A stretch of 64,000 bases of DNA, from the NCBI RefSeq assembly GCF_017921895.1, contig NZ_JAFIDN010000003.1, forward strand, positions 248,001 through 312,000, in the 5' to 3' direction. Source of the DNA: Natronogracilivirga saccharolytica. GTDB lineage: Bacteria; Bacteroidota; Rhodothermia; Balneolales; Natronogracilivirgulaceae. How positions within the stretch are numbered: the first letter of the stretch is position 1; each line of letters starts with the position of its first letter. This document shows positions 1-64,000 of the stretch, piece by piece. A program made the translations under genes and the position numbers. The notes below the pieces were generated by a model. The model had not been told where the DNA came from. It did no database searches and saw nothing but the letters and a program-made list of their open reading frames with translations.

Positions 1-995
1 ATGCCGGAAATCCGGTCGGGCACATCGGTGTGCTGGATGAATCCGTCGGTAATACCCGCCCTGGCTTCGAAAGAAGGAACCTCATCCTCACTGATGCGTC
101 CCTGCAGGCTGAGCATAACCTCCAGCTCGCCGCCGGTATCCAGGTCGGCAATAAACTCCTCGAATTCAGGCGGGACCAGATCAAGCAGCGCCCCGAAGTC
201 ATCCGATTCCGATTCCATATTCAGATCGACCAGCGGTTCACCTCCGCCCCAGTCGGAAATATTTCCCTCCAGCGTGAGTCCGAGTCCGGCCAGGTTCAGC
301 GTGCCGTCCTGCAGCTGCAGCTGCTCGCCTTCGATGTCCAGAACGGAGGTCTGGGTAAGCGTGAGTCCGAGTCCGGAGACCATCCGCTGCCCCTCAAATA
401 TCACATCAAGACTGCCCAGACTCACATCCATCGTACTTTCAAGTACGTCGGTAAACCTGAGGGCGCTGCGGATGTCAAGTTCCGAAAGCATCACGGATGT
501 TTCGGTTTGATGATCCGTCATGCCGAAAGCGGCATCTGTGACAATGATTTCAGACAGATCCAGTTCCATGAGTTCTGCCGGTTCAGGCTCCTCATCGGGT
601 TCCTCTTCCGGCAAGAAATCGTCCAGGTTGGTTGAGCCGTCTTCGTAAATCACATATGTGAACTCGGGACGGTTAACCTCCAGGCGATGGACGCTGACTT
701 CCCCGCCGATGAGCGGAATAAGGTTCACCGAGACCAGCAGCCGTTCCACTCCGGCCAGTTTGTCTTCACGCGGATCCGGCACTTCCAGGTTCTCAATGAC
801 AAGCCCGAATCTCGGAAAGGTCCGGAACAGGGTGTAGGATATGCGCTCAATCTGAACGTCCCTGCCGGTAGCTTCCTGAATTTCCGGGAGAACCCACGAC
901 CGCAGGCGCTCATCGGTCAGATACAGCGAAAGACCTCCGATCAGAATGACGATGACCAGCAAAAAAATACCGAGAACCAGGGCAACCTTTTTCAT
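1..995 (-). CDS. AsmA-family protein, N-terminal part (cut by window edge)
   Basis: This reading frame is open from an ATG at 995 down to the left edge, about 331 codons with no stop. It begins MKKVALVLGIFLLVIVILI, a single N-terminal membrane anchor. The stretch that follows (LRSWVLPEIQEATGRDVQIE, then PRFGLVIENLEV) has the layout of AsmA-family proteins, with an anchor followed by a long, repetitive, beta-rich periplasmic body. Proteins of this family are linked to envelope lipid transport and outer-membrane homeostasis; that role is family knowledge, not visible here. The C-terminus lies outside the window. Plus-strand reading frames over the same bases show no membrane anchor or family motif. 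Confidence 0.72.
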   Translation of the reverse strand, partial: MKKVALVLGIFLLVIVILIGGLSLYLTDERLRSWVLPEIQEATGRDVQIERISYTLFRTFPRFGLVIENLEVPDPREDKLAGVERLLVSVNLIPLIGGEVSVHRLEVNRPEFTYVIYEDGSTNLDDFLPEEEPDEEPEPAELMELDLSEIIVTDAAFGMTDHQTETSVMLSELDIRSALRFTDVLESTMDVSLGSLDVIFEGQRMVSGLGLTLTQTSVLDIEGEQLQLQDGTLNLAGLGLTLEGNISDWGGGEPLVDLNMESESDDFGALLDLVPPEFEEFIADLDTGGELEVMLSLQGRISEDEVPSFEARAGITDGFIQHTDVPDRISG

Positions 996-1149
996 GTGTT
1001 TATAATTTATGATTCTGACGTCACATGTAGTACCCATGTTGGCTATAATCATGCTCCTGTGTGACGGTAAGCCGCCATGGGTATTTCATCTGTTTTAAAT
1101 TTTCGATTTATAATGACGTGCACATTTCATGAAAGATAGCGAATAAATG

Positions 1150-2499
1150 CTATCCGACCGATACCGGTTTATCTGCCTTGCTGATAAATTCTTCGAGCAG
1201 TTCTGAAAGGGTCGGGCGGCCGATTTCCTGAAGGTCATAGCCGACCCTGGCAACGGGCTGTTCAATGGAAACCACACGAGTCAGGTCGATGGGTGTTCCG
1301 ATGATGACCGTATCGCAGTCGGTGGCTCTGATGGTTGCCTCAAGGTCGCTTATTTGCTGTTTTCCGTATCCCATCGCAGGAAGGAGGGGGCCGATATTCG
1401 GATAATTTTCAAACGTTCGGGTCAGTTTTCCCACAGCATAAGGGCGCGGGTCGACAAATTCGGATGCACCGAATTTCTGGCCTGCCACGGTACCGGCACC
1501 GATGGCCATCTCGCCGTGTGTCAGAGTGGGCCCGTCCTCAACCACGAGAACGCGTTTGCCGCGGATATGCTCCGGGTTGTCAACCGTCAGCGGCGAGGCG
1601 GCATCAACCACCCGTGCGGCCGGATTAACTTTCAGGATATTTTTCCGGAGCAGCGCTATGTCTTCGGGAGCTGAGGTGTCAATTTTGTTGATGACTACGA
1701 TATCGGCCATCCTGAGGGTTGTTTCTCCGGGATAATAGGAGAGTTCGTGTCCGGCACGGTGCGGATCGGTAACGGTTACCATGAGATCCGGTTTGTAGAA
1801 CGGGAAATCGTTATTGCCGCCGTCCCAGATGATGATATCCGCCTCCTTTTCGGCTTCCCGCAGGATCGCTTCGTAGTCAACCCCGGCATAAATCACATTG
1901 CCGCGCATAATGTGAGGCTCGTACTCCTCCATCTCCTCAATTGTGCACTCATGTTTTTCAAGGTCTTCAAGTGTTGCAAACCGTTGTACTTTCTGCTTTG
2001 ACAGATCACCGTACGGCATGGGATGCCTGACTGCGGCAACCTTGTAGCCCTGTGACATCAGAGACTCAATGATATGCCGTGATGTCTGGCTTTTTCCGCA
2101 TCCGGTGCGCACTGCACCCACCGCTATGACCGGCCTGGAGCTTTCCAGCATAGACTGCCGGGGACCAATAAGCAGAAAATCCGCTCCCGCGGCATTCACT
2201 ATGGATCCGACATTCATGACCTGCTGATAGGAAATATCGCTGTAGGAGAATGCGCAGATGTCCACGTCAAGATCACGGATCAGGTCGGGGAGTTCTGACT
2301 GGTTGTGAATGGGAATTCCGTCAGGATAGAGCGCACCTGCCAGTTCAGGGGGATACCGCCTTCCGTCAATATCCGGGATCTGAGCTGCTGTAAAAGCGAC
2401 CACATTGTAATTTTTATTGTCCCGGTAGCAGGTGTTGAAGTTGTGAAAATCGCGTCCTGCAGCACCTATAATGATGATGTTTTTTCTTTTGGAATTCAT
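1150..2499 (-). CDS. GTPase resembling cyclic 2,3-diphosphoglycerate synthetase
   Basis: The protein is 449 residues from an ATG at 2499, preceded by a strong AAGGAGG site; a longer frame opens upstream, but this site decides the start. Residues 6-16 (NIIIIGAAGRD) form an N-terminal nucleotide-fold strand. Residues 128-137 (GAVRTGCGKS) are a P-loop, and NKID at 271-274 is a G4-type guanine-specificity motif. The layout matches bacterial predicted GTPases related to archaeal cyclic 2,3-diphosphoglycerate synthetase, which closes 2,3-bisphosphoglycerate into a cyclic anhydride used as an osmolyte and stabiliser. Whether the bacterial relatives perform that reaction is not established by the sequence. 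It is divergent from the lyase gene at 2719, with 219 bp between the starts. Confidence 0.7.
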   Translation of the reverse strand: MNSKRKNIIIIGAAGRDFHNFNTCYRDNKNYNVVAFTAAQIPDIDGRRYPPELAGALYPDGIPIHNQSELPDLIRDLDVDICAFSYSDISYQQVMNVGSIVNAAGADFLLIGPRQSMLESSRPVIAVGAVRTGCGKSQTSRHIIESLMSQGYKVAAVRHPMPYGDLSKQKVQRFATLEDLEKHECTIEEMEEYEPHIMRGNVIYAGVDYEAILREAEKEADIIIWDGGNNDFPFYKPDLMVTVTDPHRAGHELSYYPGETTLRMADIVVINKIDTSAPEDIALLRKNILKVNPAARVVDAASPLTVDNPEHIRGKRVLVVEDGPTLTHGEMAIGAGTVAGQKFGASEFVDPRPYAVGKLTRTFENYPNIGPLLPAMGYGKQQISDLEATIRATDCDTVIIGTPIDLTRVVSIEQPVARVGYDLQEIGRPTLSELLEEFISKADKPVSVG

Positions 2500-2718
2500 G
2501 CGGCCTCCTTTTGCAATAATAGAATTGGTGTGGCGGTGCATCTTGACTACTACAGGGCAATTTACGTCCTGCAATAACATCAGGCAATAACCACAAGCAA
2601 CAACCGCAGGCACCTTCTTGCATCTGATTTTCTTTCTTGGGATTATAGGACTAAGGGAAAGGATAAGGGTATGTGATACGCTTTTGTGCTGCCAATCTGA
2701 AATAATTCAATTTAAGCT

Positions 2719-4107
2719 ATGAATACACCAAAAAGACGCTCCTGGGCCGAGCCCTACAAGATCAAGATGGTGGAACCCGTCAAAATGACCACCAGAAAAG
2801 ACCGGGAAAAAGCCATCTCCGAAGCCGGTTACAATACATTCCTTCTGCGGTCTGGTGATGTCTACATTGATTTGCTGACCGACAGCGGCACCTCTGCCAT
2901 GAGCGACCGGCAGTGGGCGGGCATGATGCTCGGCGACGAAGCCTACGCCGGCAGCCGTAACTACTATAACCTCGAAGATGCGGTAAGGCAATTTTACGGA
3001 TACAAGTACCTTGTGCCCACACACCAGGGGCGCGCCGCCGAACACCTGATATCCAAAATCATGATCAGCGATGGTGATGTGATACCCGGAAACATGTACT
3101 TCACCACCACGCGGCTGCATCAGGAACTGGCCGGTGGCACGTTTGCCGATGTGATCATCGACGAGGCTCACGATCCCGAAAATGAACATCCTTTCAAGGG
3201 GAATGTGGACCTTCAGAAGCTCGAGGACCTGATCAAAAAACATGGTCCGGACCGAATGCCCTATGTCAGCATTGCTACTGCGGTGAATATGGCAGGCGGA
3301 CAGCCCATATCCCTTGAAAACCTGCAGCAGGTTCGTGAGCTGACCGCAGAGTATGATATCCCTATTATTCACGATATGACCAGAGTCGCCGAAAACGCTT
3401 ATTTCATCAAAAAGAAAGAACCGGGTTACGCCGATAAATCGGTTGCCGCGATCGTCCGGCAGATTTGCGATCTGACAGACGGGGCCACGATGAGTGCCAA
3501 AAAGGATGCCCTGGTGAATATCGGAGGTTTTCTGGCAGTCAACGACCGGGAGGTGTTTGAAGAGGCACGAAATCTCGTTGTCGTCTATGAGGGACTTCAT
3601 ACCTATGGCGGACTGGCCGGAAGGGATATGGAAGCAATGGCCCTGGGAATTGAGGAGTCCGTCCAGGAGGATCATATCCGTGCAAGAATAGGCCAGGTGC
3701 AGTATCTTGGGGACAAACTGATCGGATGGGGGATTCCGGTAGTTCGTCCGATCGGCAGCCATGGCGTATTCCTGGATGCCCGTAAGATCTTGCCGCACCT
3801 TTCCCAGGATCAGTTTCCGGCTCAGACACTCGCGGCAGAGCTGTACCTCGATGCCGGTGTACGTGCCATGGAGCGCGGTGTGGTGTCGGCTGGACGAAAT
3901 ACCGAAACCGGTGAGCATAATTACCCCGATCTGGAACTGGTCCGGCTGACAATCCCGCGTCGTGTCTACACCCAGGCTCACATGGATGTGGTTGCAGAGT
4001 CGGTTGCCGAAGTATTTGCCAACCGGGAAAAGATCAGCGGCCTGAACATGATCTATGAACCGAAATACCTCAGATTTTTCCAGGCACGATTTGAGCGGGC
4101 CGATTGA
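2719..4107 (+). CDS. tpl: Tyrosine phenol-lyase-type PLP beta-eliminating lyase
   Basis: This 462-residue protein is full length for the tryptophanase / tyrosine phenol-lyase family, cytosolic PLP enzymes that cleave an aromatic amino acid to phenol or indole, pyruvate and ammonia. K262 in MSAKKD is the PLP lysine; N190, D219 and R222 match cofactor contacts. The residues that separate the two activities in Citrobacter tyrosine phenol-lyase (M379, R381, F448, F449) are present as M384, R386, F453 and F454. Tryptophanase has different residues at these places (VEIGSF, RHF). Tyrosine is therefore the more likely substrate. The ATG at 2719 gives the expected N-terminus (EPYKIKMVEPV). The gene is divergent from the GTPase gene and followed by a hairpin terminator at 4262. 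Confidence 0.85.
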   Translation: MNTPKRRSWAEPYKIKMVEPVKMTTRKDREKAISEAGYNTFLLRSGDVYIDLLTDSGTSAMSDRQWAGMMLGDEAYAGSRNYYNLEDAVRQFYGYKYLVPTHQGRAAEHLISKIMISDGDVIPGNMYFTTTRLHQELAGGTFADVIIDEAHDPENEHPFKGNVDLQKLEDLIKKHGPDRMPYVSIATAVNMAGGQPISLENLQQVRELTAEYDIPIIHDMTRVAENAYFIKKKEPGYADKSVAAIVRQICDLTDGATMSAKKDALVNIGGFLAVNDREVFEEARNLVVVYEGLHTYGGLAGRDMEAMALGIEESVQEDHIRARIGQVQYLGDKLIGWGIPVVRPIGSHGVFLDARKILPHLSQDQFPAQTLAAELYLDAGVRAMERGVVSAGRNTETGEHNYPDLELVRLTIPRRVYTQAHMDVVAESVAEVFANREKISGLNMIYEPKYLRFFQARFERAD

Positions 4108-4261
4108 ATCAACCGGCCGGCTGTACCACTGCTGGTGTTTCAGAATGCAGGTTCACGTTTTGAACTTTTTGAACAGGGTATTTTAAATCTCCTTTTGAGA
4201 TTTTAAAGCCAACTATTCTGGTAGGGTTTATCTCTACACGAAACAGCAATACCGGGTTTCC

Positions 4262-4301
4262 AAAAAAGGGACAGCCATCATGACCGGCTGTCCCTTTTTT
4301 G
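4262..4301. terminator. Bidirectional hairpin terminator
   Basis: AAGGGACAGCC and GGCTGTCCCTT form a perfect stem around a nine-base loop, flanked by A and T runs on both sides. It lies between the convergent lyase and STAND NTPase genes and can serve both. Confidence 0.85.
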
Positions 4302-4395
4302 TTCAGCTGAATTGAAATGATAATGCGCTTAATACGGCTTCTTTTTTCCCGAAACCGGTTCTGTTGTCAGCTCAACCCCTTTCTGTACTGCTGTT

Positions 4396-6963
4396 TCAGG
4401 AATGAATTGCAGCACTGTTTAACCCTATGATCCGGCCGAAACCGGACGCTGCCCACTCTTTCTCATATATTCTCTGCTTGCGGGCGTCTTCTTGAGTTAA
4501 TGCTATTTTGTATTCGGCAAGCTTGTGAAAAATTACAAAATGGTGATTTTTTGCAATGGCGGCGACTTCGCTCAGATACCTGCAGGCGGTATCCGGCTGC
4601 TTTTTTGAAAGGTGCCAGTCTGCCATGATCAGCAGCCGCAGGCATTGGTTGATGTTTGCTTCCGGCAGGTTCCCGTTTGTGATAAAAAGTCTGTGTCCTT
4701 CACTGGTTTTAAGTGATGGCTCCGGTATGACACCGCTGTAGAAAAGAAAATAAAGCAGGGTAAACATACGGATATCCCTTTTAGACTGCTGAAGCAGGTC
4801 TTCCTTTTCTGATTCCTGAAAATCGTGATAGTGCATTGCAATATCCTCTTTCCTGTCCATCAGCCATAGTGCCGGGTTGTGAAGATAGAGCGGTATGCGC
4901 CGGTCACGCTTCTCTGAAGTGCGTGAATGATTAGTGTTGAAGCGCGATTCATCCCGGCTGGCACCCATAAGCTCATCGACTTTGGATAAGGAATAACCGG
5001 GATCATCACCCATCAGCCAGTGCAGCAAACTTCGGTACGACCAGTATCGGATGAGCGGATACAGATGGATGTCCTCATTCTTTGGCAGGGTGTCCATATA
5101 CGCAATATGCGCTTGAAATGTCTTGAAATCCATGGCCAGGAATGCCCTGACAGCAAGCAGGCTGTTTGCATACAGCAAATCCTGAACGGATTCCGAATGC
5201 CGTTCATATGCTTCCAGAGCCCGGCCGAAAAATCCCGGGAGGTCATCCGTAACGGTCAGGTTTTCAAAATAATACCAGCGGATGGACTGATTGGCGGCCA
5301 ACTCGTCAATATACTGTTCCAGCCACTCTTCTTCTGACTGCCAAAGGTCAAACATGGATCTGCTGAGCATAACCTTGTCGGCTGTGGTCAGACTGCTTTC
5401 AAACAGGCCGGTCAGCAGGTCCATGCGGTGGTTGCGCATAATAGCCCAGGCAACCTGTTCCATGACCCCGATTCCTGCCGTTTTATCCCTCAGCTTGTCA
5501 ACGAGTTCATGAAGATCCCGGACGCTGCGGATGCCTTCGCCGTACCATTCCACAGCAACAGCGGTCTCAAACAGTTTCTGATGGCTGAAAAGGACTTCGC
5601 GCCTGCGGTACATGCCGTTGCCTGAATACTCCTCTATAAGAAAAATTTCGCGGCCCAGAAGCTCCTCCCAGGCGCCGGGGTGCCGGCTGATAACGTCCTG
5701 AAGTGATGAAAGATCAACCCTTGCAGAAGACGCACCGTAATTACATGCCTTTATGAATTCACGGAACAGCGATCTGATACCGATACTATGGGGAGTATCG
5801 TACATAAGATGCTGAATATAGGTGCCAAATACGTCCTGGGACGTAACAGCATCAATGTTGGTCCGGCATGTAATGCGATGCAGCAAGCTGAGCTGGTATG
5901 GAATTCCGGTCAGGCTCAGCACATCTTCGCTTATCTCAGACCGGGCCGATGCCGACAGTTTCCGGTTGAGTTTGTTCCAAAGCTTTCGGGATTCATCAAC
6001 ACTCAGCGGAGGCACCGTGTTGCTGTCTTCATCAGATCCGAATGTGCCCGGCCGCAGATACCAGTAATCGTCAGGTCTGAAGCCCGGCATATAACCGGTG
6101 CAGTTCAGCCATGATTCCGTCCTTTTCGAAAAAATGATACTGACTTCAGGATACCGGCAGCTTTCCTGCATAAGCTGCACGGCACCCTTGAAAAAAGCAA
6201 ACACATCTGACTGGTCGCTGCCCGCTTCATCCAGTCCGTCAATCATCAGCACTATTTTATAATCAGGCGTGACAAGCAGGTGATCAAGAGCCTCCGGCCG
6301 GTACTGCAGTGACGGGACAAAATGTTTTAGGACTTCGCGCAGGCCGGTTCGTGAAGTCACAATTTCAAAAATAGCCGATGCGGAAGTGAAGATGACAAGG
6401 GTATTATCCGGCTTCCGGTTTTTGAAGTCACAATAGAAAAGCTGCATAAGTACGGTTTTTCCGTACCCTCCCGGCGCAATAAGCGGATAAATGCGCTTGC
6501 CGCTGTTCCGTAAAAAGCGATACATATCATTGATGATAAACTCCCGGTGCAGCAGCAACTCCTGCTTATCATTGCAAATGCAGCTGTAATCCAGTTCGCA
6601 ACGAATCTCTTCCTGCAAGCGGTCAATAAATTCCGGAGATGTCACGTCTTTCGGAACGGTTTCGGCGGATTCGCCACCGGATTTATTATGCTTTCCCGGT
6701 TTGCCGGCCTGGCTGCAAAAATGATCAAAATGGTCAAAACCGGCAAACTGTGAAAGGACATCAAGGGTAAAGGACGAAGGTTTGCTGGAGGAGGATACGA
6801 GCCGGAAAAATCGCTTTAACGTACTGCTGCTTATAGTGTTTCCGGTAGTCCTTTGAATCTCCTCAGAAAGTACTTCGCACTCTTTATGATATACTGAAGA
6901 CAGAGAGCTTTTTTTCCGAACATACTCTCTAAGCAGCTCCAGATAGGGTTCCGGCGTCGGCAT
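4396..6963 (-). CDS. STAND-class NTPase with N-terminal HTH-like domain
   Basis: The protein has 855 residues. Residues 10-85 hold a small helical domain (LSEEIQRTTGNTISSSTLKR...) of a type seen at the front of other Bacteroidota multidomain proteins. Residues 159-250 carry a NACHT/STAND-like ATPase core: Walker A APGGYGKT (163-170) and Walker B IVLMIDGLDEAG (237-248). The remaining 600 residues look helical and TPR-like near the end. No TIR, nuclease, protease or membrane effector is visible, so a defence (NLR/Avs-like) or signalling role is possible but unproven. It stands alone: the upstream gene is divergent and the downstream neighbour convergent. There is no clear Shine-Dalgarno sequence, and the upstream 60 bases are AT-rich. 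Confidence 0.75.
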   Translation of the reverse strand: MPTPEPYLELLREYVRKKSSLSSVYHKECEVLSEEIQRTTGNTISSSTLKRFFRLVSSSSKPSSFTLDVLSQFAGFDHFDHFCSQAGKPGKHNKSGGESAETVPKDVTSPEFIDRLQEEIRCELDYSCICNDKQELLLHREFIINDMYRFLRNSGKRIYPLIAPGGYGKTVLMQLFYCDFKNRKPDNTLVIFTSASAIFEIVTSRTGLREVLKHFVPSLQYRPEALDHLLVTPDYKIVLMIDGLDEAGSDQSDVFAFFKGAVQLMQESCRYPEVSIIFSKRTESWLNCTGYMPGFRPDDYWYLRPGTFGSDEDSNTVPPLSVDESRKLWNKLNRKLSASARSEISEDVLSLTGIPYQLSLLHRITCRTNIDAVTSQDVFGTYIQHLMYDTPHSIGIRSLFREFIKACNYGASSARVDLSSLQDVISRHPGAWEELLGREIFLIEEYSGNGMYRRREVLFSHQKLFETAVAVEWYGEGIRSVRDLHELVDKLRDKTAGIGVMEQVAWAIMRNHRMDLLTGLFESSLTTADKVMLSRSMFDLWQSEEEWLEQYIDELAANQSIRWYYFENLTVTDDLPGFFGRALEAYERHSESVQDLLYANSLLAVRAFLAMDFKTFQAHIAYMDTLPKNEDIHLYPLIRYWSYRSLLHWLMGDDPGYSLSKVDELMGASRDESRFNTNHSRTSEKRDRRIPLYLHNPALWLMDRKEDIAMHYHDFQESEKEDLLQQSKRDIRMFTLLYFLFYSGVIPEPSLKTSEGHRLFITNGNLPEANINQCLRLLIMADWHLSKKQPDTACRYLSEVAAIAKNHHFVIFHKLAEYKIALTQEDARKQRIYEKEWAASGFGRIIGLNSAAIHS

Positions 6964-7269
6964 CGTTTTTTTGTTTGATGATTAAGCACAATCGCTCCTC
7001 TCATATGTATATGCAACTTATTACATCTTTTTTAAAAAATCAGTATCAATTCATCACTGCTGAAAGTCCTGCTTGCGGCGGCTGTGTTTGATCTGTTTTA
7101 ATCTGTTCAGAGTCATTGGGTGAGAGTGAATTCACATGAGAGAATTTAAACTTGTTCCTGTCTGTCCGGGACCCGGCCCGGTCATGGACATTGCATACTT
7201 ATTTATGTTATATTTTTCCAAACAGGCAATCTGCAGAGCAGATATTTTCAATCTTCTTACACATCCGCA
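6964..7269. other. Divergent intergenic region, no gene seen
   Basis: These 306 bases separate the divergent STAND NTPase and hydrolase genes and must hold both promoters. The first 80 bases are AT-rich. No convincing -10/-35 pair, riboswitch or small ORF was found. Confidence 0.5.
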
Positions 7270-8202
7270 ATGAACCGTTATTTCCCTCTGGCGCTGGTGA
7301 TCACCTTAACAACTGCAGCACTATTTCCACTTATGACTTATGCAGAGACGGATGACGAACTGAAACGCATCTCCTATCAGAGCCGCGCCACAGGGGAAGT
7401 CAGGGAGTTTTTTCTCTACCTGCCGGAAGGTTACCGGGAAAACGCGGATGTTGACGCCGGTTCAGACAAATGGCCGGTGATGCTTTTTCTGCATGGAAAC
7501 GGTGAGCGCGGAGACGGAAAGGATGAGCTTGACTTTGTGATGATGCACGGACCGCTGTATGAAGCCTGGGTGCAGAAACGTGACCTGCCGTTTATTATAA
7601 TATCCCCCCAGCTTCCCATGTACGGCATGGATGAGCTGGATTATATTGCAAACCGGGATGCTTCAGATATCCCCCGCAGACAGGCCGACGGCGTACCCGA
7701 CCGTCAGCAGCCGTCGGTACCGGATTACCCCATGAACGGCGTTGGCTCGCCCGATGAGATGTCATACCCGACGCAGGGCCCGCCGGACGGCTGGTACCGG
7801 CTGGAAGATGATTTGCTTGATATCCTTGACATGGTTCTGGAAACGTATCAGGCCGATCCCGGCCGTGTTTATATCACAGGAATCAGTTACGGTGGTTTCG
7901 GGACCTGGTACATGGCCGAAAATCATCCCGGCCGCTTTGCTGCCATGGCACCGGTTGTCGGTTACGGACACCCCGATGCGGTATCGGATATCGCAGAGTA
8001 CCGTATCCCGGTTTGGTGCTTTTCGGGAGGACGGGATGCTGTTGTGGAGCCGCACTATTTTTATCCTGCCATGAACAAGCTTCAGGAGCTGGGGCATGAC
8101 AGCATCCGGCTCACCAATCACGAAGATATGGGGCATGATGTATGGCGGCGGGTCTATGCCGGCCGGGATATCTACGATTGGCTGCTATCCCACAGCCGTT
8201 AA
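7270..8202 (+). CDS. Secreted alpha/beta hydrolase (esterase / dienelactone hydrolase-like)
   Basis: The 310-residue protein has an N-terminal signal peptide ending near TYAE (residue 25). The alpha/beta hydrolase core shows an oxyanion-region strand MLFLHGNGERGDG (71-83), the nucleophile S206 in GISYGGFG, an acid D256 in SGGRDAVV and a catalytic H289 in MGHDVW. This is the pattern of carbohydrate-esterase-1-like and prolyl-peptidase-like enzymes, so an ester of a plant-type or acylated glycan is a plausible substrate, though not proven. Residues 130-176 are a proline-, glutamine- and aspartate-rich insertion ahead of the nucleophile region, with VPD occurring twice. The next gene starts 40 bp downstream. 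Confidence 0.75.
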   Translation: MNRYFPLALVITLTTAALFPLMTYAETDDELKRISYQSRATGEVREFFLYLPEGYRENADVDAGSDKWPVMLFLHGNGERGDGKDELDFVMMHGPLYEAWVQKRDLPFIIISPQLPMYGMDELDYIANRDASDIPRRQADGVPDRQQPSVPDYPMNGVGSPDEMSYPTQGPPDGWYRLEDDLLDILDMVLETYQADPGRVYITGISYGGFGTWYMAENHPGRFAAMAPVVGYGHPDAVSDIAEYRIPVWCFSGGRDAVVEPHYFYPAMNKLQELGHDSIRLTNHEDMGHDVWRRVYAGRDIYDWLLSHSR

Positions 8203-8242
8203 CTGCAATGTACCATTCAAACCACACCATATCACCGGAAAC

Positions 8243-8707
8243 ATGCAATCACTGAAAGAGGAAATCCGCCAGAACCAGGAGTTTGAGTCGGTCCAGCAGG
8301 AAGCCATCATCTCTCTGCTGCTCACTACAGACAGGCTGAAAAGGCGGTTGAGTGATCTTACCGGGCAGTATGATATCACACCACAGCAGTATAATGTCCT
8401 GAGAATACTGTATGGTGCCGGAAGCCGGGGGCTGCCGACGCTTGAAATAATGAACCGGATGATCGAACGCAGCCCCGGGATTACCCGGCTTCTTGATCGT
8501 ATAGACCGCAAAGGACTTATGACAAAACAGCGTTCAACCAGTGACAGAAGGACACAGATCTGTACCATAACACCAGAGGGAATCCGCCTTATTGATGAAA
8601 TGTCCGGGCCGATGAAAGAGCTGACAAGGGATGTAATGTCCCATCTTGATGACAAAAAACTGCGTGATTTGCTGGAGTTACTTTTTTTGGTCAGAAAGGG
8701 AATGTAA
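8243..8707 (+). CDS. MarR-family transcriptional regulator
   Basis: This 154-residue protein starts at ATG 8243 (MQSLKEEIRQNQEFESVQQEA). A longer frame runs back into the preceding hydrolase gene and was not used. It has the MarR winged-helix order: an N-terminal dimer helix, ITPQQYNVLRIL as the first DNA-binding-domain helix, a recognition helix around EIMNRMIERSPGITRLLDRI, and the wing STSDRRTQICTITPEG. Family members often sense phenolics, quinones or oxidants. The quinone-reductase gene 90 bp downstream and the palindrome at 8722 suggest it represses that gene. Confidence 0.85.
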   Translation: MQSLKEEIRQNQEFESVQQEAIISLLLTTDRLKRRLSDLTGQYDITPQQYNVLRILYGAGSRGLPTLEIMNRMIERSPGITRLLDRIDRKGLMTKQRSTSDRRTQICTITPEGIRLIDEMSGPMKELTRDVMSHLDDKKLRDLLELLFLVRKGM

Positions 8708-8721
8708 TTTTTTCGTTGATT

Positions 8722-8735
8722 GTTGACTAGTCAAC
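8722..8735. promoter_or_regulatory. Perfect 14-bp palindrome, probable MarR operator
   Basis: GTTGACTAGTCAAC is its own reverse complement. It lies between the MarR and WrbA-like genes and overlaps the predicted -35 box, a standard position for repression. Confidence 0.65.
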
Positions 8736-8751
8736 TAATGATCGATATACG
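8723..8751 (+). promoter_or_regulatory. Predicted sigma-70-like promoter of the quinone reductase gene
   Basis: TTGACT (8723-8728) and TATACG (8746-8751) are separated by 17 bases, and the start codon follows 46 bases after the -10 box. The -35 box lies inside the palindrome, so repressor binding would block polymerase. Confidence 0.5.
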
Positions 8752-8797
8752 TATCAGAAATCGATGAACTACCGACTGACAAACAAACGGAGATATT

Positions 8798-9409
8798 ATG
8801 AGTAACAAAGATCTTTCAGGCGTGAAACTTGCCATTATCTATTACAGTTCGACCGGGACCAACTACGAAACGGCAAAAGTTGCTGCCAGTGCTGCAGAGG
8901 AGTCCGGTGCGGAGGTCCGCATCAGAAAAGTTGCTGAGCTGGCACCCGAAGAGGCCATAGCACAAAACGAACAGTGGAAGGCGCATGTGGAAGCCACAGC
9001 AGATGTTCCTGTCGCCTCCAATGACGATCTGGAATGGGCGGATGCCGTTTTGTTCGGCACCCCCACACGATATGGCAATGTAGCGGCACAGCTCAAGCAG
9101 TTCATTGACGGAACCGGTCCGCTTTGGGCGGAAGGAAAGCTGGTTGACAAAGTGGTTGCCGGATTCACCAGCGCCCAGAACCCGCATGGCGGACAGGAAT
9201 CAACGCTTCTCGCGCTGTACAATTCCATGTATCATTGGGGCAGCATTATCGTGCCTGTCGGATATGCCGACCCGGCAAACTTCCAGGCAGGCGGCAATCC
9301 CTACGGCTTCAGCATAACTGCTGCCGATCCGGAGATAGACGATAATAAAGCCAGCGTCATTAAAACACTCACGCAGCGTGTGCTGAACGTGGCAGCGTCA
9401 TTGAAATAA
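8798..9409 (+). CDS. wrbA: WrbA-type NAD(P)H:quinone oxidoreductase
   Basis: The 203-residue flavodoxin-fold protein reduces quinones by two electrons using NAD(P)H and FMN in the cytosol, which avoids semiquinone radicals. The phosphate loop of the FMN site is YYSSTGTNYETA (near residue 16). The WrbA-specific segments PTRYGNVAAQLKQFID and TSAQNPHGGQES are present, and the length is normal. GGAG lies seven bases before the ATG. Placement behind a MarR gene and its operator indicates induction by quinone or electrophile stress. Confidence 0.88.
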   Translation: MSNKDLSGVKLAIIYYSSTGTNYETAKVAASAAEESGAEVRIRKVAELAPEEAIAQNEQWKAHVEATADVPVASNDDLEWADAVLFGTPTRYGNVAAQLKQFIDGTGPLWAEGKLVDKVVAGFTSAQNPHGGQESTLLALYNSMYHWGSIIVPVGYADPANFQAGGNPYGFSITAADPEIDDNKASVIKTLTQRVLNVAASLK

Positions 9410-9413
9410 AGAA

Positions 9414-9447
9414 AGGCGCTCAGATAATTTGAGAAGAGGCGCTCAGA
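9414..9447. repeat. Pair of 11-bp direct repeats
   Basis: AGGCGCTCAGA occurs at 9414-9424 and 9437-9447, between the converging wrbA and kamA-like genes; the second copy includes the stop codon of the latter. Function unknown; it may be chance. Confidence 0.4.
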
Positions 9448-10597
9448 GATCGGCGGGATTGTATTCCCGCCAGATCTCGCCTTCATATGATTGCACGGAA
9501 ACATAACTCCCGTCGCGGCCCCGGAATCCGTTTGGAGTAAGCGGGATCTTGCCGTGCGGAGTATCAAGCACATAAAGGGGAATGGCAAACCCGGAGAGAC
9601 GTCCGCGAAGCTGCTCCATCAGCTCCATGCCCCGTTCAATGGTGGTCCTGAAATGGCGCGTTCCGCCAATCAACTGAGCATGATACAGGTAGTAGGGCCG
9701 CACCCTGCATGTGACGAGCTCGTGGAACAGTGACTTCAGTGTTTCGGCATCGTCGTTAATCCCCTTCAGCAGCACGGTCTGGTTTCCGACGGGAACACCG
9801 GCCCGGGTCAGTTTGTCTATAGCATGTCTGGCGTCACCGGTAATTTCCGCGGCATGATTGAAGTGGGTGTTGATCCAGACCGGATGATTTTCGGATATAA
9901 TCCGGCACAGTTCATCAGTAATTCTGAACGGATTCAGGACAGGATACCGTGTCCCGATCCGTATGATATCGATATGCGGAATGGCACGGAGCCTGCTGAT
10001 AATCCATTCGAGGTTTTCATCGTTCAGAGACAGCGGGTCGCCGCCTGTCAGCAGGACATCCCTGATCTCCCCGTGATCGGCGAGATAGTCAATGGCAAGC
10101 TGCAATTCCTCCCTGTTCAGTGCCTGGGTTCCGTCGCCCACCATTCTCTTCCTGAGGCAATACCGGCAGTAAACAGCACATTCGGTAGTCACACAAAAAG
10201 CAACCCGGTCTTTGTAATTGTGGATGAGATTTTTGACCGGACTGTGCGCCTGCTCTTCAAGCGGATCAAGGGCATCGATATCGACATCGTCATCCATCTC
10301 GTCAGCATGCGGCACAACCTGCCGCCTTACCGGACACTGCGGATTATCCGGATCCATCAGTGACGCATAATAAGGGGTTATCCGCCAGCGGAAGTACGAT
10401 GTTGTGCGTTCCAGCCCCTCCAGTTCCTCCCGTGACAGCGAAACCCATTTCTGCAGCTCATCCAGAGAACGGATACGGTTCTTCATCTGCCATTTCCAGT
10501 CCGTCCAGCCGGATGTCTCAGCCTTGGCCGCCCGGCCGTTTCGGGATGGTTGATCAGATGAAGGGGAGGTATGATTTGTTTCTCGGATCGGTTTCAC
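9443..10597 (-). CDS. KamA-family radical SAM aminomutase (lysine 2,3-aminomutase-like)
   Basis: The protein has 384 residues from a GTG at 10597. No in-frame ATG lies before the conserved WKWQMKNRI, so GTG is the likely start. The [4Fe-4S] motif CAVYCRYC has C140, C144 and C147. K350 in VLDTPHGK matches the PLP lysine of lysine 2,3-aminomutase. Clostridial enzyme binds the substrate side-chain amine with D293 and D330; here the first position is Q308 (YHAQLIGG, usually QCDLSEG), while D345 keeps the second. It should therefore move an alpha-amino group to the beta carbon, but the substrate may differ from lysine. It lies 143 bp downstream of the ATP-grasp gene on the same strand, a probable operon. 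Confidence 0.85.
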   Translation of the reverse strand: MKPIRETNHTSPSSDQPSRNGRAAKAETSGWTDWKWQMKNRIRSLDELQKWVSLSREELEGLERTTSYFRWRITPYYASLMDPDNPQCPVRRQVVPHADEMDDDVDIDALDPLEEQAHSPVKNLIHNYKDRVAFCVTTECAVYCRYCLRKRMVGDGTQALNREELQLAIDYLADHGEIRDVLLTGGDPLSLNDENLEWIISRLRAIPHIDIIRIGTRYPVLNPFRITDELCRIISENHPVWINTHFNHAAEITGDARHAIDKLTRAGVPVGNQTVLLKGINDDAETLKSLFHELVTCRVRPYYLYHAQLIGGTRHFRTTIERGMELMEQLRGRLSGFAIPLYVLDTPHGKIPLTPNGFRGRDGSYVSVQSYEGEIWREYNPADL

Positions 10598-10740
10598 AGA
10601 TTGGATCAGTTAGAGTTCGGAATGTATTATGTGATTGCTTATGATAGGTCTGACCGGGGCTGTCATTGATGAATATCACCTGTGGTAATCGCAGATTGTT
10701 ATCGTCAATGATGACTCTGACCGGCCGGTTCTGATGCATC

Positions 10741-11916
10741 TCAGGACTCCTGTTTCAAACGACCGATCGCACCCCGGAGTATTTCACTGAGAAATTCAGG
10801 ATAGGACCGCCCTTCAATTTCAGCAAGAATGGCAAACGTACTGTCGGTGGCAAAGGTCGGAAGGGGATTGATCTCAAGAAGCAGGGGAGTGCCGTTTTGT
10901 GCTATCTTGAAATCAAGCCGGACGAAATCACGAATGCGCAGCCAGTTGCAGAGGGTCAGCGACCAGGAGGAAATATGCTCTTCCAGTTCCGGTGTGATGA
11001 TGCCGGAGACTTCCGAATTCCGGTCATCCGGGGAATGGTCGCGATCAGTGCTCCCGGATTCCGGCTGATCATCAGACTTTTTTCGTCCGCGCCGTCCCTC
11101 AGTCTTTTCAGCATCCGGATCATTGGTTTCCAGAGCATGGGATCCGATTCCGGAGGTATCGAGTCCGCGTTCCATGACGGGATGGGCGCGCAGCGGGTGT
11201 CCGGAGAGGGCGCAGGTAATTTCCGGCCCGTCTATGAACGGTTCAGCCATGACATCCTGGTGGTATGTTTCCAGCAGAAACCGGCACTGATGCCGGAACT
11301 CCTCCGGTGACCGCACCATGCTTTTTTCAGAAATCCCCTTAGAGGTTCCTTCATAACGCGGCTTGAGGAACTGCGGAAAGGGCAGTTCAGGCTCAGGAAT
11401 CGGGGAAGAGTCATCACCCGGGGAGGGCGCATCGCTGTCGCTGCCGCTGCCACTGTCGCTGCCGGATGCCCCCGCGCTGCACCGGCTGTTCCATCCGATA
11501 ATCTGCCAGTCCGAGGTCGGGACTCCCAGAGAGCGGGCAATCATTTTCGTCAGTACCTTGTCCAGGGTCACCGTAAGGGCATAAGCATCGCTTCCCAGAC
11601 AGGGAATACCCTTCATTTCGCAGATGACAGGTGCCCAGGCTTCCCTGTTGCGCGATCCGTACCCTTCCCCGATATTCCAGACGAGGTCCGGCGTGCTGCT
11701 ATGGCCGGCCCCGGCGCTGCCCCCGGATGGGTCCGGACAGTGCGCCACATTCAGCAGCTGATGCGGAGATCCGATGCGCAAGGGCCGGTGTCCTGCATGA
11801 GTAACCGCCTGCTCCATGGCCGCAATGGTTGATTCCGGCTCAAATTCGGCAAACTTGTCATCCGGCCCCCCGGCAAGTTGATAATCCTGTGTGCGGTCAT
11901 ACACCAGTCCAATCAT
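10741..11916 (-). CDS. ATP-grasp ligase, D-alanine-D-alanine ligase-like, with two low-complexity insertions
   Basis: ATG 11916 gives a 391-residue protein; the frame continues 16 codons upstream to a TTG, which is less likely. The ATP-grasp features are K185 in FLKPRYEGTSKG and the metal ligands D335, E348 and N350 (RLDFK, LLLEINPLPTF). The N-terminal part (NIGEGYGSRNREAW, LGSDAYALTVTLDK) is D-Ala-D-Ala-ligase-like. The usual compact fold is interrupted by hydrophilic low-complexity segments at residues 145-178 (S/G/D-rich) and 262-303 (D/R/S-rich). Being next to a KamA enzyme and lacking cell-wall neighbours, it more likely joins a beta-amino acid to another amino acid than makes peptidoglycan D-Ala-D-Ala. 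That role is inference. Confidence 0.75.
   Translation of the reverse strand: MIGLVYDRTQDYQLAGGPDDKFAEFEPESTIAAMEQAVTHAGHRPLRIGSPHQLLNVAHCPDPSGGSAGAGHSSTPDLVWNIGEGYGSRNREAWAPVICEMKGIPCLGSDAYALTVTLDKVLTKMIARSLGVPTSDWQIIGWNSRCSAGASGSDSGSGSDSDAPSPGDDSSPIPEPELPFPQFLKPRYEGTSKGISEKSMVRSPEEFRHQCRFLLETYHQDVMAEPFIDGPEITCALSGHPLRAHPVMERGLDTSGIGSHALETNDPDAEKTEGRRGRKKSDDQPESGSTDRDHSPDDRNSEVSGIITPELEEHISSWSLTLCNWLRIRDFVRLDFKIAQNGTPLLLEINPLPTFATDSTFAILAEIEGRSYPEFLSEILRGAIGRLKQES
11431..11466. repeat. Hexanucleotide microsatellite inside the ATP-grasp gene
   Basis: Read on the coding strand, GGCAGC/GACAGC-type hexamers repeat about six times and encode alternating Ser-Gly and Ser-Asp. This lies in the first low-complexity insertion and is an obvious slippage site; unit loss or gain would keep the frame. 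Confidence 0.6.
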
Positions 11917-12093
11917 AAGGGGTTCACCGCTGGTGATTTTTTGATTCTTTCCGGATGTATGCAAACCAGGTAATAATCGGGTTTTAAAATGAAGCTGTGA
12001 TCCGTTGCTTCCATAAGCAGTATGGCGGACGGATAAATGAAAACAGTAAAAAAATACGAAAAATAGGTGTCAGGATGGTATCTTGTCTGAATT

Positions 12094-12984
12094 ATGAAAA
12101 CGGCCAAACACATAGCTGACAGAATCAGGCTTTTTATTGCCACCAAGCAGTTTCAGGTGGGCGATGTTATGCCGTCGACGCGAGAACTTGGCCGCCAGCT
12201 CGGCGCCAGTTTTCATACCGTACGGAAGGCGTATCATCAGCTTGCCGGTGAGGGGTTGCTGCGCAGCGAGGCAGGCCGCGGATTTGTGGTCAACCGCCAG
12301 AATATGCCTCTTGACAAGTCGCAGCGGCTGGAGATGGGTGCTGAGCGCATCCGGACTGTTCTGGAGGAGCTGATCGGCAACGGGCTGGATGAAGATGAAA
12401 TCGAAACACTGTTCCAGGAGCAGCTGGGTTTTATCGAATGGCCCGAGCGGCTTGAAAGCTGCGCATCGGCCGGTTTTACCCATGAGCATGCAGCGATGAT
12501 TTCCCGTGCCATTGCGTCCGAAGTCGGCATAAAAAGCGATACGATTACCACCGGCGAGACTCAGAAAATGGTCAATTTTGATGCCCTGTTTGTGCCGGTC
12601 CAGCTCATGCGCAACTTCAGAGAGGAGTCGGACAGTACCCTGCTGCTGCCGGTGGTTTATCATCTGAAACCCGAACTGCTCATTTCGCTGAGCGAACGTA
12701 CATCGGTTTCCACCATCGGACTGGTTTCCGGTGAAGAGAAAACGCTCAACATACTAATTGATGAGCTGAAGCTGAGCCTGAAGTTTCAGGGCTCAATCAT
12801 GGCCGGAGGTGCTTACGGCAAGTCACTGCCGCTATTTGTCAGGGAGGTCGACATCGTGCTTTATCCGCACACCCTCGCATCGCTCGTGGAAAAACAACTG
12901 CCGGAACGAAGGCGCATGAAACTGGAATACACTATCGATGCGCGTTCTGCCGAGATCATACGTTCCGAGTTATGGGATCAGTAA
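12094..12984 (+). CDS. GntR-family transcriptional regulator
   Basis: This 296-residue protein has an N-terminal GntR winged helix (residues 1-70): DVMPSTRELGRQLGASFHTV is the helix-turn-helix and GLLRSEAGRGFVV the wing. The C-terminal 200 residues do not match a sensor domain I can name; segments such as TIGLVSGEEKTLNILIDEL look like an alpha/beta ligand-binding fold. The gene is divergent from the ATP-grasp/KamA pair with 177 bp between starts, so it may regulate that pair and itself. A TATCTTG sequence sits about nine bases before the start codon. Confidence 0.8.
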   Translation: MKTAKHIADRIRLFIATKQFQVGDVMPSTRELGRQLGASFHTVRKAYHQLAGEGLLRSEAGRGFVVNRQNMPLDKSQRLEMGAERIRTVLEELIGNGLDEDEIETLFQEQLGFIEWPERLESCASAGFTHEHAAMISRAIASEVGIKSDTITTGETQKMVNFDALFVPVQLMRNFREESDSTLLLPVVYHLKPELLISLSERTSVSTIGLVSGEEKTLNILIDELKLSLKFQGSIMAGGAYGKSLPLFVREVDIVLYPHTLASLVEKQLPERRRMKLEYTIDARSAEIIRSELWDQ

Positions 12985-13055
12985 CATTTGTTGTAAGTTT
13001 TGAGCGCCATGCTGGTCATAGTGAAAATGGAATTTGAAAATAAACGTGTGCAGAA

Positions 13056-15161
13056 ATGAAGCAGTTAACGCCGGAAAAGCTGGTCGATTCGGCGGAAATG
13101 GCCATTGAATCGGAAATCGAGGCTGTCAGGGAACGTCCGTCACACGATGTGCTGACCGGCGGGAAAAAAATCAAAAGTCCGGCCGAAGGGGAGGTGCACT
13201 ACCGGTTTGAGACCGGAAATCCATCGCTGCGCTTTGCCGAATCGTGTCAGGCCACGCTGTCCGGCAAGACAATTACCGTGGTTCCTGTTGAAACGGGCGA
13301 AGAGCATATGGTTTTCCGTTTTCCTGATGATTACGGGGACCAGATTGCCGAAGTGGAGATGGAGTGGGAGAACGATTTTGTGCTGAAACGCATCCGTGAC
13401 GCACTGATGAACATACTCGACCATTCTGACCGCAGGGATCGCATCAACCGCATGCTCCATCCCGAAGACGCCAAAACGGAGGCACATGATGATATTCGCG
13501 ATGACGGCATGCGCAACACGGCACAGCGGGAAGCCATAGCCATCGCCATGCATCAGCCGGTAAGTTTTATCTGGGGGCCGCCGGGAACCGGAAAAACGGC
13601 CACCCTGGCATATATCATGGCCAATTATGCGCTGCACAGAAAAAAGGTGCTGTTTGTATCCAATACAAACCGGGCTGTGGATCACGGCATGCTGGGAGTG
13701 CTGCAGGCCATGGAAACGCTCGGGATCAAAGCCATCCCGAAGCGGATCACCCGGTTCGGGGAGCGTGTTCTTGAAAGTAACCGGCTGGATGACATCCATT
13801 TCGAACAGCAGCTTGAAAAGGAGATGTCGTCCCAGATGCAGGAGGCCGCCGACCTTCAGCACTGGCTGGATGCCCGGAACCTGCCCGATCTGACGGATGA
13901 GCAGCAGAAACATATTGAACAGAAAATTGAGCGTATGGGCGGTGAGGAAGCCGTTGAGGACCAGATCCGTGAGCTTACGCAGAAAGAATCCAGGGCCTAC
14001 TCCCGGCTGCGGCAATTTCAGGTCACCGGAACCACACTGGCCAGGGTCTGCACATCCGATATGCTGGAATCCATGGAGTTCGATGCTGTTGTCATTGATG
14101 AGGCATCGATGGCAAACCTGCCCTACATGCTGGTGATGGCATCCAAAGCCAAAGAGCACCTGGTCATTGTCGGCGATCCGATGCAGCTTCCCCCGATTGC
14201 GATAACAAATGATCAGGAGTCACGATCCGTGCTGGAACAGGATATTTTTGCCGCTGTCTCCGGAGCGGCCAGTGCCGGGGATCTGTTTCGCTGGCACGAT
14301 GCCCATCCGGAGTTCACCTCCTTTTTTGATATTCAGTACCGGATGCAGTCGGATCTGGCCAGGGTTATCAGCGAGGTGTTTTATGAAGGCAGGCTCAGGT
14401 CGGCCGGTGATATCGAAGCAGAAGATCATCAATATGGTCCTGAAAAGCACCAATCGGGTTCCGGAAAGCCGCATCACGGTTCTGATGAGCTGCAGCCAAG
14501 GTCTGATAAGCGGCATTCCCGCTCAACCGACTGGCATATTGAGTTCGAAGATGACAGAGGCACCCGGGCGGGTTCAGCCAGACAGGGAGGCAAGGATATG
14601 GCGCAGGATGTGCAGCTGGTTTCAGACAGCGCGGCATCGGTGGCACTGATCGACTCCTCATCACTGCGTCCCTCATTGCGCCAGGATAAAAACAGAAAAG
14701 GATTTCAGCCGGTCAATGATATCCATGCAACGCTGCTGAACGATGTGGTTCGCAGGATACTTGTAGAAAACCGGGCACGCCTTCATGAAATCGGCATTAT
14801 CGTTCCCTTTCGCTCGACGGTGTGGCAGCTGCGCAAGGAGCTCCGGGGAAAAAACCGCTGGTATGACCTGGAAATCGGCACTATCCACACCTTCCAGGGA
14901 CGGGAGAAGAAAATAATCATACTGGATACGGTGATGAGCGGCGAGCCGCGCGGCAGGTCCGTCCATCATTATTCGGTCCGGCCTTTTGACGAGGCAAAAA
15001 ACGGCCTTTCTGTGCCCAGGCTGCTTAACGTGGCATTTTCTCGAAGCCGTGAGAAGCTCGTGGTGCTGGCGGATATGCAGCATATAAAGCGGGTTTACGG
15101 TCAGAAATTCCTCGGGAAACTGCTTGGCAGGCTCCCGGTTCAGGAGGTCAGCTCCTTCTGA
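13056..15161 (+). CDS. SF1 (UPF1/DNA2-like) helicase with repeat insertion
   Basis: The 701-residue protein carries superfamily 1 helicase motifs in order: Q-motif-like NTAQREAI, motif I GPPGTGKT (174-181), motif II DEAS (348-351), motif III GDPMQLPP (373-380), motif IV QYRM (427-430), motif V TIHTFQGREK and motif VI NVAFSRSREK. Proteins of this UPF1/SMUBP2 type unwind DNA or RNA 5'-3'. Between motifs IV and V, residues 452-530 form a charged low-complexity insertion encoded partly by five degenerate 21-bp units. No cell-specific role can be assigned. The 3' end overlaps the convergent mnmD-like gene by 22 bp. Confidence 0.85.
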   Translation: MKQLTPEKLVDSAEMAIESEIEAVRERPSHDVLTGGKKIKSPAEGEVHYRFETGNPSLRFAESCQATLSGKTITVVPVETGEEHMVFRFPDDYGDQIAEVEMEWENDFVLKRIRDALMNILDHSDRRDRINRMLHPEDAKTEAHDDIRDDGMRNTAQREAIAIAMHQPVSFIWGPPGTGKTATLAYIMANYALHRKKVLFVSNTNRAVDHGMLGVLQAMETLGIKAIPKRITRFGERVLESNRLDDIHFEQQLEKEMSSQMQEAADLQHWLDARNLPDLTDEQQKHIEQKIERMGGEEAVEDQIRELTQKESRAYSRLRQFQVTGTTLARVCTSDMLESMEFDAVVIDEASMANLPYMLVMASKAKEHLVIVGDPMQLPPIAITNDQESRSVLEQDIFAAVSGAASAGDLFRWHDAHPEFTSFFDIQYRMQSDLARVISEVFYEGRLRSAGDIEAEDHQYGPEKHQSGSGKPHHGSDELQPRSDKRHSRSTDWHIEFEDDRGTRAGSARQGGKDMAQDVQLVSDSAASVALIDSSSLRPSLRQDKNRKGFQPVNDIHATLLNDVVRRILVENRARLHEIGIIVPFRSTVWQLRKELRGKNRWYDLEIGTIHTFQGREKKIIILDTVMSGEPRGRSVHHYSVRPFDEAKNGLSVPRLLNVAFSRSREKLVVLADMQHIKRVYGQKFLGKLLGRLPVQEVSSF
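14427..14531 (+). repeat. Five degenerate 21-bp tandem units inside the helicase gene
   Basis: Consecutive 21-base units start at 14427, 14448, 14469, 14490 and 14511. They encode the heptads HQYGPEK, HQSGSGK, PHHGSDE, LQPRSDK and RHSRSTD. Units 1-4 share a G(G)TxC core at the same offset and end in AAG or GAG. The divergence between units shows an old expansion. Confidence 0.55.
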
Positions 15162-16156
15162 AAGCGATCCCGCAGCCGCTGCTCGTTTACACGTTTGAAT
15201 CCGGAAAGGGCTTCTTCGGATGGCGAGGCGAGTGTCATTTCCCGTTTGCCCGGCGGACCGGCAGCGCGTGCAACATGCCATCCTGCCAGAACCATCGCCG
15301 CCCGTGCCTTTGTTGCTGAACAATACGTTCCGAGCATCGCCCGGTCTGATGCCGAATCCAGCAGCTTTGAAAAAACCTCCGTGGTCCAGAGATCCGGGTT
15401 GGCCGCCGGAGAGAAGGCGTCGTGCAGAAAAAAATCAAAACGATTGACGCTAATCATGGAACTGAGCGATTTCAGATCCGAAAAATCTCCGCGATAAACG
15501 GTTGCTGTGGTTGACCCGGTGTGAATCCGGTCTGTTCCGGCTTGCTCCGGAGGCGGAGTTCCGGACCGAGCTGAATCAGGGGGATCGCCGGATAATGTCA
15601 CCGAAATCACGGACCCGGTCTCCGCCCGGCACTGTCTGTCATTGAAACCGGCGATGGCGTCCGCAAGTTCTTCATTTGCAAGGTCTGCATTTTCATCAGC
15701 CACGGAAGGGCTGGTCCCGGCGCTTTCATACAAGTCGGCTGCAATCTTCCCGGGTTGCATCGAGCGGAACATGTCACCGGACACAGGATATTTCTCAACA
15801 CCGGCATAATATATGTTTGAACGCGATTTCGCTGAACGCCGGAACAGTTCCAGGAGAAGCAAATGGAATCCGGATCCGTACCCGGTTTCGAAAACAGTAA
15901 CGTTGCGGTGACCGGCAATCGCCCGCAGCAGTCCGGTTTGTTCAAAAAAAACATGCCGGCTTTCGGTCCATGCCCCTGCCAGGTTGTGATAGTGCTGGCC
16001 GTAATGATGCGAGTACAAGGTCATCGAGCCGTCACGGGTCCGGACTTGTTCCGGTCCGGACGTGTTGTCCGGCGAGCTGGATGAACGGTCGTCAGGCTTG
16101 CCTGCACTGTCAGTCCTGCCCGTGGTTTCAGGCTTGTTTTTATCCCCGGTCATCAT
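15140..16156 (-). CDS. mnmD: MnmD-like tRNA mnm5s2U34 methyltransferase
   Basis: ATG 16156 is chosen because it overlaps the stop of the upstream NUDIX gene by four bases (ATGA), giving 338 residues. The core has the MnmC/MnmD N-terminal signature DGSMTLYSHHYGQHYHN and AWTESRHVFFEQTGL, the SAM-binding loop VFETGYGSGFHLLLL, and the HDAFSPAANPDLWT catalytic segment. MnmD-type enzymes methylate aminomethyl-uridine at tRNA position 34. The FAD-oxidase half of two-domain MnmC is absent. Unusual are a roughly 45-residue Ser/Asp/Pro-rich N-terminal extension and a long internal insertion (TSPSVADENADL through TDRIHTGSTT) before the YRGDF strand. The 3' end overlaps the helicase gene. Confidence 0.8.
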   Translation of the reverse strand: MMTGDKNKPETTGRTDSAGKPDDRSSSSPDNTSGPEQVRTRDGSMTLYSHHYGQHYHNLAGAWTESRHVFFEQTGLLRAIAGHRNVTVFETGYGSGFHLLLLELFRRSAKSRSNIYYAGVEKYPVSGDMFRSMQPGKIAADLYESAGTSPSVADENADLANEELADAIAGFNDRQCRAETGSVISVTLSGDPPDSARSGTPPPEQAGTDRIHTGSTTATVYRGDFSDLKSLSSMISVNRFDFFLHDAFSPAANPDLWTTEVFSKLLDSASDRAMLGTYCSATKARAAMVLAGWHVARAAGPPGKREMTLASPSEEALSGFKRVNEQRLRDRFQKELTS

Positions 16157-16818
16157 GTACTGCGGTCCCGGTTTGTTGCTTCTCTGAACTCTTTGTAGAT
16201 GGCGATGATCTCGGAAGTAATCATGGCTGTAGCACCCCACAGCGGGACGGTATGCACATCCCAGTACGGGAAAGTCAGCTTCCGGCCCCGGAAAGTATCC
16301 GCTTGTTTTTTGATTTTGGCAGGATCTGCGAGATCGTCAATGGGAACCCAGAAAGCTTCACTGACCTCCGACCTCTGAAGTGTGATGTGCGGACGGTCGG
16401 GACAGAATGCCAGCCACGGATGAATGATGAAATCAGAGGGAGGAACATACAGCGGACTCAGGCAGCCGCTCAGTGAGTACTGACGGGCATAAATTCCCAC
16501 TTCCTCAGCCGCTTCGCGGATGGCCGCCTGGTCGGTTGATTCCCCGGGCTCAAGCCGTCCGCCCGGAAAACTGATCTGGCCGCCGTGGTTATTCAGCGAT
16601 TCGTTTCTCAGGGTGTACAGAATTGCCGGCGGCGACTGCATCGAAAGCAGCGCAAGAACCGCGCTGCGGGTTGGTTCGGCATCACCCGGGTCCGATACGG
16701 CCGGACGGTTGTCCGGTACCGGAGCCATCCTTCTTTGTGCTTTTTCACCCGGAAGGCGGCGGCTGATGACGCGCCTGCAAAAATCCTGAAAAGTGTCCGG
16801 CTGTTTCGATGATTCCAT
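16153..16818 (-). CDS. NUDIX hydrolase, CoA pyrophosphatase-like
   Basis: The 221-residue protein carries a complete Nudix box, G87 to I109 (GRLEPGE...REAAEEVGI), with the metal-binding glutamates E102, E105 and E106. The preceding HGGQISFPGG (78-87) is typical of the NudL/CoA diphosphatase branch, which splits coenzyme A and its derivatives into phosphopantetheine and 3',5'-ADP. It is translationally coupled to the mnmD-like gene through a four-base overlap. The N-terminal 50 residues contain the branch's RRAAV-like region only loosely. Substrate assignment is by family. Confidence 0.85.
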   Translation of the reverse strand: MESSKQPDTFQDFCRRVISRRLPGEKAQRRMAPVPDNRPAVSDPGDAEPTRSAVLALLSMQSPPAILYTLRNESLNNHGGQISFPGGRLEPGESTDQAAIREAAEEVGIYARQYSLSGCLSPLYVPPSDFIIHPWLAFCPDRPHITLQRSEVSEAFWVPIDDLADPAKIKKQADTFRGRKLTFPYWDVHTVPLWGATAMITSEIIAIYKEFREATNRDRST

Positions 16819-16863
16819 TGCTGAGTAGTGCCCCGGCTGCCTGAGTCAGCGTGACGCGGCCGT

Positions 16864-17217
16864 TTATTCCGAATCCTGAAATTGCAGCAGGGTCATGACA
16901 TGTTTCTTGTAACGCACCAGGGCATTTCGTCCTTTGTTGGTCAGGGCTATCATTTTTTGCGGCCGTTTGCCGCTGTGCAGTGTTCGTGTGATAATATAAC
17001 CCGATTCTTCCAGAACCTGAATTTGTTTGCCGATATTTCCGTCCGTGGCTTTTACGGTGTTTTTCAGCGTTGAAAAGTCAATTTCTTCCGAATAGGCAAT
17101 CGATGAGAGCATGGCAAGACGGAGCCGGTTGTGGATGACTTTGTCAATTTTGTTGTAGTCAAATATGATGTATTTCGGACGTCGCATGAGAAGGTCCATT
17201 GAGTACGCAACAGGCAT
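16864..17217 (-). CDS. Winged-helix regulator (HTH_34-like)
   Basis: The 117-residue protein consists almost entirely of one winged-helix domain: DKVIHNRLRLAMLSSIAY, then EIDFSTLKNTVKATDGNIGK as the recognition region, then a wing around SGKRPQKMIALTNKGRNAL. This is the layout of small ArsR/PadR/MarR-like regulators classed as winged-helix HTH_34. A shorter start at the ATG of MDLLMRRPK is possible. It is divergent from the sugar-kinase gene with 85 bp between starts and may control it. No ligand domain is visible. Confidence 0.75.
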   Translation of the reverse strand: MPVAYSMDLLMRRPKYIIFDYNKIDKVIHNRLRLAMLSSIAYSEEIDFSTLKNTVKATDGNIGKQIQVLEESGYIITRTLHSGKRPQKMIALTNKGRNALVRYKKHVMTLLQFQDSE

Positions 17218-17302
17218 TCACTGATATGGACTAAAATTTGTATCTTGTCGCGGTCAGAATCAATCAGAATCAGAAAAGAATCAGAATTAAAATTTAATTT
17301 GA

Positions 17303-18220
17303 ATGAGTGTACTTGTAGTAGGATCCGTGGCATACGACGGCATTGAAGCACCCACCGGCAAAGTTGACCGGACCCTCGGCGGTTCGGCAACGTATATTTC
17401 CCTGGCATCACGTTATTTTGCCAATCCGGTACGGCTGGTCGGCACGGTAGGGTATGACTTTGAAGAAAGCGATAAAAAGCTGTTCAGGGACAAGGGGATT
17501 GACCTGGAGGGGTTCAAAGTTGATGAAGACGGCAAAACGTTTTTCTGGCAGGGCCGCTACCATGAGAATATGAACAGCCGGGACACACTCGATACCCAGC
17601 TGAATGTATTTGAACATTTCGATCCCGTCATTCCGGAAGTATACCGCGGAAGCCGCATCGTCTGTCTTGGCAACATCGACCCGTCACTGCAGCTGAAAGT
17701 GCTTGACCAGGTGCGCCAGCCCAAGCTGACCATCTGTGATACCATGAACTTCTGGATTTCCGGTGCCCGTGAGGCTCTGGAAGAGACGATTTCGCGTGTG
17801 GATGTACTCATCATCAACGATGAAGAAGCCAGGGAGATCACCGGTGAATCGAACCTCGTCAAGTGTGCCAAGATGATCAGAAAAAAAGGGGTGAAATACC
17901 TGATCATCAAAAAAGGAGAACACGGCGCCCATCTCTACTCCGATCAGGAGGTTTTTGCCGCACCGGCCTATCCGATGTCGCAGATCACTGATCCCACCGG
18001 CGCCGGAGATACATTCATGGGCGGCTTTGCCGGATGGCTTTCGTTCAGCGATCGCATCAATGAGGAAAATCTGCGCCGAGCGGTCGTCTACGGTTCGGTC
18101 ATGGCCAGCTTCTGTGTCGAAAAATTCGGGGCAGACCGGCTGCGCGAACTGACACGGTTCGACATCGACCGCCGTTATGATGCGTTTCGCAAACTAAGTG
18201 TCATTCCGCCGAGGATCTGA
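17303..18220 (+). CDS. PfkB-family sugar/nucleoside kinase
   Basis: This 305-residue ribokinase-like enzyme phosphorylates a sugar, nucleoside or similar alcohol with ATP in the cytosol. The N-terminal motif is LVVGSVAYDGIEAP with GGSATYIS. The C-terminal signature DPTGAGDTFMGGFAG carries the catalytic aspartate (GAGD) and anion hole. Substrate cannot be read from sequence. The rdgB gene follows after two bases, so the pair is one operon. A TATCTTG element 57 bases upstream may be the -10 region, but no matching -35 was seen. Confidence 0.85.
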   Translation: MSVLVVGSVAYDGIEAPTGKVDRTLGGSATYISLASRYFANPVRLVGTVGYDFEESDKKLFRDKGIDLEGFKVDEDGKTFFWQGRYHENMNSRDTLDTQLNVFEHFDPVIPEVYRGSRIVCLGNIDPSLQLKVLDQVRQPKLTICDTMNFWISGAREALEETISRVDVLIINDEEAREITGESNLVKCAKMIRKKGVKYLIIKKGEHGAHLYSDQEVFAAPAYPMSQITDPTGAGDTFMGGFAGWLSFSDRINEENLRRAVVYGSVMASFCVEKFGADRLRELTRFDIDRRYDAFRKLSVIPPRI

Positions 18221-18222
18221 TC

Positions 18223-18834
18223 ATGACATTCGCTGTACGCAAAAATACGCTGGTGCTGGCAACCGGCAATCCCGACAAAGTCGCTGAAATTGATGCTCTG
18301 CTCAGGGACAAAGGCTGGATCGTCCGCCCGTTGAAAGACCTCGCGGGAAGTGTGGATATCGACGAAACCGGAACCACACTTCAGGAAAATGCAGCGATTA
18401 AGGCGCGCTTTGTGCACAAACTGACGGGCAAACCCGCACTGGCTGATGACACCGGCCTGGAGGTAGATGCCCTTGACGGGCATCCCGGAGTTTACTCCGC
18501 ACGCTATGCGGGTCCGGAAGCCACTGCATCAGACAACAGGAAAAAATTGCTGGATGAGCTTGGCGATGTTACCGATCCGCAGTCACGCAAGGCCCGGTTC
18601 CGCACGGTGATTGCCTTTGTCGATGATTCGGGCGAGGAGTTTTTCGAAGGCGTATGCGAGGGGCATATTACCACCGGAGAGCGGGGCGACGGAGGATTCG
18701 GCTATGACCCTGTTTTTCAGCCCGATCATCCGGCCGGCGGCAATTTGACCTTCGCCGAAATGGATGCAGACACGAAAAACAGGATCAGTCACCGGGGAAA
18801 GGCGCTTCAGAATTTTCTTAAACGATTTCCTTGA
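18223..18834 (+). CDS. rdgB: XTP/dITP diphosphatase (RdgB/HAM1)
   Basis: The 203-residue protein removes pyrophosphate from non-canonical purine triphosphates (dITP, XTP), keeping them out of DNA and RNA. Conserved segments are LVLATGNPDKVAEI, ETGTTLQENAAIKA, ALADDTGLEVDALDG with the catalytic Asp pair, GHPGVYSARYAG, GDGGFGYDPVFQP and KNRISHRGKAL. Length is normal. It starts two bases after the kinase stop. Its last 17 bases overlap the convergent nagB-like gene, so the two mRNAs are complementary at their ends. Confidence 0.93.
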   Translation: MTFAVRKNTLVLATGNPDKVAEIDALLRDKGWIVRPLKDLAGSVDIDETGTTLQENAAIKARFVHKLTGKPALADDTGLEVDALDGHPGVYSARYAGPEATASDNRKKLLDELGDVTDPQSRKARFRTVIAFVDDSGEEFFEGVCEGHITTGERGDGGFGYDPVFQPDHPAGGNLTFAEMDADTKNRISHRGKALQNFLKRFP

Positions 18835-20755
18835 TGCCCGGAATCCACCGGACAAACGCTTCAATGGCTTCATACTCCGCCATGCCCAGCTTGTCGTAAA
18901 GCTCGGCAGTTCCGCGGTTGCGGTCTTCGGCCCGCTGCCAGAACTCACGCTTGTCACTTCCCGGGAACGCCACATTATCCTTTTGTGACTGGTGCTTGAA
19001 AATGGCCCGGCGCTTTCTGGCCAGCTCATCCGGACTAATCGGTACAGCCATTTCAATCTGGTCGATGTCCCACTCATGCCATGCTCCGCGGTACAGCCAC
19101 ACAAAGCAATCTTTGTACCATGACTTGTCCGATGAGCGGCGGATGGATTCCATGACCGCATCCAGGCAGACCTTGTGGGTTCCGTGCGGATCTGCCAGAT
19201 CACCTGCGGCATAGACCTGATGCGGCTTGACCTTGTCAAGCAGCGCCTTGGTCAGTGCAATATCATCTTCGCCCAGCGGGCTCTTCTGAACCTGGCCGGT
19301 TTCATAAAACGGCAGGTTCTGGAAATGGATCTGCTCATCCGGCAATCCGCAGAAGTGGGCTGCGGCACGGGCTTCTGCCTGCCTGACCAGCCCCTTGATC
19401 TGACGCAGTTCCGGAATATCCACATCCCCCGGCCTCTTGGTCTTCAGAAAATCCTGGATTTTCCGGAATATCTTTTCGGCTTCCTCACCTTTCAGGTCAA
19501 ACTCTTTGGCATACACGCGCACAAAATCAGCGAAACGGACGGCATCTTCGTCCAGCACGGCAATGTTGCCGGAAGTCTGGTAGGCAACATGCACCTCATG
19601 GCCCTGATCGATCAGCCGCAGGAATGTACCGCCCATGGAGATCACGTCATCATCAGGGTGCGGGCTGAAAACAAGCACCCGCTTCGGGAACGGTGCGGCA
19701 CGCTCGGGACGGTTGGAGTCATCGGCGTTAGGTTTGCCGCCCGGCCATCCGGTAATGGTATGCTGCACCTCGTTGAAAATCTTGATATTGATGTTGTAGG
19801 CCGGTCCGTGTTCGGTCACCAGTTCGCCAAGTCCGTTTTCCGTGTAATCTTCATCGGTCAGCTTCAGAATCGGCTTGTCGAGTTTCTGGCACAGCCAGAC
19901 CACACCGGAGCGGATCATCCGGTCATCCCAGTCGACCGATCCCACCAGCCACGGATTCTTGAACCGGGTCAGTTCGCTGCTTGCGGATTTGTCCAGAAAA
20001 ATGGTTGTATTGGGATGGTCCTGGAGGAATGTTGCCGGCACGGATTCGGAAACATCACCCTCAACCGTCCGCTGAATGATTGATGCTTTACCGGCACCGT
20101 ATGCCATCAGAATGATTCTGCGGGCGTCAAGGATGGTGGCGACGCCCATGGTGATGGCGTTGCGGGGCACAAAGCGCTCTTCAAAAAAGTCACTTGCAGC
20201 ATCAATCCGGGTAGCCTTGTCCAGAGTAACCAGGCGTGTGTGGGACTCACGGGATGATCCCGGCTCATTGAATCCGATGTGTCCGGTACGCCCGATGCCC
20301 AGCAGCTGAATGTCGATCCCGCCGGCTTCCCGGATTTTTTTCTCGTACTCCTGGCAGTAATCGAAGACATCCTCCCGGTCAATCGTGCCGTCAGGTATGT
20401 GCACATTGTTTTTATCGATGTCGATATGGTCAAAAAGCTTCTCGTCCATAAAACGCACATAACTCTGCGCCTGTCCGGGATCCATCGGGTAATACTCATC
20501 GAGATTGAACGTGATGACGTTTGAAAAGCTCAGGCCCTCTTCCTTGTGCAGCTTGATCAGTTCGGCATACACTTCTTTCGGGGTTGATCCCGTGGCCAGT
20601 CCCAGCACAATATGGCGGTCTTCCTGCTGCCTTTTTTTGATCATATCCGCAATTTCGCGGGCGATCAGTTCGGATGATTCTTCGGGTTTGTTGAAAACCC
20701 TCGTTGCAATCTTTTCGTATTGCTGAAGTTCTCTGTTGGCTAATAACTCGGACAT
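18818..20755 (-). CDS. nagB: Glucosamine-6-phosphate deaminase fused to a PIG-L/LmbE deacetylase domain
   Basis: The 645-residue protein has two parts. Residues 1-330 are NagB-like: LGLATGSTPKEVY, general base D86 in FNLDEYY, and GHIGFNEP with H159 and E164. E. coli has D141 in GNDGH; here GRTGH has Thr157. Residues 357-645 are a PIG-L/LmbE zinc deacetylase, with the metal site SPHPDDD (364-370) and a later DPHGTHK. NagB turns glucosamine-6-phosphate into fructose-6-phosphate and ammonia; the second domain could supply it by removing an acetyl or other N-acyl group. This fusion is known in Bacteroidota. It fits amino-sugar use alongside the AGE-type epimerase encoded at 22135. Confidence 0.9.
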   Translation of the reverse strand: MSELLANRELQQYEKIATRVFNKPEESSELIAREIADMIKKRQQEDRHIVLGLATGSTPKEVYAELIKLHKEEGLSFSNVITFNLDEYYPMDPGQAQSYVRFMDEKLFDHIDIDKNNVHIPDGTIDREDVFDYCQEYEKKIREAGGIDIQLLGIGRTGHIGFNEPGSSRESHTRLVTLDKATRIDAASDFFEERFVPRNAITMGVATILDARRIILMAYGAGKASIIQRTVEGDVSESVPATFLQDHPNTTIFLDKSASSELTRFKNPWLVGSVDWDDRMIRSGVVWLCQKLDKPILKLTDEDYTENGLGELVTEHGPAYNINIKIFNEVQHTITGWPGGKPNADDSNRPERAAPFPKRVLVFSPHPDDDVISMGGTFLRLIDQGHEVHVAYQTSGNIAVLDEDAVRFADFVRVYAKEFDLKGEEAEKIFRKIQDFLKTKRPGDVDIPELRQIKGLVRQAEARAAAHFCGLPDEQIHFQNLPFYETGQVQKSPLGEDDIALTKALLDKVKPHQVYAAGDLADPHGTHKVCLDAVMESIRRSSDKSWYKDCFVWLYRGAWHEWDIDQIEMAVPISPDELARKRRAIFKHQSQKDNVAFPGSDKREFWQRAEDRNRGTAELYDKLGMAEYEAIEAFVRWIPGIKEIV

Positions 20756-21137
20756 AAATAATAATTGTTAGAAGTTGTTGTGATCGGGGGTGCTTCCATC
20801 AATGGCAATCTTGCTTATTTTAAAAAACACAACTGTTTGAAAGCCCTCATCGTCCCTGTATAATTAATCTGCAAAATTACGATGTGCGCCTCTCAATAGC
20901 AAGTTGAGGCCGCCTGCCGGAGAAGCCGGAAGCTCCTGAAACGGAATCCTTTTTGAAAGAAAAACCGGAAGTGCGATATTGCCTGAAACAGTTATCCGTA
21001 TCAGCAGGATCAGGGAAATATACCGGCAGTGTGGTTGTGGTGCCGAGCGTCACGACCGGCTGCGGCTTGCCTGCCGTGGCTTCAGACCGCTGCTGTGATT
21101 CAGAATCAGGACAAATATTTGACAGAGGAGCAAACGT
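20756..21137. other. Divergent intergenic region, no gene seen
   Basis: These 382 bases separate the divergent nagB fusion and DUF4434 genes. The nagB-proximal 120 bases are AT-rich and probably hold its promoter. No convincing small gene, riboswitch or repeat was found. Confidence 0.5.
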
Positions 21138-22052
21138 ATGAAAAAAGTCATTACAGGGACCTTCCTGGATGAAATAACCCACGACATTCCGTCACAGAAC
21201 TGGGGACCCGAAGAATGGGCCCGTGACTTTGACAACATGAAATCGGTCGGTATTGACACCGTGATCCTGATCCGCGCCGGCTATGGCCAGCAGGCAACTT
21301 TTGAATCCGGTGTTCTGAAAAAAGAGATGAACACCCTTCCGGTCTATACCGATCTTGTGGATCTGTTTCTGGGTGAAGCCGAACGATGCGGCATGGATTT
21401 TTTCTTCGGTACCTACGACTCCGGGACCTACTGGATTAATGGCAAATATCAGAAAGAGACCGACATCAACCGGGCATTCTGCGATGAGGTTATCGAAAAG
21501 TACGGGCACCGGAATGCATTCAAAGGATGGTATATCTCCCATGAAATCAACACCTTTGACGAGGGGATGATGAACGTCTATGAGCAGCTCTCCGGCCATC
21601 TGAAAGGCCTCAAGGACCTGCCCATTTTTATCTCTCCCTACGTCAAGGGCGTCAAGCAGTTCGGTGAAGAGGCCATCAGTCTGGATCAGCATGTCAGGGA
21701 ATGGAGTGAGGTATTCGCCCGCCTCGAAGGGATCGTCGATATCGTTGCCTTTCAGGACGGGCAGGTGGGGCTGCATGAGCTGGAGGACTATCTTCGTGTC
21801 AACGGAGAGCTGGCAGCCAGACACGGTCTGCAAAGCTGGAGCAATGTAGAGTCATTCGACCGCGACATGCCCATAAAGTTTCCTCCCATCGCATGGCCGA
21901 AAATGCAGTACAAAATGGAGTCGGCCCTCCGGTCAAATGTGGACAAGCTCATTACATTTGAATTCTCCCATTTCATGAGTCCGAACTCGATGTATCCTTC
22001 GGCCCATACATTGTTCAGGCGGTATCTGGAATGGCTGGACAAACAACGATAA
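21138..22052 (+). CDS. DUF4434 TIM-barrel protein, glycosidase-like
   Basis: The 304-residue protein starts at ATG 21138 behind GAGGAG. It begins ITGTFLDEITHDIPSQNWGP and continues EWARDFDNMKSVGIDTVILI, the entry to a DUF4434 TIM barrel related to glycoside-hydrolase clans. The GWYISHEIN segment (about residue 133) supplies a conserved glutamate on a barrel strand, and DIVAFQDGQVG lies near another. No signal peptide is visible, so it acts in the cytosol. It is followed by an AGE-type epimerase gene after 82 bp, suggesting a shared sugar pathway. The reaction is unknown. Confidence 0.75.
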   Translation: MKKVITGTFLDEITHDIPSQNWGPEEWARDFDNMKSVGIDTVILIRAGYGQQATFESGVLKKEMNTLPVYTDLVDLFLGEAERCGMDFFFGTYDSGTYWINGKYQKETDINRAFCDEVIEKYGHRNAFKGWYISHEINTFDEGMMNVYEQLSGHLKGLKDLPIFISPYVKGVKQFGEEAISLDQHVREWSEVFARLEGIVDIVAFQDGQVGLHELEDYLRVNGELAARHGLQSWSNVESFDRDMPIKFPPIAWPKMQYKMESALRSNVDKLITFEFSHFMSPNSMYPSAHTLFRRYLEWLDKQR

Positions 22053-22134
22053 TCTTGCCTGACATTGCAATTGCATCCATGAACAATGCCGGCTGACGGA
22101 AAAGGTCCGGTAACCTCCATAAAAAACCGAAATT

Positions 22135-23313
22135 ATGACAAAGGATAATATCGCAGCGTACCGCAGACAGTTTGAAAACGAACTCTTCACTCATGTCGTC
22201 CCGTTCTGGGAAAAACACTCGCCGGACCGTGAAAATGGAGGATATTTCAACTGTCTTGACCGGGACGGCACGGTCTACGATACCAGAAAACATATCTGGC
22301 TGCAGGGGCGGCAGGCCTGGATGTTCAGCACGCTCTACCGTACCGTGGACCGGAAGCAGGAATGGCTGGATCTTGCGGAGTCGGGTGTCCGTTTCCTGCG
22401 GGATCACGCCAGGCGCTACGACGGCAGAGTTTACTTTTCGATGACGGCTGATGGCAAGCCGGTCTACATGCAGCGTAAAATTTTCTCAGAGTGCTTTTAT
22501 ACCATGGCCATGGCCGGTTACGGACATGCCACAGGAGAGTCCCCCTATCTCAATGAGGCCCGCAGGCAGCTGGAAAAAGTCTGGGACTGGTCGAAGGATC
22601 TCAGCAAGGTCGGGCGGCCGCTTTATGACGGCGAAACTCCGGCACAGGCGCTTGCCATTCCGATGATACTGCTGAACCTGATCGAGGAGGTGACGCTCGG
22701 CGAAAGCGGTGAATACGATGAGGAGATCAGAGAGTGCATCCGGCGTATGCTGCTGCATGTTCATAAAGAGCGGCAGCTGGTTTTTGAAACGGTTGCTCCC
22801 GACGGAAGCTTTATCGACAATCCTGACGGCCGTTTCCTGAATCCGGGGCATGCCATTGAGGCAGGCTGGTTCCTTCAGCACTGGGCGCGGCGGCTCGGTG
22901 ATGACGAGCTGTCACAAACGGCAGCCGACATGGTCCGCTGGTCGTTCCGTAACGGATGGGACCAGGAGCATGGAGGTATCTATTATTTTCTGGATTCTGA
23001 GGGGTATTCGCCGGTGCCTCTGGAGTGGTCTATGAAACTGTGGTGGCCCCATTGTGAAGCAATGTATGCCCATCTGCTGAACTTCAGGCTTTTCAGCGAC
23101 AAGGCGGACTGGCAGGCATTCAGTCAGGTCACCGATTATACCTTTTCCCACTTCCCGGATCACAAGTTAGGGGAATGGTACGGCTATCTGGACCGTTACG
23201 GGCATGTTACACACAGATTCAAAGGAGGACCCTACAAAGGCTGTTTTCATGTTCCGCGCGCATTGCTGCTGTGCTGGCAAACGCTGAAAGAGATGGAAAC
23301 GGCGTCCGGGTAG
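22135..23313 (+). CDS. AGE-family (N-acylglucosamine 2-epimerase-like) sugar isomerase
   Basis: The 392-residue alpha/alpha-barrel protein has normal length for the AGE superfamily, which interconverts N-acetylglucosamine/N-acetylmannosamine, mannose/fructose or cellobiose/glucosyl-mannose. Typical segments are GGYFNCLDRDGTVYD, KHIWLQGRQAWMFS, FSECFYTMAMAGY, NPGHAIEAGWFL, GGIYYFLDSEG and MKLWWPHCEAMYA, which carry the conserved Arg, His and Glu residues of the active site. No signal peptide is seen. Substrate is uncertain; the amino-sugar deaminase and mannosidase-family genes in the window make mannose or N-acyl-hexosamine plausible. Confidence 0.88.
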   Translation: MTKDNIAAYRRQFENELFTHVVPFWEKHSPDRENGGYFNCLDRDGTVYDTRKHIWLQGRQAWMFSTLYRTVDRKQEWLDLAESGVRFLRDHARRYDGRVYFSMTADGKPVYMQRKIFSECFYTMAMAGYGHATGESPYLNEARRQLEKVWDWSKDLSKVGRPLYDGETPAQALAIPMILLNLIEEVTLGESGEYDEEIRECIRRMLLHVHKERQLVFETVAPDGSFIDNPDGRFLNPGHAIEAGWFLQHWARRLGDDELSQTAADMVRWSFRNGWDQEHGGIYYFLDSEGYSPVPLEWSMKLWWPHCEAMYAHLLNFRLFSDKADWQAFSQVTDYTFSHFPDHKLGEWYGYLDRYGHVTHRFKGGPYKGCFHVPRALLLCWQTLKEMETASG

Positions 23314-23456
23314 GATATCCGCAGAAAATGCGATGAATGTAATGGCAGGCTGCAACCCGCGGCCTTTTAATTCCGTATTATCCGGGATGTTTTTGATGTT
23401 TACCGGGTCTGCCGGCAACGACAGACACTATTCCTGCAATAACTAACCCATTGATC

Positions 23457-25976
23457 ATGAGACCACTGTTTGCTGCTGTTTTTTTTATAACTGTATTTGC
23501 ACTGAGCGCCGGTTTCAGTGCTGCGACGGCACAGAATAATTCAGGCAACTCAGAATCTGAACCGATTCAGGAAGTTACCGTTCCCGAAATCGGATTCGAA
23601 CGATATCACGAGCGAAATGAGTTTCTGATGGCCTCCCCGGGCGCCATTCGCTTTGGCCTCTACGGATACGACAATCCCGCCATGCTGCAGCATATTCACG
23701 ACCCCGATTTTGCTCTGCACTGGACTTCTGATGACTTTGTCGGTGAATCCAGCCGGTTCGGGGCTTTTCTGGGAACACCGGGCTCCTCATTTTCCTTCGT
23801 CCGGAATGACCTTTTCGGCCAGGAATATCGTGACTACCGGGTCGCGCTGGGCGGCGGTACCGATGCGGCTTCAGCAGGATTTGCAATAAACTGGTACCGG
23901 GGTGATACCGATATGCTCGACCTGAGCACCAATGTCACATTTGGCACGCTTTTCCGTCCCGCTTCCCGACTTTCGGTCGGATTGACGGGTACAACCACTT
24001 TTGATACCGAGTATTCTGAAGCCGTTGCCGATGTGGCTATCCGTCCGCTCGGAACCCCGCTGCTGACGGTTTTCGGCGATTTTGCCATTGATCAGGATTT
24101 CAGAAGCATATCCGACGGCCGATGGTCTGCCGGTGCCGCATTTGAGCTCATGCCCGGCCTTCGCTTCACCGGCCGCTACATCGACGATCTGGGAATTACC
24201 GCCGGAATCCAGTTCAGCCTGGGCCGCACAGGGGTAAGCTACCAGTCCCATATGGATACCGACGGCAACCACAGATACAACTCCTACAGCATCCGCGCCG
24301 GCGCGCTGGACCGCAACATCTTCGACAGCTATTTCCGCAAGAATCGCAACTATGTGGATATCGATGCCCGCGGATCACTGCCGTATCAGACCTTCCGGTT
24401 TTTTGATGAACGGAAAACCTATCTCAAAACACTCGACCAGATTCATGAGGCAGCCAAAGATCCGTCGGTTTCCGGCGTAGTGATCAATACCAAGCGCCTG
24501 TCCCTTGACCATGCCAAGTCCTGGGAAATGCGCAAGGCGCTGCAGGATCTCCGGGATTCCGGGAAGAAAGTAGTGGTTTATATTGAGCGCGGCGGAATGA
24601 ATACCCTGCATTTGGCCTCGGTCGCTGATCATGTGGTTATGGATCCGATGGGCGGCTTGACAATCCCGGGTTTTGTCATGGGCACCACCTACATTGCCGA
24701 CCTGCTTGAATCCGTTGGCATCGGAGTGGATGAATTCCGTGAGATGGATTATAAATCCGCCTTTGAAGCGCTATCCCGCACGGAAATGTCCGAGGCTGAC
24801 CGCGAGCAGCGGGAACGCATTCTGGACGGCATGTACGATCTGGTCAGAACCGATGTCACAAGCGGCCGGGATATTACCGATGAGGATTTTGACGCCCTGA
24901 TTGACGGAGGCATTGCACTCTCTCCGCGCGATCTTCTGGATGCCGGTATCGTGGATGTACTGGCACGTGATACGGATATCGACGATATCATCAATGAGCT
25001 GGAGGGCCGAAGGCAGGATCGTATCAAGCCGGGTCAGCTCTACGCCTACAATAAACCCCGCGATGACCAGTGGGGGCCGACCAATAAAATTGCAGTGCTC
25101 TATGCCGAAGGGCCAACCATGAACGAAACCGGCATCCGGGCCCGCAAGCTTTCCGAAGCTATACGCGATGCCCGCCGCGACCGTTCGGTCAAGGCCGTAG
25201 TGCTGCGTGCCGACTCACCGGGCGGTGATGCGCTGGCCTCGGATCTGGTTGCCGAAGAAATCAGGAAGACATCCGAAGAAAAACCGGTTATAGTCTCAAT
25301 GGGCGCTGTGGCGGCATCCGGCGGTTACTGGATATCCATGTATGCCGACACCATTGTGGCCGCACCCAATACCATTACCGGCAGCATCGGCGTGATCGGC
25401 GGCTGGCTGTGGGATGACGGCATGAGTGATCACCTGAGGCTGCATACCGATCATGTACAGCGCGGAAAGTCAGCCGATCTCGGATTCGGGCCCACACTGC
25501 CTCTCGTCGGGCTCAGCCTTCCGAACCGGCCGCTGGCTGATGATGAGCGCGAGGCGCTGGTCGGACGCATGACCGGGCTGTATGATCAGTTCATTCAGAA
25601 AGTAGCTGATGGCAGGAATGCGGAATTTGACGAAATTAAGGACGTTTCCGCCGGAAGGGTATGGACGGGTGCCGATGCCATGGAGCGGAAACTGGTCGAT
25701 GAAATGGGCAGCCTCTACACGGCAATAGAAATTGCCATGGAAAAGGCCGGCCTGACTGCAGACGACAAGATCGAATTTGTTGAAGGTCCGGATGCCTTGC
25801 CGTTCTCGCTGGGATTGCTGTTCAGGGGTGTTTTTGGCTCGGAAGCCCCGGAAGTCGAAAGAAAAGATCCGGCCAGGGAGTACCTTGAGCTGATGATCGA
25901 AAACAATGCAACCCCGCTTGTCATCATGCCGTTTGAATACTTCAGCTGGATGTACTATCTGAATCCGCCGCAGTGA
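23457..25976 (+). CDS. sppA: SppA-type serine protease fused to an N-terminal barrel-like domain
   Basis: ATG 23457 (MRPLFAAVFFITVFALS) is chosen over a TTG two codons earlier, giving 839 residues with a signal peptide ending near TAQ. Residues 40-300 alternate polar and hydrophobic residues with frequent Gly and aromatics (FAINWYRGDTDMLDL, SVGLTGTTTF), like an outer-membrane beta-barrel. Residues 300-800 are a tandem S49 peptidase of the 67K SppA type. The Lys/Ser dyad is K433 (MDYKSAF) and S621 (AASGGYW), 188 residues apart against 200 in E. coli. SppA cleaves leftover signal peptides in the inner membrane. The barrel-like front instead suggests outer-membrane or periplasmic placement, which is inference. 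Confidence 0.85.
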   Translation: MRPLFAAVFFITVFALSAGFSAATAQNNSGNSESEPIQEVTVPEIGFERYHERNEFLMASPGAIRFGLYGYDNPAMLQHIHDPDFALHWTSDDFVGESSRFGAFLGTPGSSFSFVRNDLFGQEYRDYRVALGGGTDAASAGFAINWYRGDTDMLDLSTNVTFGTLFRPASRLSVGLTGTTTFDTEYSEAVADVAIRPLGTPLLTVFGDFAIDQDFRSISDGRWSAGAAFELMPGLRFTGRYIDDLGITAGIQFSLGRTGVSYQSHMDTDGNHRYNSYSIRAGALDRNIFDSYFRKNRNYVDIDARGSLPYQTFRFFDERKTYLKTLDQIHEAAKDPSVSGVVINTKRLSLDHAKSWEMRKALQDLRDSGKKVVVYIERGGMNTLHLASVADHVVMDPMGGLTIPGFVMGTTYIADLLESVGIGVDEFREMDYKSAFEALSRTEMSEADREQRERILDGMYDLVRTDVTSGRDITDEDFDALIDGGIALSPRDLLDAGIVDVLARDTDIDDIINELEGRRQDRIKPGQLYAYNKPRDDQWGPTNKIAVLYAEGPTMNETGIRARKLSEAIRDARRDRSVKAVVLRADSPGGDALASDLVAEEIRKTSEEKPVIVSMGAVAASGGYWISMYADTIVAAPNTITGSIGVIGGWLWDDGMSDHLRLHTDHVQRGKSADLGFGPTLPLVGLSLPNRPLADDEREALVGRMTGLYDQFIQKVADGRNAEFDEIKDVSAGRVWTGADAMERKLVDEMGSLYTAIEIAMEKAGLTADDKIEFVEGPDALPFSLGLLFRGVFGSEAPEVERKDPAREYLELMIENNATPLVIMPFEYFSWMYYLNPPQ

Positions 25977-26096
25977 TTTTTTTACATGGTTTCAGAGAAA
26001 ACGGCAGATTAGAGAAATCAGGCAGCTGGAAGATAATACAGGCACTTAAAACAGACATCTGCCAGATAAAACTGCCAGATAAAAACTGACATAAAA

Positions 26097-26129
26097 AAAG
26101 GCCGGCTTCCACTTCGGAGACCGGCCTTT
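26097..26129. terminator. Bidirectional hairpin terminator
   Basis: AAAGGCCGG (26097-26105) pairs with CCGGCCTTT (26121-26129), with an inner TCC/GGA pairing. The T-run is stronger on the minus strand. It separates the converging sppA and T9SS-cargo genes. Confidence 0.85.
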
Positions 26130-26239
26130 CTGTTTATAAGCCAGTTGATACAAACGCTCTGGAGCGTATCTGTTTCTGGGTGCTGAATTCGTAACGGAAC
26201 GGGTGTCTTCCAACACCACGGTCCGTCAGAATACAAACC

Positions 26240-27592
26240 TTATTTGACAAGCATCATGGTACGCGTCAGCACCTGTTCGCCTGCCTGAAGCTGGTAGATA
26301 TAGCTTCCGCTGGAAAGCTGTCCGGCATCAAATTCGATCTGATGGGATCCGGCATCCTGCATTCCCTGCTGAAGCGTTGTGATATGTTCCCCCGTTACGC
26401 TATACACATCCAGACTCACATCGGCAGGTGCCTCAAGAGTGTAGGTAATGGTAGTGGTCGGGTTGAACGGGTTGGGGTAGTTCTGATCGAGGGAAATGCT
26501 TTTCGCAAAGTCCCGTTCCGGTTGTTCGCCGGATGTCTCCACACCCCCGATACCCAGCTCAAAATGCATGACCGGGTTGTTTGAGGACATGACCACGGCA
26601 TTGCCATCGTTAGTGAAATTGACAAATCCGGTCAGCTGAATATTTTCCACCGCCTGATCTGCCTCAAAAATGACCATATGGCGCAGGAAGGGGTCATCCG
26701 GATCGGTGACATCAACAACGGAGAACGGAGTGTCCGGATAACGCGGTCCGGTCAGGATGAAATTACCCTCTTCGGTCTCAATGTAGTCGAGGTCGTAGTG
26801 GTCCAGGTTGATGATGGCTTCATCCACCGTTGCCTCTACTTCATTGTTTTCCAGGTTGAACAGGGCAGCCTGCGTGTTGGGACCGTTGGTCCAGACACGG
26901 TCATCATCACCGGGGATGGTTCCAAATCCACCGCCAAGACCCTGATCGCCGGTTTCAAGCTTGTCGGCCATCGTAAACGCACCGTCATCCCATTCCAGAA
27001 CGAGAATTCCGGAGTTCTGGAAACCGGATACCAGGGCGCGGAGTCCGTTATCGGTCATGTGGACGTCCAGACCCTGTCCCCATTGAGCCCATTCACCGGA
27101 TTCATCCGGCATGTCATGAGCTTCATTGTATACCACTTCGGGGTCAGCCGACTCATCTTCCCAGTGGTAGATGCGGATTTCGGCTTCCATGACCTGGTTG
27201 ATGCCAAAAATCTGACCATCTTCGGTAGCGGCCATTTCAATCAGCTCCAATGTCACATCACCGCCGGCAACATCTTCGGTCATCGGCAGATAGTCGATGA
27301 ACTCCCCGTTGTCACCATCCAGAACGGCTACCTGGGGATCGCCGTCCATGACTGTCGGAATAAGTACATTTCCGGTGCCCGGGTTGTACGTTCCGCCCTG
27401 ATTGACATAAGCCGGCTCACCGTCTTCATCAAGGTCGTACAGGAACTCCTCATCGGCCGGGGCAGTGCTCCATTCCGGGTCGATCAGTTCAAAATCATCG
27501 GTTACATTTTGTGCCTGCACCGACAGCGAAAAACTGAAAATGACAGCAAGGCACAGAGTGAAAAGTTTAGAGGGTGTAAGATTTCGTATCAT
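26240..27592 (-). CDS. T9SS-secreted protein of SusCD trio 1 (unknown family)
   Basis: The start is ATG 27592 (MIRNLTPSK), preceded by AAAAGGAGAA; a longer frame upstream has no such site. The 450-residue product has a signal peptide ending at VQAQ and a beta-propeller-like middle with repeated strand-loop units. Residues 370-450 form a type A C-terminal sorting domain (NYPNPFNPTTTITYTL, SSGSYIYQLQAG, MMLVK), which sends proteins through the type IX secretion system. It is the last gene of a SusC-SusD operon, 35 bp downstream of susD. It probably assists in surface binding of the transported ligand. A close paralogue is at 44915. The family may be DUF4623-like; that is a guess. Confidence 0.8.
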   Translation of the reverse strand: MIRNLTPSKLFTLCLAVIFSFSLSVQAQNVTDDFELIDPEWSTAPADEEFLYDLDEDGEPAYVNQGGTYNPGTGNVLIPTVMDGDPQVAVLDGDNGEFIDYLPMTEDVAGGDVTLELIEMAATEDGQIFGINQVMEAEIRIYHWEDESADPEVVYNEAHDMPDESGEWAQWGQGLDVHMTDNGLRALVSGFQNSGILVLEWDDGAFTMADKLETGDQGLGGGFGTIPGDDDRVWTNGPNTQAALFNLENNEVEATVDEAIINLDHYDLDYIETEEGNFILTGPRYPDTPFSVVDVTDPDDPFLRHMVIFEADQAVENIQLTGFVNFTNDGNAVVMSSNNPVMHFELGIGGVETSGEQPERDFAKSISLDQNYPNPFNPTTTITYTLEAPADVSLDVYSVTGEHITTLQQGMQDAGSHQIEFDAGQLSSGSYIYQLQAGEQVLTRTMMLVK

Positions 27593-27627
27593 ACGTTCTC
27601 CTTTTGGTTTTCGGTTAATGGTTTGAT

Positions 27628-29211
27628 CTACATTTCGTCTACGTGAATGTCGGGATTGGCGTCCCACCACATCCTGCGGGTTGGATGCATCCGGAAATCA
27701 CCCGGGTCACCATCCTGACGCTCAATGGCTTCTCTGAGATTATCGGGATTGAGGCCTTCTTCTTCCGAGGGGTAGCGCACACGGCGAGGCAGCTGTCCGT
27801 CAGTTTCGCCGCCGCCGGGAGCCGCTATCTCATAGGGCTCCGGAAATCCTGTGCGGCGCATCTCTGCCCAGGCTTCCAGGCCTTGTCCGTATATGGCAAG
27901 CCATTTCTGAGTCATGATTTGCTCAAGCTGCTCTTCAAAAGAGGCGCCGGACTCATACGCAACACCGGATTGACCGACATAATCGTCGATTTCGTCCTGA
28001 GCGATTTTGTCATCTTCGAGATCCCGCTCGACATAATCGATCAGCCAGTTCAGGTGCTCCATGTTTGCCCTGATCCCTTCTTCATAGTGATCGGCGGCAT
28101 TCCCGGGTCCCCAACCCCGCAAGGCAGCCTCCGCTTCAAGAAACTTGACCTCGGCATAGGTGATGAAGGGTATGGGAGTGTCCTGCTGGACAAAAAGGGC
28201 GCCCTGGGTTGAATAATTCCGGTCGGGATGATCTCCCAGCTGGCTGTCGGAAAGGCCGTTGGGCAATCCCGCAAACTGCCTGCGCACATTGGGCCGTGCG
28301 TAAATTTCCAGTCTCGGATCATCATACCCGGTCAGCCGGTCGATCATTTTTTCACTGACACGGTACTCGTCAAAACTGTAAACCCAGTACATCGGGTTTT
28401 CATGAACCAGGTCACCGGTGCCGCCTCCCGGATCGGTTTCAAGGTATGCATTCTGATCGTTGCCGGATATGATCAGCCCGGTGTTCAGGACATCGCTTAC
28501 ATGCTCCTGTGCCAGATCCTGATCGGCATAGGCAACTCTCATGGCAAGCCTGAGACGCAGTGAGTTGCCGAAACGCCTCCATTGATCCAGATCATCGTGG
28601 AAAAGAACATCAGCATCCCCAGTACGGTACTCAAGCCCTTCATCAAGCTGGTCCACGGCATCCCTGAGGTCCTCCAGCATATGATTATAGATATCTTCCT
28701 GGGAATCATATGCCGGGCGAAGGTCCTCCTGGAAGGCCTCGGAGTAAGGAATATCACCGAAAAAGTCGGTAACTCTGTGCATGGTGAAGGCATGCCAGAT
28801 GCGCGCCTGGGCATTCAGGTTGGCAAGGTCAGGATCATCATCGGTTTTCTGGATGGCCTCGGCGATATTTATTCCAAAATCTGAATACGAAGACGTCCAT
28901 AGTCTGGTGAGCCAGTCCTGGTTGGTTTCATACCGGTCCGTTCCCCAGCCGGTCTGTGAATTGGCGAAATACTGGGAGTAACGGTTGCCGTACAGATCCT
29001 TGGCGCGTTGATAAACATCGTAGCGCAACGCACCGTAAACAAGGCCGCGGGTAAACAGCATTTCCGGCGGCACATCGGTAACACTGGTCGGATCCGTGTT
29101 TATCTCCTCAAAATTGTCCGTGCATGCAATGACAACAAAAAGCATCAACAGGATTCCGGTAATTGTCAGGGTTCTCATCGTGGTTATTCTGCTTGATTTA
29201 AAATTTTTCAT
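27628..29211 (-). CDS. SusD/RagB-like surface nutrient-binding lipoprotein (copy 1)
   Basis: The 527-residue protein has a lipoprotein signal with the cysteine in VVIACTDNFEEIN. It follows the SusD-like plan: TPR-type helices carrying GLVYGALRYDVYQR and GNRYSQYFA, EAEAALRGWG, QKWLAIYGQGLEAWAEMRRTG near the C-terminus, and a closing MHPTRRMWWD. SusD proteins cap the SusC transporter at the cell surface and capture glycans or peptides. It lies 35 bp after susC copy 1 in the same operon. The paralogue at 46393 matches it along almost the whole length. Confidence 0.9.
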   Translation of the reverse strand: MKNFKSSRITTMRTLTITGILLMLFVVIACTDNFEEINTDPTSVTDVPPEMLFTRGLVYGALRYDVYQRAKDLYGNRYSQYFANSQTGWGTDRYETNQDWLTRLWTSSYSDFGINIAEAIQKTDDDPDLANLNAQARIWHAFTMHRVTDFFGDIPYSEAFQEDLRPAYDSQEDIYNHMLEDLRDAVDQLDEGLEYRTGDADVLFHDDLDQWRRFGNSLRLRLAMRVAYADQDLAQEHVSDVLNTGLIISGNDQNAYLETDPGGGTGDLVHENPMYWVYSFDEYRVSEKMIDRLTGYDDPRLEIYARPNVRRQFAGLPNGLSDSQLGDHPDRNYSTQGALFVQQDTPIPFITYAEVKFLEAEAALRGWGPGNAADHYEEGIRANMEHLNWLIDYVERDLEDDKIAQDEIDDYVGQSGVAYESGASFEEQLEQIMTQKWLAIYGQGLEAWAEMRRTGFPEPYEIAAPGGGETDGQLPRRVRYPSEEEGLNPDNLREAIERQDGDPGDFRMHPTRRMWWDANPDIHVDEM

Positions 29212-29246
29212 GGAAACGGTAATCGGATGACGGTTTTCCGGGTTTG

Positions 29247-32200
29247 TTATATGCGTACGTTGATGTTAAATCCGACGCTGCGTGTTTCGGGAAACCCGAA
29301 TGCCTCTATTCCCTGGGCATTTCCAATGTTGAAACTGCCCTGTGCCGGACTGAAGCCGGGGGTGTTTTTGTGGAAATAGAACAGGTTCCGGCCAATCACC
29401 GATACTTCAAGTGCGATAATGGGCAGTTGTTCAAGTAAATGAGGAGGCATGAAGTAGGAAAAGGATATTTCACGCATCCGTACATAAGTAGCATCGTAAA
29501 CAAACTCCTCGGTAATTGGGGAGTATCCGCCGACATTGCTCCAGTAGGATTGCGGGTCAACCGGCTTGTCATTCTCGACCCACTCTGTATTTCCGTCCGC
29601 ATCGGTAGTTTCTACAACGCCTTCAGCGACAAACCCGCGGGGTTCGGCATCTGCAACGCCCTCCTCCAGTTCCGCCTGATAGGCATACCACTCCCGGCGC
29701 CCTTCAAGCGTGACTTTTGAATTGCCCCGCTGGGCCATGAATGCGTTCATGAGCGAGTATACCTCACCTCCGTAGGAAATGTCGATCAGTGTGCTCAGCC
29801 CGAAGTTGCGGTACCTGATGTCATTGGAAATGCCACCGGTCCAGTCCGGATTGAAGTTTCCAAGCACATGATCGCCGTCATCTTCCACCGGCATACCATC
29901 ACTGTCAATAATTCTTCGCCCGTCATCATTGCGCTTGTACCGCGTTCCGACAATATCGCCGAAAGGTTCCCCTACGGACGCACGTACGACGGCTCCGTCT
30001 ATGCTGCCGAGGAAATAGTTTTCTACATCCTCATGCAGTTCGATGATCTGGTTGCGGTTGAGTCCGAAGGTAAAGCGGGAGTCCCAGCGCCATCCGGTCC
30101 TGGACTCCAGAGGCGTTATGCCTGCGACAGCTTCAAATCCGCGGTTGCGGATCTCACCGGCATTCACCGTCGCGGACGTGTGTCCGGATGCTTTTGAAAC
30201 CGGGATGTTCAGAATCTGATTCCGCGTGGTTTCCGTATAGGCCGTCATATCCAGCGTCAGGCGGTTGTTGAAGAAGCGCAAGTCAAGTCCGGCTTCATAG
30301 GACCGGGCGATTTCCGGCTTCAGGTCTACCGCAGGCAGTGTGCCGGGCCCGTCGGCAAACGGCTGATCGAAATGTCCCGGATTGACGTTGTATACGAAAT
30401 TGGTCATATACGGATTACCTCCGGCTCCGACATCAGCAAACGAGAGTCTGATGCGGCCGAAGTTGAACGTTTCCGACTCCAGCCCGAAAGCCTCACTCCA
30501 GACAAGCGTTCCGGAAATGGAAGGATACATGAACGGCAGGTTTTCTGTCGGGAGGGTGGATACCCAGTCAATGCGGTTGGTGACTTCCAGAAAGGCATAG
30601 TTCCGAAAACCCAGCTGTGCCGATCCGAAAATGGAGTTCTCACGCTCACGGCCGACAGCGTGGATGTTTGTAACCCGTTCGGCATTGCTGACATCATAAA
30701 AGCCGGGTATGGCAAGTCCGGCCGCACTGTGCCCGAACTCTCTCATGTCATAATTCCGGTAGTTGGCTCCGAAATTCATGTCCAGATGCCACTCTTCGGC
30801 CAGCGGCCTGTCAATGGTAAGTATACCGGTCATATTGAACTCCTCGACGGTCCGGGAGCGCTGGGTAAAGTTCGGCCGGTCTTCGTACGGCGTGTTGGTG
30901 GCCCGGCGGTGCTCCCTGGTTTCTTCAAAGTAGTCAAGTCCTGCCCGGCCCATGACACTGATCCAGTCATTGATGTCATAATCAATCTGGGCAAATCCGT
31001 AAGCACGGTCTCTTTCATCTTCGTTGATATTGAGGTTGTAAGCCCAGTAGGGGTTCATGTTGCGGGTTGAGCGCTGATCCTCGTCGCGCAGCCAGGCGCC
31101 GTCCCAGGTCCGGGTAAACCCGTCAGCTGTCTGGAAATTTTCCATGTCGGAGAGCAGCTCGCTCCGCGGCATGCGGACCAGTGCCTTTACAGGGTTGTCG
31201 GGATCACGTGCCTGCGGGGGCCGGTTGAAGCCGTCCTGTTTGACGTAGTTGAATCGTCCCTCGGCCCGCAGCCTGTCCGAGAATTGCTTGTGAGCACGCA
31301 GCGAAACGCTGTGGCGGGTTACGTCACTGTCAGGATAAATACCCTGGTTGGACATGTTGGTGTAAGAAAGGCGGTATGCGTGGTCGGTTCCGCCGCCGGT
31401 GAGTGTCAGGGACTGATTGCTGGTGACCCCGGTCCGGAAAAAGTCAGTGACCGGATCATCCTGGCCGGTGTAGGGCCGCACCTCATCCGTCCAGTCCCGG
31501 ATCATAATATCGGATGACATGCGCGGACCCCAGCTGTTTTCCTCGCTGTTGTCGATGATATAATAATCTTCATCGGGATTGTAATCGCTGAAAGTGCCTC
31601 CGGAACCGCGGCCGTATTCGTTCTGGAATTCGGGTGTAATTGCCGGCTGTTCAATGGTAACATTGGATGTGTATTCCACGCCGATCCCGTCGACACCTGA
31701 ACCGTCCTTGGTGGTGATGATGACGGCACCGTTGGCGGCTCTGGACCCGTAAAGCGCGGCTGCGTTGGGTCCCTGGAGAATATTGATTGATTTGATATCG
31801 TGAGGGTTGATCTGGTTCAGACCGGTTCCGTAGTCGAATCCGCCCCACTCACCGGCGCTCATGCCGCCGGAGTTGTCGATGGGCATGCCGTCTACAATGA
31901 AAAGCGGCTGATTGGCATCACCGGGCCGCAGTGAGCGGTGTCCGCGAATGATAACTCTTGCAGAGCCATCAGCGCCGGTTCCCAGCCCGGAAATATCGAC
32001 ATTGGCAACACGGCCCTGAAGAGATGTCATGGCATTCATGTCATGGCTTCGGATGAAGTCGTCTGCATCAATTTCCTGTATGGTATGACCGATGGATTTT
32101 TCATCGCGTGTCATTCCCATCGCAGTGACAACGACATCATCACCTTCGAAGACGACAGGACTCAGCCGGACATCGATGGAGGTTCGGTCATCAATTGCAA

Positions 32201-32459
32201 CACTTCGCTCTTCGTAACCGACAAAAGAGAATACCAGATATTCCCCGTCTTCCGGGACTTCAATCTGGTAGTTACCGTCTTCGTCAGAGGTGGTGCCAAT
32301 GGTAGTTTCATCAACAACGATGTTGACTCCGGGAAGCCGGGACTCATCATCGGCGTCATAAACGGTCCCTGTAATTGTGGTTGTCTGGGCTTTGATGCTG
32401 ACTGAGAATGTAACCAGCAGACAGCACATGACGCCGGCTTTCAGTATGCGTGAACTCAT
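29247..32459 (-). CDS. SusC/RagA TonB-dependent transporter (copy 1)
   Basis: The 1070-residue outer-membrane transporter has a signal peptide ending at IKAQ, and a carboxypeptidase-regulatory-like domain at about 27-105 (ITGTVYDADDESRLPGVNI, SFVGYEER). The plug domain follows (VVVTAMGMTRDEKSIG, LQGRVANVDI, IRGHRSLRPG, FIVDGMPIDNSGG), then a 22-strand-type barrel ending in an aromatic-rich C-terminal strand (RSVGFNINVRI). It imports ligands captured by SusD using TonB energy. It heads the trio SusC-SusD-T9SS protein. Copy 2 at 47995 is a close paralogue. The 497-bp upstream region contains repeats described separately. Confidence 0.93.
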   Translation of the reverse strand: MSSRILKAGVMCCLLVTFSVSIKAQTTTITGTVYDADDESRLPGVNIVVDETTIGTTSDEDGNYQIEVPEDGEYLVFSFVGYEERSVAIDDRTSIDVRLSPVVFEGDDVVVTAMGMTRDEKSIGHTIQEIDADDFIRSHDMNAMTSLQGRVANVDISGLGTGADGSARVIIRGHRSLRPGDANQPLFIVDGMPIDNSGGMSAGEWGGFDYGTGLNQINPHDIKSINILQGPNAAALYGSRAANGAVIITTKDGSGVDGIGVEYTSNVTIEQPAITPEFQNEYGRGSGGTFSDYNPDEDYYIIDNSEENSWGPRMSSDIMIRDWTDEVRPYTGQDDPVTDFFRTGVTSNQSLTLTGGGTDHAYRLSYTNMSNQGIYPDSDVTRHSVSLRAHKQFSDRLRAEGRFNYVKQDGFNRPPQARDPDNPVKALVRMPRSELLSDMENFQTADGFTRTWDGAWLRDEDQRSTRNMNPYWAYNLNINEDERDRAYGFAQIDYDINDWISVMGRAGLDYFEETREHRRATNTPYEDRPNFTQRSRTVEEFNMTGILTIDRPLAEEWHLDMNFGANYRNYDMREFGHSAAGLAIPGFYDVSNAERVTNIHAVGRERENSIFGSAQLGFRNYAFLEVTNRIDWVSTLPTENLPFMYPSISGTLVWSEAFGLESETFNFGRIRLSFADVGAGGNPYMTNFVYNVNPGHFDQPFADGPGTLPAVDLKPEIARSYEAGLDLRFFNNRLTLDMTAYTETTRNQILNIPVSKASGHTSATVNAGEIRNRGFEAVAGITPLESRTGWRWDSRFTFGLNRNQIIELHEDVENYFLGSIDGAVVRASVGEPFGDIVGTRYKRNDDGRRIIDSDGMPVEDDGDHVLGNFNPDWTGGISNDIRYRNFGLSTLIDISYGGEVYSLMNAFMAQRGNSKVTLEGRREWYAYQAELEEGVADAEPRGFVAEGVVETTDADGNTEWVENDKPVDPQSYWSNVGGYSPITEEFVYDATYVRMREISFSYFMPPHLLEQLPIIALEVSVIGRNLFYFHKNTPGFSPAQGSFNIGNAQGIEAFGFPETRSVGFNINVRI

Positions 32460-32956
32460 ATTTTAAACGGGGAGTTAATGTTAATTACGGTCCTGTTTTT
32501 TAATAAATGATATCAGGGATATCACGGTTTACATTCAACCGTTTTCCGGTACAGGTCCCTGATACTGCGCGGTTTATTATTAGTATCTTGTCATCTGAAA
32601 TGGCAATTGGCAATGGCAATTGTCAAATATTATCATGACTGGTATGTACTATCAGCAACTAATATGAAACCGCTTTTTTGTTGTTGTTAAATAAACAGAA
32701 AATCAACAAAAATGAAACGTCCGCGTATGTTAAATACGTTGTTTAATATTATTTTTTGTTTGTAAAATAATAGTTGGTGCTATACACGTATGCGTCGTAT
32801 AAAAATTATTACATATTAACATAAGTTAAATTATGTTATTCGTGTGGTTTGGATGCAGTCCGCTCCCCGGTATCATGTGCCTGAAGCCGCAGCACTGCTG
32901 AACAGCTGATGCATATGATAAGGCAAACCCGGTTTTACCCGTATACCGCGGCAGTG
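32460..32956. other. Intergenic region upstream of susC copy 1
   Basis: These 497 bases lie between the GH38 stop and the susC start. The 32640-32840 part is very AT-rich. An inverted repeat TATCAGGGA (32511-32519) / TCCCTGATA (32556-32564) sits 52-105 bases upstream of susC and could form a leader hairpin. No ORF of interest was seen. Confidence 0.5.
32601..32622. promoter_or_regulatory. Repeated GGCAATTG motif upstream of susC copy 1
   Basis: GGCAATTG occurs at 32602-32609 and 32615-32622, each containing the palindrome CAATTG. It is about 145 bases before susC and could be a regulator site; no regulator gene is adjacent. Confidence 0.3.
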
Positions 32957-35812
32957 TCAGTATTCCAGCAGGATCGTTACAATCTGGCGGGAAGCCGCAT
33001 CAATACTGATTTTACGGCCTTCACGAACGGATAACTCTCCGGCCGGTTTTTCTTCCAGGGTAAGCTGTGTCGCTTTTTTGACAGGGAACCACGAGGTAAT
33101 CTCTCCGGAAACAGGACGGTCTGACGGGTTATACAAACGAAGCACAAATTGTCCCTCCGGTCCTTTCGTTCCGTTTTCACCGGCATACGAGCCCTGGGCT
33201 TTCTTGATGGAACTGAAAGTGAGTACGGACGGACTGATATTGAGGAATGAGGTTCCGGGCGCAATGTCCCCCCCGGCCGGACCGGTTTCGAACATCCGCA
33301 GGGCATAATTGAACCGGAATGCCTGCTCAAATACACCGCCGCTCTCCCAGTTTCCATCATGAGGGTAAAAGGCCAGCCGGTATTGCTGCTTTCCGAAGCA
33401 CTGGGTTCCCTTCATCCCGGAATAGTCAACTTCGGATGCCACAGGTATGCGGTATTCAAATGAACGCATCAGTGTAACGGCCAGCGTCTGATCCTCATCA
33501 TCACGTACTTCGTACTCCTTGAGTCCGTCAACCAGGACGGCGGTGCCTTCCGAATCATTGGCGACATCAACAAAATGGTGCATGGGATAGTCATACATCG
33601 GCTGTTCCACCCAGTCATGGCTGTCAATGCGCCGGGTTTCACGCTTCACAACATCAAACTGACCTTCACCCCATGAGTATCCGGCGTTCAGCCCCAGCGG
33701 AAACATGATCCGCAGCCGGTGACTTTCGGCAGTATTGTCAACTTCGACGGAAAGCTCCGGCCACTTTTGGCCGTGGCTGAGTGAAACTTCGAGTGTTACC
33801 GGCATATCGACCCGCTCACTGCTTCCGGATTTTCTTGCCTGAAGATCCGCCGGCAGTGACATGACATGACGGATCAGCACACTTGCCTTCAGCGGACCGT
33901 TTTCGGTCAGTGAGATCTCCGGCGTCGTTCCTTTCGTGTCGGTAAAAGGACCGATGGCTTCATGAACCCACGCATGTCCGGCCTCGCCCTCATCATAGAA
34001 CCAGGCCTGGTTGCGATACGTCTTGTTCCGGCTCTTGTCGGTCACATCAAGGGTTCCGTCACGGTTGATTTTCACGCTGAGATGATCATTTTCAAGCTTC
34101 CACTCAGAGCCTTTTCCGGATGCTATCGCAGCACCGGCGGTTGTATCCTCTCCGGCAGCACCGGCAGCACTGTTTTCACTTTCGTGAAGGTCATTTTGTT
34201 TGTTTTCTGATACGTTATTGCTGACCGGAAGCACCTTGACGGAATCAAATCCCATAGCCGGGATATCCGGTGTCAGCATGTGCACCCGATAGCGAACCAT
34301 GCTGAAGTACATCGGACGGTTGACAGGCTGTTCCAGGATCGGCTGCACCTCGCTTCGTTCAATAAGCTGAAAAGGAAGCGTGTTGCCGGACCTGTCCTGA
34401 AGCTTGATTCCGCCCTTATCAAACTCCTGCGGTACATCAATTACAGCTTCAACTACCTCGGATCGTCCGTATTGGGTGGTGTTTACGGCAACAATATGAA
34501 TACTGTCAGGATCTTCGTCCGAAAGGTCAATGCTGCCGGCAAGATGTTTTGCCGCCCGGTCATACATGCCACGCGAGATCTCTTCGGAATGGCGGAACCG
34601 GTACATCATATCCTCATGGATGGGATCAAGACTGCATCCGCCAATGGAATCATGCGCAGAATTCTGGATCAGCAAATCCCAGGCCATTTCCGGATAGCGG
34701 TCGTTGATATCGAGTCCGGCCATGCCCATGAAACAGTTCAGCGGTTCGGCATAGTGTTGAATCCAGCGCTCGGCATTGAAGTTGGCCTGCTTCAGGTACA
34801 TTCTGGCTGAAAGGGCATACCCGTACAGATTGGCACTCCGGTGATCGTACTGGGCGCTGCGCCGCTCGCCTTTTACCAGCGACAGGTTGTCGTGATCGAT
34901 CTCTTCCGCGAGATGCTTTGCGTACTCTTCCAGTGTGCTGTGGCGGATATCAAGGTCCGGAAACTCCTTGCGGATGTCGCGCAGCAGCTGCACGGTTTTG
35001 GCGTTCGGACCGCTTGAATCATGTCCCTCCATCCAGATGACATGGCGTGTGGTAAAATCATCCGCCTGATCCCGGATAATCTTTTCGACCGATTCCCGGA
35101 TATTTTCAGGGGTGTATCCATCTTTGTAGCGGGTCATGAAGTAGTCTTCGCCGGACTGCTCTTTGTCGGCAAAGTGGAACGGACGTCCGCCGTTGCTCCA
35201 CCGGTACTCAATATCGGCCGGCTGTTCACCGTGAACGACAGGCCGGTAAATGTAGAAGTAAAAATTGTATCGGGGCCAGGTGGAAAAGCGGGAAGAGAGT
35301 GCGCGGGTTCCGTCGGCGCCTTCCCAAATGAATTCGGCCTTAGGGCTGTCGATTGAATTGATCCCGCGATAGAACATAATCAAGTCAATGCCGAACTCAC
35401 GGTACAGTTGAGGAAGCTGGGAAATTTGTCCCCATGAAAACGGGGAGTAGCCGATTTTTGAGACGCCGCCGAACTGTTCACATACCTCATGCCCGCGCAG
35501 CAGGTTGCGCACCAGGTTTTCACCTCCGACCATGTACTCATCGGGCAGGGTGTACCAGGGTCCGATCAGCAGCCGCTTGCTGCGCACCATTTCTGTCAGG
35601 AGTTCCTTTTTGTGCGGACGGGCTTCCAGATAGTCCGTGACCATAATGGACTGGCTGTCCAGATGATAAGCACGGTAATCGGGTTCTGATTCCAGGATGT
35701 CGAGCACTTCATCGAGCATCTCGACAAGCATCTGGCGGTTGCGCTGGTAGGGAAACCGCCATTCGCGGTCCCAGTGCGTATTGGAAATGACGTGAAATAC
35801 GCGGTCTGACAT
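32957..35812 (-). CDS. GH38-family alpha-mannosidase-like protein, catalytic Asp missing
   Basis: The 951-residue protein has GH38 architecture. Zinc ligands H13 and D15 lie in SNTHWDREW, and H387 in NSAHDSIGGCS. The usual nucleophile motif PDxFGxxxQxPQ appears as GYSPFSWGQISQLPQL, so Phe125 replaces the aspartate that is both nucleophile and zinc ligand. The C-terminal half has the usual beta-sandwich domains, with an Ala/Gly/Ser-rich insertion near residues 545-580. GH38 enzymes remove alpha-mannosyl groups. Without the Asp this copy may be inactive, act differently or bind only. It starts 39 bp after the HAD gene and has no signal peptide. Confidence 0.85.
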   Translation of the reverse strand: MSDRVFHVISNTHWDREWRFPYQRNRQMLVEMLDEVLDILESEPDYRAYHLDSQSIMVTDYLEARPHKKELLTEMVRSKRLLIGPWYTLPDEYMVGGENLVRNLLRGHEVCEQFGGVSKIGYSPFSWGQISQLPQLYREFGIDLIMFYRGINSIDSPKAEFIWEGADGTRALSSRFSTWPRYNFYFYIYRPVVHGEQPADIEYRWSNGGRPFHFADKEQSGEDYFMTRYKDGYTPENIRESVEKIIRDQADDFTTRHVIWMEGHDSSGPNAKTVQLLRDIRKEFPDLDIRHSTLEEYAKHLAEEIDHDNLSLVKGERRSAQYDHRSANLYGYALSARMYLKQANFNAERWIQHYAEPLNCFMGMAGLDINDRYPEMAWDLLIQNSAHDSIGGCSLDPIHEDMMYRFRHSEEISRGMYDRAAKHLAGSIDLSDEDPDSIHIVAVNTTQYGRSEVVEAVIDVPQEFDKGGIKLQDRSGNTLPFQLIERSEVQPILEQPVNRPMYFSMVRYRVHMLTPDIPAMGFDSVKVLPVSNNVSENKQNDLHESENSAAGAAGEDTTAGAAIASGKGSEWKLENDHLSVKINRDGTLDVTDKSRNKTYRNQAWFYDEGEAGHAWVHEAIGPFTDTKGTTPEISLTENGPLKASVLIRHVMSLPADLQARKSGSSERVDMPVTLEVSLSHGQKWPELSVEVDNTAESHRLRIMFPLGLNAGYSWGEGQFDVVKRETRRIDSHDWVEQPMYDYPMHHFVDVANDSEGTAVLVDGLKEYEVRDDEDQTLAVTLMRSFEYRIPVASEVDYSGMKGTQCFGKQQYRLAFYPHDGNWESGGVFEQAFRFNYALRMFETGPAGGDIAPGTSFLNISPSVLTFSSIKKAQGSYAGENGTKGPEGQFVLRLYNPSDRPVSGEITSWFPVKKATQLTLEEKPAGELSVREGRKISIDAASRQIVTILLEY

Positions 35813-35851
35813 AGAAAAATGGATTTTATGGTGTGTGATTGCCTGAATTGT

Positions 35852-37156
35852 CTAAATATGGTTGCGCATCAGGCCGGAAACAAAAAATGAATGTGCAAGC
35901 AGAACCTCCGGAAGGCCGCCTTCAGCAACAAAACTGGCGGCATCGAAGGAGTGTCCGCTTGTTTCGCTGAAGGGAACGGCAATGCAGCGCCCGATTCCGG
36001 CAGCCCGAATGGCAACGGTGCCGCTCTGACTGTCTTCAAAACCTATGACACTGTCAAAATCTTCTGGCTGCACGCCGGTCTGCTGCAGGGCGATGGAGTA
36101 CAGGTCCCTGAACGGTTTCAGGCGGATTTCGCTCGAATCACTTGCCGTTACGAATGCATCATAGCATAAAGCAGGTTCATCAAAACGTTTTCGCAACCGG
36201 GCCTTAACTGCTTCAGAGACAGGCCATGTTTCGATTTCATCGCGGATTACATGAAACACTTCTTTCATGACGACTTCAGCTTCGTAGCGGATGGAAGAGG
36301 TCACCAGGGCAAGCTTTACGGGATGTTCTGCAAAAAAACGGCCCAGTCCGGCAAGGATTTGAGCGCTCTTTCCGGGTTCTCCGAATTTGTTATCAGGGTC
36401 CGCTACTCCGGCTAGCTTGCCGGCATCTTCACCAAGGTCGCCCTTCAGCAGCGACAGCGTAACGGCAACGCCCGGCATTGGTTCAATAAGCGGGCGATCA
36501 GGATCAACGCCCGGAATTTCATCCAGAAATGTCCTGTCATTACGTTCGATTGCAGCCAGAATTTCGTGATACCGCTGATAATATATGTCAATGCATGCCT
36601 GAACCTGGTGCTCCCGGCCGGTTATGGAAAAGGGTCGGTTGGTTTTCCCGCCGGCGTCCCCGTGGTCTGCAACAATATCAGAAGCTCCGAATTGCTGTGC
36701 GTTAACCCGGACCTGCTGCCTGCGCTGCTCATCGCGGCTGTTGCCGAGGGTCCAGCGGGCCGCATCCAGGAAAGCGCTGCCGATGGCCTCAGGCTCAAAG
36801 GCACTTCCGTACGTGTCAGCCAGATATTCCACATGTTTCGTAGTGCTGTTGCCGATGACGTGAGGATAGTCACGGTCCGGATCCAGTCCCTGCCAGTCCG
36901 GTCCGCCGGATCCCATCGCTTTTCTCACAGCATGTTCAAGCGCATGGATACACAGTGTCTCTGTGGTGGTCGTGGTACCGTCCATATCCATCACGGCAGC
37001 CAGCGGAGTCGTGTTAAACTCCTTCAGTGCGGGTGCTATAGGACAAATTTCGTAGGGGGGATACACGTAGGACGGGTTCGGAATACGCACGAACTGATCG
37101 CCGCGGCTGACCATCATATCAGCCGCCTGATTGCGGGAAATAATTTTAATTGGCAT
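35852..37156 (-). CDS. HAD-superfamily phosphatase / phosphomutase-like protein
   Basis: The 434-residue protein carries HAD motif I MDMDGTT (57-63), motif II LVTSS, a motif III lysine in RLKPFRDLY, and motif IV GFEDSQSG. The cap region between motifs I and II is large, resembling beta-phosphoglucomutase-type phosphatases but longer. The N-terminal 50 residues, before motif I, are unusual for a HAD enzyme. Together with the GH38 gene 39 bp downstream it probably processes a phosphorylated sugar released inside the cell. No signal peptide is present. Substrate unknown. Confidence 0.8.
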   Translation of the reverse strand: MPIKIISRNQAADMMVSRGDQFVRIPNPSYVYPPYEICPIAPALKEFNTTPLAAVMDMDGTTTTTETLCIHALEHAVRKAMGSGGPDWQGLDPDRDYPHVIGNSTTKHVEYLADTYGSAFEPEAIGSAFLDAARWTLGNSRDEQRRQQVRVNAQQFGASDIVADHGDAGGKTNRPFSITGREHQVQACIDIYYQRYHEILAAIERNDRTFLDEIPGVDPDRPLIEPMPGVAVTLSLLKGDLGEDAGKLAGVADPDNKFGEPGKSAQILAGLGRFFAEHPVKLALVTSSIRYEAEVVMKEVFHVIRDEIETWPVSEAVKARLRKRFDEPALCYDAFVTASDSSEIRLKPFRDLYSIALQQTGVQPEDFDSVIGFEDSQSGTVAIRAAGIGRCIAVPFSETSGHSFDAASFVAEGGLPEVLLAHSFFVSGLMRNHI

Positions 37157-37233
37157 AGTACTGGTCTGACCCTGAAATAATCGATATTGACCCTATAAAT
37201 AATCCGGTTCCGGTTGTCCGGTTTTGGGAGAGG

Positions 37234-37241
37234 CAAAGTTA
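37234..37241 (-). promoter_or_regulatory. Possible Bacteroidota -7 box for the HAD-GH38 operon
   Basis: TAACTTTG on the minus strand fits the Bacteroidota -7 consensus TAnnTTTG and lies about 78 bases before the HAD start. No matching -33 TTTG element is placed at the normal distance, so support is weak. Confidence 0.3.
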
Positions 37242-37417
37242 CAAAATTAACCCAAAGGATTCACCTCGCGTGCTGAAATCGAACATAATGCGTCCCTGCC
37301 GTAAGAATCGGAGAATACCAGCAAAAAACGGTCACTACGGTTTTGGAAAAAAGCCGGCTAAGATGTAACATGTTCCGGAAGTATCAGGAAAGTGACCGGG
37401 ACAGTGAAGGGATATAT

Positions 37418-38857
37418 ATGACACAAAAAACCGGACAGGCTTCGGGCGGACGCGCACTCGGCCTTGATGCGCTGAGGGGACTTGCCATCCTTACGATGGT
37501 GCTGTCCGGCATTATTCCTTTCGGCGAGCTGCCCGCCTGGATGTACCATGCCCAGCTTCCGCCGCCTGATCACGGGTTTGACCCCGAAGTGCGCGGAATC
37601 ACCTGGGTGGATCTGGTTTTCCCCTTTTTTCTTTTCAGTATGGGTGTTGCGATTCCGCTTGCTTTCACAAAGCGGATGGAGGCAGGCGGACAGTATCTGA
37701 ACATGCTGAAAAAAGTAGCGGAGCGCGGGTTTTTGCTCGGTTTTTTTGCCATTTATCTTCATCACGTCCGGCCTTTTGTGCTGGAACCGTCTGATCCGGA
37801 TCCATGGGTTTGGTGGGCTGCGCTCGCAGGGGGTGCGCTGCTGTTTCCCATCTATACCCGGCTGCCCAAAACCTGGTCGCCGAAGGTGCAATGGGGAATC
37901 CGCCTGGCCGGTTTTGCAGGGGCTATAGCCCTGCTTGCTGTCCTGAGATATCCCGACGGATCGGGTTTTTCCCTGCACCGCAGCGATATCATTCTGATCG
38001 TTCTGACTAACATGGCGGTATTCACCTCCCTCATCTGGCTTGCCACGCCCAAACGACAGGACCTGCGTCTCGGGGTGCTTGTGCTGCTGGCAGCCTGCAT
38101 GCTGTCCGCAGAAGAATCGGGATGGATTGCCGCTTTGTGGGATTCATCGCCGGTGCCATGGTTGTTTCAGTTTGACTACCTGAAATATCTCTTCATACTC
38201 ATTCCGGGTACCATGGTGGGCGACCGGCTGGTATATTCGATGAAACACGGCCTGCCGGAACCTTCGCAAACCGATGGCTTACGGAACAATTTCCGGTACT
38301 GGATACTGTCAGTGAGCGGAATTGTACTGATGGTAGTTCTGCTTGCCGGCTTGCTCGGCCGTTACGTGTTCCCGACGGTGGTTGTATCCGCACTTATCCT
38401 GGCCGGCGGTCTGATGCTCGTATGGAAACAGCAAAATGAAAATGATTCTCTGTTTCGCAGCCTGCTTGTCTGGGGCGCATTCTGGCTGATGCTTGGCTTG
38501 TTGCTGGAATCCTTTGAAGGGGGGATCCGCAAAGACCATGCGACCTTCAGCTATTTTTTCGTAACAACAGGTATAGCGATCTGGGTTATGGTCTCTCTGA
38601 TGATCTGGATTGATGTGTTTCGCGGCACCCGCCTGTTTTCGCTGCTTGTTCAGAACGGTCAGAATCCGATGATTGCCTATGCCGGAATGCAGAACTTTGT
38701 CCTGCCGGTACTTACTCTGACCGGCATTCACGAATTCCTGGTTTCGGCCACCGAACATGACCCCTGGCTGGGCGTGCTTCGTGCGGTTGCCTATACCGTT
38801 CTGCTGGCGGTTATCGTGAGCTGGCTGACCCGAAAACGGGTGTTCTGGAGGTCATAA
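37418..38857 (+). CDS. DUF5009 / heparan-alpha-glucosaminide N-acetyltransferase-like membrane protein
   Basis: ATG 37418 behind GAAGG gives a 479-residue polytopic membrane protein. A longer frame starts with TTG at 37343 and is less likely. The N-terminal signature RALGLDALRGLAILTMVLSG is typical of DUF5009/HGSNAT-like acyltransferases. FPFFLFSMGVAIPLAFTKR and NPMIAYAGMQNFVLPVL are further conserved membrane segments; about ten to twelve hydrophobic spans are visible. Lysosomal HGSNAT moves acetyl from acetyl-CoA across the membrane onto glucosamine ends of heparan sulphate. Bacterial relatives occur in glycan-utilisation loci and may acylate sugars across the inner membrane. Confidence 0.78.
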   Translation: MTQKTGQASGGRALGLDALRGLAILTMVLSGIIPFGELPAWMYHAQLPPPDHGFDPEVRGITWVDLVFPFFLFSMGVAIPLAFTKRMEAGGQYLNMLKKVAERGFLLGFFAIYLHHVRPFVLEPSDPDPWVWWAALAGGALLFPIYTRLPKTWSPKVQWGIRLAGFAGAIALLAVLRYPDGSGFSLHRSDIILIVLTNMAVFTSLIWLATPKRQDLRLGVLVLLAACMLSAEESGWIAALWDSSPVPWLFQFDYLKYLFILIPGTMVGDRLVYSMKHGLPEPSQTDGLRNNFRYWILSVSGIVLMVVLLAGLLGRYVFPTVVVSALILAGGLMLVWKQQNENDSLFRSLLVWGAFWLMLGLLLESFEGGIRKDHATFSYFFVTTGIAIWVMVSLMIWIDVFRGTRLFSLLVQNGQNPMIAYAGMQNFVLPVLTLTGIHEFLVSATEHDPWLGVLRAVAYTVLLAVIVSWLTRKRVFWRS

Positions 38858-39101
38858 AGCGCTTTTTTCATTCCAAAAACTTTGAAAACAAGCTCCGGTT
38901 AACGTATTTTAAAATTTATTCATGCATTCCGGTATCACAACCTCAGGGACAGGTTTCATTCACACAGAATGTTGGCAAGGTTCTTGATATGTAATACAGC
39001 ACTCTGTTTACTGCGTACCAAATGATGATATGGAAGTGATCAGGAACCGTCCGGCACTTCCTGCACACAGTAAAAATCTTGGATCATAACATTTTTAACA
39101 C

Positions 39102-40727
39102 ATGAATCAAACGTTACTATGGTTAGTTGCAGCAGCAATCGCATTTGGCAGTCTTGCAGCCTGCTCTGAAATTGAAACACCCGATGACAGAATGGAGCTG
39201 CGCGGCGTCTGGATCACCAATGTGGACTCCGATGTGATGTTTGACCGGCAGTCAACTGCCGAAGCCATGGAGTATCTGTCGGAAAGAGGGTTTAATATTG
39301 TTTTTCCGGTGGTTTGGAATGCCGGATACACCCTTTATCCCAGTGAGGTTATGGTCGAATATTTCGGAGAGGATTACAGAATTGACCCTCGTTTCACCGA
39401 CCCTGAACGTGACCCGCTCAAAGACATCATCGTTGAAGCCAGAAAGCACGGGATGGAAGTCATGCCATGGTTTGAATACGGATTTGCCAGTTCGCACGAC
39501 GAAGGCGGGGGACATATCCTTGAATCGTATCCCCATTGGGCTGCCAAAGACAGTTCGGGCGTATTGCTGTCGAAAAACAATTTTGAGTGGATGAATGCCT
39601 TCCACTATGAGGTGCAGGAGTTTATTCTTGCACTCATTGCCGAGGTAATTGAAATGTACGACGTTGACGGAATCCAGGGTGACGACCGGCTGCCCGCTCT
39701 TCCTGCTGAGGGAGGCTATTCCGATTATACAAGGGAATTGTACAAGGAGGAATTTGGCGAAGAGCCTCCGCTCGATCCGCGCGAGGAGCCGTTCCTTCAA
39801 TGGAAGGCAGACCGGCTCAGTGATTTCGGCGAGCAAATGTACGAGATGGTGAAGTCGTACGATCCCGAACTCAGTGTCTCACTCTCGCCAAGCATCTATG
39901 ACTGGTCAAAGGACGAATACCTGCAGGACTGGACCGAGTGGGTGCGGCGCGGAACGGTTGATTTGCTCCATCCGCAGATATACCGATATGACATTGAGGC
40001 TTATCTGGACGAACTTGAGGTACAGCACAATTACTTCCTGGAAGCACTCGAAGAGCGTGATCCTGAAAGCGAACGCGACCATGAAATTTTTCATGCTCCC
40101 GGCGTTCTGATCAAGGTAGGTGACAATTATAACGGGCCTGAATATGTAAGGCAGGCCCTGGACCGTCATCATGAGCTCGGTCTCAACGGTGAAGTCTACT
40201 TCTTTTATGAGGGTTTGTTTGAAGAAAACGACAACCTGGGCGACAGTATTTATGCCCATCACTACCGAAAACCGGCGTTTCTGCCGCATCGCGATTCTGA
40301 GCGCAGGAAACCGTCCTACCGTTTGCCTCATGACTATGCCGATACGACAAACACCGGAACATGGCAGGTGTCCGAACACCCCGGAGCATGGGGCAACAGG
40401 CTGATGGTTTCAGATAATGCTGACGCATCGAACCGTCTGCGGCTGTTTGTCTCCGATGAAGGACACTATGACATCATGGTGCATGTTCCTTTTGATAATA
40501 TGCCGGAAGAGAAGGTAACCTATGTCCTTGAGTTGCCCGAAGAACAATTTGAATATACGCTCGACACCTCCGGTTTGACACAGGGCGGCTGGCATATTCT
40601 GGACACCCGGTATTTTGCACAGGGTGAACGCTTTCATATGACAGTCAAACAATCAGAAAATTCTGCCGGAACAGTCTGGTTTGACGGCCTCATGTTTCAG
40701 CGTAATCACCATCATGCCATTCGCTGA
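39102..40727 (+). CDS. GHL10-family glycosidase-like lipoprotein
   Basis: The 541-residue protein has a lipobox SLAAC with the acylated Cys21. It is followed by the GHL10 (DUF187) barrel: ELRGVWITNVDSDVMF, GFNIVFPVVWNAGYTLY, HGMEVMPWFEYGFASSH, DVDGIQGDDRLPALP and SVSLSPSIYDW. Relatives include E. coli DigH, which cuts glycan strands lacking peptide stems. Residues after 420 form a separate beta-domain, likely carbohydrate binding. The same domain occurs in the adjacent gene, which ends in a T9SS tag. Both are near the HGSNAT-like gene, and the pair may act on the same glycan at the periplasm/surface. Confidence 0.82.
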   Translation: MNQTLLWLVAAAIAFGSLAACSEIETPDDRMELRGVWITNVDSDVMFDRQSTAEAMEYLSERGFNIVFPVVWNAGYTLYPSEVMVEYFGEDYRIDPRFTDPERDPLKDIIVEARKHGMEVMPWFEYGFASSHDEGGGHILESYPHWAAKDSSGVLLSKNNFEWMNAFHYEVQEFILALIAEVIEMYDVDGIQGDDRLPALPAEGGYSDYTRELYKEEFGEEPPLDPREEPFLQWKADRLSDFGEQMYEMVKSYDPELSVSLSPSIYDWSKDEYLQDWTEWVRRGTVDLLHPQIYRYDIEAYLDELEVQHNYFLEALEERDPESERDHEIFHAPGVLIKVGDNYNGPEYVRQALDRHHELGLNGEVYFFYEGLFEENDNLGDSIYAHHYRKPAFLPHRDSERRKPSYRLPHDYADTTNTGTWQVSEHPGAWGNRLMVSDNADASNRLRLFVSDEGHYDIMVHVPFDNMPEEKVTYVLELPEEQFEYTLDTSGLTQGGWHILDTRYFAQGERFHMTVKQSENSAGTVWFDGLMFQRNHHHAIR

Positions 40728-40846
40728 CAGACAGATATTGGCGGGACTCCGCCGAAACGCAATTCCCGAACATGACTGCAAACCGGCCCGGACAGGAAAT
40801 CATCATATATCATCTCACAAACATCACCTCATAACTCTTTTTTGAT

Positions 40847-42829
40847 ATGCGGATTCGCTTTTTACCAACACTGTTGACCGCAGTTTTCATAACGGCGAGC
40901 CTCAGCCTGTTTCCTTTGAACACCTTCGCTCAGAACGCAGCGCCCGGGCAGACAGCCGGAGACCTGCCGGAAGAAGTCCGCGGTGTCTGGATCACCAATG
41001 TGGATTCCGACGTCATGCGCGAGCGGCGAAAGCTTGAAGATGCAATGGACTACCTGGCGGAAAACGGAATCAATGTGGTATTTCCCGTCGTCTGGAATCG
41101 CGGATTTACCCTTCATCACAGCGAAGTCATGGATACCACATTCGGATTTCCGCAGGTCGGGGAGTTCCGCAGGGCCGGACGCGATCCGCTTCGTGAAATA
41201 ATGACCGAAGCACACAGAGTGGGCATGGAAGTCATCCCGTGGTTTGAATACGGTTTCGCCGGTTCCCATGGCGGCACCAATCACATTTTCCAAAGAAAAC
41301 CCGAATGGGCAGCCCGGAATATTGATGGAGGCATTGCCATCCGTAACGGCTTTTTGTGGATGAACGGGTTCAAACCGGAAGTCCAGAATTTCATGCTTGA
41401 TCTCATCAGAGAGGTCATGGAAAATTATGATATCGACGGGATTCAGGGTGATGACCGGCTGCCGGCCCTGCCGCATAACGCGGGCTACAGCGACTATACC
41501 GTGCAGCGTTACCAGGATGAGCACGACGGCGAAGATCCGCCTGAGGATATGGACGATCCGGATTTTATTCAGTGGCGCGCCGATATTCTGACGGAGTTCG
41601 GCGGACAAATTTATGATATGGTAAAAGATTATGATCAGCATCTTACCGTATCGATGTCACCGAGTATCTTCCCATGGTCCCGTGACAACTATCTTCAGGA
41701 CTGGCCGGCTTGGATTGAGGCAGGACAGGTGGATATTGTGCATCCCCAGGCCTACCGGTACGAACTCGGTCAGTACCAGTCACTGATCAGACAGATGGTT
41801 GGGAGTACACCGGACTCGGAAACCGGCCATGTTCCACAGAAATACAAGCACAAAATTTCACCGGGCATCGTATCCGGCGTGGGCGGCAATCTGAATCCTC
41901 CCGATGTCCTTATCGACAAAGTCTCCTACAACCGTGAGTTTGGAATAAAAGGGGAGGTGTATTTCTTTTATGAAACCCTGCGTGCCCGCAATAACCATGC
42001 ACTGGACAGTATCGCGGCGGTACATTATCAGGAAATGGCGACGCTTCCGACGAGAAACGGAACATTCCGCCGCGTTCCCGGCATCGTGTCCCACCAGGAT
42101 AACCCGCTGCACGTCGTTCAGGGTGAGTGGGAAGCGGATGAGCTGGCCGAAGGTTCGGTGATGGGATCACTTAAGGCCGAAGCCGGTTTCGAATCGACAA
42201 TTGAGTATTTCGTGGATGTCCCGGCCGAAGCGCACTACAGGGTATATACCTACATTCCCTATGAGGTGGACGGCAACAGTGAGGTGCGCTATGCAGCGGT
42301 TGACGCATCCGGAGATACCACTGCCGTTGTTCTGGATCAGAGCAGCGAGAATATTCAAAAACGCGGCTGGACACCCGTCGGAGAGGTGTATCTGCAAGAG
42401 GGGGAACAGCAGGTTGCCCTTCTGGAAGCCTCGGCTTCTTCCGGAGAAAAACCGGTATACGGAGATGCCGTTATGATCATTCTGGACCGAAAGCGCTCAC
42501 CGGATGTCGAAATATCCCGGGATGTCGCAGGTGAACCCGATGACCGGCAGCAGGAAGTGCCGCAACAGGTGAGCCTTGAGCAGAACTACCCGAATCCGTT
42601 CAATCCATCCACCGAAATTCGCTTTGAATTGCCCGAAAGCGGCATTGTCACGCTTGAGGTGTATGACATGCTCGGGCGGAAGGTTACTACGCTCATCGAT
42701 TCCGAGCATCATGGCCGTGGCGGCCACCAGGTCACATTCGATGCCACCGATCTCTCCTCGGGCGTGTATATTTACCGTCTTCAGACAGAACATGGTGTGC
42801 TCAGCCGATCCATGTCATTTGTAAAATAA
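40847..42829 (+). CDS. GHL10-family glycosidase-like protein, T9SS cargo
   Basis: The 660-residue protein is a paralogue of the upstream lipoprotein: EVRGVWITNVDSDVMRE, MEVIPWFEYGFAGSH, YDIDGIQGDDRLPALP and MSPSIFPWSRDN are almost identical motifs. The signal peptide ends at TFAQ. A beta-sandwich region follows the barrel at about 420-560, then a type A sorting domain from residue 580 (NYPNPFNPST, GVYIYRLQT, MSFVK), so this copy is sent to the cell surface or medium by T9SS. A symporter gene follows after 73 bp and may import the product. Confidence 0.88.
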   Translation: MRIRFLPTLLTAVFITASLSLFPLNTFAQNAAPGQTAGDLPEEVRGVWITNVDSDVMRERRKLEDAMDYLAENGINVVFPVVWNRGFTLHHSEVMDTTFGFPQVGEFRRAGRDPLREIMTEAHRVGMEVIPWFEYGFAGSHGGTNHIFQRKPEWAARNIDGGIAIRNGFLWMNGFKPEVQNFMLDLIREVMENYDIDGIQGDDRLPALPHNAGYSDYTVQRYQDEHDGEDPPEDMDDPDFIQWRADILTEFGGQIYDMVKDYDQHLTVSMSPSIFPWSRDNYLQDWPAWIEAGQVDIVHPQAYRYELGQYQSLIRQMVGSTPDSETGHVPQKYKHKISPGIVSGVGGNLNPPDVLIDKVSYNREFGIKGEVYFFYETLRARNNHALDSIAAVHYQEMATLPTRNGTFRRVPGIVSHQDNPLHVVQGEWEADELAEGSVMGSLKAEAGFESTIEYFVDVPAEAHYRVYTYIPYEVDGNSEVRYAAVDASGDTTAVVLDQSSENIQKRGWTPVGEVYLQEGEQQVALLEASASSGEKPVYGDAVMIILDRKRSPDVEISRDVAGEPDDRQQEVPQQVSLEQNYPNPFNPSTEIRFELPESGIVTLEVYDMLGRKVTTLIDSEHHGRGGHQVTFDATDLSSGVYIYRLQTEHGVLSRSMSFVK

Positions 42830-42902
42830 GTTTGAGAAAATGCAGTGCTGTACACTTTTTTCAGCAGCCAGTTATTGTTCACATTGTTAAACAGGATGTG
42901 TT

Positions 42903-44726
42903 GTGCATACCATTGATCTTATTGTTATAGCCTTATATATGGTGGCGCTGGTCGCCATCGGACTGATTGCCAAACGGAAGGCCGGTGCCAGTGCGGACAG
43001 TTATTTCCTGGGCAACAGAAAAATGTCCTGGTGGATGCTCGGGTCATCCGGCATGGCTTCCAACCTTGATGTCTCCGGGACGCTGATTATTGTAGCGTTT
43101 ATCTATGCCATTGGAATCCAGGGATTGTTTATCGAGATTCGCGGGGGTGTGGTCCTCATCATGGCATTTCTCATGATATTCATGGGAAAGTGGAACCGCC
43201 GCGCGCAGGTGATGACCGTTGCCGAATGGATGAAGCTCCGGTTTGGAAGCGGCCCTCAGGGCAATCTCGCAAGGCTGCTCTCGGCAATTGCCAATATCGC
43301 TTTTGCTATCGCGACCATCACCTATTTTGCCCAGGGCGCCGGAATCTTCCTGGGAAGTATTCTGGATATTGACCCGCGGCTGGCATCGGTCATGATGATA
43401 TTCGTCGCTTCTATCTATACCGTTGCCAGTGGTTTGTACGGGGTTATCTACACGGACGTATTCCAGGGGTTCCTGATCTTTTTTACGATTATCTATGTCT
43501 GTATTCTGGCATTCGTTCAGTTCGATCTGCCGGAGGAGTTTCTGGTGTCGGTACCCATGCTTGACGGCACATTCAAGTCCATAGAAACAAGCTTGTCAGA
43601 CTGGGGACAGATTATTCCAAGCTGGACCATGGACCTGCCCGGTGAATATGCCCGCTACAACCTGTTTGGCATTGCCATTTTGTTCTATCTTTTCAAAAGC
43701 ACTATTGAAGGAAGCGGGGGCACCGGCGGATATCAGATTCAGCGTTACTTTGCTGCAAAAAGTGACAGGGAAGCAGGTCTGCTGAGTCTTTTCTGGATCG
43801 GACTGATGGCATTCCGCTGGCCTTTTGTGGTAGCTATTGCCATGCTCGGGATTAACATCGGGCTTGGCGGAAGCGTGATTGCCAATCCGGAAGAGGTGCT
43901 CCCGATCGTGATTATGAATGAACTGCCTGTTGTCATCACAGGTTTGCTTGTTGCCGGACTGGTTGCAGCCGCCATGTCGACGTTCGACTCCGTGGTCAAT
44001 GCCGGCGCCGCCTACTGGGTGAAAGATATCTATCATCGCTTCCTTAACAGGAGGGCTTCCGAGAGGCAGCTCGTCATTCAAAGCCGCGTATCATCGGCGG
44101 TATTGATCCTGGTCGGACTGCTGATGACCTTCTTTTTCCGCAACCTCAATGACATTTGGGCCTGGATTACCATGGGACTGGGGGCCGGACTGATTGTCCC
44201 CCAGATCATTCGCTGGTACTGGTGGCGGTTTAACGGTTACGGATTTGCTTTCGGCACACTTGCCGGGATGATTCTTGCCATAGGACAGCGACTGGTTGCC
44301 CCTGAAATACCGGAGTATATGTCGTTCATATTTATTGCCGGCGGGACGTTTGTGATTTCCATTACGGTGACCCTGCTGACCACACCAACCGAGAGCACCG
44401 TGTTGACCAAATTCTACAAAATCACCCGGCCCTTCGGATTCTGGGGCCCGGTCCGCAGCTGCTTCCGCTCGCAGGACATTCAGAAGATCAATGCGGAGAA
44501 CAGGCGCGATATCCTTGCCACATTCATTGCCGTACCCTGGCAGATCATTCTGTTCCTTACCCCCATGTCCTTCATGACACAGCAGTGGGGTAACTTTTTT
44601 GCACTTACTGCCGTACTGCTGGTGCTTTCTGTCGGACTCTATTTCGCATGGTTCCGTCACCTGTCAACCATAGACCGGGGACGTGAGGAAGAGCCGGTTC
44701 CTGTCAGCAAAGCTCCTCTGAAGTAA
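42903..44726 (+). CDS. Sodium:solute symporter family transporter (copy 1)
   Basis: The 607-residue inner-membrane protein starts at GTG 42903 (HTIDLIVIALYM); no in-frame ATG gives a sensible N-terminus. It has the SSS plan of about 13-14 hydrophobic spans, with the family segments SYFLGNRKMSWWMLGSSGMA, VMTVAEWMKLRFG and GLVAAAMSTFDSVVNAGAAY. The family couples Na+ entry to uptake of sugars, amino acids or other small organics. Next to two GHL10 genes and SusCD trios, sugar uptake is likely. A second member is at 52842. A terminator hairpin follows at 44794. Confidence 0.88.
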   Translation: MHTIDLIVIALYMVALVAIGLIAKRKAGASADSYFLGNRKMSWWMLGSSGMASNLDVSGTLIIVAFIYAIGIQGLFIEIRGGVVLIMAFLMIFMGKWNRRAQVMTVAEWMKLRFGSGPQGNLARLLSAIANIAFAIATITYFAQGAGIFLGSILDIDPRLASVMMIFVASIYTVASGLYGVIYTDVFQGFLIFFTIIYVCILAFVQFDLPEEFLVSVPMLDGTFKSIETSLSDWGQIIPSWTMDLPGEYARYNLFGIAILFYLFKSTIEGSGGTGGYQIQRYFAAKSDREAGLLSLFWIGLMAFRWPFVVAIAMLGINIGLGGSVIANPEEVLPIVIMNELPVVITGLLVAGLVAAAMSTFDSVVNAGAAYWVKDIYHRFLNRRASERQLVIQSRVSSAVLILVGLLMTFFFRNLNDIWAWITMGLGAGLIVPQIIRWYWWRFNGYGFAFGTLAGMILAIGQRLVAPEIPEYMSFIFIAGGTFVISITVTLLTTPTESTVLTKFYKITRPFGFWGPVRSCFRSQDIQKINAENRRDILATFIAVPWQIILFLTPMSFMTQQWGNFFALTAVLLVLSVGLYFAWFRHLSTIDRGREEEPVPVSKAPLK

Positions 44727-44793
44727 ATTCCAGGTACTGAATTACCGGTGCTAATTTACCGGCGCCAATTTATTTGTTCAAAGGTTCAAGGCA

Positions 44794-44831
44794 CAAAAAA
44801 AGCCATCCCGCATATTCAGGATGGCTTTTTT
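44794..44831. terminator. Bidirectional hairpin terminator
   Basis: AGCCATCC (44801-44808) pairs with GGATGGCT (44819-44826), extended by A and T runs. It lies between the converging symporter and T9SS-cargo genes. Confidence 0.9.
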
Positions 44832-44914
44832 ATGAACTCTCAGCCGGATTCCCTCCAGACTCGCTGCCCGGGGAACGACGGCTCGGATTACTGTTTATTC
44901 ATCAACAGCGGACA

Positions 44915-46264
44915 TTACTTGATCAGCATCATGGTGCGTGTCAGTGTCTGGTTGCCGGCCTGAAGCTGGTATATGTAAGTGCCGCTTGACAGGTGAGATG
45001 CATCAAATTCCAGGCTGTGCGAACCCGCATTCTGCATGCCAGCACTGATGGAAGCAACTTTCTGCCCCGTAATCGAATACACGTTAACTGCTACATCTGC
45101 AGCACGATCAAGCGTGTAGGTAATGGAAGTGGTTGGGTTGAACGGATTGGGATAGTTTTGCTGAAGCGTTATGCCGGCCGGCAGATCCCGCACCGCTTGT
45201 TCGGCGGAAGTTTCCATTGCCCCGATGCCGAGCTCGAAATACATCAGCGGATTATTCGACGACATGACAACGGCATTACCGCTTCGTGTGAAGTGTACAA
45301 ATCCGGTAAGCTGCACATTCTCTACAGCCTGCTCAGCCGGAAAGATCACAAGGTGGCGAAGAAACGGATCGTCCACATCGGAGACATCAACCACGGAGAA
45401 GGGAGTATCCGGGTAACGGGGGCCGGCAATGATAAAGCTGCCCATGTCGGTCTCGATATAGTCTATGTCATAGTGATCCCGGTTGATTATCCCTTCATCG
45501 ACACTGGCAACAACCTCCCCGGTTTCGATATTGACGATGCTGGCCTCAATTCCGGCACCGTTGGTCCAAACGGTATTGCTGCTGCCGGGTATTTCCCCGA
45601 AACCATTGCCGAAGCCGAAGCTGCCCATGTCAAACTTGTCCTTGAACTCAAACTGGCCGTCATTCCATTCCATCACCAGAATGTTGGGGTTTTGAAAGCC
45701 GGACACGAGGGCCGTGAGGTTTTCACCTTCACCGATGACGCCGAACCCCTGTCCCCACTGACCAAACTGACCTGCATTGGGCATGTTCCTTGCCTCGTTG
45801 TAAACGACGACCGGATCCGACGATTCGTCTTCCCACATATAAATACGGATGGCAGCTTCCATGACCTGGTTAATTCCGAAAATACGGCCGTCCCGGGTCG
45901 TGGTCACTTCAATAAGCTCCAGAGTTACATCGCCGCCTCCAACTTCTTCGGTCATGGGCAGATAATCAATGAAGGAGCCGTCTTCTGAGTCAATAATGGC
46001 TACCTGGGGATCGCCGTCGATTACAGTCGGGATCAGAATATTGCTTGTCCCTTTGTTGTAGGTCCCGCCCTGATTGACATAAGCAGGGTCACCGTCCTCG
46101 TTGAAGTCATAAAGAAACTCAACATCCGCAGGCATGATACTCCAGACGGGATCGATGAGTTCAAAATCATCAGCAACGGTTTGTGCGGATGCAGATAATG
46201 TTAAACCCAGGACAAGTGCAAGGCTGATGCCTGTGCGTTTAAAAGTGGTAGTAAGATGTTTCAT
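44915..46264 (-). CDS. T9SS-secreted protein of SusCD trio 2 (unknown family)
   Basis: ATG 46264 (MKHLTTTFKRTG) with GGAGAC six bases upstream is preferred over the longer frame, giving 449 residues. The signal peptide ends at ASAQ. The body matches the protein at 26240 over its length (VADDFELIDPVWS, YVNQGGTYNKGT, ALVSGFQNPNILVMEWNDG, PRYPDTPFSVVDV). The sorting domain starts at about residue 369 (NYPNPFNPTTSITYTL) and ends TRTMMLIK. It closes the second SusC-SusD operon, 128 bp after susD. Role as for copy 1: surface ligand binding is a reasonable guess. Confidence 0.8.
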   Translation of the reverse strand: MKHLTTTFKRTGISLALVLGLTLSASAQTVADDFELIDPVWSIMPADVEFLYDFNEDGDPAYVNQGGTYNKGTSNILIPTVIDGDPQVAIIDSEDGSFIDYLPMTEEVGGGDVTLELIEVTTTRDGRIFGINQVMEAAIRIYMWEDESSDPVVVYNEARNMPNAGQFGQWGQGFGVIGEGENLTALVSGFQNPNILVMEWNDGQFEFKDKFDMGSFGFGNGFGEIPGSSNTVWTNGAGIEASIVNIETGEVVASVDEGIINRDHYDIDYIETDMGSFIIAGPRYPDTPFSVVDVSDVDDPFLRHLVIFPAEQAVENVQLTGFVHFTRSGNAVVMSSNNPLMYFELGIGAMETSAEQAVRDLPAGITLQQNYPNPFNPTTSITYTLDRAADVAVNVYSITGQKVASISAGMQNAGSHSLEFDASHLSSGTYIYQLQAGNQTLTRTMMLIK

Positions 46265-46392
46265 AGGGTCTCCGGTTTGGTATTTTTGTAAGGTTTCGTT
46301 TCCGGCCATCTGATCCTGAAGGGAGCCGGATGGTCGATTTGGTGATAATGTGGAAAGCAGGCAGCCTCGCTGGCTGCCTGCCGCAATCGATA

Positions 46393-47943
46393 TTACATTT
46401 CATCTACGGTGATATCGGGATTGGCATCCCACCACATGCGGCGTGTCGGATGCATGCGGAAGTCAGACGGATCGCCGCCCTGACGTTCTATCGCTTCTCT
46501 CAGCTGATCAGGATTCAGACCCTGCTCTTCACTTGGGTAGCGTACCCTGCGGGGCAACTGTCCGTCAGTTTCTCCGCCACCCGGAGCCATGATCGGATAG
46601 GGCTCGGGATAACCGGTCCGGCGCATCTCTGCCCATGCTTCCAGTCCCTGTCCGTAAAGAGCCAGCCATTTCTGGGTCATGATCTGCTCAAGCTGCTCGT
46701 TGAAGCTGCCACCGGAATTATATGCCACTCCCGGCTGACTGATATAGTCATCGATTTCATCCTGGGTGATCTTGTCATCATCGAGATCGCGTTCAACATG
46801 ATCTATGAGCCGGTTCAGGTGCTCCATATGTGCCCGTATTCCCTCTTCGTAATGAGACGCCGGGCTGCCGGTGCCCCATCCGCGAAGAGCGGCTTCGGCC
46901 TCAAGAAACTTGACCTCGGCGTAAGTAATGAACGGGATGGGGGTGTCCTGCTGCACGAAAACAGCACCCTGAGTTGAATAGTTGCGGTCGGGATGGTCAC
47001 CCAGCTGACTGTCGGAAAGACCGTTGGGCAGGCCGGCATACTGTCTGCGGACATTCGGGCGGGCAAAAATGCGCAGCCTGGGATCATCATGTTCGGTAAG
47101 CCGGTCTATCATGTGCTCACTGACACGGTATTCGTCAAAACTGAATATCCAGTACATGGGGTTTTCATGGACAAGATCACCTGTGCCGCCTCCCGGGTCC
47201 ATTTCAAGCATGGCATTGTCATTGTTGCTTGTCATGATCAGACCTTCGGAAAGAACTTCATTGACATGTTCCTGAGCAAGGCCCGGATCGGCATAGGCAG
47301 TTCTCATGGCCAGCCGCAACCGCAGGGAGTTTCCGAACCGCCGCCACTTGTCCAGGTCATCGTGGAAGAGGACATCGGCGTTTCCGGTGCGGTATTCCAG
47401 TCCTTCATCAAGCTGATCCACCGCATCGCGCAGATCCTCAAGAAGCGAGCGGTAAATTTCTTCCTGGGAATCGTATTTTGGCCGCAGATTCCCCCTCAGG
47501 GCTTCTGAAAACGGTACATCACCAAAAAAATCGGTAAGTCGGTGCATGGTGAATGCCCGCCAGATACGCGCCTGCGCATTCAGATTCGCCAGCTCCGGAT
47601 CATCTTCGGTAAACCGGATCGCTTCGGCAATATTGATACCGAAATTGGAGTAGGATGCCGCCCAGAAAGAGGTCAGCCAGTCCTGACGCGTTTCATAGCG
47701 GTCCGTTCCCCAACCGGTCTGGGTGTTGGCAAAGTACTGGGAATACCGGTTCCCGTGCAGATCTTTCCCCCTCTGATAGACATCGTAACGAAGGGCGCCA
47801 TAAACTAGCCCCCGGGTGAAAAGCATGTCCGGGGGTACTTCGGTAACTGTTGTGGGACTGGTATTGATCTCCTCGAACTGATCGGTGCAGGCCCCGCTCA
47901 TCAGAAAGAGAAGAAGTATGCCGGTGATAACTTTGTATTTCAT
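46393..47943 (-). CDS. SusD/RagB-like surface nutrient-binding lipoprotein (copy 2)
   Basis: The 516-residue lipoprotein (lipobox cysteine in MSGACTDQFEEIN) shares nearly all recognisable segments with the copy at 27628, including GLVYGALRYDVYQRGKD, GNRYSQYFANTQTGWG, EAEAALRGWGTG, QGLEAWAEMRRTGYP and MHPTRRMWWDANPD. Differences cluster in a few patches (for example the NDNAMLEMD versus NDQNAYLETD loop), as expected if ligand specificity diverged after duplication. It is 51 bp downstream of susC copy 2. The C-terminal tail DITVDEM replaces DIHVDEM. Confidence 0.9.
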   Translation of the reverse strand: MKYKVITGILLLFLMSGACTDQFEEINTSPTTVTEVPPDMLFTRGLVYGALRYDVYQRGKDLHGNRYSQYFANTQTGWGTDRYETRQDWLTSFWAASYSNFGINIAEAIRFTEDDPELANLNAQARIWRAFTMHRLTDFFGDVPFSEALRGNLRPKYDSQEEIYRSLLEDLRDAVDQLDEGLEYRTGNADVLFHDDLDKWRRFGNSLRLRLAMRTAYADPGLAQEHVNEVLSEGLIMTSNNDNAMLEMDPGGGTGDLVHENPMYWIFSFDEYRVSEHMIDRLTEHDDPRLRIFARPNVRRQYAGLPNGLSDSQLGDHPDRNYSTQGAVFVQQDTPIPFITYAEVKFLEAEAALRGWGTGSPASHYEEGIRAHMEHLNRLIDHVERDLDDDKITQDEIDDYISQPGVAYNSGGSFNEQLEQIMTQKWLALYGQGLEAWAEMRRTGYPEPYPIMAPGGGETDGQLPRRVRYPSEEQGLNPDQLREAIERQGGDPSDFRMHPTRRMWWDANPDITVDEM

Positions 47944-47994
47944 AATGATTGATCGACGTGTTTAGGAAAATGGTGGTGTTTGCTGCCCCGGGCT

Positions 47995-50900
47995 TTAAAT
48001 ACGGACATTAATATTAAAGCCGACGCTGCGGGTTTCCGGAAATCCGAAAGCCTCGATTCCCTGAGCGTTTCCGATATTGAAGCTTCCCTGGGCAGGACTG
48101 AAACCGGGTGTGTCTTTGTAAATGTAGAACAGGTTCCGTGCGATGGCAGAAACTTCCAGAGCAACAATGGGCAGCCGCTCAACAATATGCGGTGGCATGA
48201 AATAGGAAACAGCAAGCTCCCGGAACCGGACATAAGTGGCATCATATATGAACTCTTCGGTAACCGGCGAATAGCCTCCGACGTTACTCCAGTAGGTCTG
48301 TGGGTTTACAGCAATGTCGTTTTCAACCCATACGGTGTTGCCGTCGGCATCAGTAGTTTCAATGACTCCGTCAGCAACGAAACCCCGTGGTTCGGCATCA
48401 GGATTGCCGTCAAGCTCGGCCTGATACGCATACCACTCGCTCCGGCCTTCAAGCGTGATTTTCGAGTTTCCGCGTTGTGCCATCAGGGCATTGGTCAGTG
48501 AATAAACCTCCCCGCCATAAGAAATGTCGATCAGGGTGCTGAGACCGAAATTTCGGTAGCGCAAATTGTTGCTGAACCCGCCGGTCCAGTCCGGATTGAA
48601 ATTGCCAAGGACATGATCACCGTCATCAACTACCGGAATCCCGTTGTTGTCAATAATCCGGCGCCCGTCTTCATTTCGTTTGTATCGGGTACCGACAATA
48701 TCACCAAATGGATCACCGACAGAAGCCCGGACAATGGCTCCGTCAATGCTGCCCAGAAAGTAATTGGTCACATCCTCATGCAATTCCCGGATCTCGTTGC
48801 GGTTTACACCAAAGGTGATTCTGGAATCCCAGCGCCAGCCGGTGCGGGAGTCTAAAGGGATACCGCTGACAACGGCTTCAAATCCACGATTCTGGATTTC
48901 ACCGGCATTTACTGTCGCGGCATTGTGTCCGGATGCTTTTGTCACCGCAACACTCAGAATCTGATTGCGGGTTGTCTCGGTATAGGCACTCATATCCATG
49001 GAAAGGCGGCCTTCGAAAAACCTGAGATCGAGTCCGATTTCATACGACCGGGCAATCTCCGGCTTTAAATCAATGGCGGGAAGTGTTCCCGGCCCCTGTG
49101 CAAACGGCTGACCAAAATGTCCGGGATTCACCGTATAAACAAAGTTGGTGAGATAAGCCGGACCGCCGGCGCCAACCTCTGCCGCGGAAAGCCGCAGCCG
49201 GCCAAATGTGAAGGTTTCCGACTCCAGCCCGAAAGCCTCACTCCAGACAAGGGTAGCCGACAAGGAAGGGTAAATAAAAGGCAGGTTGTCAACCGGAAGG
49301 GTGGATACCCAGTCTACCCGATTCGTTGCCTCCAGAAATGCATAATTGCGAAATCCGATTTGTGCTGACCCGAAAACCGAATTTTCCCTCTGCCGGCTGA
49401 TGCCGAAGATGTTGGCAACGGTCTCGGCATTGCTGACACTGTAAAACTCCGGAATATTCAGTCCGATTCCGCGATGACCGACTTCCTGAACATCAAGGTT
49501 CCTGTAGTTCCCCCCAACGTTCATTTCCAGAGTCCAGTCGTCTGCAAGTGCACGGTCTACTGTGACAATACCGGTGACATTAAACTCCTCAACCGTACGC
49601 GTACGAATGGTGAAAGAGGGCTGGTCTTCGTAAGGTGTGTTCGTTGCTCTCCGGTGCTGCCGCGTTTCCTCAAAAAAGTCAAGCCCGCCGCGCACCATCA
49701 CACTCATCCAGTCGGTAACATTGTAGTCAAACTGGGCAAAACCGTATGCACGGTCCCGCTCATCATCATTGATATTCAGATTATAGGCCCAGTATGGGTT
49801 CATGTTTCTTGTCGAGCGCTGCCCCTCATCACGGAGCCAGGCGCCATCCCATGTTCTTGCAAGGCCATCGGCTGTCCTGAAGTTCTCAAGATCTTCCAGA
49901 CGCTCACTGCGCGGCATCCGGACAAGCGCCTTGACCGGGTTGTCAGGGTCGCGAGCCTGCGGCGGGCGGTTGAACCCGTCCTGGTTGACATAGCTGAACC
50001 GGCCTTCGGCACGCAGCCTGTCGGAAAATTGCTTGTGGGCCCGGAGAGAGATGCTGTTTCTGATGACTTCACTGTCGGGATAGATCCCCTGATTGGTCAT
50101 ATTGGTATAGGATAACCGGTATCCGTGATCGGTCCCTCCGCCGGTCATGGTAATGGTCTGGTTGCTGGTAACTCCTGTGCGGAAAAAATCCTGCACGTGA
50201 TCTGACTGTGCCGAGTACGGGCGGACTTCCCCCGTCCAGTTACGGACCATGATATTGTCAGACATCCGGGGACCCCAGCTGTTCTCTTCGGTGTTGTCGA
50301 TGATATAGAAGTCCTCGTCGGCATTGTAGTCATTGAATGTGCCGCCGGAGCCGCGGCCGAACTCGTTTTGAAAATCCGGAGTGATTGCAGGTCTTTCAAA
50401 GGTCACGTTGGATGTGTATTCAACCCCGATGCCGTCAACGCCTCGGCCGCTTTTGGTAGTAATGATTACCGCGCCGTTGGCCGCCCTGGATCCGTATAGT
50501 GCCGCGGCATTGGGACCCTGAAGAATGTTGATGGATTCTATATCATTGGGGTTGATCTGGTTCAGTCCGGTGCCGTAATCAAACCCGCCCCATTGTCCGG
50601 CACTCATTCCGCCTGAGTTGTCGATAGGCATACCGTCAACGATGATCAGCGGCTGGTTGGCATCGCCCGGCCGCAATGACCGGTGTCCCCGGATGATAAT
50701 CCTTGCGGATCCGTCAGCTCCGGTGCCGAGTCCGGTAATGTCAACATTGGCAACCCGGCCCTGAAGTGATGTCATGGGGTTCATGTCATGTGTTCGGAGA
50801 AAATCTTCGGAATCGATCTGCTGAACGGTATATCCGATAGATTTCTCCTGGCGTGTCATGCCCATTGCCGTGACCACCACATCATCACCTTCAAACACCA

Positions 50901-51204
50901 CCGGACTGAGCCGCACGTTGATGGTGGTTCGGTCAGCGATTCTGACATTTCTTGTCTCGAAGCCGATGAATGAAAAGACAAGCCGCCCGGCGTCTTCCGG
51001 TACTTCAAGTTCGTAATTTCCGTCTGTATCACTTGTGGTGCCAATTGTCGTTCCCTCCACAACGATGTTGACACCCGGCAGCCGCGATTCATCTTCAGCG
51101 TCATAAACGGTACCGGTAATAGTACGGGTTTGTGCTTCAGCAACTGATGTCCAGGCCAGAATAAGACAGAGGATTAAACCGGCTGAGTACGTGCGTTTTT
51201 TCAT
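47995..51204 (-). CDS. SusC/RagA TonB-dependent transporter (copy 2)
   Basis: The 1069-residue protein has the same domain order as the copy at 29247: signal peptide ending at AEAQ, regulatory-like beta domain (ITGTVYDAEDESRLPGVNI), plug (LQGRVANVDITG, IIVDGMPIDNSGG) and barrel ending RSVGFNINVRI. Long stretches are identical to copy 1, with replacements concentrated in predicted extracellular loops and some strands. It belongs to the second trio and presumably imports a related ligand. Upstream are two TGGT(A/G)AAAAATTG repeats and a GCGGTT/AACCGC inverted repeat at 51318-51341. Confidence 0.93.
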   Translation of the reverse strand: MKKRTYSAGLILCLILAWTSVAEAQTRTITGTVYDAEDESRLPGVNIVVEGTTIGTTSDTDGNYELEVPEDAGRLVFSFIGFETRNVRIADRTTINVRLSPVVFEGDDVVVTAMGMTRQEKSIGYTVQQIDSEDFLRTHDMNPMTSLQGRVANVDITGLGTGADGSARIIIRGHRSLRPGDANQPLIIVDGMPIDNSGGMSAGQWGGFDYGTGLNQINPNDIESINILQGPNAAALYGSRAANGAVIITTKSGRGVDGIGVEYTSNVTFERPAITPDFQNEFGRGSGGTFNDYNADEDFYIIDNTEENSWGPRMSDNIMVRNWTGEVRPYSAQSDHVQDFFRTGVTSNQTITMTGGGTDHGYRLSYTNMTNQGIYPDSEVIRNSISLRAHKQFSDRLRAEGRFSYVNQDGFNRPPQARDPDNPVKALVRMPRSERLEDLENFRTADGLARTWDGAWLRDEGQRSTRNMNPYWAYNLNINDDERDRAYGFAQFDYNVTDWMSVMVRGGLDFFEETRQHRRATNTPYEDQPSFTIRTRTVEEFNVTGIVTVDRALADDWTLEMNVGGNYRNLDVQEVGHRGIGLNIPEFYSVSNAETVANIFGISRQRENSVFGSAQIGFRNYAFLEATNRVDWVSTLPVDNLPFIYPSLSATLVWSEAFGLESETFTFGRLRLSAAEVGAGGPAYLTNFVYTVNPGHFGQPFAQGPGTLPAIDLKPEIARSYEIGLDLRFFEGRLSMDMSAYTETTRNQILSVAVTKASGHNAATVNAGEIQNRGFEAVVSGIPLDSRTGWRWDSRITFGVNRNEIRELHEDVTNYFLGSIDGAIVRASVGDPFGDIVGTRYKRNEDGRRIIDNNGIPVVDDGDHVLGNFNPDWTGGFSNNLRYRNFGLSTLIDISYGGEVYSLTNALMAQRGNSKITLEGRSEWYAYQAELDGNPDAEPRGFVADGVIETTDADGNTVWVENDIAVNPQTYWSNVGGYSPVTEEFIYDATYVRFRELAVSYFMPPHIVERLPIVALEVSAIARNLFYIYKDTPGFSPAQGSFNIGNAQGIEAFGFPETRSVGFNINVRI

Positions 51205-51557
51205 AGTGAGATGGTTGGATATGGTAAAAATTGCAAAGACTTGGTGAAAAATTGTTAAATCGCATACAGATGCATATTGCGGCCTATGACAGGATATGGT
51301 GTCCCTTGTAAATAAACGCGGTTTGTGACCCGCGGAACCGCTTACATATTTTAATGTTTATTAATGAAAATGTCTACAATTTTTGTATCTGTGTTCTGTT
51401 GTTTTACATTTTTTGCGGTCAGACCTTTTCGGGTGAAAGAGTGGGGGACGGGAAAAACTTTGTCAGACATAATTTGTCTGATTTCATATATTGGCCATTG
51501 GAATTCATTTGATTTGCCATTAACCAGGGACAAAATTCCTCTCAAAATTTTTTTGCC
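51205..51557. other. Divergent intergenic region upstream of susC copy 2
   Basis: These 353 bases separate susC copy 2 from a divergent lipoprotein gene. They contain TGGT(A/G)AAAAATTG twice near the susC end, an inverted repeat GCGGTT-12-AACCGC at 51318-51341, and TCAGAC-7-GTCTGA at 51463-51481, about 77 bases before the lipoprotein start. Either palindrome could be an operator. A 64-codon frame over 51351-51545 has no support. Confidence 0.45.
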
Positions 51558-52826
51558 ATGAATGCCTTATCCTGCAAACACAGAAAACCCTTTCTGATCA
51601 CGATGCTGGTTTTGATGATGTGCGCATTGCCATTTGCTTGTGATGTTACTTCATCTGATGATGATCCTGACGATGATGCTCCCCCGCTGCAGCCGCCGGG
51701 ACCCCGATTCATGGGTGCCTCGTCCGGTGACCTGCTGACATTAAATGATTTCGAACTCGGAGAACTGCCGCGTATCCCATACCAGCGTATACCCAGAGAG
51801 GGAGCCGCGCTTGCCTTTTCCGACATGCCGGAATATTTCAGAACCGGCGCAGGCATCGCCATGCAGGAGTCGCTGGAACCCGGTCCGAATCGCCTGTATG
51901 TCTATCATGTGATCGGACAGGGAGAAGGCTCGGGCGTAATTACATCCGTGCTGGAGAATACGGGATCGGAGACAATGAACGTAGAGTTCAAGGCCTATGC
52001 TTTTCCCGAAATTTCCGGAAACTACCTTCATATCGGGAAAACGGGACTGGCCGACTTTTTCAACAGCAGGTATCTCAACGGGGATGTCCCCTCATCCTTT
52101 ACCATAGAACCGGGTGAACGCAGGGTCATTGATGAGGAAATGGATTCACAGACATCATCCTACCCGCAGCTGGTCCACGGATTTTATGAGTTTGAAATTG
52201 ACCAGCCGGGTGAGGTGAGTGTTCTGATGCGCCGTGAAGGAGATGACAGCGGGGAAGCTGTTGATGAACTGGAGCTGCTGCCCAGGCGCCTTCCCGGACA
52301 TTCAAGCAGTGGTGCCGGCCGCGGGCTGTTTGAGGAAGCCGATTTCGACATCATAAATGATGATGAATTTATCCTGGACAGTGGCGATGGCGTCCAGAAA
52401 CTGGTTGTTGCTGACGGCAATGATGATCCCTGGGTCAAAGGATGGGACAGCATCGCCGGGGATGAATATGAAAACCGGGGCAATTACGGAGTGTTCTATC
52501 ACCTGTCGATAGAACGAAAAAGCAGTGACAACCGCGGAATCGCGGTCTTGATGGGCAACCGCTATGCCGTCGGACCGGATGATGAAGACAATCCCTGTAT
52601 GAACCAGTCCGGCGCCGTGTTTGTGGATGCCGGGGCCGATCCGCGCGGCGTGGTGCAAATTCCGGAGGAAGAAACCTTCTTTAATACCAAAGGGGAATAT
52701 GTCCTGCTTCAGGCCTACCGTCCGCTCGATGAAGGGGAAACCGATACCATCAATATTATTTACTCTCCGCCGGGTGCATCCTGCCTGCCGACCCCCATTG
52801 TTTTTGTGCCATTTGAACGTGAATAA
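51558..52826 (+). CDS. Lipoprotein of unknown function
   Basis: The 422-residue protein has a signal peptide with a lipobox cysteine in LPFACDVTSS, an acidic linker (SDDDPDDDAPP), and a mostly beta body with no motif I recognise. Repeated features are GVITSVLENTGSETMNVEF, FTIEPGERRVIDEEM and YENRGNYGVFYHLSIE, reminiscent of secreted beta-sandwich proteins. The stop codon TAA is in the same frame as the following symporter, which opens 15 bases later, so the two genes are almost certainly co-transcribed. It may be an accessory surface protein of that uptake system; this is inference from position. Confidence 0.65.
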   Translation: MNALSCKHRKPFLITMLVLMMCALPFACDVTSSDDDPDDDAPPLQPPGPRFMGASSGDLLTLNDFELGELPRIPYQRIPREGAALAFSDMPEYFRTGAGIAMQESLEPGPNRLYVYHVIGQGEGSGVITSVLENTGSETMNVEFKAYAFPEISGNYLHIGKTGLADFFNSRYLNGDVPSSFTIEPGERRVIDEEMDSQTSSYPQLVHGFYEFEIDQPGEVSVLMRREGDDSGEAVDELELLPRRLPGHSSSGAGRGLFEEADFDIINDDEFILDSGDGVQKLVVADGNDDPWVKGWDSIAGDEYENRGNYGVFYHLSIERKSSDNRGIAVLMGNRYAVGPDDEDNPCMNQSGAVFVDAGADPRGVVQIPEEETFFNTKGEYVLLQAYRPLDEGETDTINIIYSPPGASCLPTPIVFVPFERE

Positions 52827-52841
52827 AACCGGGTTTTATCA

Positions 52842-54722
52842 TTGTATCTCCATACCGTTGACATCGTCATCATCATTGTCTACTTCGCAGGCATTTTAGG
52901 TCTGGGCTTCTATCTCTCGAAACTGGCATCCAAAAACCTGGATGCCTACTTTTTGGGAGGCAATAAAATACCATGGTACTACCTCGGCCTGTCCAACGCA
53001 TCCGGGATGTTTGACATTTCCGGAACCATGTGGACCGTCTCCATACTGTTCATTTACGGTCTCAAAAGTGCCTGGCTGCCCTGGCTCTGGCCTGTATGGA
53101 ACCAGGTCTTTCTGATGATTTTTCTTGCCATCTGGCTTCGCAGGTCCAATGTGATGACCGGTGCCGAATGGATCAAAACCCGGTTCGGGGACGGGCAGGG
53201 CGCGCAGCTCTCCCATATCATCGTGGTCGTTTTTGCCGTCATCACCGTTATTGGATTCATCGCCTACGGATTTGAAGGCATCGGTAAATTCAGCAGCATA
53301 TTTTTTGCCTACGACCTGTCGTTTACCTTCCTGGGAATGGACTTTACCTCGGAAGAGGGATACGGCCTCATTTTTATGGGTCTGACAACGCTTTATGTCA
53401 TCAAGGGCGGTATTTACAGTGTGGTCGGAACCGAAGTGCTCCAGTTTTTTATCATGACCTTCTCCTGCATCGTCATCGGGATCATCGCCATGATGACCGT
53501 GAGCCCTGAGCAGGTGTATGCCTTTGTCCCGGAAGGCTGGGATGAATTCTTCTTTGGCTGGCGGCTCGACATGGACTGGTCGGGAATAATGAACTCGGTC
53601 AATTACCGCATCGAGCAGGATGGATTTGAACTCTTTGGGTATGCACTCATCCTCATGATCCTCAAGGGCATTATGGTCAGCATTGCCGGACCCGTTCCCA
53701 GTTACGACATGCAGCGTGTTCTCGCTACGGGAACGCCCAAAGAGGCAGCAAAAATGAGCGGACTGGTCATCCTTGTACTCTTCTTTCCCCGCTATTTCAT
53801 GATCGCCGGTCTCACCGTTCTGGCTATCATATTCTTCAGTCCCGAACTCAGCGCCATGGGACATGATCTCGATTTTGAGATGATCCTTCCCTATGCGATC
53901 AACAACTTTATTCCGGTCGGATTCATGGGAATCATGCTGGCCGGACTCATAGCAGCGTTCATGTCTACCTTTGCGGCATTCGTCAATGCCGCTCCCGCAT
54001 ATCTGGTCAATGACATCTACAAAAAATACATCAATCCAAATGCCTCCGACCGGACATATGTCAGGCTAAGCTATGCCGCATCGCTTACGGTTGTCATCGT
54101 AGGTATACTTTTCGGATTTGTGGTGGAGACCATTCATGAACTGACCGTCTGGATTGTCGGCGGCCTCTACGGCGGGTACATTGCTGCCAATCTGCTCAAA
54201 TGGATATGGTGGCGGCTGAACGGATACGGCTACTTCTGGGGGATGCTGGCCGGTATTGTAGCTGCTCTGACAACACCCACCCTTTTTCCCAACCTGACCG
54301 CCCTGTTTGCTTTCCCAATCGTTTTCGGATTTTCACTCGGAGGCACCATCATAGGTACACTGCTTACTCCCCCGACCGAGTCAGCCGTGCTCAAGCGATT
54401 CTATACGGATGTGCGCCCGTGGGGATGGTGGAAACCCGTTCAGGAGGCGTGCATGGCAGAAAACCCGGCCATCAAGCCGAATACGGACTTCAAACGCGAC
54501 ATGTTCAACTGTGCCGTCGGTGTGGCCTGGCAAATGGCCATGGTGGTCATGCCGATATACCTGGTACTCGGTGAATATGGAAAAATGGGTGTGAGTATCG
54601 CCGTTTTTGCAGCCACTTCCGTAATTCTCAAATTCAACTGGCTCGATAAAATTGAAGACTACCCCGAAGGCACCCAGCTCAAAGAAGATGAAATACGCGG
54701 GCGGATGAAAACGGAGGATTGA
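52842..54722 (+). CDS. Sodium:solute symporter family transporter (copy 2)
   Basis: The 626-residue inner-membrane protein opens with TTG at 52842 (YLHTVDIVIIIVYFAG); the frame is closed upstream by the lipoprotein stop and offers no ATG before the first membrane span. SSS-family segments are AYFLGGNKIPWYYLGLSNAS, VMTGAEWIKTRFGDGQG, PSYDMQRVLATGTPKEAAKM and GLIAAFMSTFAAFVNAAPAY. It is distinctly different from copy 1 outside these segments, so substrate may differ. The AXE1 esterase gene follows after one base, suggesting that the esterase product or a related sugar is imported. Confidence 0.87.
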   Translation: MYLHTVDIVIIIVYFAGILGLGFYLSKLASKNLDAYFLGGNKIPWYYLGLSNASGMFDISGTMWTVSILFIYGLKSAWLPWLWPVWNQVFLMIFLAIWLRRSNVMTGAEWIKTRFGDGQGAQLSHIIVVVFAVITVIGFIAYGFEGIGKFSSIFFAYDLSFTFLGMDFTSEEGYGLIFMGLTTLYVIKGGIYSVVGTEVLQFFIMTFSCIVIGIIAMMTVSPEQVYAFVPEGWDEFFFGWRLDMDWSGIMNSVNYRIEQDGFELFGYALILMILKGIMVSIAGPVPSYDMQRVLATGTPKEAAKMSGLVILVLFFPRYFMIAGLTVLAIIFFSPELSAMGHDLDFEMILPYAINNFIPVGFMGIMLAGLIAAFMSTFAAFVNAAPAYLVNDIYKKYINPNASDRTYVRLSYAASLTVVIVGILFGFVVETIHELTVWIVGGLYGGYIAANLLKWIWWRLNGYGYFWGMLAGIVAALTTPTLFPNLTALFAFPIVFGFSLGGTIIGTLLTPPTESAVLKRFYTDVRPWGWWKPVQEACMAENPAIKPNTDFKRDMFNCAVGVAWQMAMVVMPIYLVLGEYGKMGVSIAVFAATSVILKFNWLDKIEDYPEGTQLKEDEIRGRMKTED

Positions 54723-54723
54723 A

Positions 54724-56034
54724 ATGAAAGCCAGCAAAGACCATAATTTGCTGTTGCCGGGATTGTTCATTTTGACATTTTTTTTGCTTCTGCCGCTGCC
54801 GGAGGCAAACGGAGAAGACGCTTTCCGCTATATCGATGCGCTGTTTGACCCGGCACTTGATGGCGGTGAGCCGGAACTGATTTTGTTCCCGGCGGATGAT
54901 GCCCCTTTGCCGGTACCGGTCTGGATCCGCGCATACGTTCTTGACGATGATGACCAGCCGGTCACCAGGGCCTCTCAGCTGCTGACCGTAAGCGACACGA
55001 TGCGCTATACATTACCGGTGGAGTCCGGCCGTGAAATTGTCGGTATTTCCGTCCAGAAGGAGGAAGAGTCAGAATCGCCCTGGTTTGATTTTCGCGCTCT
55101 GTATCTGGACGGCAGTCCGGTCATTGATTACAATGCCGAAGAGGTGAACACCAGGCCGGACGATTTTTACAGGTACTGGGAGGATGCCCGTGAGCGGCTC
55201 AGTCAGACAGACCCTCAGCCGCAAATAGAAGAAGTCCCCGATTTCGAATCGGAAACCGGACGCCTTTACCGGGTTACACTGCAATCCTGGGACGATGTGC
55301 CGGTCGTAGGATGGTTTGTCGTTCCGGAAGATGCAGGTGAAAACGGCAAGACCTATCCTGCCATTCAGATCATGCCGGGATGGGGAGCCGAGCAGCCGCC
55401 TATGGACCGTACGGCAGAAGGCTTTGTGACCTTTTCGCTTAACCCCCGCAGCCACGGACCAAGCAGGGAGTATTTCGAAACTCCGGTAGCACATCATCTC
55501 TGGAATATCGATCAGCCCGAAGAGTACTACTACAGGGCGGCATATATGGACGGTGTGCGCGGACTGGATTTTCTGAGCGACCGTCGTGAGGTTGACGCCG
55601 AACGTATAGCCGTGGAAGGAGGCAGCCAGGGCGGTGCATTTGCCATTGCTCTCGCCGGACTGGACAACCGGGTTGCCGCAGCTGTCGCCAATGTCCCGTA
55701 TATATCCAATATCCCTGATTATATCCGGTTGTCGACCAGCGGATCCGGCGGAGAGTTTCTGGAAAAGGTCAGGAACCCCGAAAACGGAGAAACAGCAGCC
55801 CGGTCACTGGCATACATTGATGCCGCCAATATCGCATATGATATCAATGTGCCGACTCAGATTATCGTCGGTGAACAGGATGTGGTTACACCCCCGCTGA
55901 ATGGCGTTGTTGCCAGAAACCGTATTCCGGAACACGTGCCTGCCGAACTGCTGCGGGAATTTTCTGCCGGACATGAAATCACAAATTTTATGAGAGAATC
56001 CAACCTGCGCTGGTACAGGGAGCATCTTAAATAA
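54724..56034 (+). CDS. AXE1-type acetyl xylan esterase / cephalosporin-C deacetylase-like
   Basis: The 436-residue protein has a signal peptide to about residue 30, an N-terminal beta domain (40-140) and an alpha/beta hydrolase domain of the AXE1 family. Evidence is RPDDFYRYWEDARERL, the oxyanion strand YPAIQIMPGWG, nucleophile S301 in GGSQGGAF, acid D386 in VGEQDVVTPP and H417 in SAGHEI. AXE1 enzymes remove acetyl groups from xylan or oligosaccharides. The gene starts one base after the symporter stop. Deacetylation in the periplasm before or after transport is the likely role. Confidence 0.87.
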   Translation: MKASKDHNLLLPGLFILTFFLLLPLPEANGEDAFRYIDALFDPALDGGEPELILFPADDAPLPVPVWIRAYVLDDDDQPVTRASQLLTVSDTMRYTLPVESGREIVGISVQKEEESESPWFDFRALYLDGSPVIDYNAEEVNTRPDDFYRYWEDARERLSQTDPQPQIEEVPDFESETGRLYRVTLQSWDDVPVVGWFVVPEDAGENGKTYPAIQIMPGWGAEQPPMDRTAEGFVTFSLNPRSHGPSREYFETPVAHHLWNIDQPEEYYYRAAYMDGVRGLDFLSDRREVDAERIAVEGGSQGGAFAIALAGLDNRVAAAVANVPYISNIPDYIRLSTSGSGGEFLEKVRNPENGETAARSLAYIDAANIAYDINVPTQIIVGEQDVVTPPLNGVVARNRIPEHVPAELLREFSAGHEITNFMRESNLRWYREHLK

Positions 56035-56160
56035 TTAAGTCCTTTATTTTAAGGTTCACTCCCAAAAAATGATTATACTGATTACATTGATGCGTTTTAT
56101 CTGCATGTAAAGCAGAAAGGTGCCTCGCAGCAGCAAACAAATTATAGCAGTGGAAATATT

Positions 56161-56361
56161 ATGGGTTTTTTAGGTGGATTTGAATGGCTGATAATTATCG
56201 TAATACTCATATTTCTTTTCGGCGCCAGAAAAATACCGGACATGGTCCGCGGTATCGGCCGCGGGATTTTCGAGTTTCGAAAGGCTGTAGATGAAGGAAA
56301 GAATGATAAAAACGAGGAAAAGGAGAGTCACCAGGATGCCGGGCGTAATCAGAAGGATTAG
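56161..56361 (+). CDS. tatA: TatA/TatE twin-arginine translocase subunit
   Basis: The 66-residue protein has the TatA plan: a short N-terminus MGFLGGFEW, one membrane helix (LIIIVILIFLF), the hinge FGARKIPDMVRGIGRGI with the conserved FG, an amphipathic helix, and a charged tail. It forms the pore component of the Tat system, which moves folded proteins across the inner membrane. No tatC is in the window. It follows the esterase gene by 126 bp and converges with the glycosyltransferase gene. Confidence 0.92.
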   Translation: MGFLGGFEWLIIIVILIFLFGARKIPDMVRGIGRGIFEFRKAVDEGKNDKNEEKESHQDAGRNQKD

Positions 56362-56403
56362 AATGAAAATCCGGAATGAAGCGGGCATATTCTGAAAATT
56401 TGC

Positions 56404-57489
56404 TCATAACCGGAACAGCTGACTCCAGCGCTTTCGCAGATCCGGTCCCGTCCATGATGAAACATCCAAAGGGTCGGGCATATTGCCGGTCAGCCATTTT
56501 TCCATTTTGTACGCCAATGCCTTATGATCTCCCGGCGGATAACGGTACTGCACCGGGTACATTTCAGGATAACACAAATGGTCGGGAACCAGAGGGCGGA
56601 CTTCCGCACTGGCCGCTTCCAGCATGGCAAGTCCCTGGAATTCATGTATGGCTGAACTCACAGCTATTGAAGCCCGGCTCAAAATCTGGCGGTAGGTCTC
56701 CGAATCAGCTTTCTCATCTGCGATAATGTAATCCGGGTAGGATGCGCGAAGCTCGAGCAGGGCCGGATGCGGCTTCGAAGAACGGTCACCAAGCAGCGCC
56801 AGACGAAAAGACACTCCTTTTTTTGCAAGCAGGCGGACGGCTTTTAAAAACACCTGGGGGGCTTTGTCATATTCCCAGCGATGGTTCCAGAGAATCAGTG
56901 CGGGATCTTTTTCGGGTGCCGGTGAAACAGGGGCGACCGGAATCGGCAGCACACTGCACTTCGGCTTCAGTTTACGGCAAATTTTGTCGGCATCGACCTC
57001 GGACTTTTTCTTCAAAAGCCCGCGAATTCCTTTCAGATATGTTGTGCGGTTGAACTCCGAGTTAAAAAACAGACGATCAGCAGCCAAGCCTGAATAGATC
57101 TGCACCATTTTATGATCCAGGGACGGTGTCTGACGTTCGTTTTTGGGATAGGCAAATTGATTTTCATGAAAATAGCACCAGGCAGGAACATCCGACAGTC
57201 CTGGATTTATCCCTTTCAGGCATGCAAGATCAACCATGGATGTGGCCAGGATCAGATCAGGTCTGGAATCCGGAAGTTGGTCAATCCAGGACAGCGGATT
57301 ACTCCGGATGCGCCACCGGAAGTGCTGCCCCGGCAGTTCCAGCAGGTGCCACCGGACATTGTCATGATGTGTCGTTAGCCAATCGGCCCAGCAGCCATGA
57401 CTGTCAGCACGATAGGCAGACAACAGCCAGACTGCAGGCTTGCTGTCTGCCGGTTTGTTCGGGAAATTTGTGCGCTGTCCATCATCCAC
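56404..57489 (-). CDS. DUF3524 glycosyltransferase, QTMAN-like tRNA-queuosine mannosyltransferase homologue
   Basis: The 361-residue protein starts at GTG 57489; no in-frame ATG precedes the conserved region. Its front, VWLLSAYRADSHGCWADWL, LPGQHFRWRIRSNPLSW and PDLILATSMVDL, is the DUF3524 domain of the eukaryotic GTDC1/QTMAN family. The C-terminal half (LILWNHRWEYDKAP, SAIHEFQGLAMLEAASAEVRPL) is a GT-B nucleotide-sugar half. QTMAN adds mannose to queuosine in tRNA-Asp; whether the bacterial relatives do so is not shown by the sequence. It starts 18 bases after the FAD oxidoreductase stop. Confidence 0.82.
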   Translation of the reverse strand: MDDGQRTNFPNKPADSKPAVWLLSAYRADSHGCWADWLTTHHDNVRWHLLELPGQHFRWRIRSNPLSWIDQLPDSRPDLILATSMVDLACLKGINPGLSDVPAWCYFHENQFAYPKNERQTPSLDHKMVQIYSGLAADRLFFNSEFNRTTYLKGIRGLLKKKSEVDADKICRKLKPKCSVLPIPVAPVSPAPEKDPALILWNHRWEYDKAPQVFLKAVRLLAKKGVSFRLALLGDRSSKPHPALLELRASYPDYIIADEKADSETYRQILSRASIAVSSAIHEFQGLAMLEAASAEVRPLVPDHLCYPEMYPVQYRYPPGDHKALAYKMEKWLTGNMPDPLDVSSWTGPDLRKRWSQLFRL

Positions 57490-57507
57490 TATTCCGCAAA
57501 CCTGTGT

Positions 57508-59529
57508 CTATCTGTCGTAACGGTCCGGTACGATGGATACCGGCAGATTCTCAAAAGGGTTGAAAGCCTGATCCACGACTTGTGCAAATGCCTTTCGGGT
57601 AATCGCTTCATCAGGCTGAAATGTATCGCCAATAACCCAGTTATCGGTCCAGCCGGACTCAACAGCATATGCAACGGCAATGCTGGTGGTCTCGTCGGCG
57701 ATGTCGTCAAAACCATGCGCATCGGAGTCCTGCGGACTCGGTGATCCCAGCATCTCCCAGACGGTCTGTATCATTTCCGCCCGTGTTGCCGGGTTTTCAT
57801 CTTCCTCCCAGGCGTAGTGGTCAAACGCATAATCCTCGGTGGCGCGGCCAAGAGCCCCGGCTGCCTGCTGGCGTGTCATAATGCTGTCGGGATAGATCCA
57901 GGTCTGGTTGGCCCATTCGAAGGGAACGCCTTCTCCTTTGAGCACGCCGCTGAGACCGATGCGCTGAATCGGCTGGAAAAACCATTCCTCAGGTGTTGTA
58001 TCAATGAATGGCAGGGCCCAGCAATCGTTGTCAAGAAGGTGCTGCTGCAGTTCACGGACCGAAAGATCGCGGGGCTCTATGTTCTGCCGGACAGCCATTG
58101 CCGCGGCGGCACCGGCAGCCTGACCGATGGTCATCACGGCCGGCTGCAACCTGCTGGATCCGTTTGCAATACTGCTCACGGAAATACTCTTTTCAGCAAC
58201 CAGCAGTCCGTCCGTATCTTTGGGTATCAGACTTCCCAGGGGGATTGAAAACGAGGGAATGGGCGGAAAAGCATCATAATGCGTTTCGAATTCGTAAGGC
58301 TCGCGGTCACCTTCTTCCAGCAGTTCTGCAGGAGGTGAAGGATTGAGCTCACGGTGATGGTCCAGAGGATAGTCGCCGACACCGATGGCGGTCTGATAGA
58401 GGTCATTTTCCACGGCATAAGGATCGATGAGCTCGTTCATGGTAAGCATGGTCAGGCCGTCCAGCCGCCGGGTTTCCCTGTGATAGGGGCTGTACGGAAA
58501 CAGATCTTCGGTGCTGTATTCGTCATCGGCAAATCCAAGGTTGCTGTACCCGCCTTCGGTCTGGACGAAGTAAATGAATTGCCGGGTGCGGTTTTTCGCC
58601 TCTTCATAGAGCAAGCGGCGCTCTTCGTGCTCCATTTCCAGCACATTCAGGTAATAGTCATTACCCTCCAGCGGCCAGTTGATCAGGTACTTGTCATTCG
58701 GAAGCTTTGCATACTCCAGCATCCGGTCGCAATCCACACCGTCAAAAGTCTCGGGATCGGCACTCAGCTCCTTGCAGGCTCCTTCAAAAATAGCGGGCTG
58801 ATAGTTGGGAGGACGCGGAATGGTCATATCGGCATCCGGGCCGTAATCTTTCAGGATGGCGGTGTAGGTCAGGTCCTGAATGATGTCATTGCCGTGCGTG
58901 GGGGCTATTTCCTCCCCGGTCCGGTCGCGCGGATCCAGTCCGATAAAATAATCAGCTCCGGCCCGTGCCATCAGGTCGCCGTACTCGGAAGCATCAATGC
59001 TTATGCGGGCTTCCACAATCAGCCGGTCCCCGTCCTTGCTGTAAAATGAGGCACCATGCACTCTGCCGGCATCGGCCATGGCTTCGTCAATATAATATCC
59101 ATGATACCGGGTGATATTGGGCAGCTCATCCATCATTTCATTAAAGAACTTGTTTCCGATATGGGGTTCGAAGAGCGTGTTGCTAACCCAGCCGGTTTCC
59201 ACCTCGTCTGCTCCGCCGTAATGGTCACGAAGCATCTGCCTGAACTCTCCCCAGATACCGGATGGCAGATTGTGATTGCCGTCGGTTGCGCTTACACCGG
59301 AGGAAGTGAGCATGCCGCCCAGCCAGGGGGTCGGTTCTACCACAACGACATCAATACCGTCACGGGCCGCCTGAATGGCAGCAGTCACGCCGCTTGTACC
59401 TCCGCCGTAGACAAGCAGGTCGGTAGTTACGGTTTCCCCTTCAGCCGCCGTGTCATCGCGATCGGGTGATTCGCAGGCAGTGAAGCCGATGAGTGAAATA
59501 ATCAGAGTAAAATAGACAATGTTCCGCAT
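57508..59529 (-). CDS. FAD-dependent oxidoreductase lipoprotein with S-layer-homology-like repeats
   Basis: ATG 59529 (MRNIVYFTL) gives 673 residues with a lipobox cysteine in GFTAC (19). Residues 37-50 (DLLVYGGGTSGVTA) are the FAD-binding GxGxxG fold of PF12831-type FAD-dependent oxidoreductases, often annotated near glycan-lyase loci. A second FAD segment is the region around DGLLVAEKSISVSS. The last 160 residues resemble S-layer homology modules: IYPDSIMTRQQAAGALGRA, PATRAEMIQTVWEML and TFQPDEAITRKAFAQVVDQAF with FDDIADETTSIAVAYAVESG. SLH modules normally anchor proteins to cell-wall polymers. It lies between a TIM-barrel lipoprotein gene and the QTMAN-like gene on the same strand. Confidence 0.8.
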   Translation of the reverse strand: MRNIVYFTLIISLIGFTACESPDRDDTAAEGETVTTDLLVYGGGTSGVTAAIQAARDGIDVVVVEPTPWLGGMLTSSGVSATDGNHNLPSGIWGEFRQMLRDHYGGADEVETGWVSNTLFEPHIGNKFFNEMMDELPNITRYHGYYIDEAMADAGRVHGASFYSKDGDRLIVEARISIDASEYGDLMARAGADYFIGLDPRDRTGEEIAPTHGNDIIQDLTYTAILKDYGPDADMTIPRPPNYQPAIFEGACKELSADPETFDGVDCDRMLEYAKLPNDKYLINWPLEGNDYYLNVLEMEHEERRLLYEEAKNRTRQFIYFVQTEGGYSNLGFADDEYSTEDLFPYSPYHRETRRLDGLTMLTMNELIDPYAVENDLYQTAIGVGDYPLDHHRELNPSPPAELLEEGDREPYEFETHYDAFPPIPSFSIPLGSLIPKDTDGLLVAEKSISVSSIANGSSRLQPAVMTIGQAAGAAAAMAVRQNIEPRDLSVRELQQHLLDNDCWALPFIDTTPEEWFFQPIQRIGLSGVLKGEGVPFEWANQTWIYPDSIMTRQQAAGALGRATEDYAFDHYAWEEDENPATRAEMIQTVWEMLGSPSPQDSDAHGFDDIADETTSIAVAYAVESGWTDNWVIGDTFQPDEAITRKAFAQVVDQAFNPFENLPVSIVPDRYDR

Positions 59530-59605
59530 GGCTTGAGATTTGGTAAAAGGATAAAGTTGAGTTTGAATTCTGAATATGTCTGGAAAGAGGCCGGGCAAGT
59601 TTGGG

Positions 59606-61027
59606 TCAGTGCGAGCCGTTCATACCCTCTTCAAGGACATCCCACCAGTCATAGTTTATGATGTGGATGATGTCAAATATCATAAGCCCGTCCGACTCTT
59701 CCCGGCACTTTCGGGATGCCCGCACAAACTGATCCGGATGCTCATCATATTGCTCCACATAAAGGCCGCAGTATATCGGAGTGTCTCCCATAACGACCTC
59801 CCGGGTGATCCGGGCTGACCCCTGTACGGAATACCAGAAATCCAGAGTGGTGCCCATGCCGGCTTCATGGCGCTCGACCTCCTCCTCATTCAGGGCTTCG
59901 ACCTCCTCTTCCGTCACTTCAAAGAAATAGTTTCCGGTAGTGAAAAGATCGAGCAGCGCGGCAAAGCCGTATTTACGATAATCTTCGTTTGCCCATTCGT
60001 ATTCCTCAGACGGGTCATACTGCTGACTGGCGTAATTAACGCCCACTTCATAATAGACCGGGTACCAGGCACCCGTGTAATTGCCGAAAATGATGTCCGG
60101 ATCGGTTTCTTTGGCGACTTCGCGCGCCCGCTTCATAAAGTCGTAGATCACCGATGTCCGCCATGCCAGCCAGTCCTGATATTTGGGTCCGGGCTCCCGT
60201 TTGTGTTCGGCGCCATTGTCACCGTTGTCCGGATGCTCTTTTTCCACCCACTCGTAGATATCTTCCGGAAACCGCTCAAGTCCCGTGCCGAGGTATTCTT
60301 CAAAAGCCTTTCGGGAAACATCGCTGAAATCACTCTGGATTCCGTCAAAGCGGACCCGGTCAAGTATCACTCCGTCAAAGTCGTACATTTCGATGATTTC
60401 CCGCATCACATCCAGGTTGAACTGCTGCACATCAGGATGAGACGGAATCAGCATGGCCGAATACTTTTCGTCAAAATCGGTAATGGGGCGAAAACCGTCA
60501 GGCGTATAATTGATGGCCTGCCAGTCCTCCTTATCCGGATCATCATATACCAGGCCGGTGTTATGGAAGTTGTGTCCGCCGACAAACACGTTAATCGAGA
60601 AATGGCTGGTCAGGCCCCGTTCGCGGGAGGCGTCAATGAAATACTGCACCACATCCGCATCGGTGTCCCGGGTGTAACCGCTTTGGTGATGGGTGGTCAT
60701 TTTCGGGGCGTATTCGCTTTCGTAGAGAACTTTTCCGGAAATGGGTTTCAGGTCAAGCACCACATCGGTAACCCCGGCATCGCGGGAACGATCGAGATAA
60801 TAGTCGATCGAGTCGGGATAGCTCAGCCATTCAAAATTGGCGGATGCATCAAACCAGAGGATGTTGCGTCTTGGTGCTTCTTCAGCAGGGCCATCAGAAA
60901 TGGCATGTTCTTCACCGATATGTTCCTGGTCTGAATCGTAGGTGTCTTCAGCGTCACATGCTGATAAAAGCGCTGCCAGTGCGAATGTTGTCAGGATGGC
61001 AGTGCCTGCCGTAACGAATTTGTTCAT
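59606..61027 (-). CDS. TIM-barrel glycosidase-like lipoprotein
   Basis: The 473-residue protein has a lipobox LLSAC (Cys24) and a barrel-like core: NILWFDASANFEW, GVTDVVLDLKPISGKVLY, YDFDGVILDRVRFDGIQSDF and DPDIIFGNYTGAWYPVYYEVG. The DFDGVILDR strand recalls the putative active-site aspartates of GHL-type glycosidases and DUF4985-like proteins of Bacteroidota. It heads a three-gene minus-strand run with the FAD oxidoreductase (76 bp gap) and the QTMAN-like enzyme. Substrate unknown; surface or periplasmic glycan processing is likely. Confidence 0.72.
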   Translation of the reverse strand: MNKFVTAGTAILTTFALAALLSACDAEDTYDSDQEHIGEEHAISDGPAEEAPRRNILWFDASANFEWLSYPDSIDYYLDRSRDAGVTDVVLDLKPISGKVLYESEYAPKMTTHHQSGYTRDTDADVVQYFIDASRERGLTSHFSINVFVGGHNFHNTGLVYDDPDKEDWQAINYTPDGFRPITDFDEKYSAMLIPSHPDVQQFNLDVMREIIEMYDFDGVILDRVRFDGIQSDFSDVSRKAFEEYLGTGLERFPEDIYEWVEKEHPDNGDNGAEHKREPGPKYQDWLAWRTSVIYDFMKRAREVAKETDPDIIFGNYTGAWYPVYYEVGVNYASQQYDPSEEYEWANEDYRKYGFAALLDLFTTGNYFFEVTEEEVEALNEEEVERHEAGMGTTLDFWYSVQGSARITREVVMGDTPIYCGLYVEQYDEHPDQFVRASRKCREESDGLMIFDIIHIINYDWWDVLEEGMNGSH

Positions 61028-61118
61028 GCAGCAATGATTTATGTCCCTATGTCAATTGGCAAGTGTAAATACAGCAAATATTATAATGACATCGGACATT
61101 ATTTCCAATGAAAAACGA

Positions 61119-61147
61119 CGGGGTCAGCAGCAAGGCAACTGACCCCG
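61119..61147 (-). terminator. Hairpin terminator downstream of serA
   Basis: CGGGGTCAG (61119-61127) pairs with CTGACCCCG (61139-61147) over an 11-base loop. Read on the minus strand it is followed by a short T-run. It lies about 100 bases beyond the serA stop. Confidence 0.7.
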
Positions 61148-61246
61148 GTAAAAGCTGGAGACAAAGCTGTCAGTGATGATTCAGACACTCATCCGGAGAA
61201 GCCGGCCAACCGGAAACGTAATTCACCCGGTGAACCGGCCTGCCGT

Positions 61247-62833
61247 TCAGAGGCTGATGTATTTTACCACGTTCACACCGTCGATGTCATCAATGTACTC
61301 CAGATCGGTATCGTCCAGCTTGGTGTCCACCGTAAATGCCGTTATGGCCTGGGCATTTTTCAGATCCCTGCCGAGACTGAGTGAGGCGATGTTGATATCG
61401 CGCTGGGCAAGCGCACCGCTGGTGGCCGCAAGCATACCCGGCTGGTCAATATTGCGATAGATGATGATTTCACCTTCGAGATTGATTTCAATACTGAACC
61501 CGTCAATGCTTACAATCCGATAGTCGCCATCACCGAACGGAGTGGCTGAAAGTTTTCTGTAATCGGCACTGCTGCCCAGGTCGACTGTAATCAGGTCGGA
61601 GTAGGTCTGCGGCTCCTTGCTTTGTGTTTCGGAGAGTTTCAGACCGCGCGACTCGGCATGAAACCGGGCATTGATCAGATTGACCACATCATCCACACTG
61701 CCTTTTAAAAAGCCGCTGAGCAATGAGTCGGTGATCACCTGGGAGTGGCGTGCACAGGTTCCGGAGTAGGTAATGGAAAGTTCATTGATATGCCGCGGTG
61801 CAATCTGCGATAGCAGCCGGCCAAAACGCTCCGCCAGCTCCAGAAACGGTTGCACCTCCTTGTTGGTGCTCAGTGCGATCGACTTGCCGTTGATGCTTCC
61901 CTCAAAGCCTTTCTGTTCGATGGCATCAGCGATTTGTGCGGCAATTTGTTCGGCTACCTTGCCTTGCGCCTCCTGGGTGGAAGCCCCGAGGTGCGGCGTG
62001 CATACAATGCCCGGATGTTTCAGAATTTCGGCAACCTCCTCGGAGGGTGGTTCCTGGCTGTAGACATCCAGGGCAGCCCCTTTGATGATGTTCCGGTCGA
62101 TCAGTTCGGGGAGGTCTTTCTCTTCAAAAATTCCGCCACGGGCACAATTGATCAGGAACATTCCCTGTTTGATTTTTCCTGCGTTTTTAAGACTGATCAA
62201 ACCGCGTGTCTGGTCCGTAAGGGGAGTGTGTACGGTGAGGTAATCCGCCTGAGCGAGAATGTCATCGATTTCCATCATTTTCACGCCCATTTCATCGGCG
62301 CGCTCATGTGTGGTGAACGGATCGTAGCCGATCACATTCATTCCGAAGGATTTCATGCGGGCCGCAACATTTGACCCGATTTTTCCAAGCCCGATCACAC
62401 CCAGGGTTTTCCCGTGCACCTCGGTTCCGAGATACTTTTTCCGGTCCCACCGGCCCTCTTTCAGGGAAGCCACAGCAGCCGCTATGTTGCGCGATACGGC
62501 AAGTATAAGCCCGCATGTGTGCTCGGCCGTGGAAATGGTATTGCCGTCAGGTGTATTCATGACCAGCACACCGGAGCGGGTGGCTGCATCCAGGTCGATA
62601 TTGTCAACACCTACACCGGCTCTGCCCACAACTCTTAAATTTTTTGCCTTTGCAAGCAGGTCGGCAGTTACTTTGGTTGCGCTCCTGACAACCATGGCAT
62701 CATAATCCCCAATAATGCTTTCAAGTTCATCCGGAGGAATTTTGCCTTTGTCGGTGACCTCGAAACCCCTTTCTTTAAGTATTTCCCCGCATACGGCATC
62801 TACGCCGTCAAGTAATAATGCCTTGTAAGCCAT
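61247..62833 (-). CDS. serA: D-3-phosphoglycerate dehydrogenase
   Basis: The 528-residue protein catalyses the first step of serine synthesis, 3-phosphoglycerate to 3-phosphohydroxypyruvate, using NAD. It has the long type: substrate domain, NAD Rossmann domain (TLGVIGLGKIGSNVAARM), the catalytic region INCARGGIFEEKDL and CTPHLGASTQEAQGKVAEQ, an intervening domain, and a C-terminal ACT domain (from about 455, EINLEGEIIIYRNIDQPGML) that allows serine feedback. It is the last gene of a purF-engB-serA run, 17 bases after engB. Confidence 0.95.
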   Translation of the reverse strand: MAYKALLLDGVDAVCGEILKERGFEVTDKGKIPPDELESIIGDYDAMVVRSATKVTADLLAKAKNLRVVGRAGVGVDNIDLDAATRSGVLVMNTPDGNTISTAEHTCGLILAVSRNIAAAVASLKEGRWDRKKYLGTEVHGKTLGVIGLGKIGSNVAARMKSFGMNVIGYDPFTTHERADEMGVKMMEIDDILAQADYLTVHTPLTDQTRGLISLKNAGKIKQGMFLINCARGGIFEEKDLPELIDRNIIKGAALDVYSQEPPSEEVAEILKHPGIVCTPHLGASTQEAQGKVAEQIAAQIADAIEQKGFEGSINGKSIALSTNKEVQPFLELAERFGRLLSQIAPRHINELSITYSGTCARHSQVITDSLLSGFLKGSVDDVVNLINARFHAESRGLKLSETQSKEPQTYSDLITVDLGSSADYRKLSATPFGDGDYRIVSIDGFSIEINLEGEIIIYRNIDQPGMLAATSGALAQRDINIASLSLGRDLKNAQAITAFTVDTKLDDTDLEYIDDIDGVNVVKYISL

Positions 62834-62850
62834 TAGATTATAATTTTTGG

Positions 62851-63459
62851 TTATGGTTTGATTGCATCCTGCATGAAGTCCATGGCAAATGCAAAAAAGT
62901 CATCAATAGTTTCCGGTGTCTGCGCTGATACTGTAAACACAGGCACCTCAATATTCATGTTTTCAAGCAGGGCCGAAACAGCGGCTTTTTGCTGAAGTAC
63001 CCTGGTTTTCGAAATTTTATCAGTTTTGTTCAGGATAATGCAGAATGGAATGCCGTTTTCGGCCAGCCAGAACATGAACTCTTCATCAAGCACCGATGGC
63101 TTGTGACGAATATCAACAATAACAACCACCAACTCAAGTGTTTTTCGCTCCAGCAGATAGCGCTTCATCTCACGTCCCCACCGCGCCTGCTCTTTTTTGG
63201 AAATTTTGGCATAACCGTATCCCGGCAAATCAACCAGATACCAGCTGTCATCGATCACATAGTAGTTCAGATTGCGGGTCTTGCCCGGCGAATTGCTGGT
63301 ATGCGCAAGCCGTTTGCGCCGTGTCAGGGCATTGATAAGTGATGACTTGCCGACATTGGAACGCCCGGCAAAACAGATTTCGGGTTTATCGCCGGCCGGA
63401 CAGTGATCCAGGTCCGGAGCACTGAGCAGATATTCGGCTTTTTTGACAGGTTTGGCCAT
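62851..63459 (-). CDS. engB: Ribosome-biogenesis GTPase EngB/YsxC
   Basis: The 202-residue GTPase takes part in late 50S subunit assembly and is generally essential. G1 AGRSNVGKS (31-39), G2 TSNSPGKTRNLNYY, G3 DLPGYGYA, G4 NKTD and G5 SAQ are complete. Its start is three bases after the purF stop and serA follows 17 bases after its end. Confidence 0.95.
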   Translation of the reverse strand: MAKPVKKAEYLLSAPDLDHCPAGDKPEICFAGRSNVGKSSLINALTRRKRLAHTSNSPGKTRNLNYYVIDDSWYLVDLPGYGYAKISKKEQARWGREMKRYLLERKTLELVVVIVDIRHKPSVLDEEFMFWLAENGIPFCIILNKTDKISKTRVLQQKAAVSALLENMNIEVPVFTVSAQTPETIDDFFAFAMDFMQDAIKP

Positions 63460-63462
63460 GAG

Positions 63463-64000
63463 TCAGTAGTACTCGTTTTCCTCTTTCAGCATGCGTGAAC
63501 TGACGGGTACAGGATACTTTCCGGTAAAGCATGCGGTGCAGAATCCCCGTCCTTCGGGGTTCGCTTCACGGACAGCGTCAACCAGTCCTTCGGGTGACAG
63601 ATAGTGGAGGGAATCTGCTCCGATGGAGCGGGCGATATCCTCAATATTGCCGCGATGAACATTGGCGATCAGCTCTTCCGGACTCGGAAAATCCATGCCG
63701 TAATAACAAGGGTGCATAATGGGAGGTGAGCTGACCAGAAAGTGGATCTCTTTCGGTCCGGCATTGCGGATCATATTGACCAGGTGCGCTGATGTGGTTC
63801 CGCGCACAATGGAGTCATCGACCAGAAAAACAACACGGTCTTTCAGCACACCTTTGACCGTATTGAATTTGGTGCGGACTTTTACATCCCGCGAGGCCTG
63901 TCCGGGTGCAATGAAGGTGCGTCCGACATAATGGTTCCGGATGAGCCCGATCTCGTACTTGCAGTCATTGCCCTGTTTTTGATTTTCGTGGGCATACCCG
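63463..64000 (-). CDS. purF: Amidophosphoribosyltransferase, C-terminal part (cut by window edge)
   Basis: Only the last 179 residues are inside the window; the frame is open across the right edge. Visible are ENQKQGNDCKYEIGLIRNHY, the substrate-binding YVGRTFIAPGQASRD, the PRPP-binding VVFLVDDSIVRGTTSAHL, SSPPIMHPCYYGMDF and the C-terminal cysteine pair in GFCTACFTGKYP, which suggests the Fe-S-cluster form of Bacillus type. PurF makes phosphoribosylamine from PRPP and glutamine, the first step of purine synthesis. It is three bases upstream of engB. Confidence 0.95.
   Translation of the reverse strand, partial: GYAHENQKQGNDCKYEIGLIRNHYVGRTFIAPGQASRDVKVRTKFNTVKGVLKDRVVFLVDDSIVRGTTSAHLVNMIRNAGPKEIHFLVSSPPIMHPCYYGMDFPSPEELIANVHRGNIEDIARSIGADSLHYLSPEGLVDAVREANPEGRGFCTACFTGKYPVPVSSRMLKEENEYY

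Follow-up and report, generated by a model that had tools for sequence, protein, structure and literature searches.

A KamA-type aminomutase and a Ddl-fold ATP-grasp ligase inherited as a pair in two bacterial phyla, with a probable role in beta-amino-acid metabolism

Organization of the locus

The window, i.e. the complete stretch of 64,000 nucleotides that was analysed, contains a gene for a KamA-type aminomutase, a gene for an ATP-grasp ligase on the same strand, and the divergently oriented gene of a GntR-family regulator. This three-gene arrangement had been proposed in an initial annotation of the DNA, and the open reading frames and their strands are as claimed there. The features of the locus are the following (LAM, Clostridium lysine 2,3-aminomutase; Ddl, D-alanine--D-alanine ligase):

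9443–10597, minus strand: Q-type KamA of 384 residues with a GTG start, a member of the radical SAM, PLP 2,3-aminomutase family
10157–10180, minus strand: CxxxCxxC motif of KamA (C140, C144, C147), followed by a clade-specific LRK
9674–9676, minus strand: codon of KamA Q308 (LAM D293)
9548–9550, minus strand: codon of KamA K350 (PLP lysine, LAM K337), within a shortened DTPxGK motif
10741–11916, minus strand: Ddl-fold ATP-grasp ligase, the partner of KamA, 391 residues from the ATG at 11916, PF07478
11917–12093, no strand: divergent intergenic region between ligase and GntR genes, presumed promoter/operator region
12094–12984, plus strand: GntR-family regulator, divergent from the ligase, PF00392

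As listed, the open reading frame of the ligase has a TTG start and extends to position 11964. This start is probably wrong, because the start typical of the ligase family is the ATG at 11916. Compared to shorter relatives, the window ligase (10741–11916) carries two additional low-complexity insertions, one rich in Ser, Gly and Asp and the other charged. Elsewhere in the window, two TonB-dependent receptors of near-identical domain make-up are encoded at 29247–32459 (1070 residues) and 47995–51204 (1069 residues); a GH38 glycosidase and sugar genes are located near them. The proteins scanned in the window include none that evidently belong to a peptidoglycan or osmolyte pathway.

Active sites of the two enzymes

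Residues 28–377 of the window KamA align with LAM (2a5h) with an E-value of 9e-110, and the protein passes the KamA family model TIGR00238 (371.9 bits, cut-off 199.2). It stays below the equivalog cut-off for lysine 2,3-aminomutase (AblA, TIGR03820; 440.3 versus 525.4 bits). Arginine aminomutase (TIGR04468; 448.5 versus 600), glutamate aminomutase (TIGR04368; 435 versus 650) and EpmB (TIGR03821; 269.6 versus 369.3) likewise belong to the KamA family, and their cut-offs are not reached either. The specificity model with the best score is that for Arg in the case of the window KamA (448.5) and that for Glu in the case of the KamA at L183, a locus from a second phylum (446). Because the scores of the window KamA are far under the curated cut-offs, an Arg, Glu or EpmB specificity cannot be transferred to it. 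To our knowledge, the established substrates of KamA-type aminomutases are few, namely lysine, glutamate and arginine. Two longer KamA-like proteins of 503 and 540 residues occur in genome G000 (C1:130125–130820 and C7:169244–169753; L104 and L105) and score under the KamA subfamily cut-off.

In the alignment, C140, C144, C147, K350 and Q308 of the window KamA correspond to C125, C129, C132, K337 and D293 of LAM. The radical SAM and PLP residues that had been named beforehand are thus all in place, and the Gln that had been noted instead of Asp293 proved to be fixed across the whole clade. Lysine aminomutases are recognized by a pair of Asp residues at positions 293 and 330, which serve the epsilon-ammonium group; the window KamA has a Gln at the former position and retains the latter as D345. 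For the comparison of residues, 125 sequences were used, including 100 of the window's clade and 23 D-type relatives. Position 293 (LAM numbering, as below) is a Gln in 100 of 100 clade members, whereas 23 of 23 D-type relatives, LAM and E. coli EpmB have an Asp there. Furthermore, T133 is replaced by Leu, L298 by Thr, A331 by Thr and R112 by Asn or Val in all 100 clade sequences, in which the GGGG loop ahead of the PLP lysine is also shorter by two residues. In common with LAM, the clade invariably possesses the radical-SAM cysteines, R134, D330 and the PLP lysine K337, and the window KamA has a similar core. The Q-type KamAs form a single split in the tree with a support of 1.0.

The ligase contains a Dala_Dala_lig_C domain (PF07478, 66.7 bits). 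Its AlphaFold (AF2) model has a pLDDT of 84.6 and matches Ddl structures in Foldseek with an E-value of 3e-18 and a probability of 1.00; the score of 89.7 bits is below the Ddl subfamily cut-off of 245.65. The fold and all ATP/Mg catalytic residues are shared with Ddl and Van ligases: all 58 pair ligases compared have the residues equivalent to DdlB K97, K144, E180, E187, R255, D257, E270 and N272. In contrast, the pocket for D-Ala is altered in these 58 sequences. Y216, G276 and M277 of DdlB are replaced, although the loss of Y216 is uncertain as a single position because this loop aligns poorly; S281 is mostly a Gly, and the NTSPGM motif of DdlB reads NPLPTF.

In the tree, the pair ligases group together (support 0.965), separately from DdlB and from the Ddl of the window's own genome. 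The latter is a separate, canonical enzyme (L207:8906–10093) that scores above the Ddl subfamily cut-offs. Given this canonical Ddl and the altered D-Ala pocket, a role of the window ligase as cell-wall Ddl was rejected. At the sequence level, the separate clade and the second Ddl copy in the genome also speak for the initial annotation, which would have been contradicted by a grouping of the ligase with true Ddl enzymes. Judged by their sequences, KamA and the ligase belong to neither the lysine aminomutase nor the Ddl families.

Co-inheritance and gene neighbourhoods

The KamA-ligase pair is a real genetic unit that is inherited as one in two phyla. A survey of the window's phylum comprised 396 sampled genomes, and the KamA counts were taken from the own, order and class rows. 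In the window's class, a close KamA is present in 37 genomes, 36 of which also possess the ligase; a ligase without KamA was found in none of the class genomes sampled. Within the window's order, families without one of the genes are also without the other, which applies to most genomes sampled from the order (family f3). The Fisher value for co-occurrence is 2e-50, which overstates independence because the genomes are interrelated; likewise, the genome counts exceed the number of independent events, as the sampled genomes share ancestry. In the second phylum (Myxococcota-type deltaproteobacteria, 284 genomes surveyed), the ligase accompanies a close KamA in 44 of 44 genomes, the two genes being within 300 bases of each other in 41 and on different contigs in 3. 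Many ligase-like relatives in this phylum do not adjoin a KamA.

When public genomes were searched with only the KamA alignment as query, 80 loci were retrieved. In 63 of these, the ligase gene immediately precedes that of KamA in the same orientation, and the median distance between the two is 35 bases. Some of the remaining loci are truncated by contig ends, and in others the ligase is located elsewhere in the genome (e.g. G073). The genera represented include Roseithermus, Salinibacter, Salinivenus, Longimonas, Rhodothermus and Rubrivirga; Balneolales MAGs are nearest to the window, and deltaproteobacterial/Myxococcota MAGs are found as well. The conservation of the pair across genomes, which had been suggested as a check, therefore extends to two phyla.

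The third gene is less widespread. A GntR gene divergent from the ligase is also present in the assessable Balneolales relatives and was not found in Rhodothermales or second-phylum loci; aligning the divergent ligase/GntR regions revealed no conserved operator. Because it was not found outside the Balneolales relatives, GntR is considered a local regulator and no defining part of the pair. The regulator and its divergent orientation are thus confirmed, whereas its linkage to the pair holds only in Balneolales.

Gene order in the second phylum is ligase-KamA-MurJ, with MurJ just after KamA in 23 of 24 loci, and this MurJ is the sole one in the nine genomes tested. The initial annotation had described the ligase as having no cell-wall neighbours, which is true within the window but not in the second phylum, where MurJ usually follows the pair. 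The wider surroundings there consist of CstA, a VanZ-like protein, the ligase and KamA, MurJ, and a 5-oxoprolinase/hydantoinase (L183:6352–16459 and relatives). Downstream of KamA at L142:11526–13097 and at 23 other Rhodothermales loci, a protein of about 430–530 residues is encoded that carries a membrane stretch at its N-terminus and matches no Pfam family.

In other Bacteroidota, a conserved run of a recG-like gene, ligA, ligB, GNAT and kamA was found, for which we know of no name. It likewise joins a KamA with Ddl-like ligases; it differs from the window pair in having two ligases, a GNAT and a D293-type KamA. The run occurs at L086–L089, L094, L098–L101, L103, L106, L107 and L115, although not all genes are present in each. 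KamA is found in 64 of 66 genomes with a strong LigA. The GNAT of the cluster is absent from 21 of 22 order and class genomes tested, including G000. In the second phylum, the Ddl-like ligases LigB and LigA also exist as a single fused reading frame of about 690–750 residues that is not adjacent to a KamA (L255–L259, L265). KamA and Ddl-like ligases are therefore associated beyond the window's clade as well, and the two-gene version of the window is the minimal form of this association.

Proposed pathway and nature of the product

The types of reaction catalyzed by KamA enzymes and by ATP-grasp ligases are established. We propose, with a probability of about 0.6, a two-enzyme pathway: KamA would generate a beta-amino acid, which is probably not, or not only, beta-lysine, and the ligase would link it through an amide bond. 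By analogy with its family, the Q-type KamA would rely on a [4Fe-4S] cluster, on SAM and on PLP, and would shift the alpha-amino group of a free L-amino acid to C3, yielding the beta-amino acid. The ligase would then phosphorylate the carboxylate of one amino acid by means of ATP and couple it to the amine of another. The predicted product is a beta-amino-acid-containing dipeptide or amide. That catalytic residues are kept, both pockets are changed and co-inheritance is strict fits a two-step route to a beta-amino-acid amide. Since residues that fix the substrate in known relatives have been lost in both enzymes, the pair probably makes an undescribed beta-amino-acid compound. Although the two enzymes presumably act in sequence, co-occurrence alone cannot show that the ligase takes the product of KamA, and both could feed a larger pathway. 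On the whole, the initial annotation is partly supported; its core, a small pathway that makes and joins a beta-amino acid, is consistent with the conservation of the pair in two phyla and with a ligase apart from true Ddl enzymes.

The same two-gene logic, with a KamA whose beta-amino acid is derivatised by one further enzyme, underlies the AblA/AblB pathway to the osmolyte N-epsilon-acetyl-beta-lysine. Here, the second enzyme is an ATP-grasp ligase instead of an acetyltransferase, and no gene for a beta-lysine acetyltransferase was found beside KamA in the window and the related loci checked.

It is conceivable that KamA yields ordinary beta-lysine, which the ligase joins to another amino acid. 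The Gln would then be tolerated, with D330 still binding the epsilon-ammonium group, and a KamA with Q308 that retains D330 might indeed still accept lysine: D330, R134 and the PLP lysine are invariant in the clade, other Bacteroidota KamAs linked to related ligases retain both Asp residues, and EpmB is a lysine aminomutase despite lacking the DAPGG motif around D330, such that one Asp may suffice. However, a Gln that is fixed together with other changes in 100 of 100 sequences is the pattern of an altered specificity and not of drift; the bound side chain is therefore probably not, or not only, that of lysine. With the score of the window KamA also lying under the lysine equivalog cut-off (440 versus 525), we consider plain beta-lysine rather improbable. 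Much more remote is a modification of a protein such as EF-P with a beta-amino acid, the ligase being an ATP-grasp analogue of EpmA. In E. coli, EpmB, a KamA family member, and EpmA modify EF-P in this way, but the fold of the window ligase is that of small-molecule dipeptide ligases. This candidate was rejected after inspection of EF-P, whose PGKG loop with a modifiable Lys occurs in pair-bearing and pair-lacking genomes alike, a few loci being without a clear loop match.

Two further proposals refine the pathway by assigning a purpose to its product. It may be an envelope building block, i.e. a peptidoglycan or other lipid-linked precursor with a beta-amino acid, and the ligase a relative of Ddl that makes a dipeptide other than D-Ala-D-Ala. 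The Ddl fold agrees with this, and the ligase-KamA-MurJ order of the second phylum, with its sole MurJ, mildly favours an envelope role. Nevertheless, this synteny may reflect one historical event beside a housekeeping gene, comparable to recG in other Bacteroidota; moreover, the pair has no adjoining cell-wall gene in the window, and G000 yielded no match to PF03023 (MurJ). An envelope function is therefore possible but doubtful. Alternatively, the product may be a compatible solute akin to N-epsilon-acetyl-beta-lysine, the ligase taking over from the acetyltransferase. The names of many members point to halophiles (Salinibacter, Salinivenus, Longimonas halophila and related MAGs), and the two genes of the window have their own regulator. 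On the other hand, thermophilic genera and a MAG with a label suggestive of soil (L129, L131, L185) are among the members as well, and most of the genomes sampled from the window's order (family f3) have neither gene. Because of these members and this patchy distribution, which mildly disfavours a compatible solute, such a function is not favoured and appears unlikely.

In the literature searched, where enzyme names with comma-separated numbers are poorly found, no paper describing the pair or its pathway was encountered, and a search on Rhodothermus cell walls returned nothing useful. The pair is a variant of the KamA beta-amino-acid pathway that is so far undescribed in this literature. In its most specific form, which we advance tentatively and at somewhat less than even odds, the proposal is an undescribed two-enzyme pathway of Rhodothermia and Myxococcota-type bacteria: a KamA of new specificity would make a beta-amino acid other than beta-lysine, from which a dedicated Ddl-fold ligase would build a new dipeptide for the envelope or as an abundant solute. 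The names "lysine 2,3-aminomutase" and "D-alanine--D-alanine ligase" that homology assigns to the two proteins both miss their own family cut-offs. A KamA clade with a fixed change at a residue for the lysine side chain, always accompanied by its own peptide-forming ligase, offers a directly assayable enzyme pair and points to a widespread, uncharacterised beta-amino-acid metabolite.
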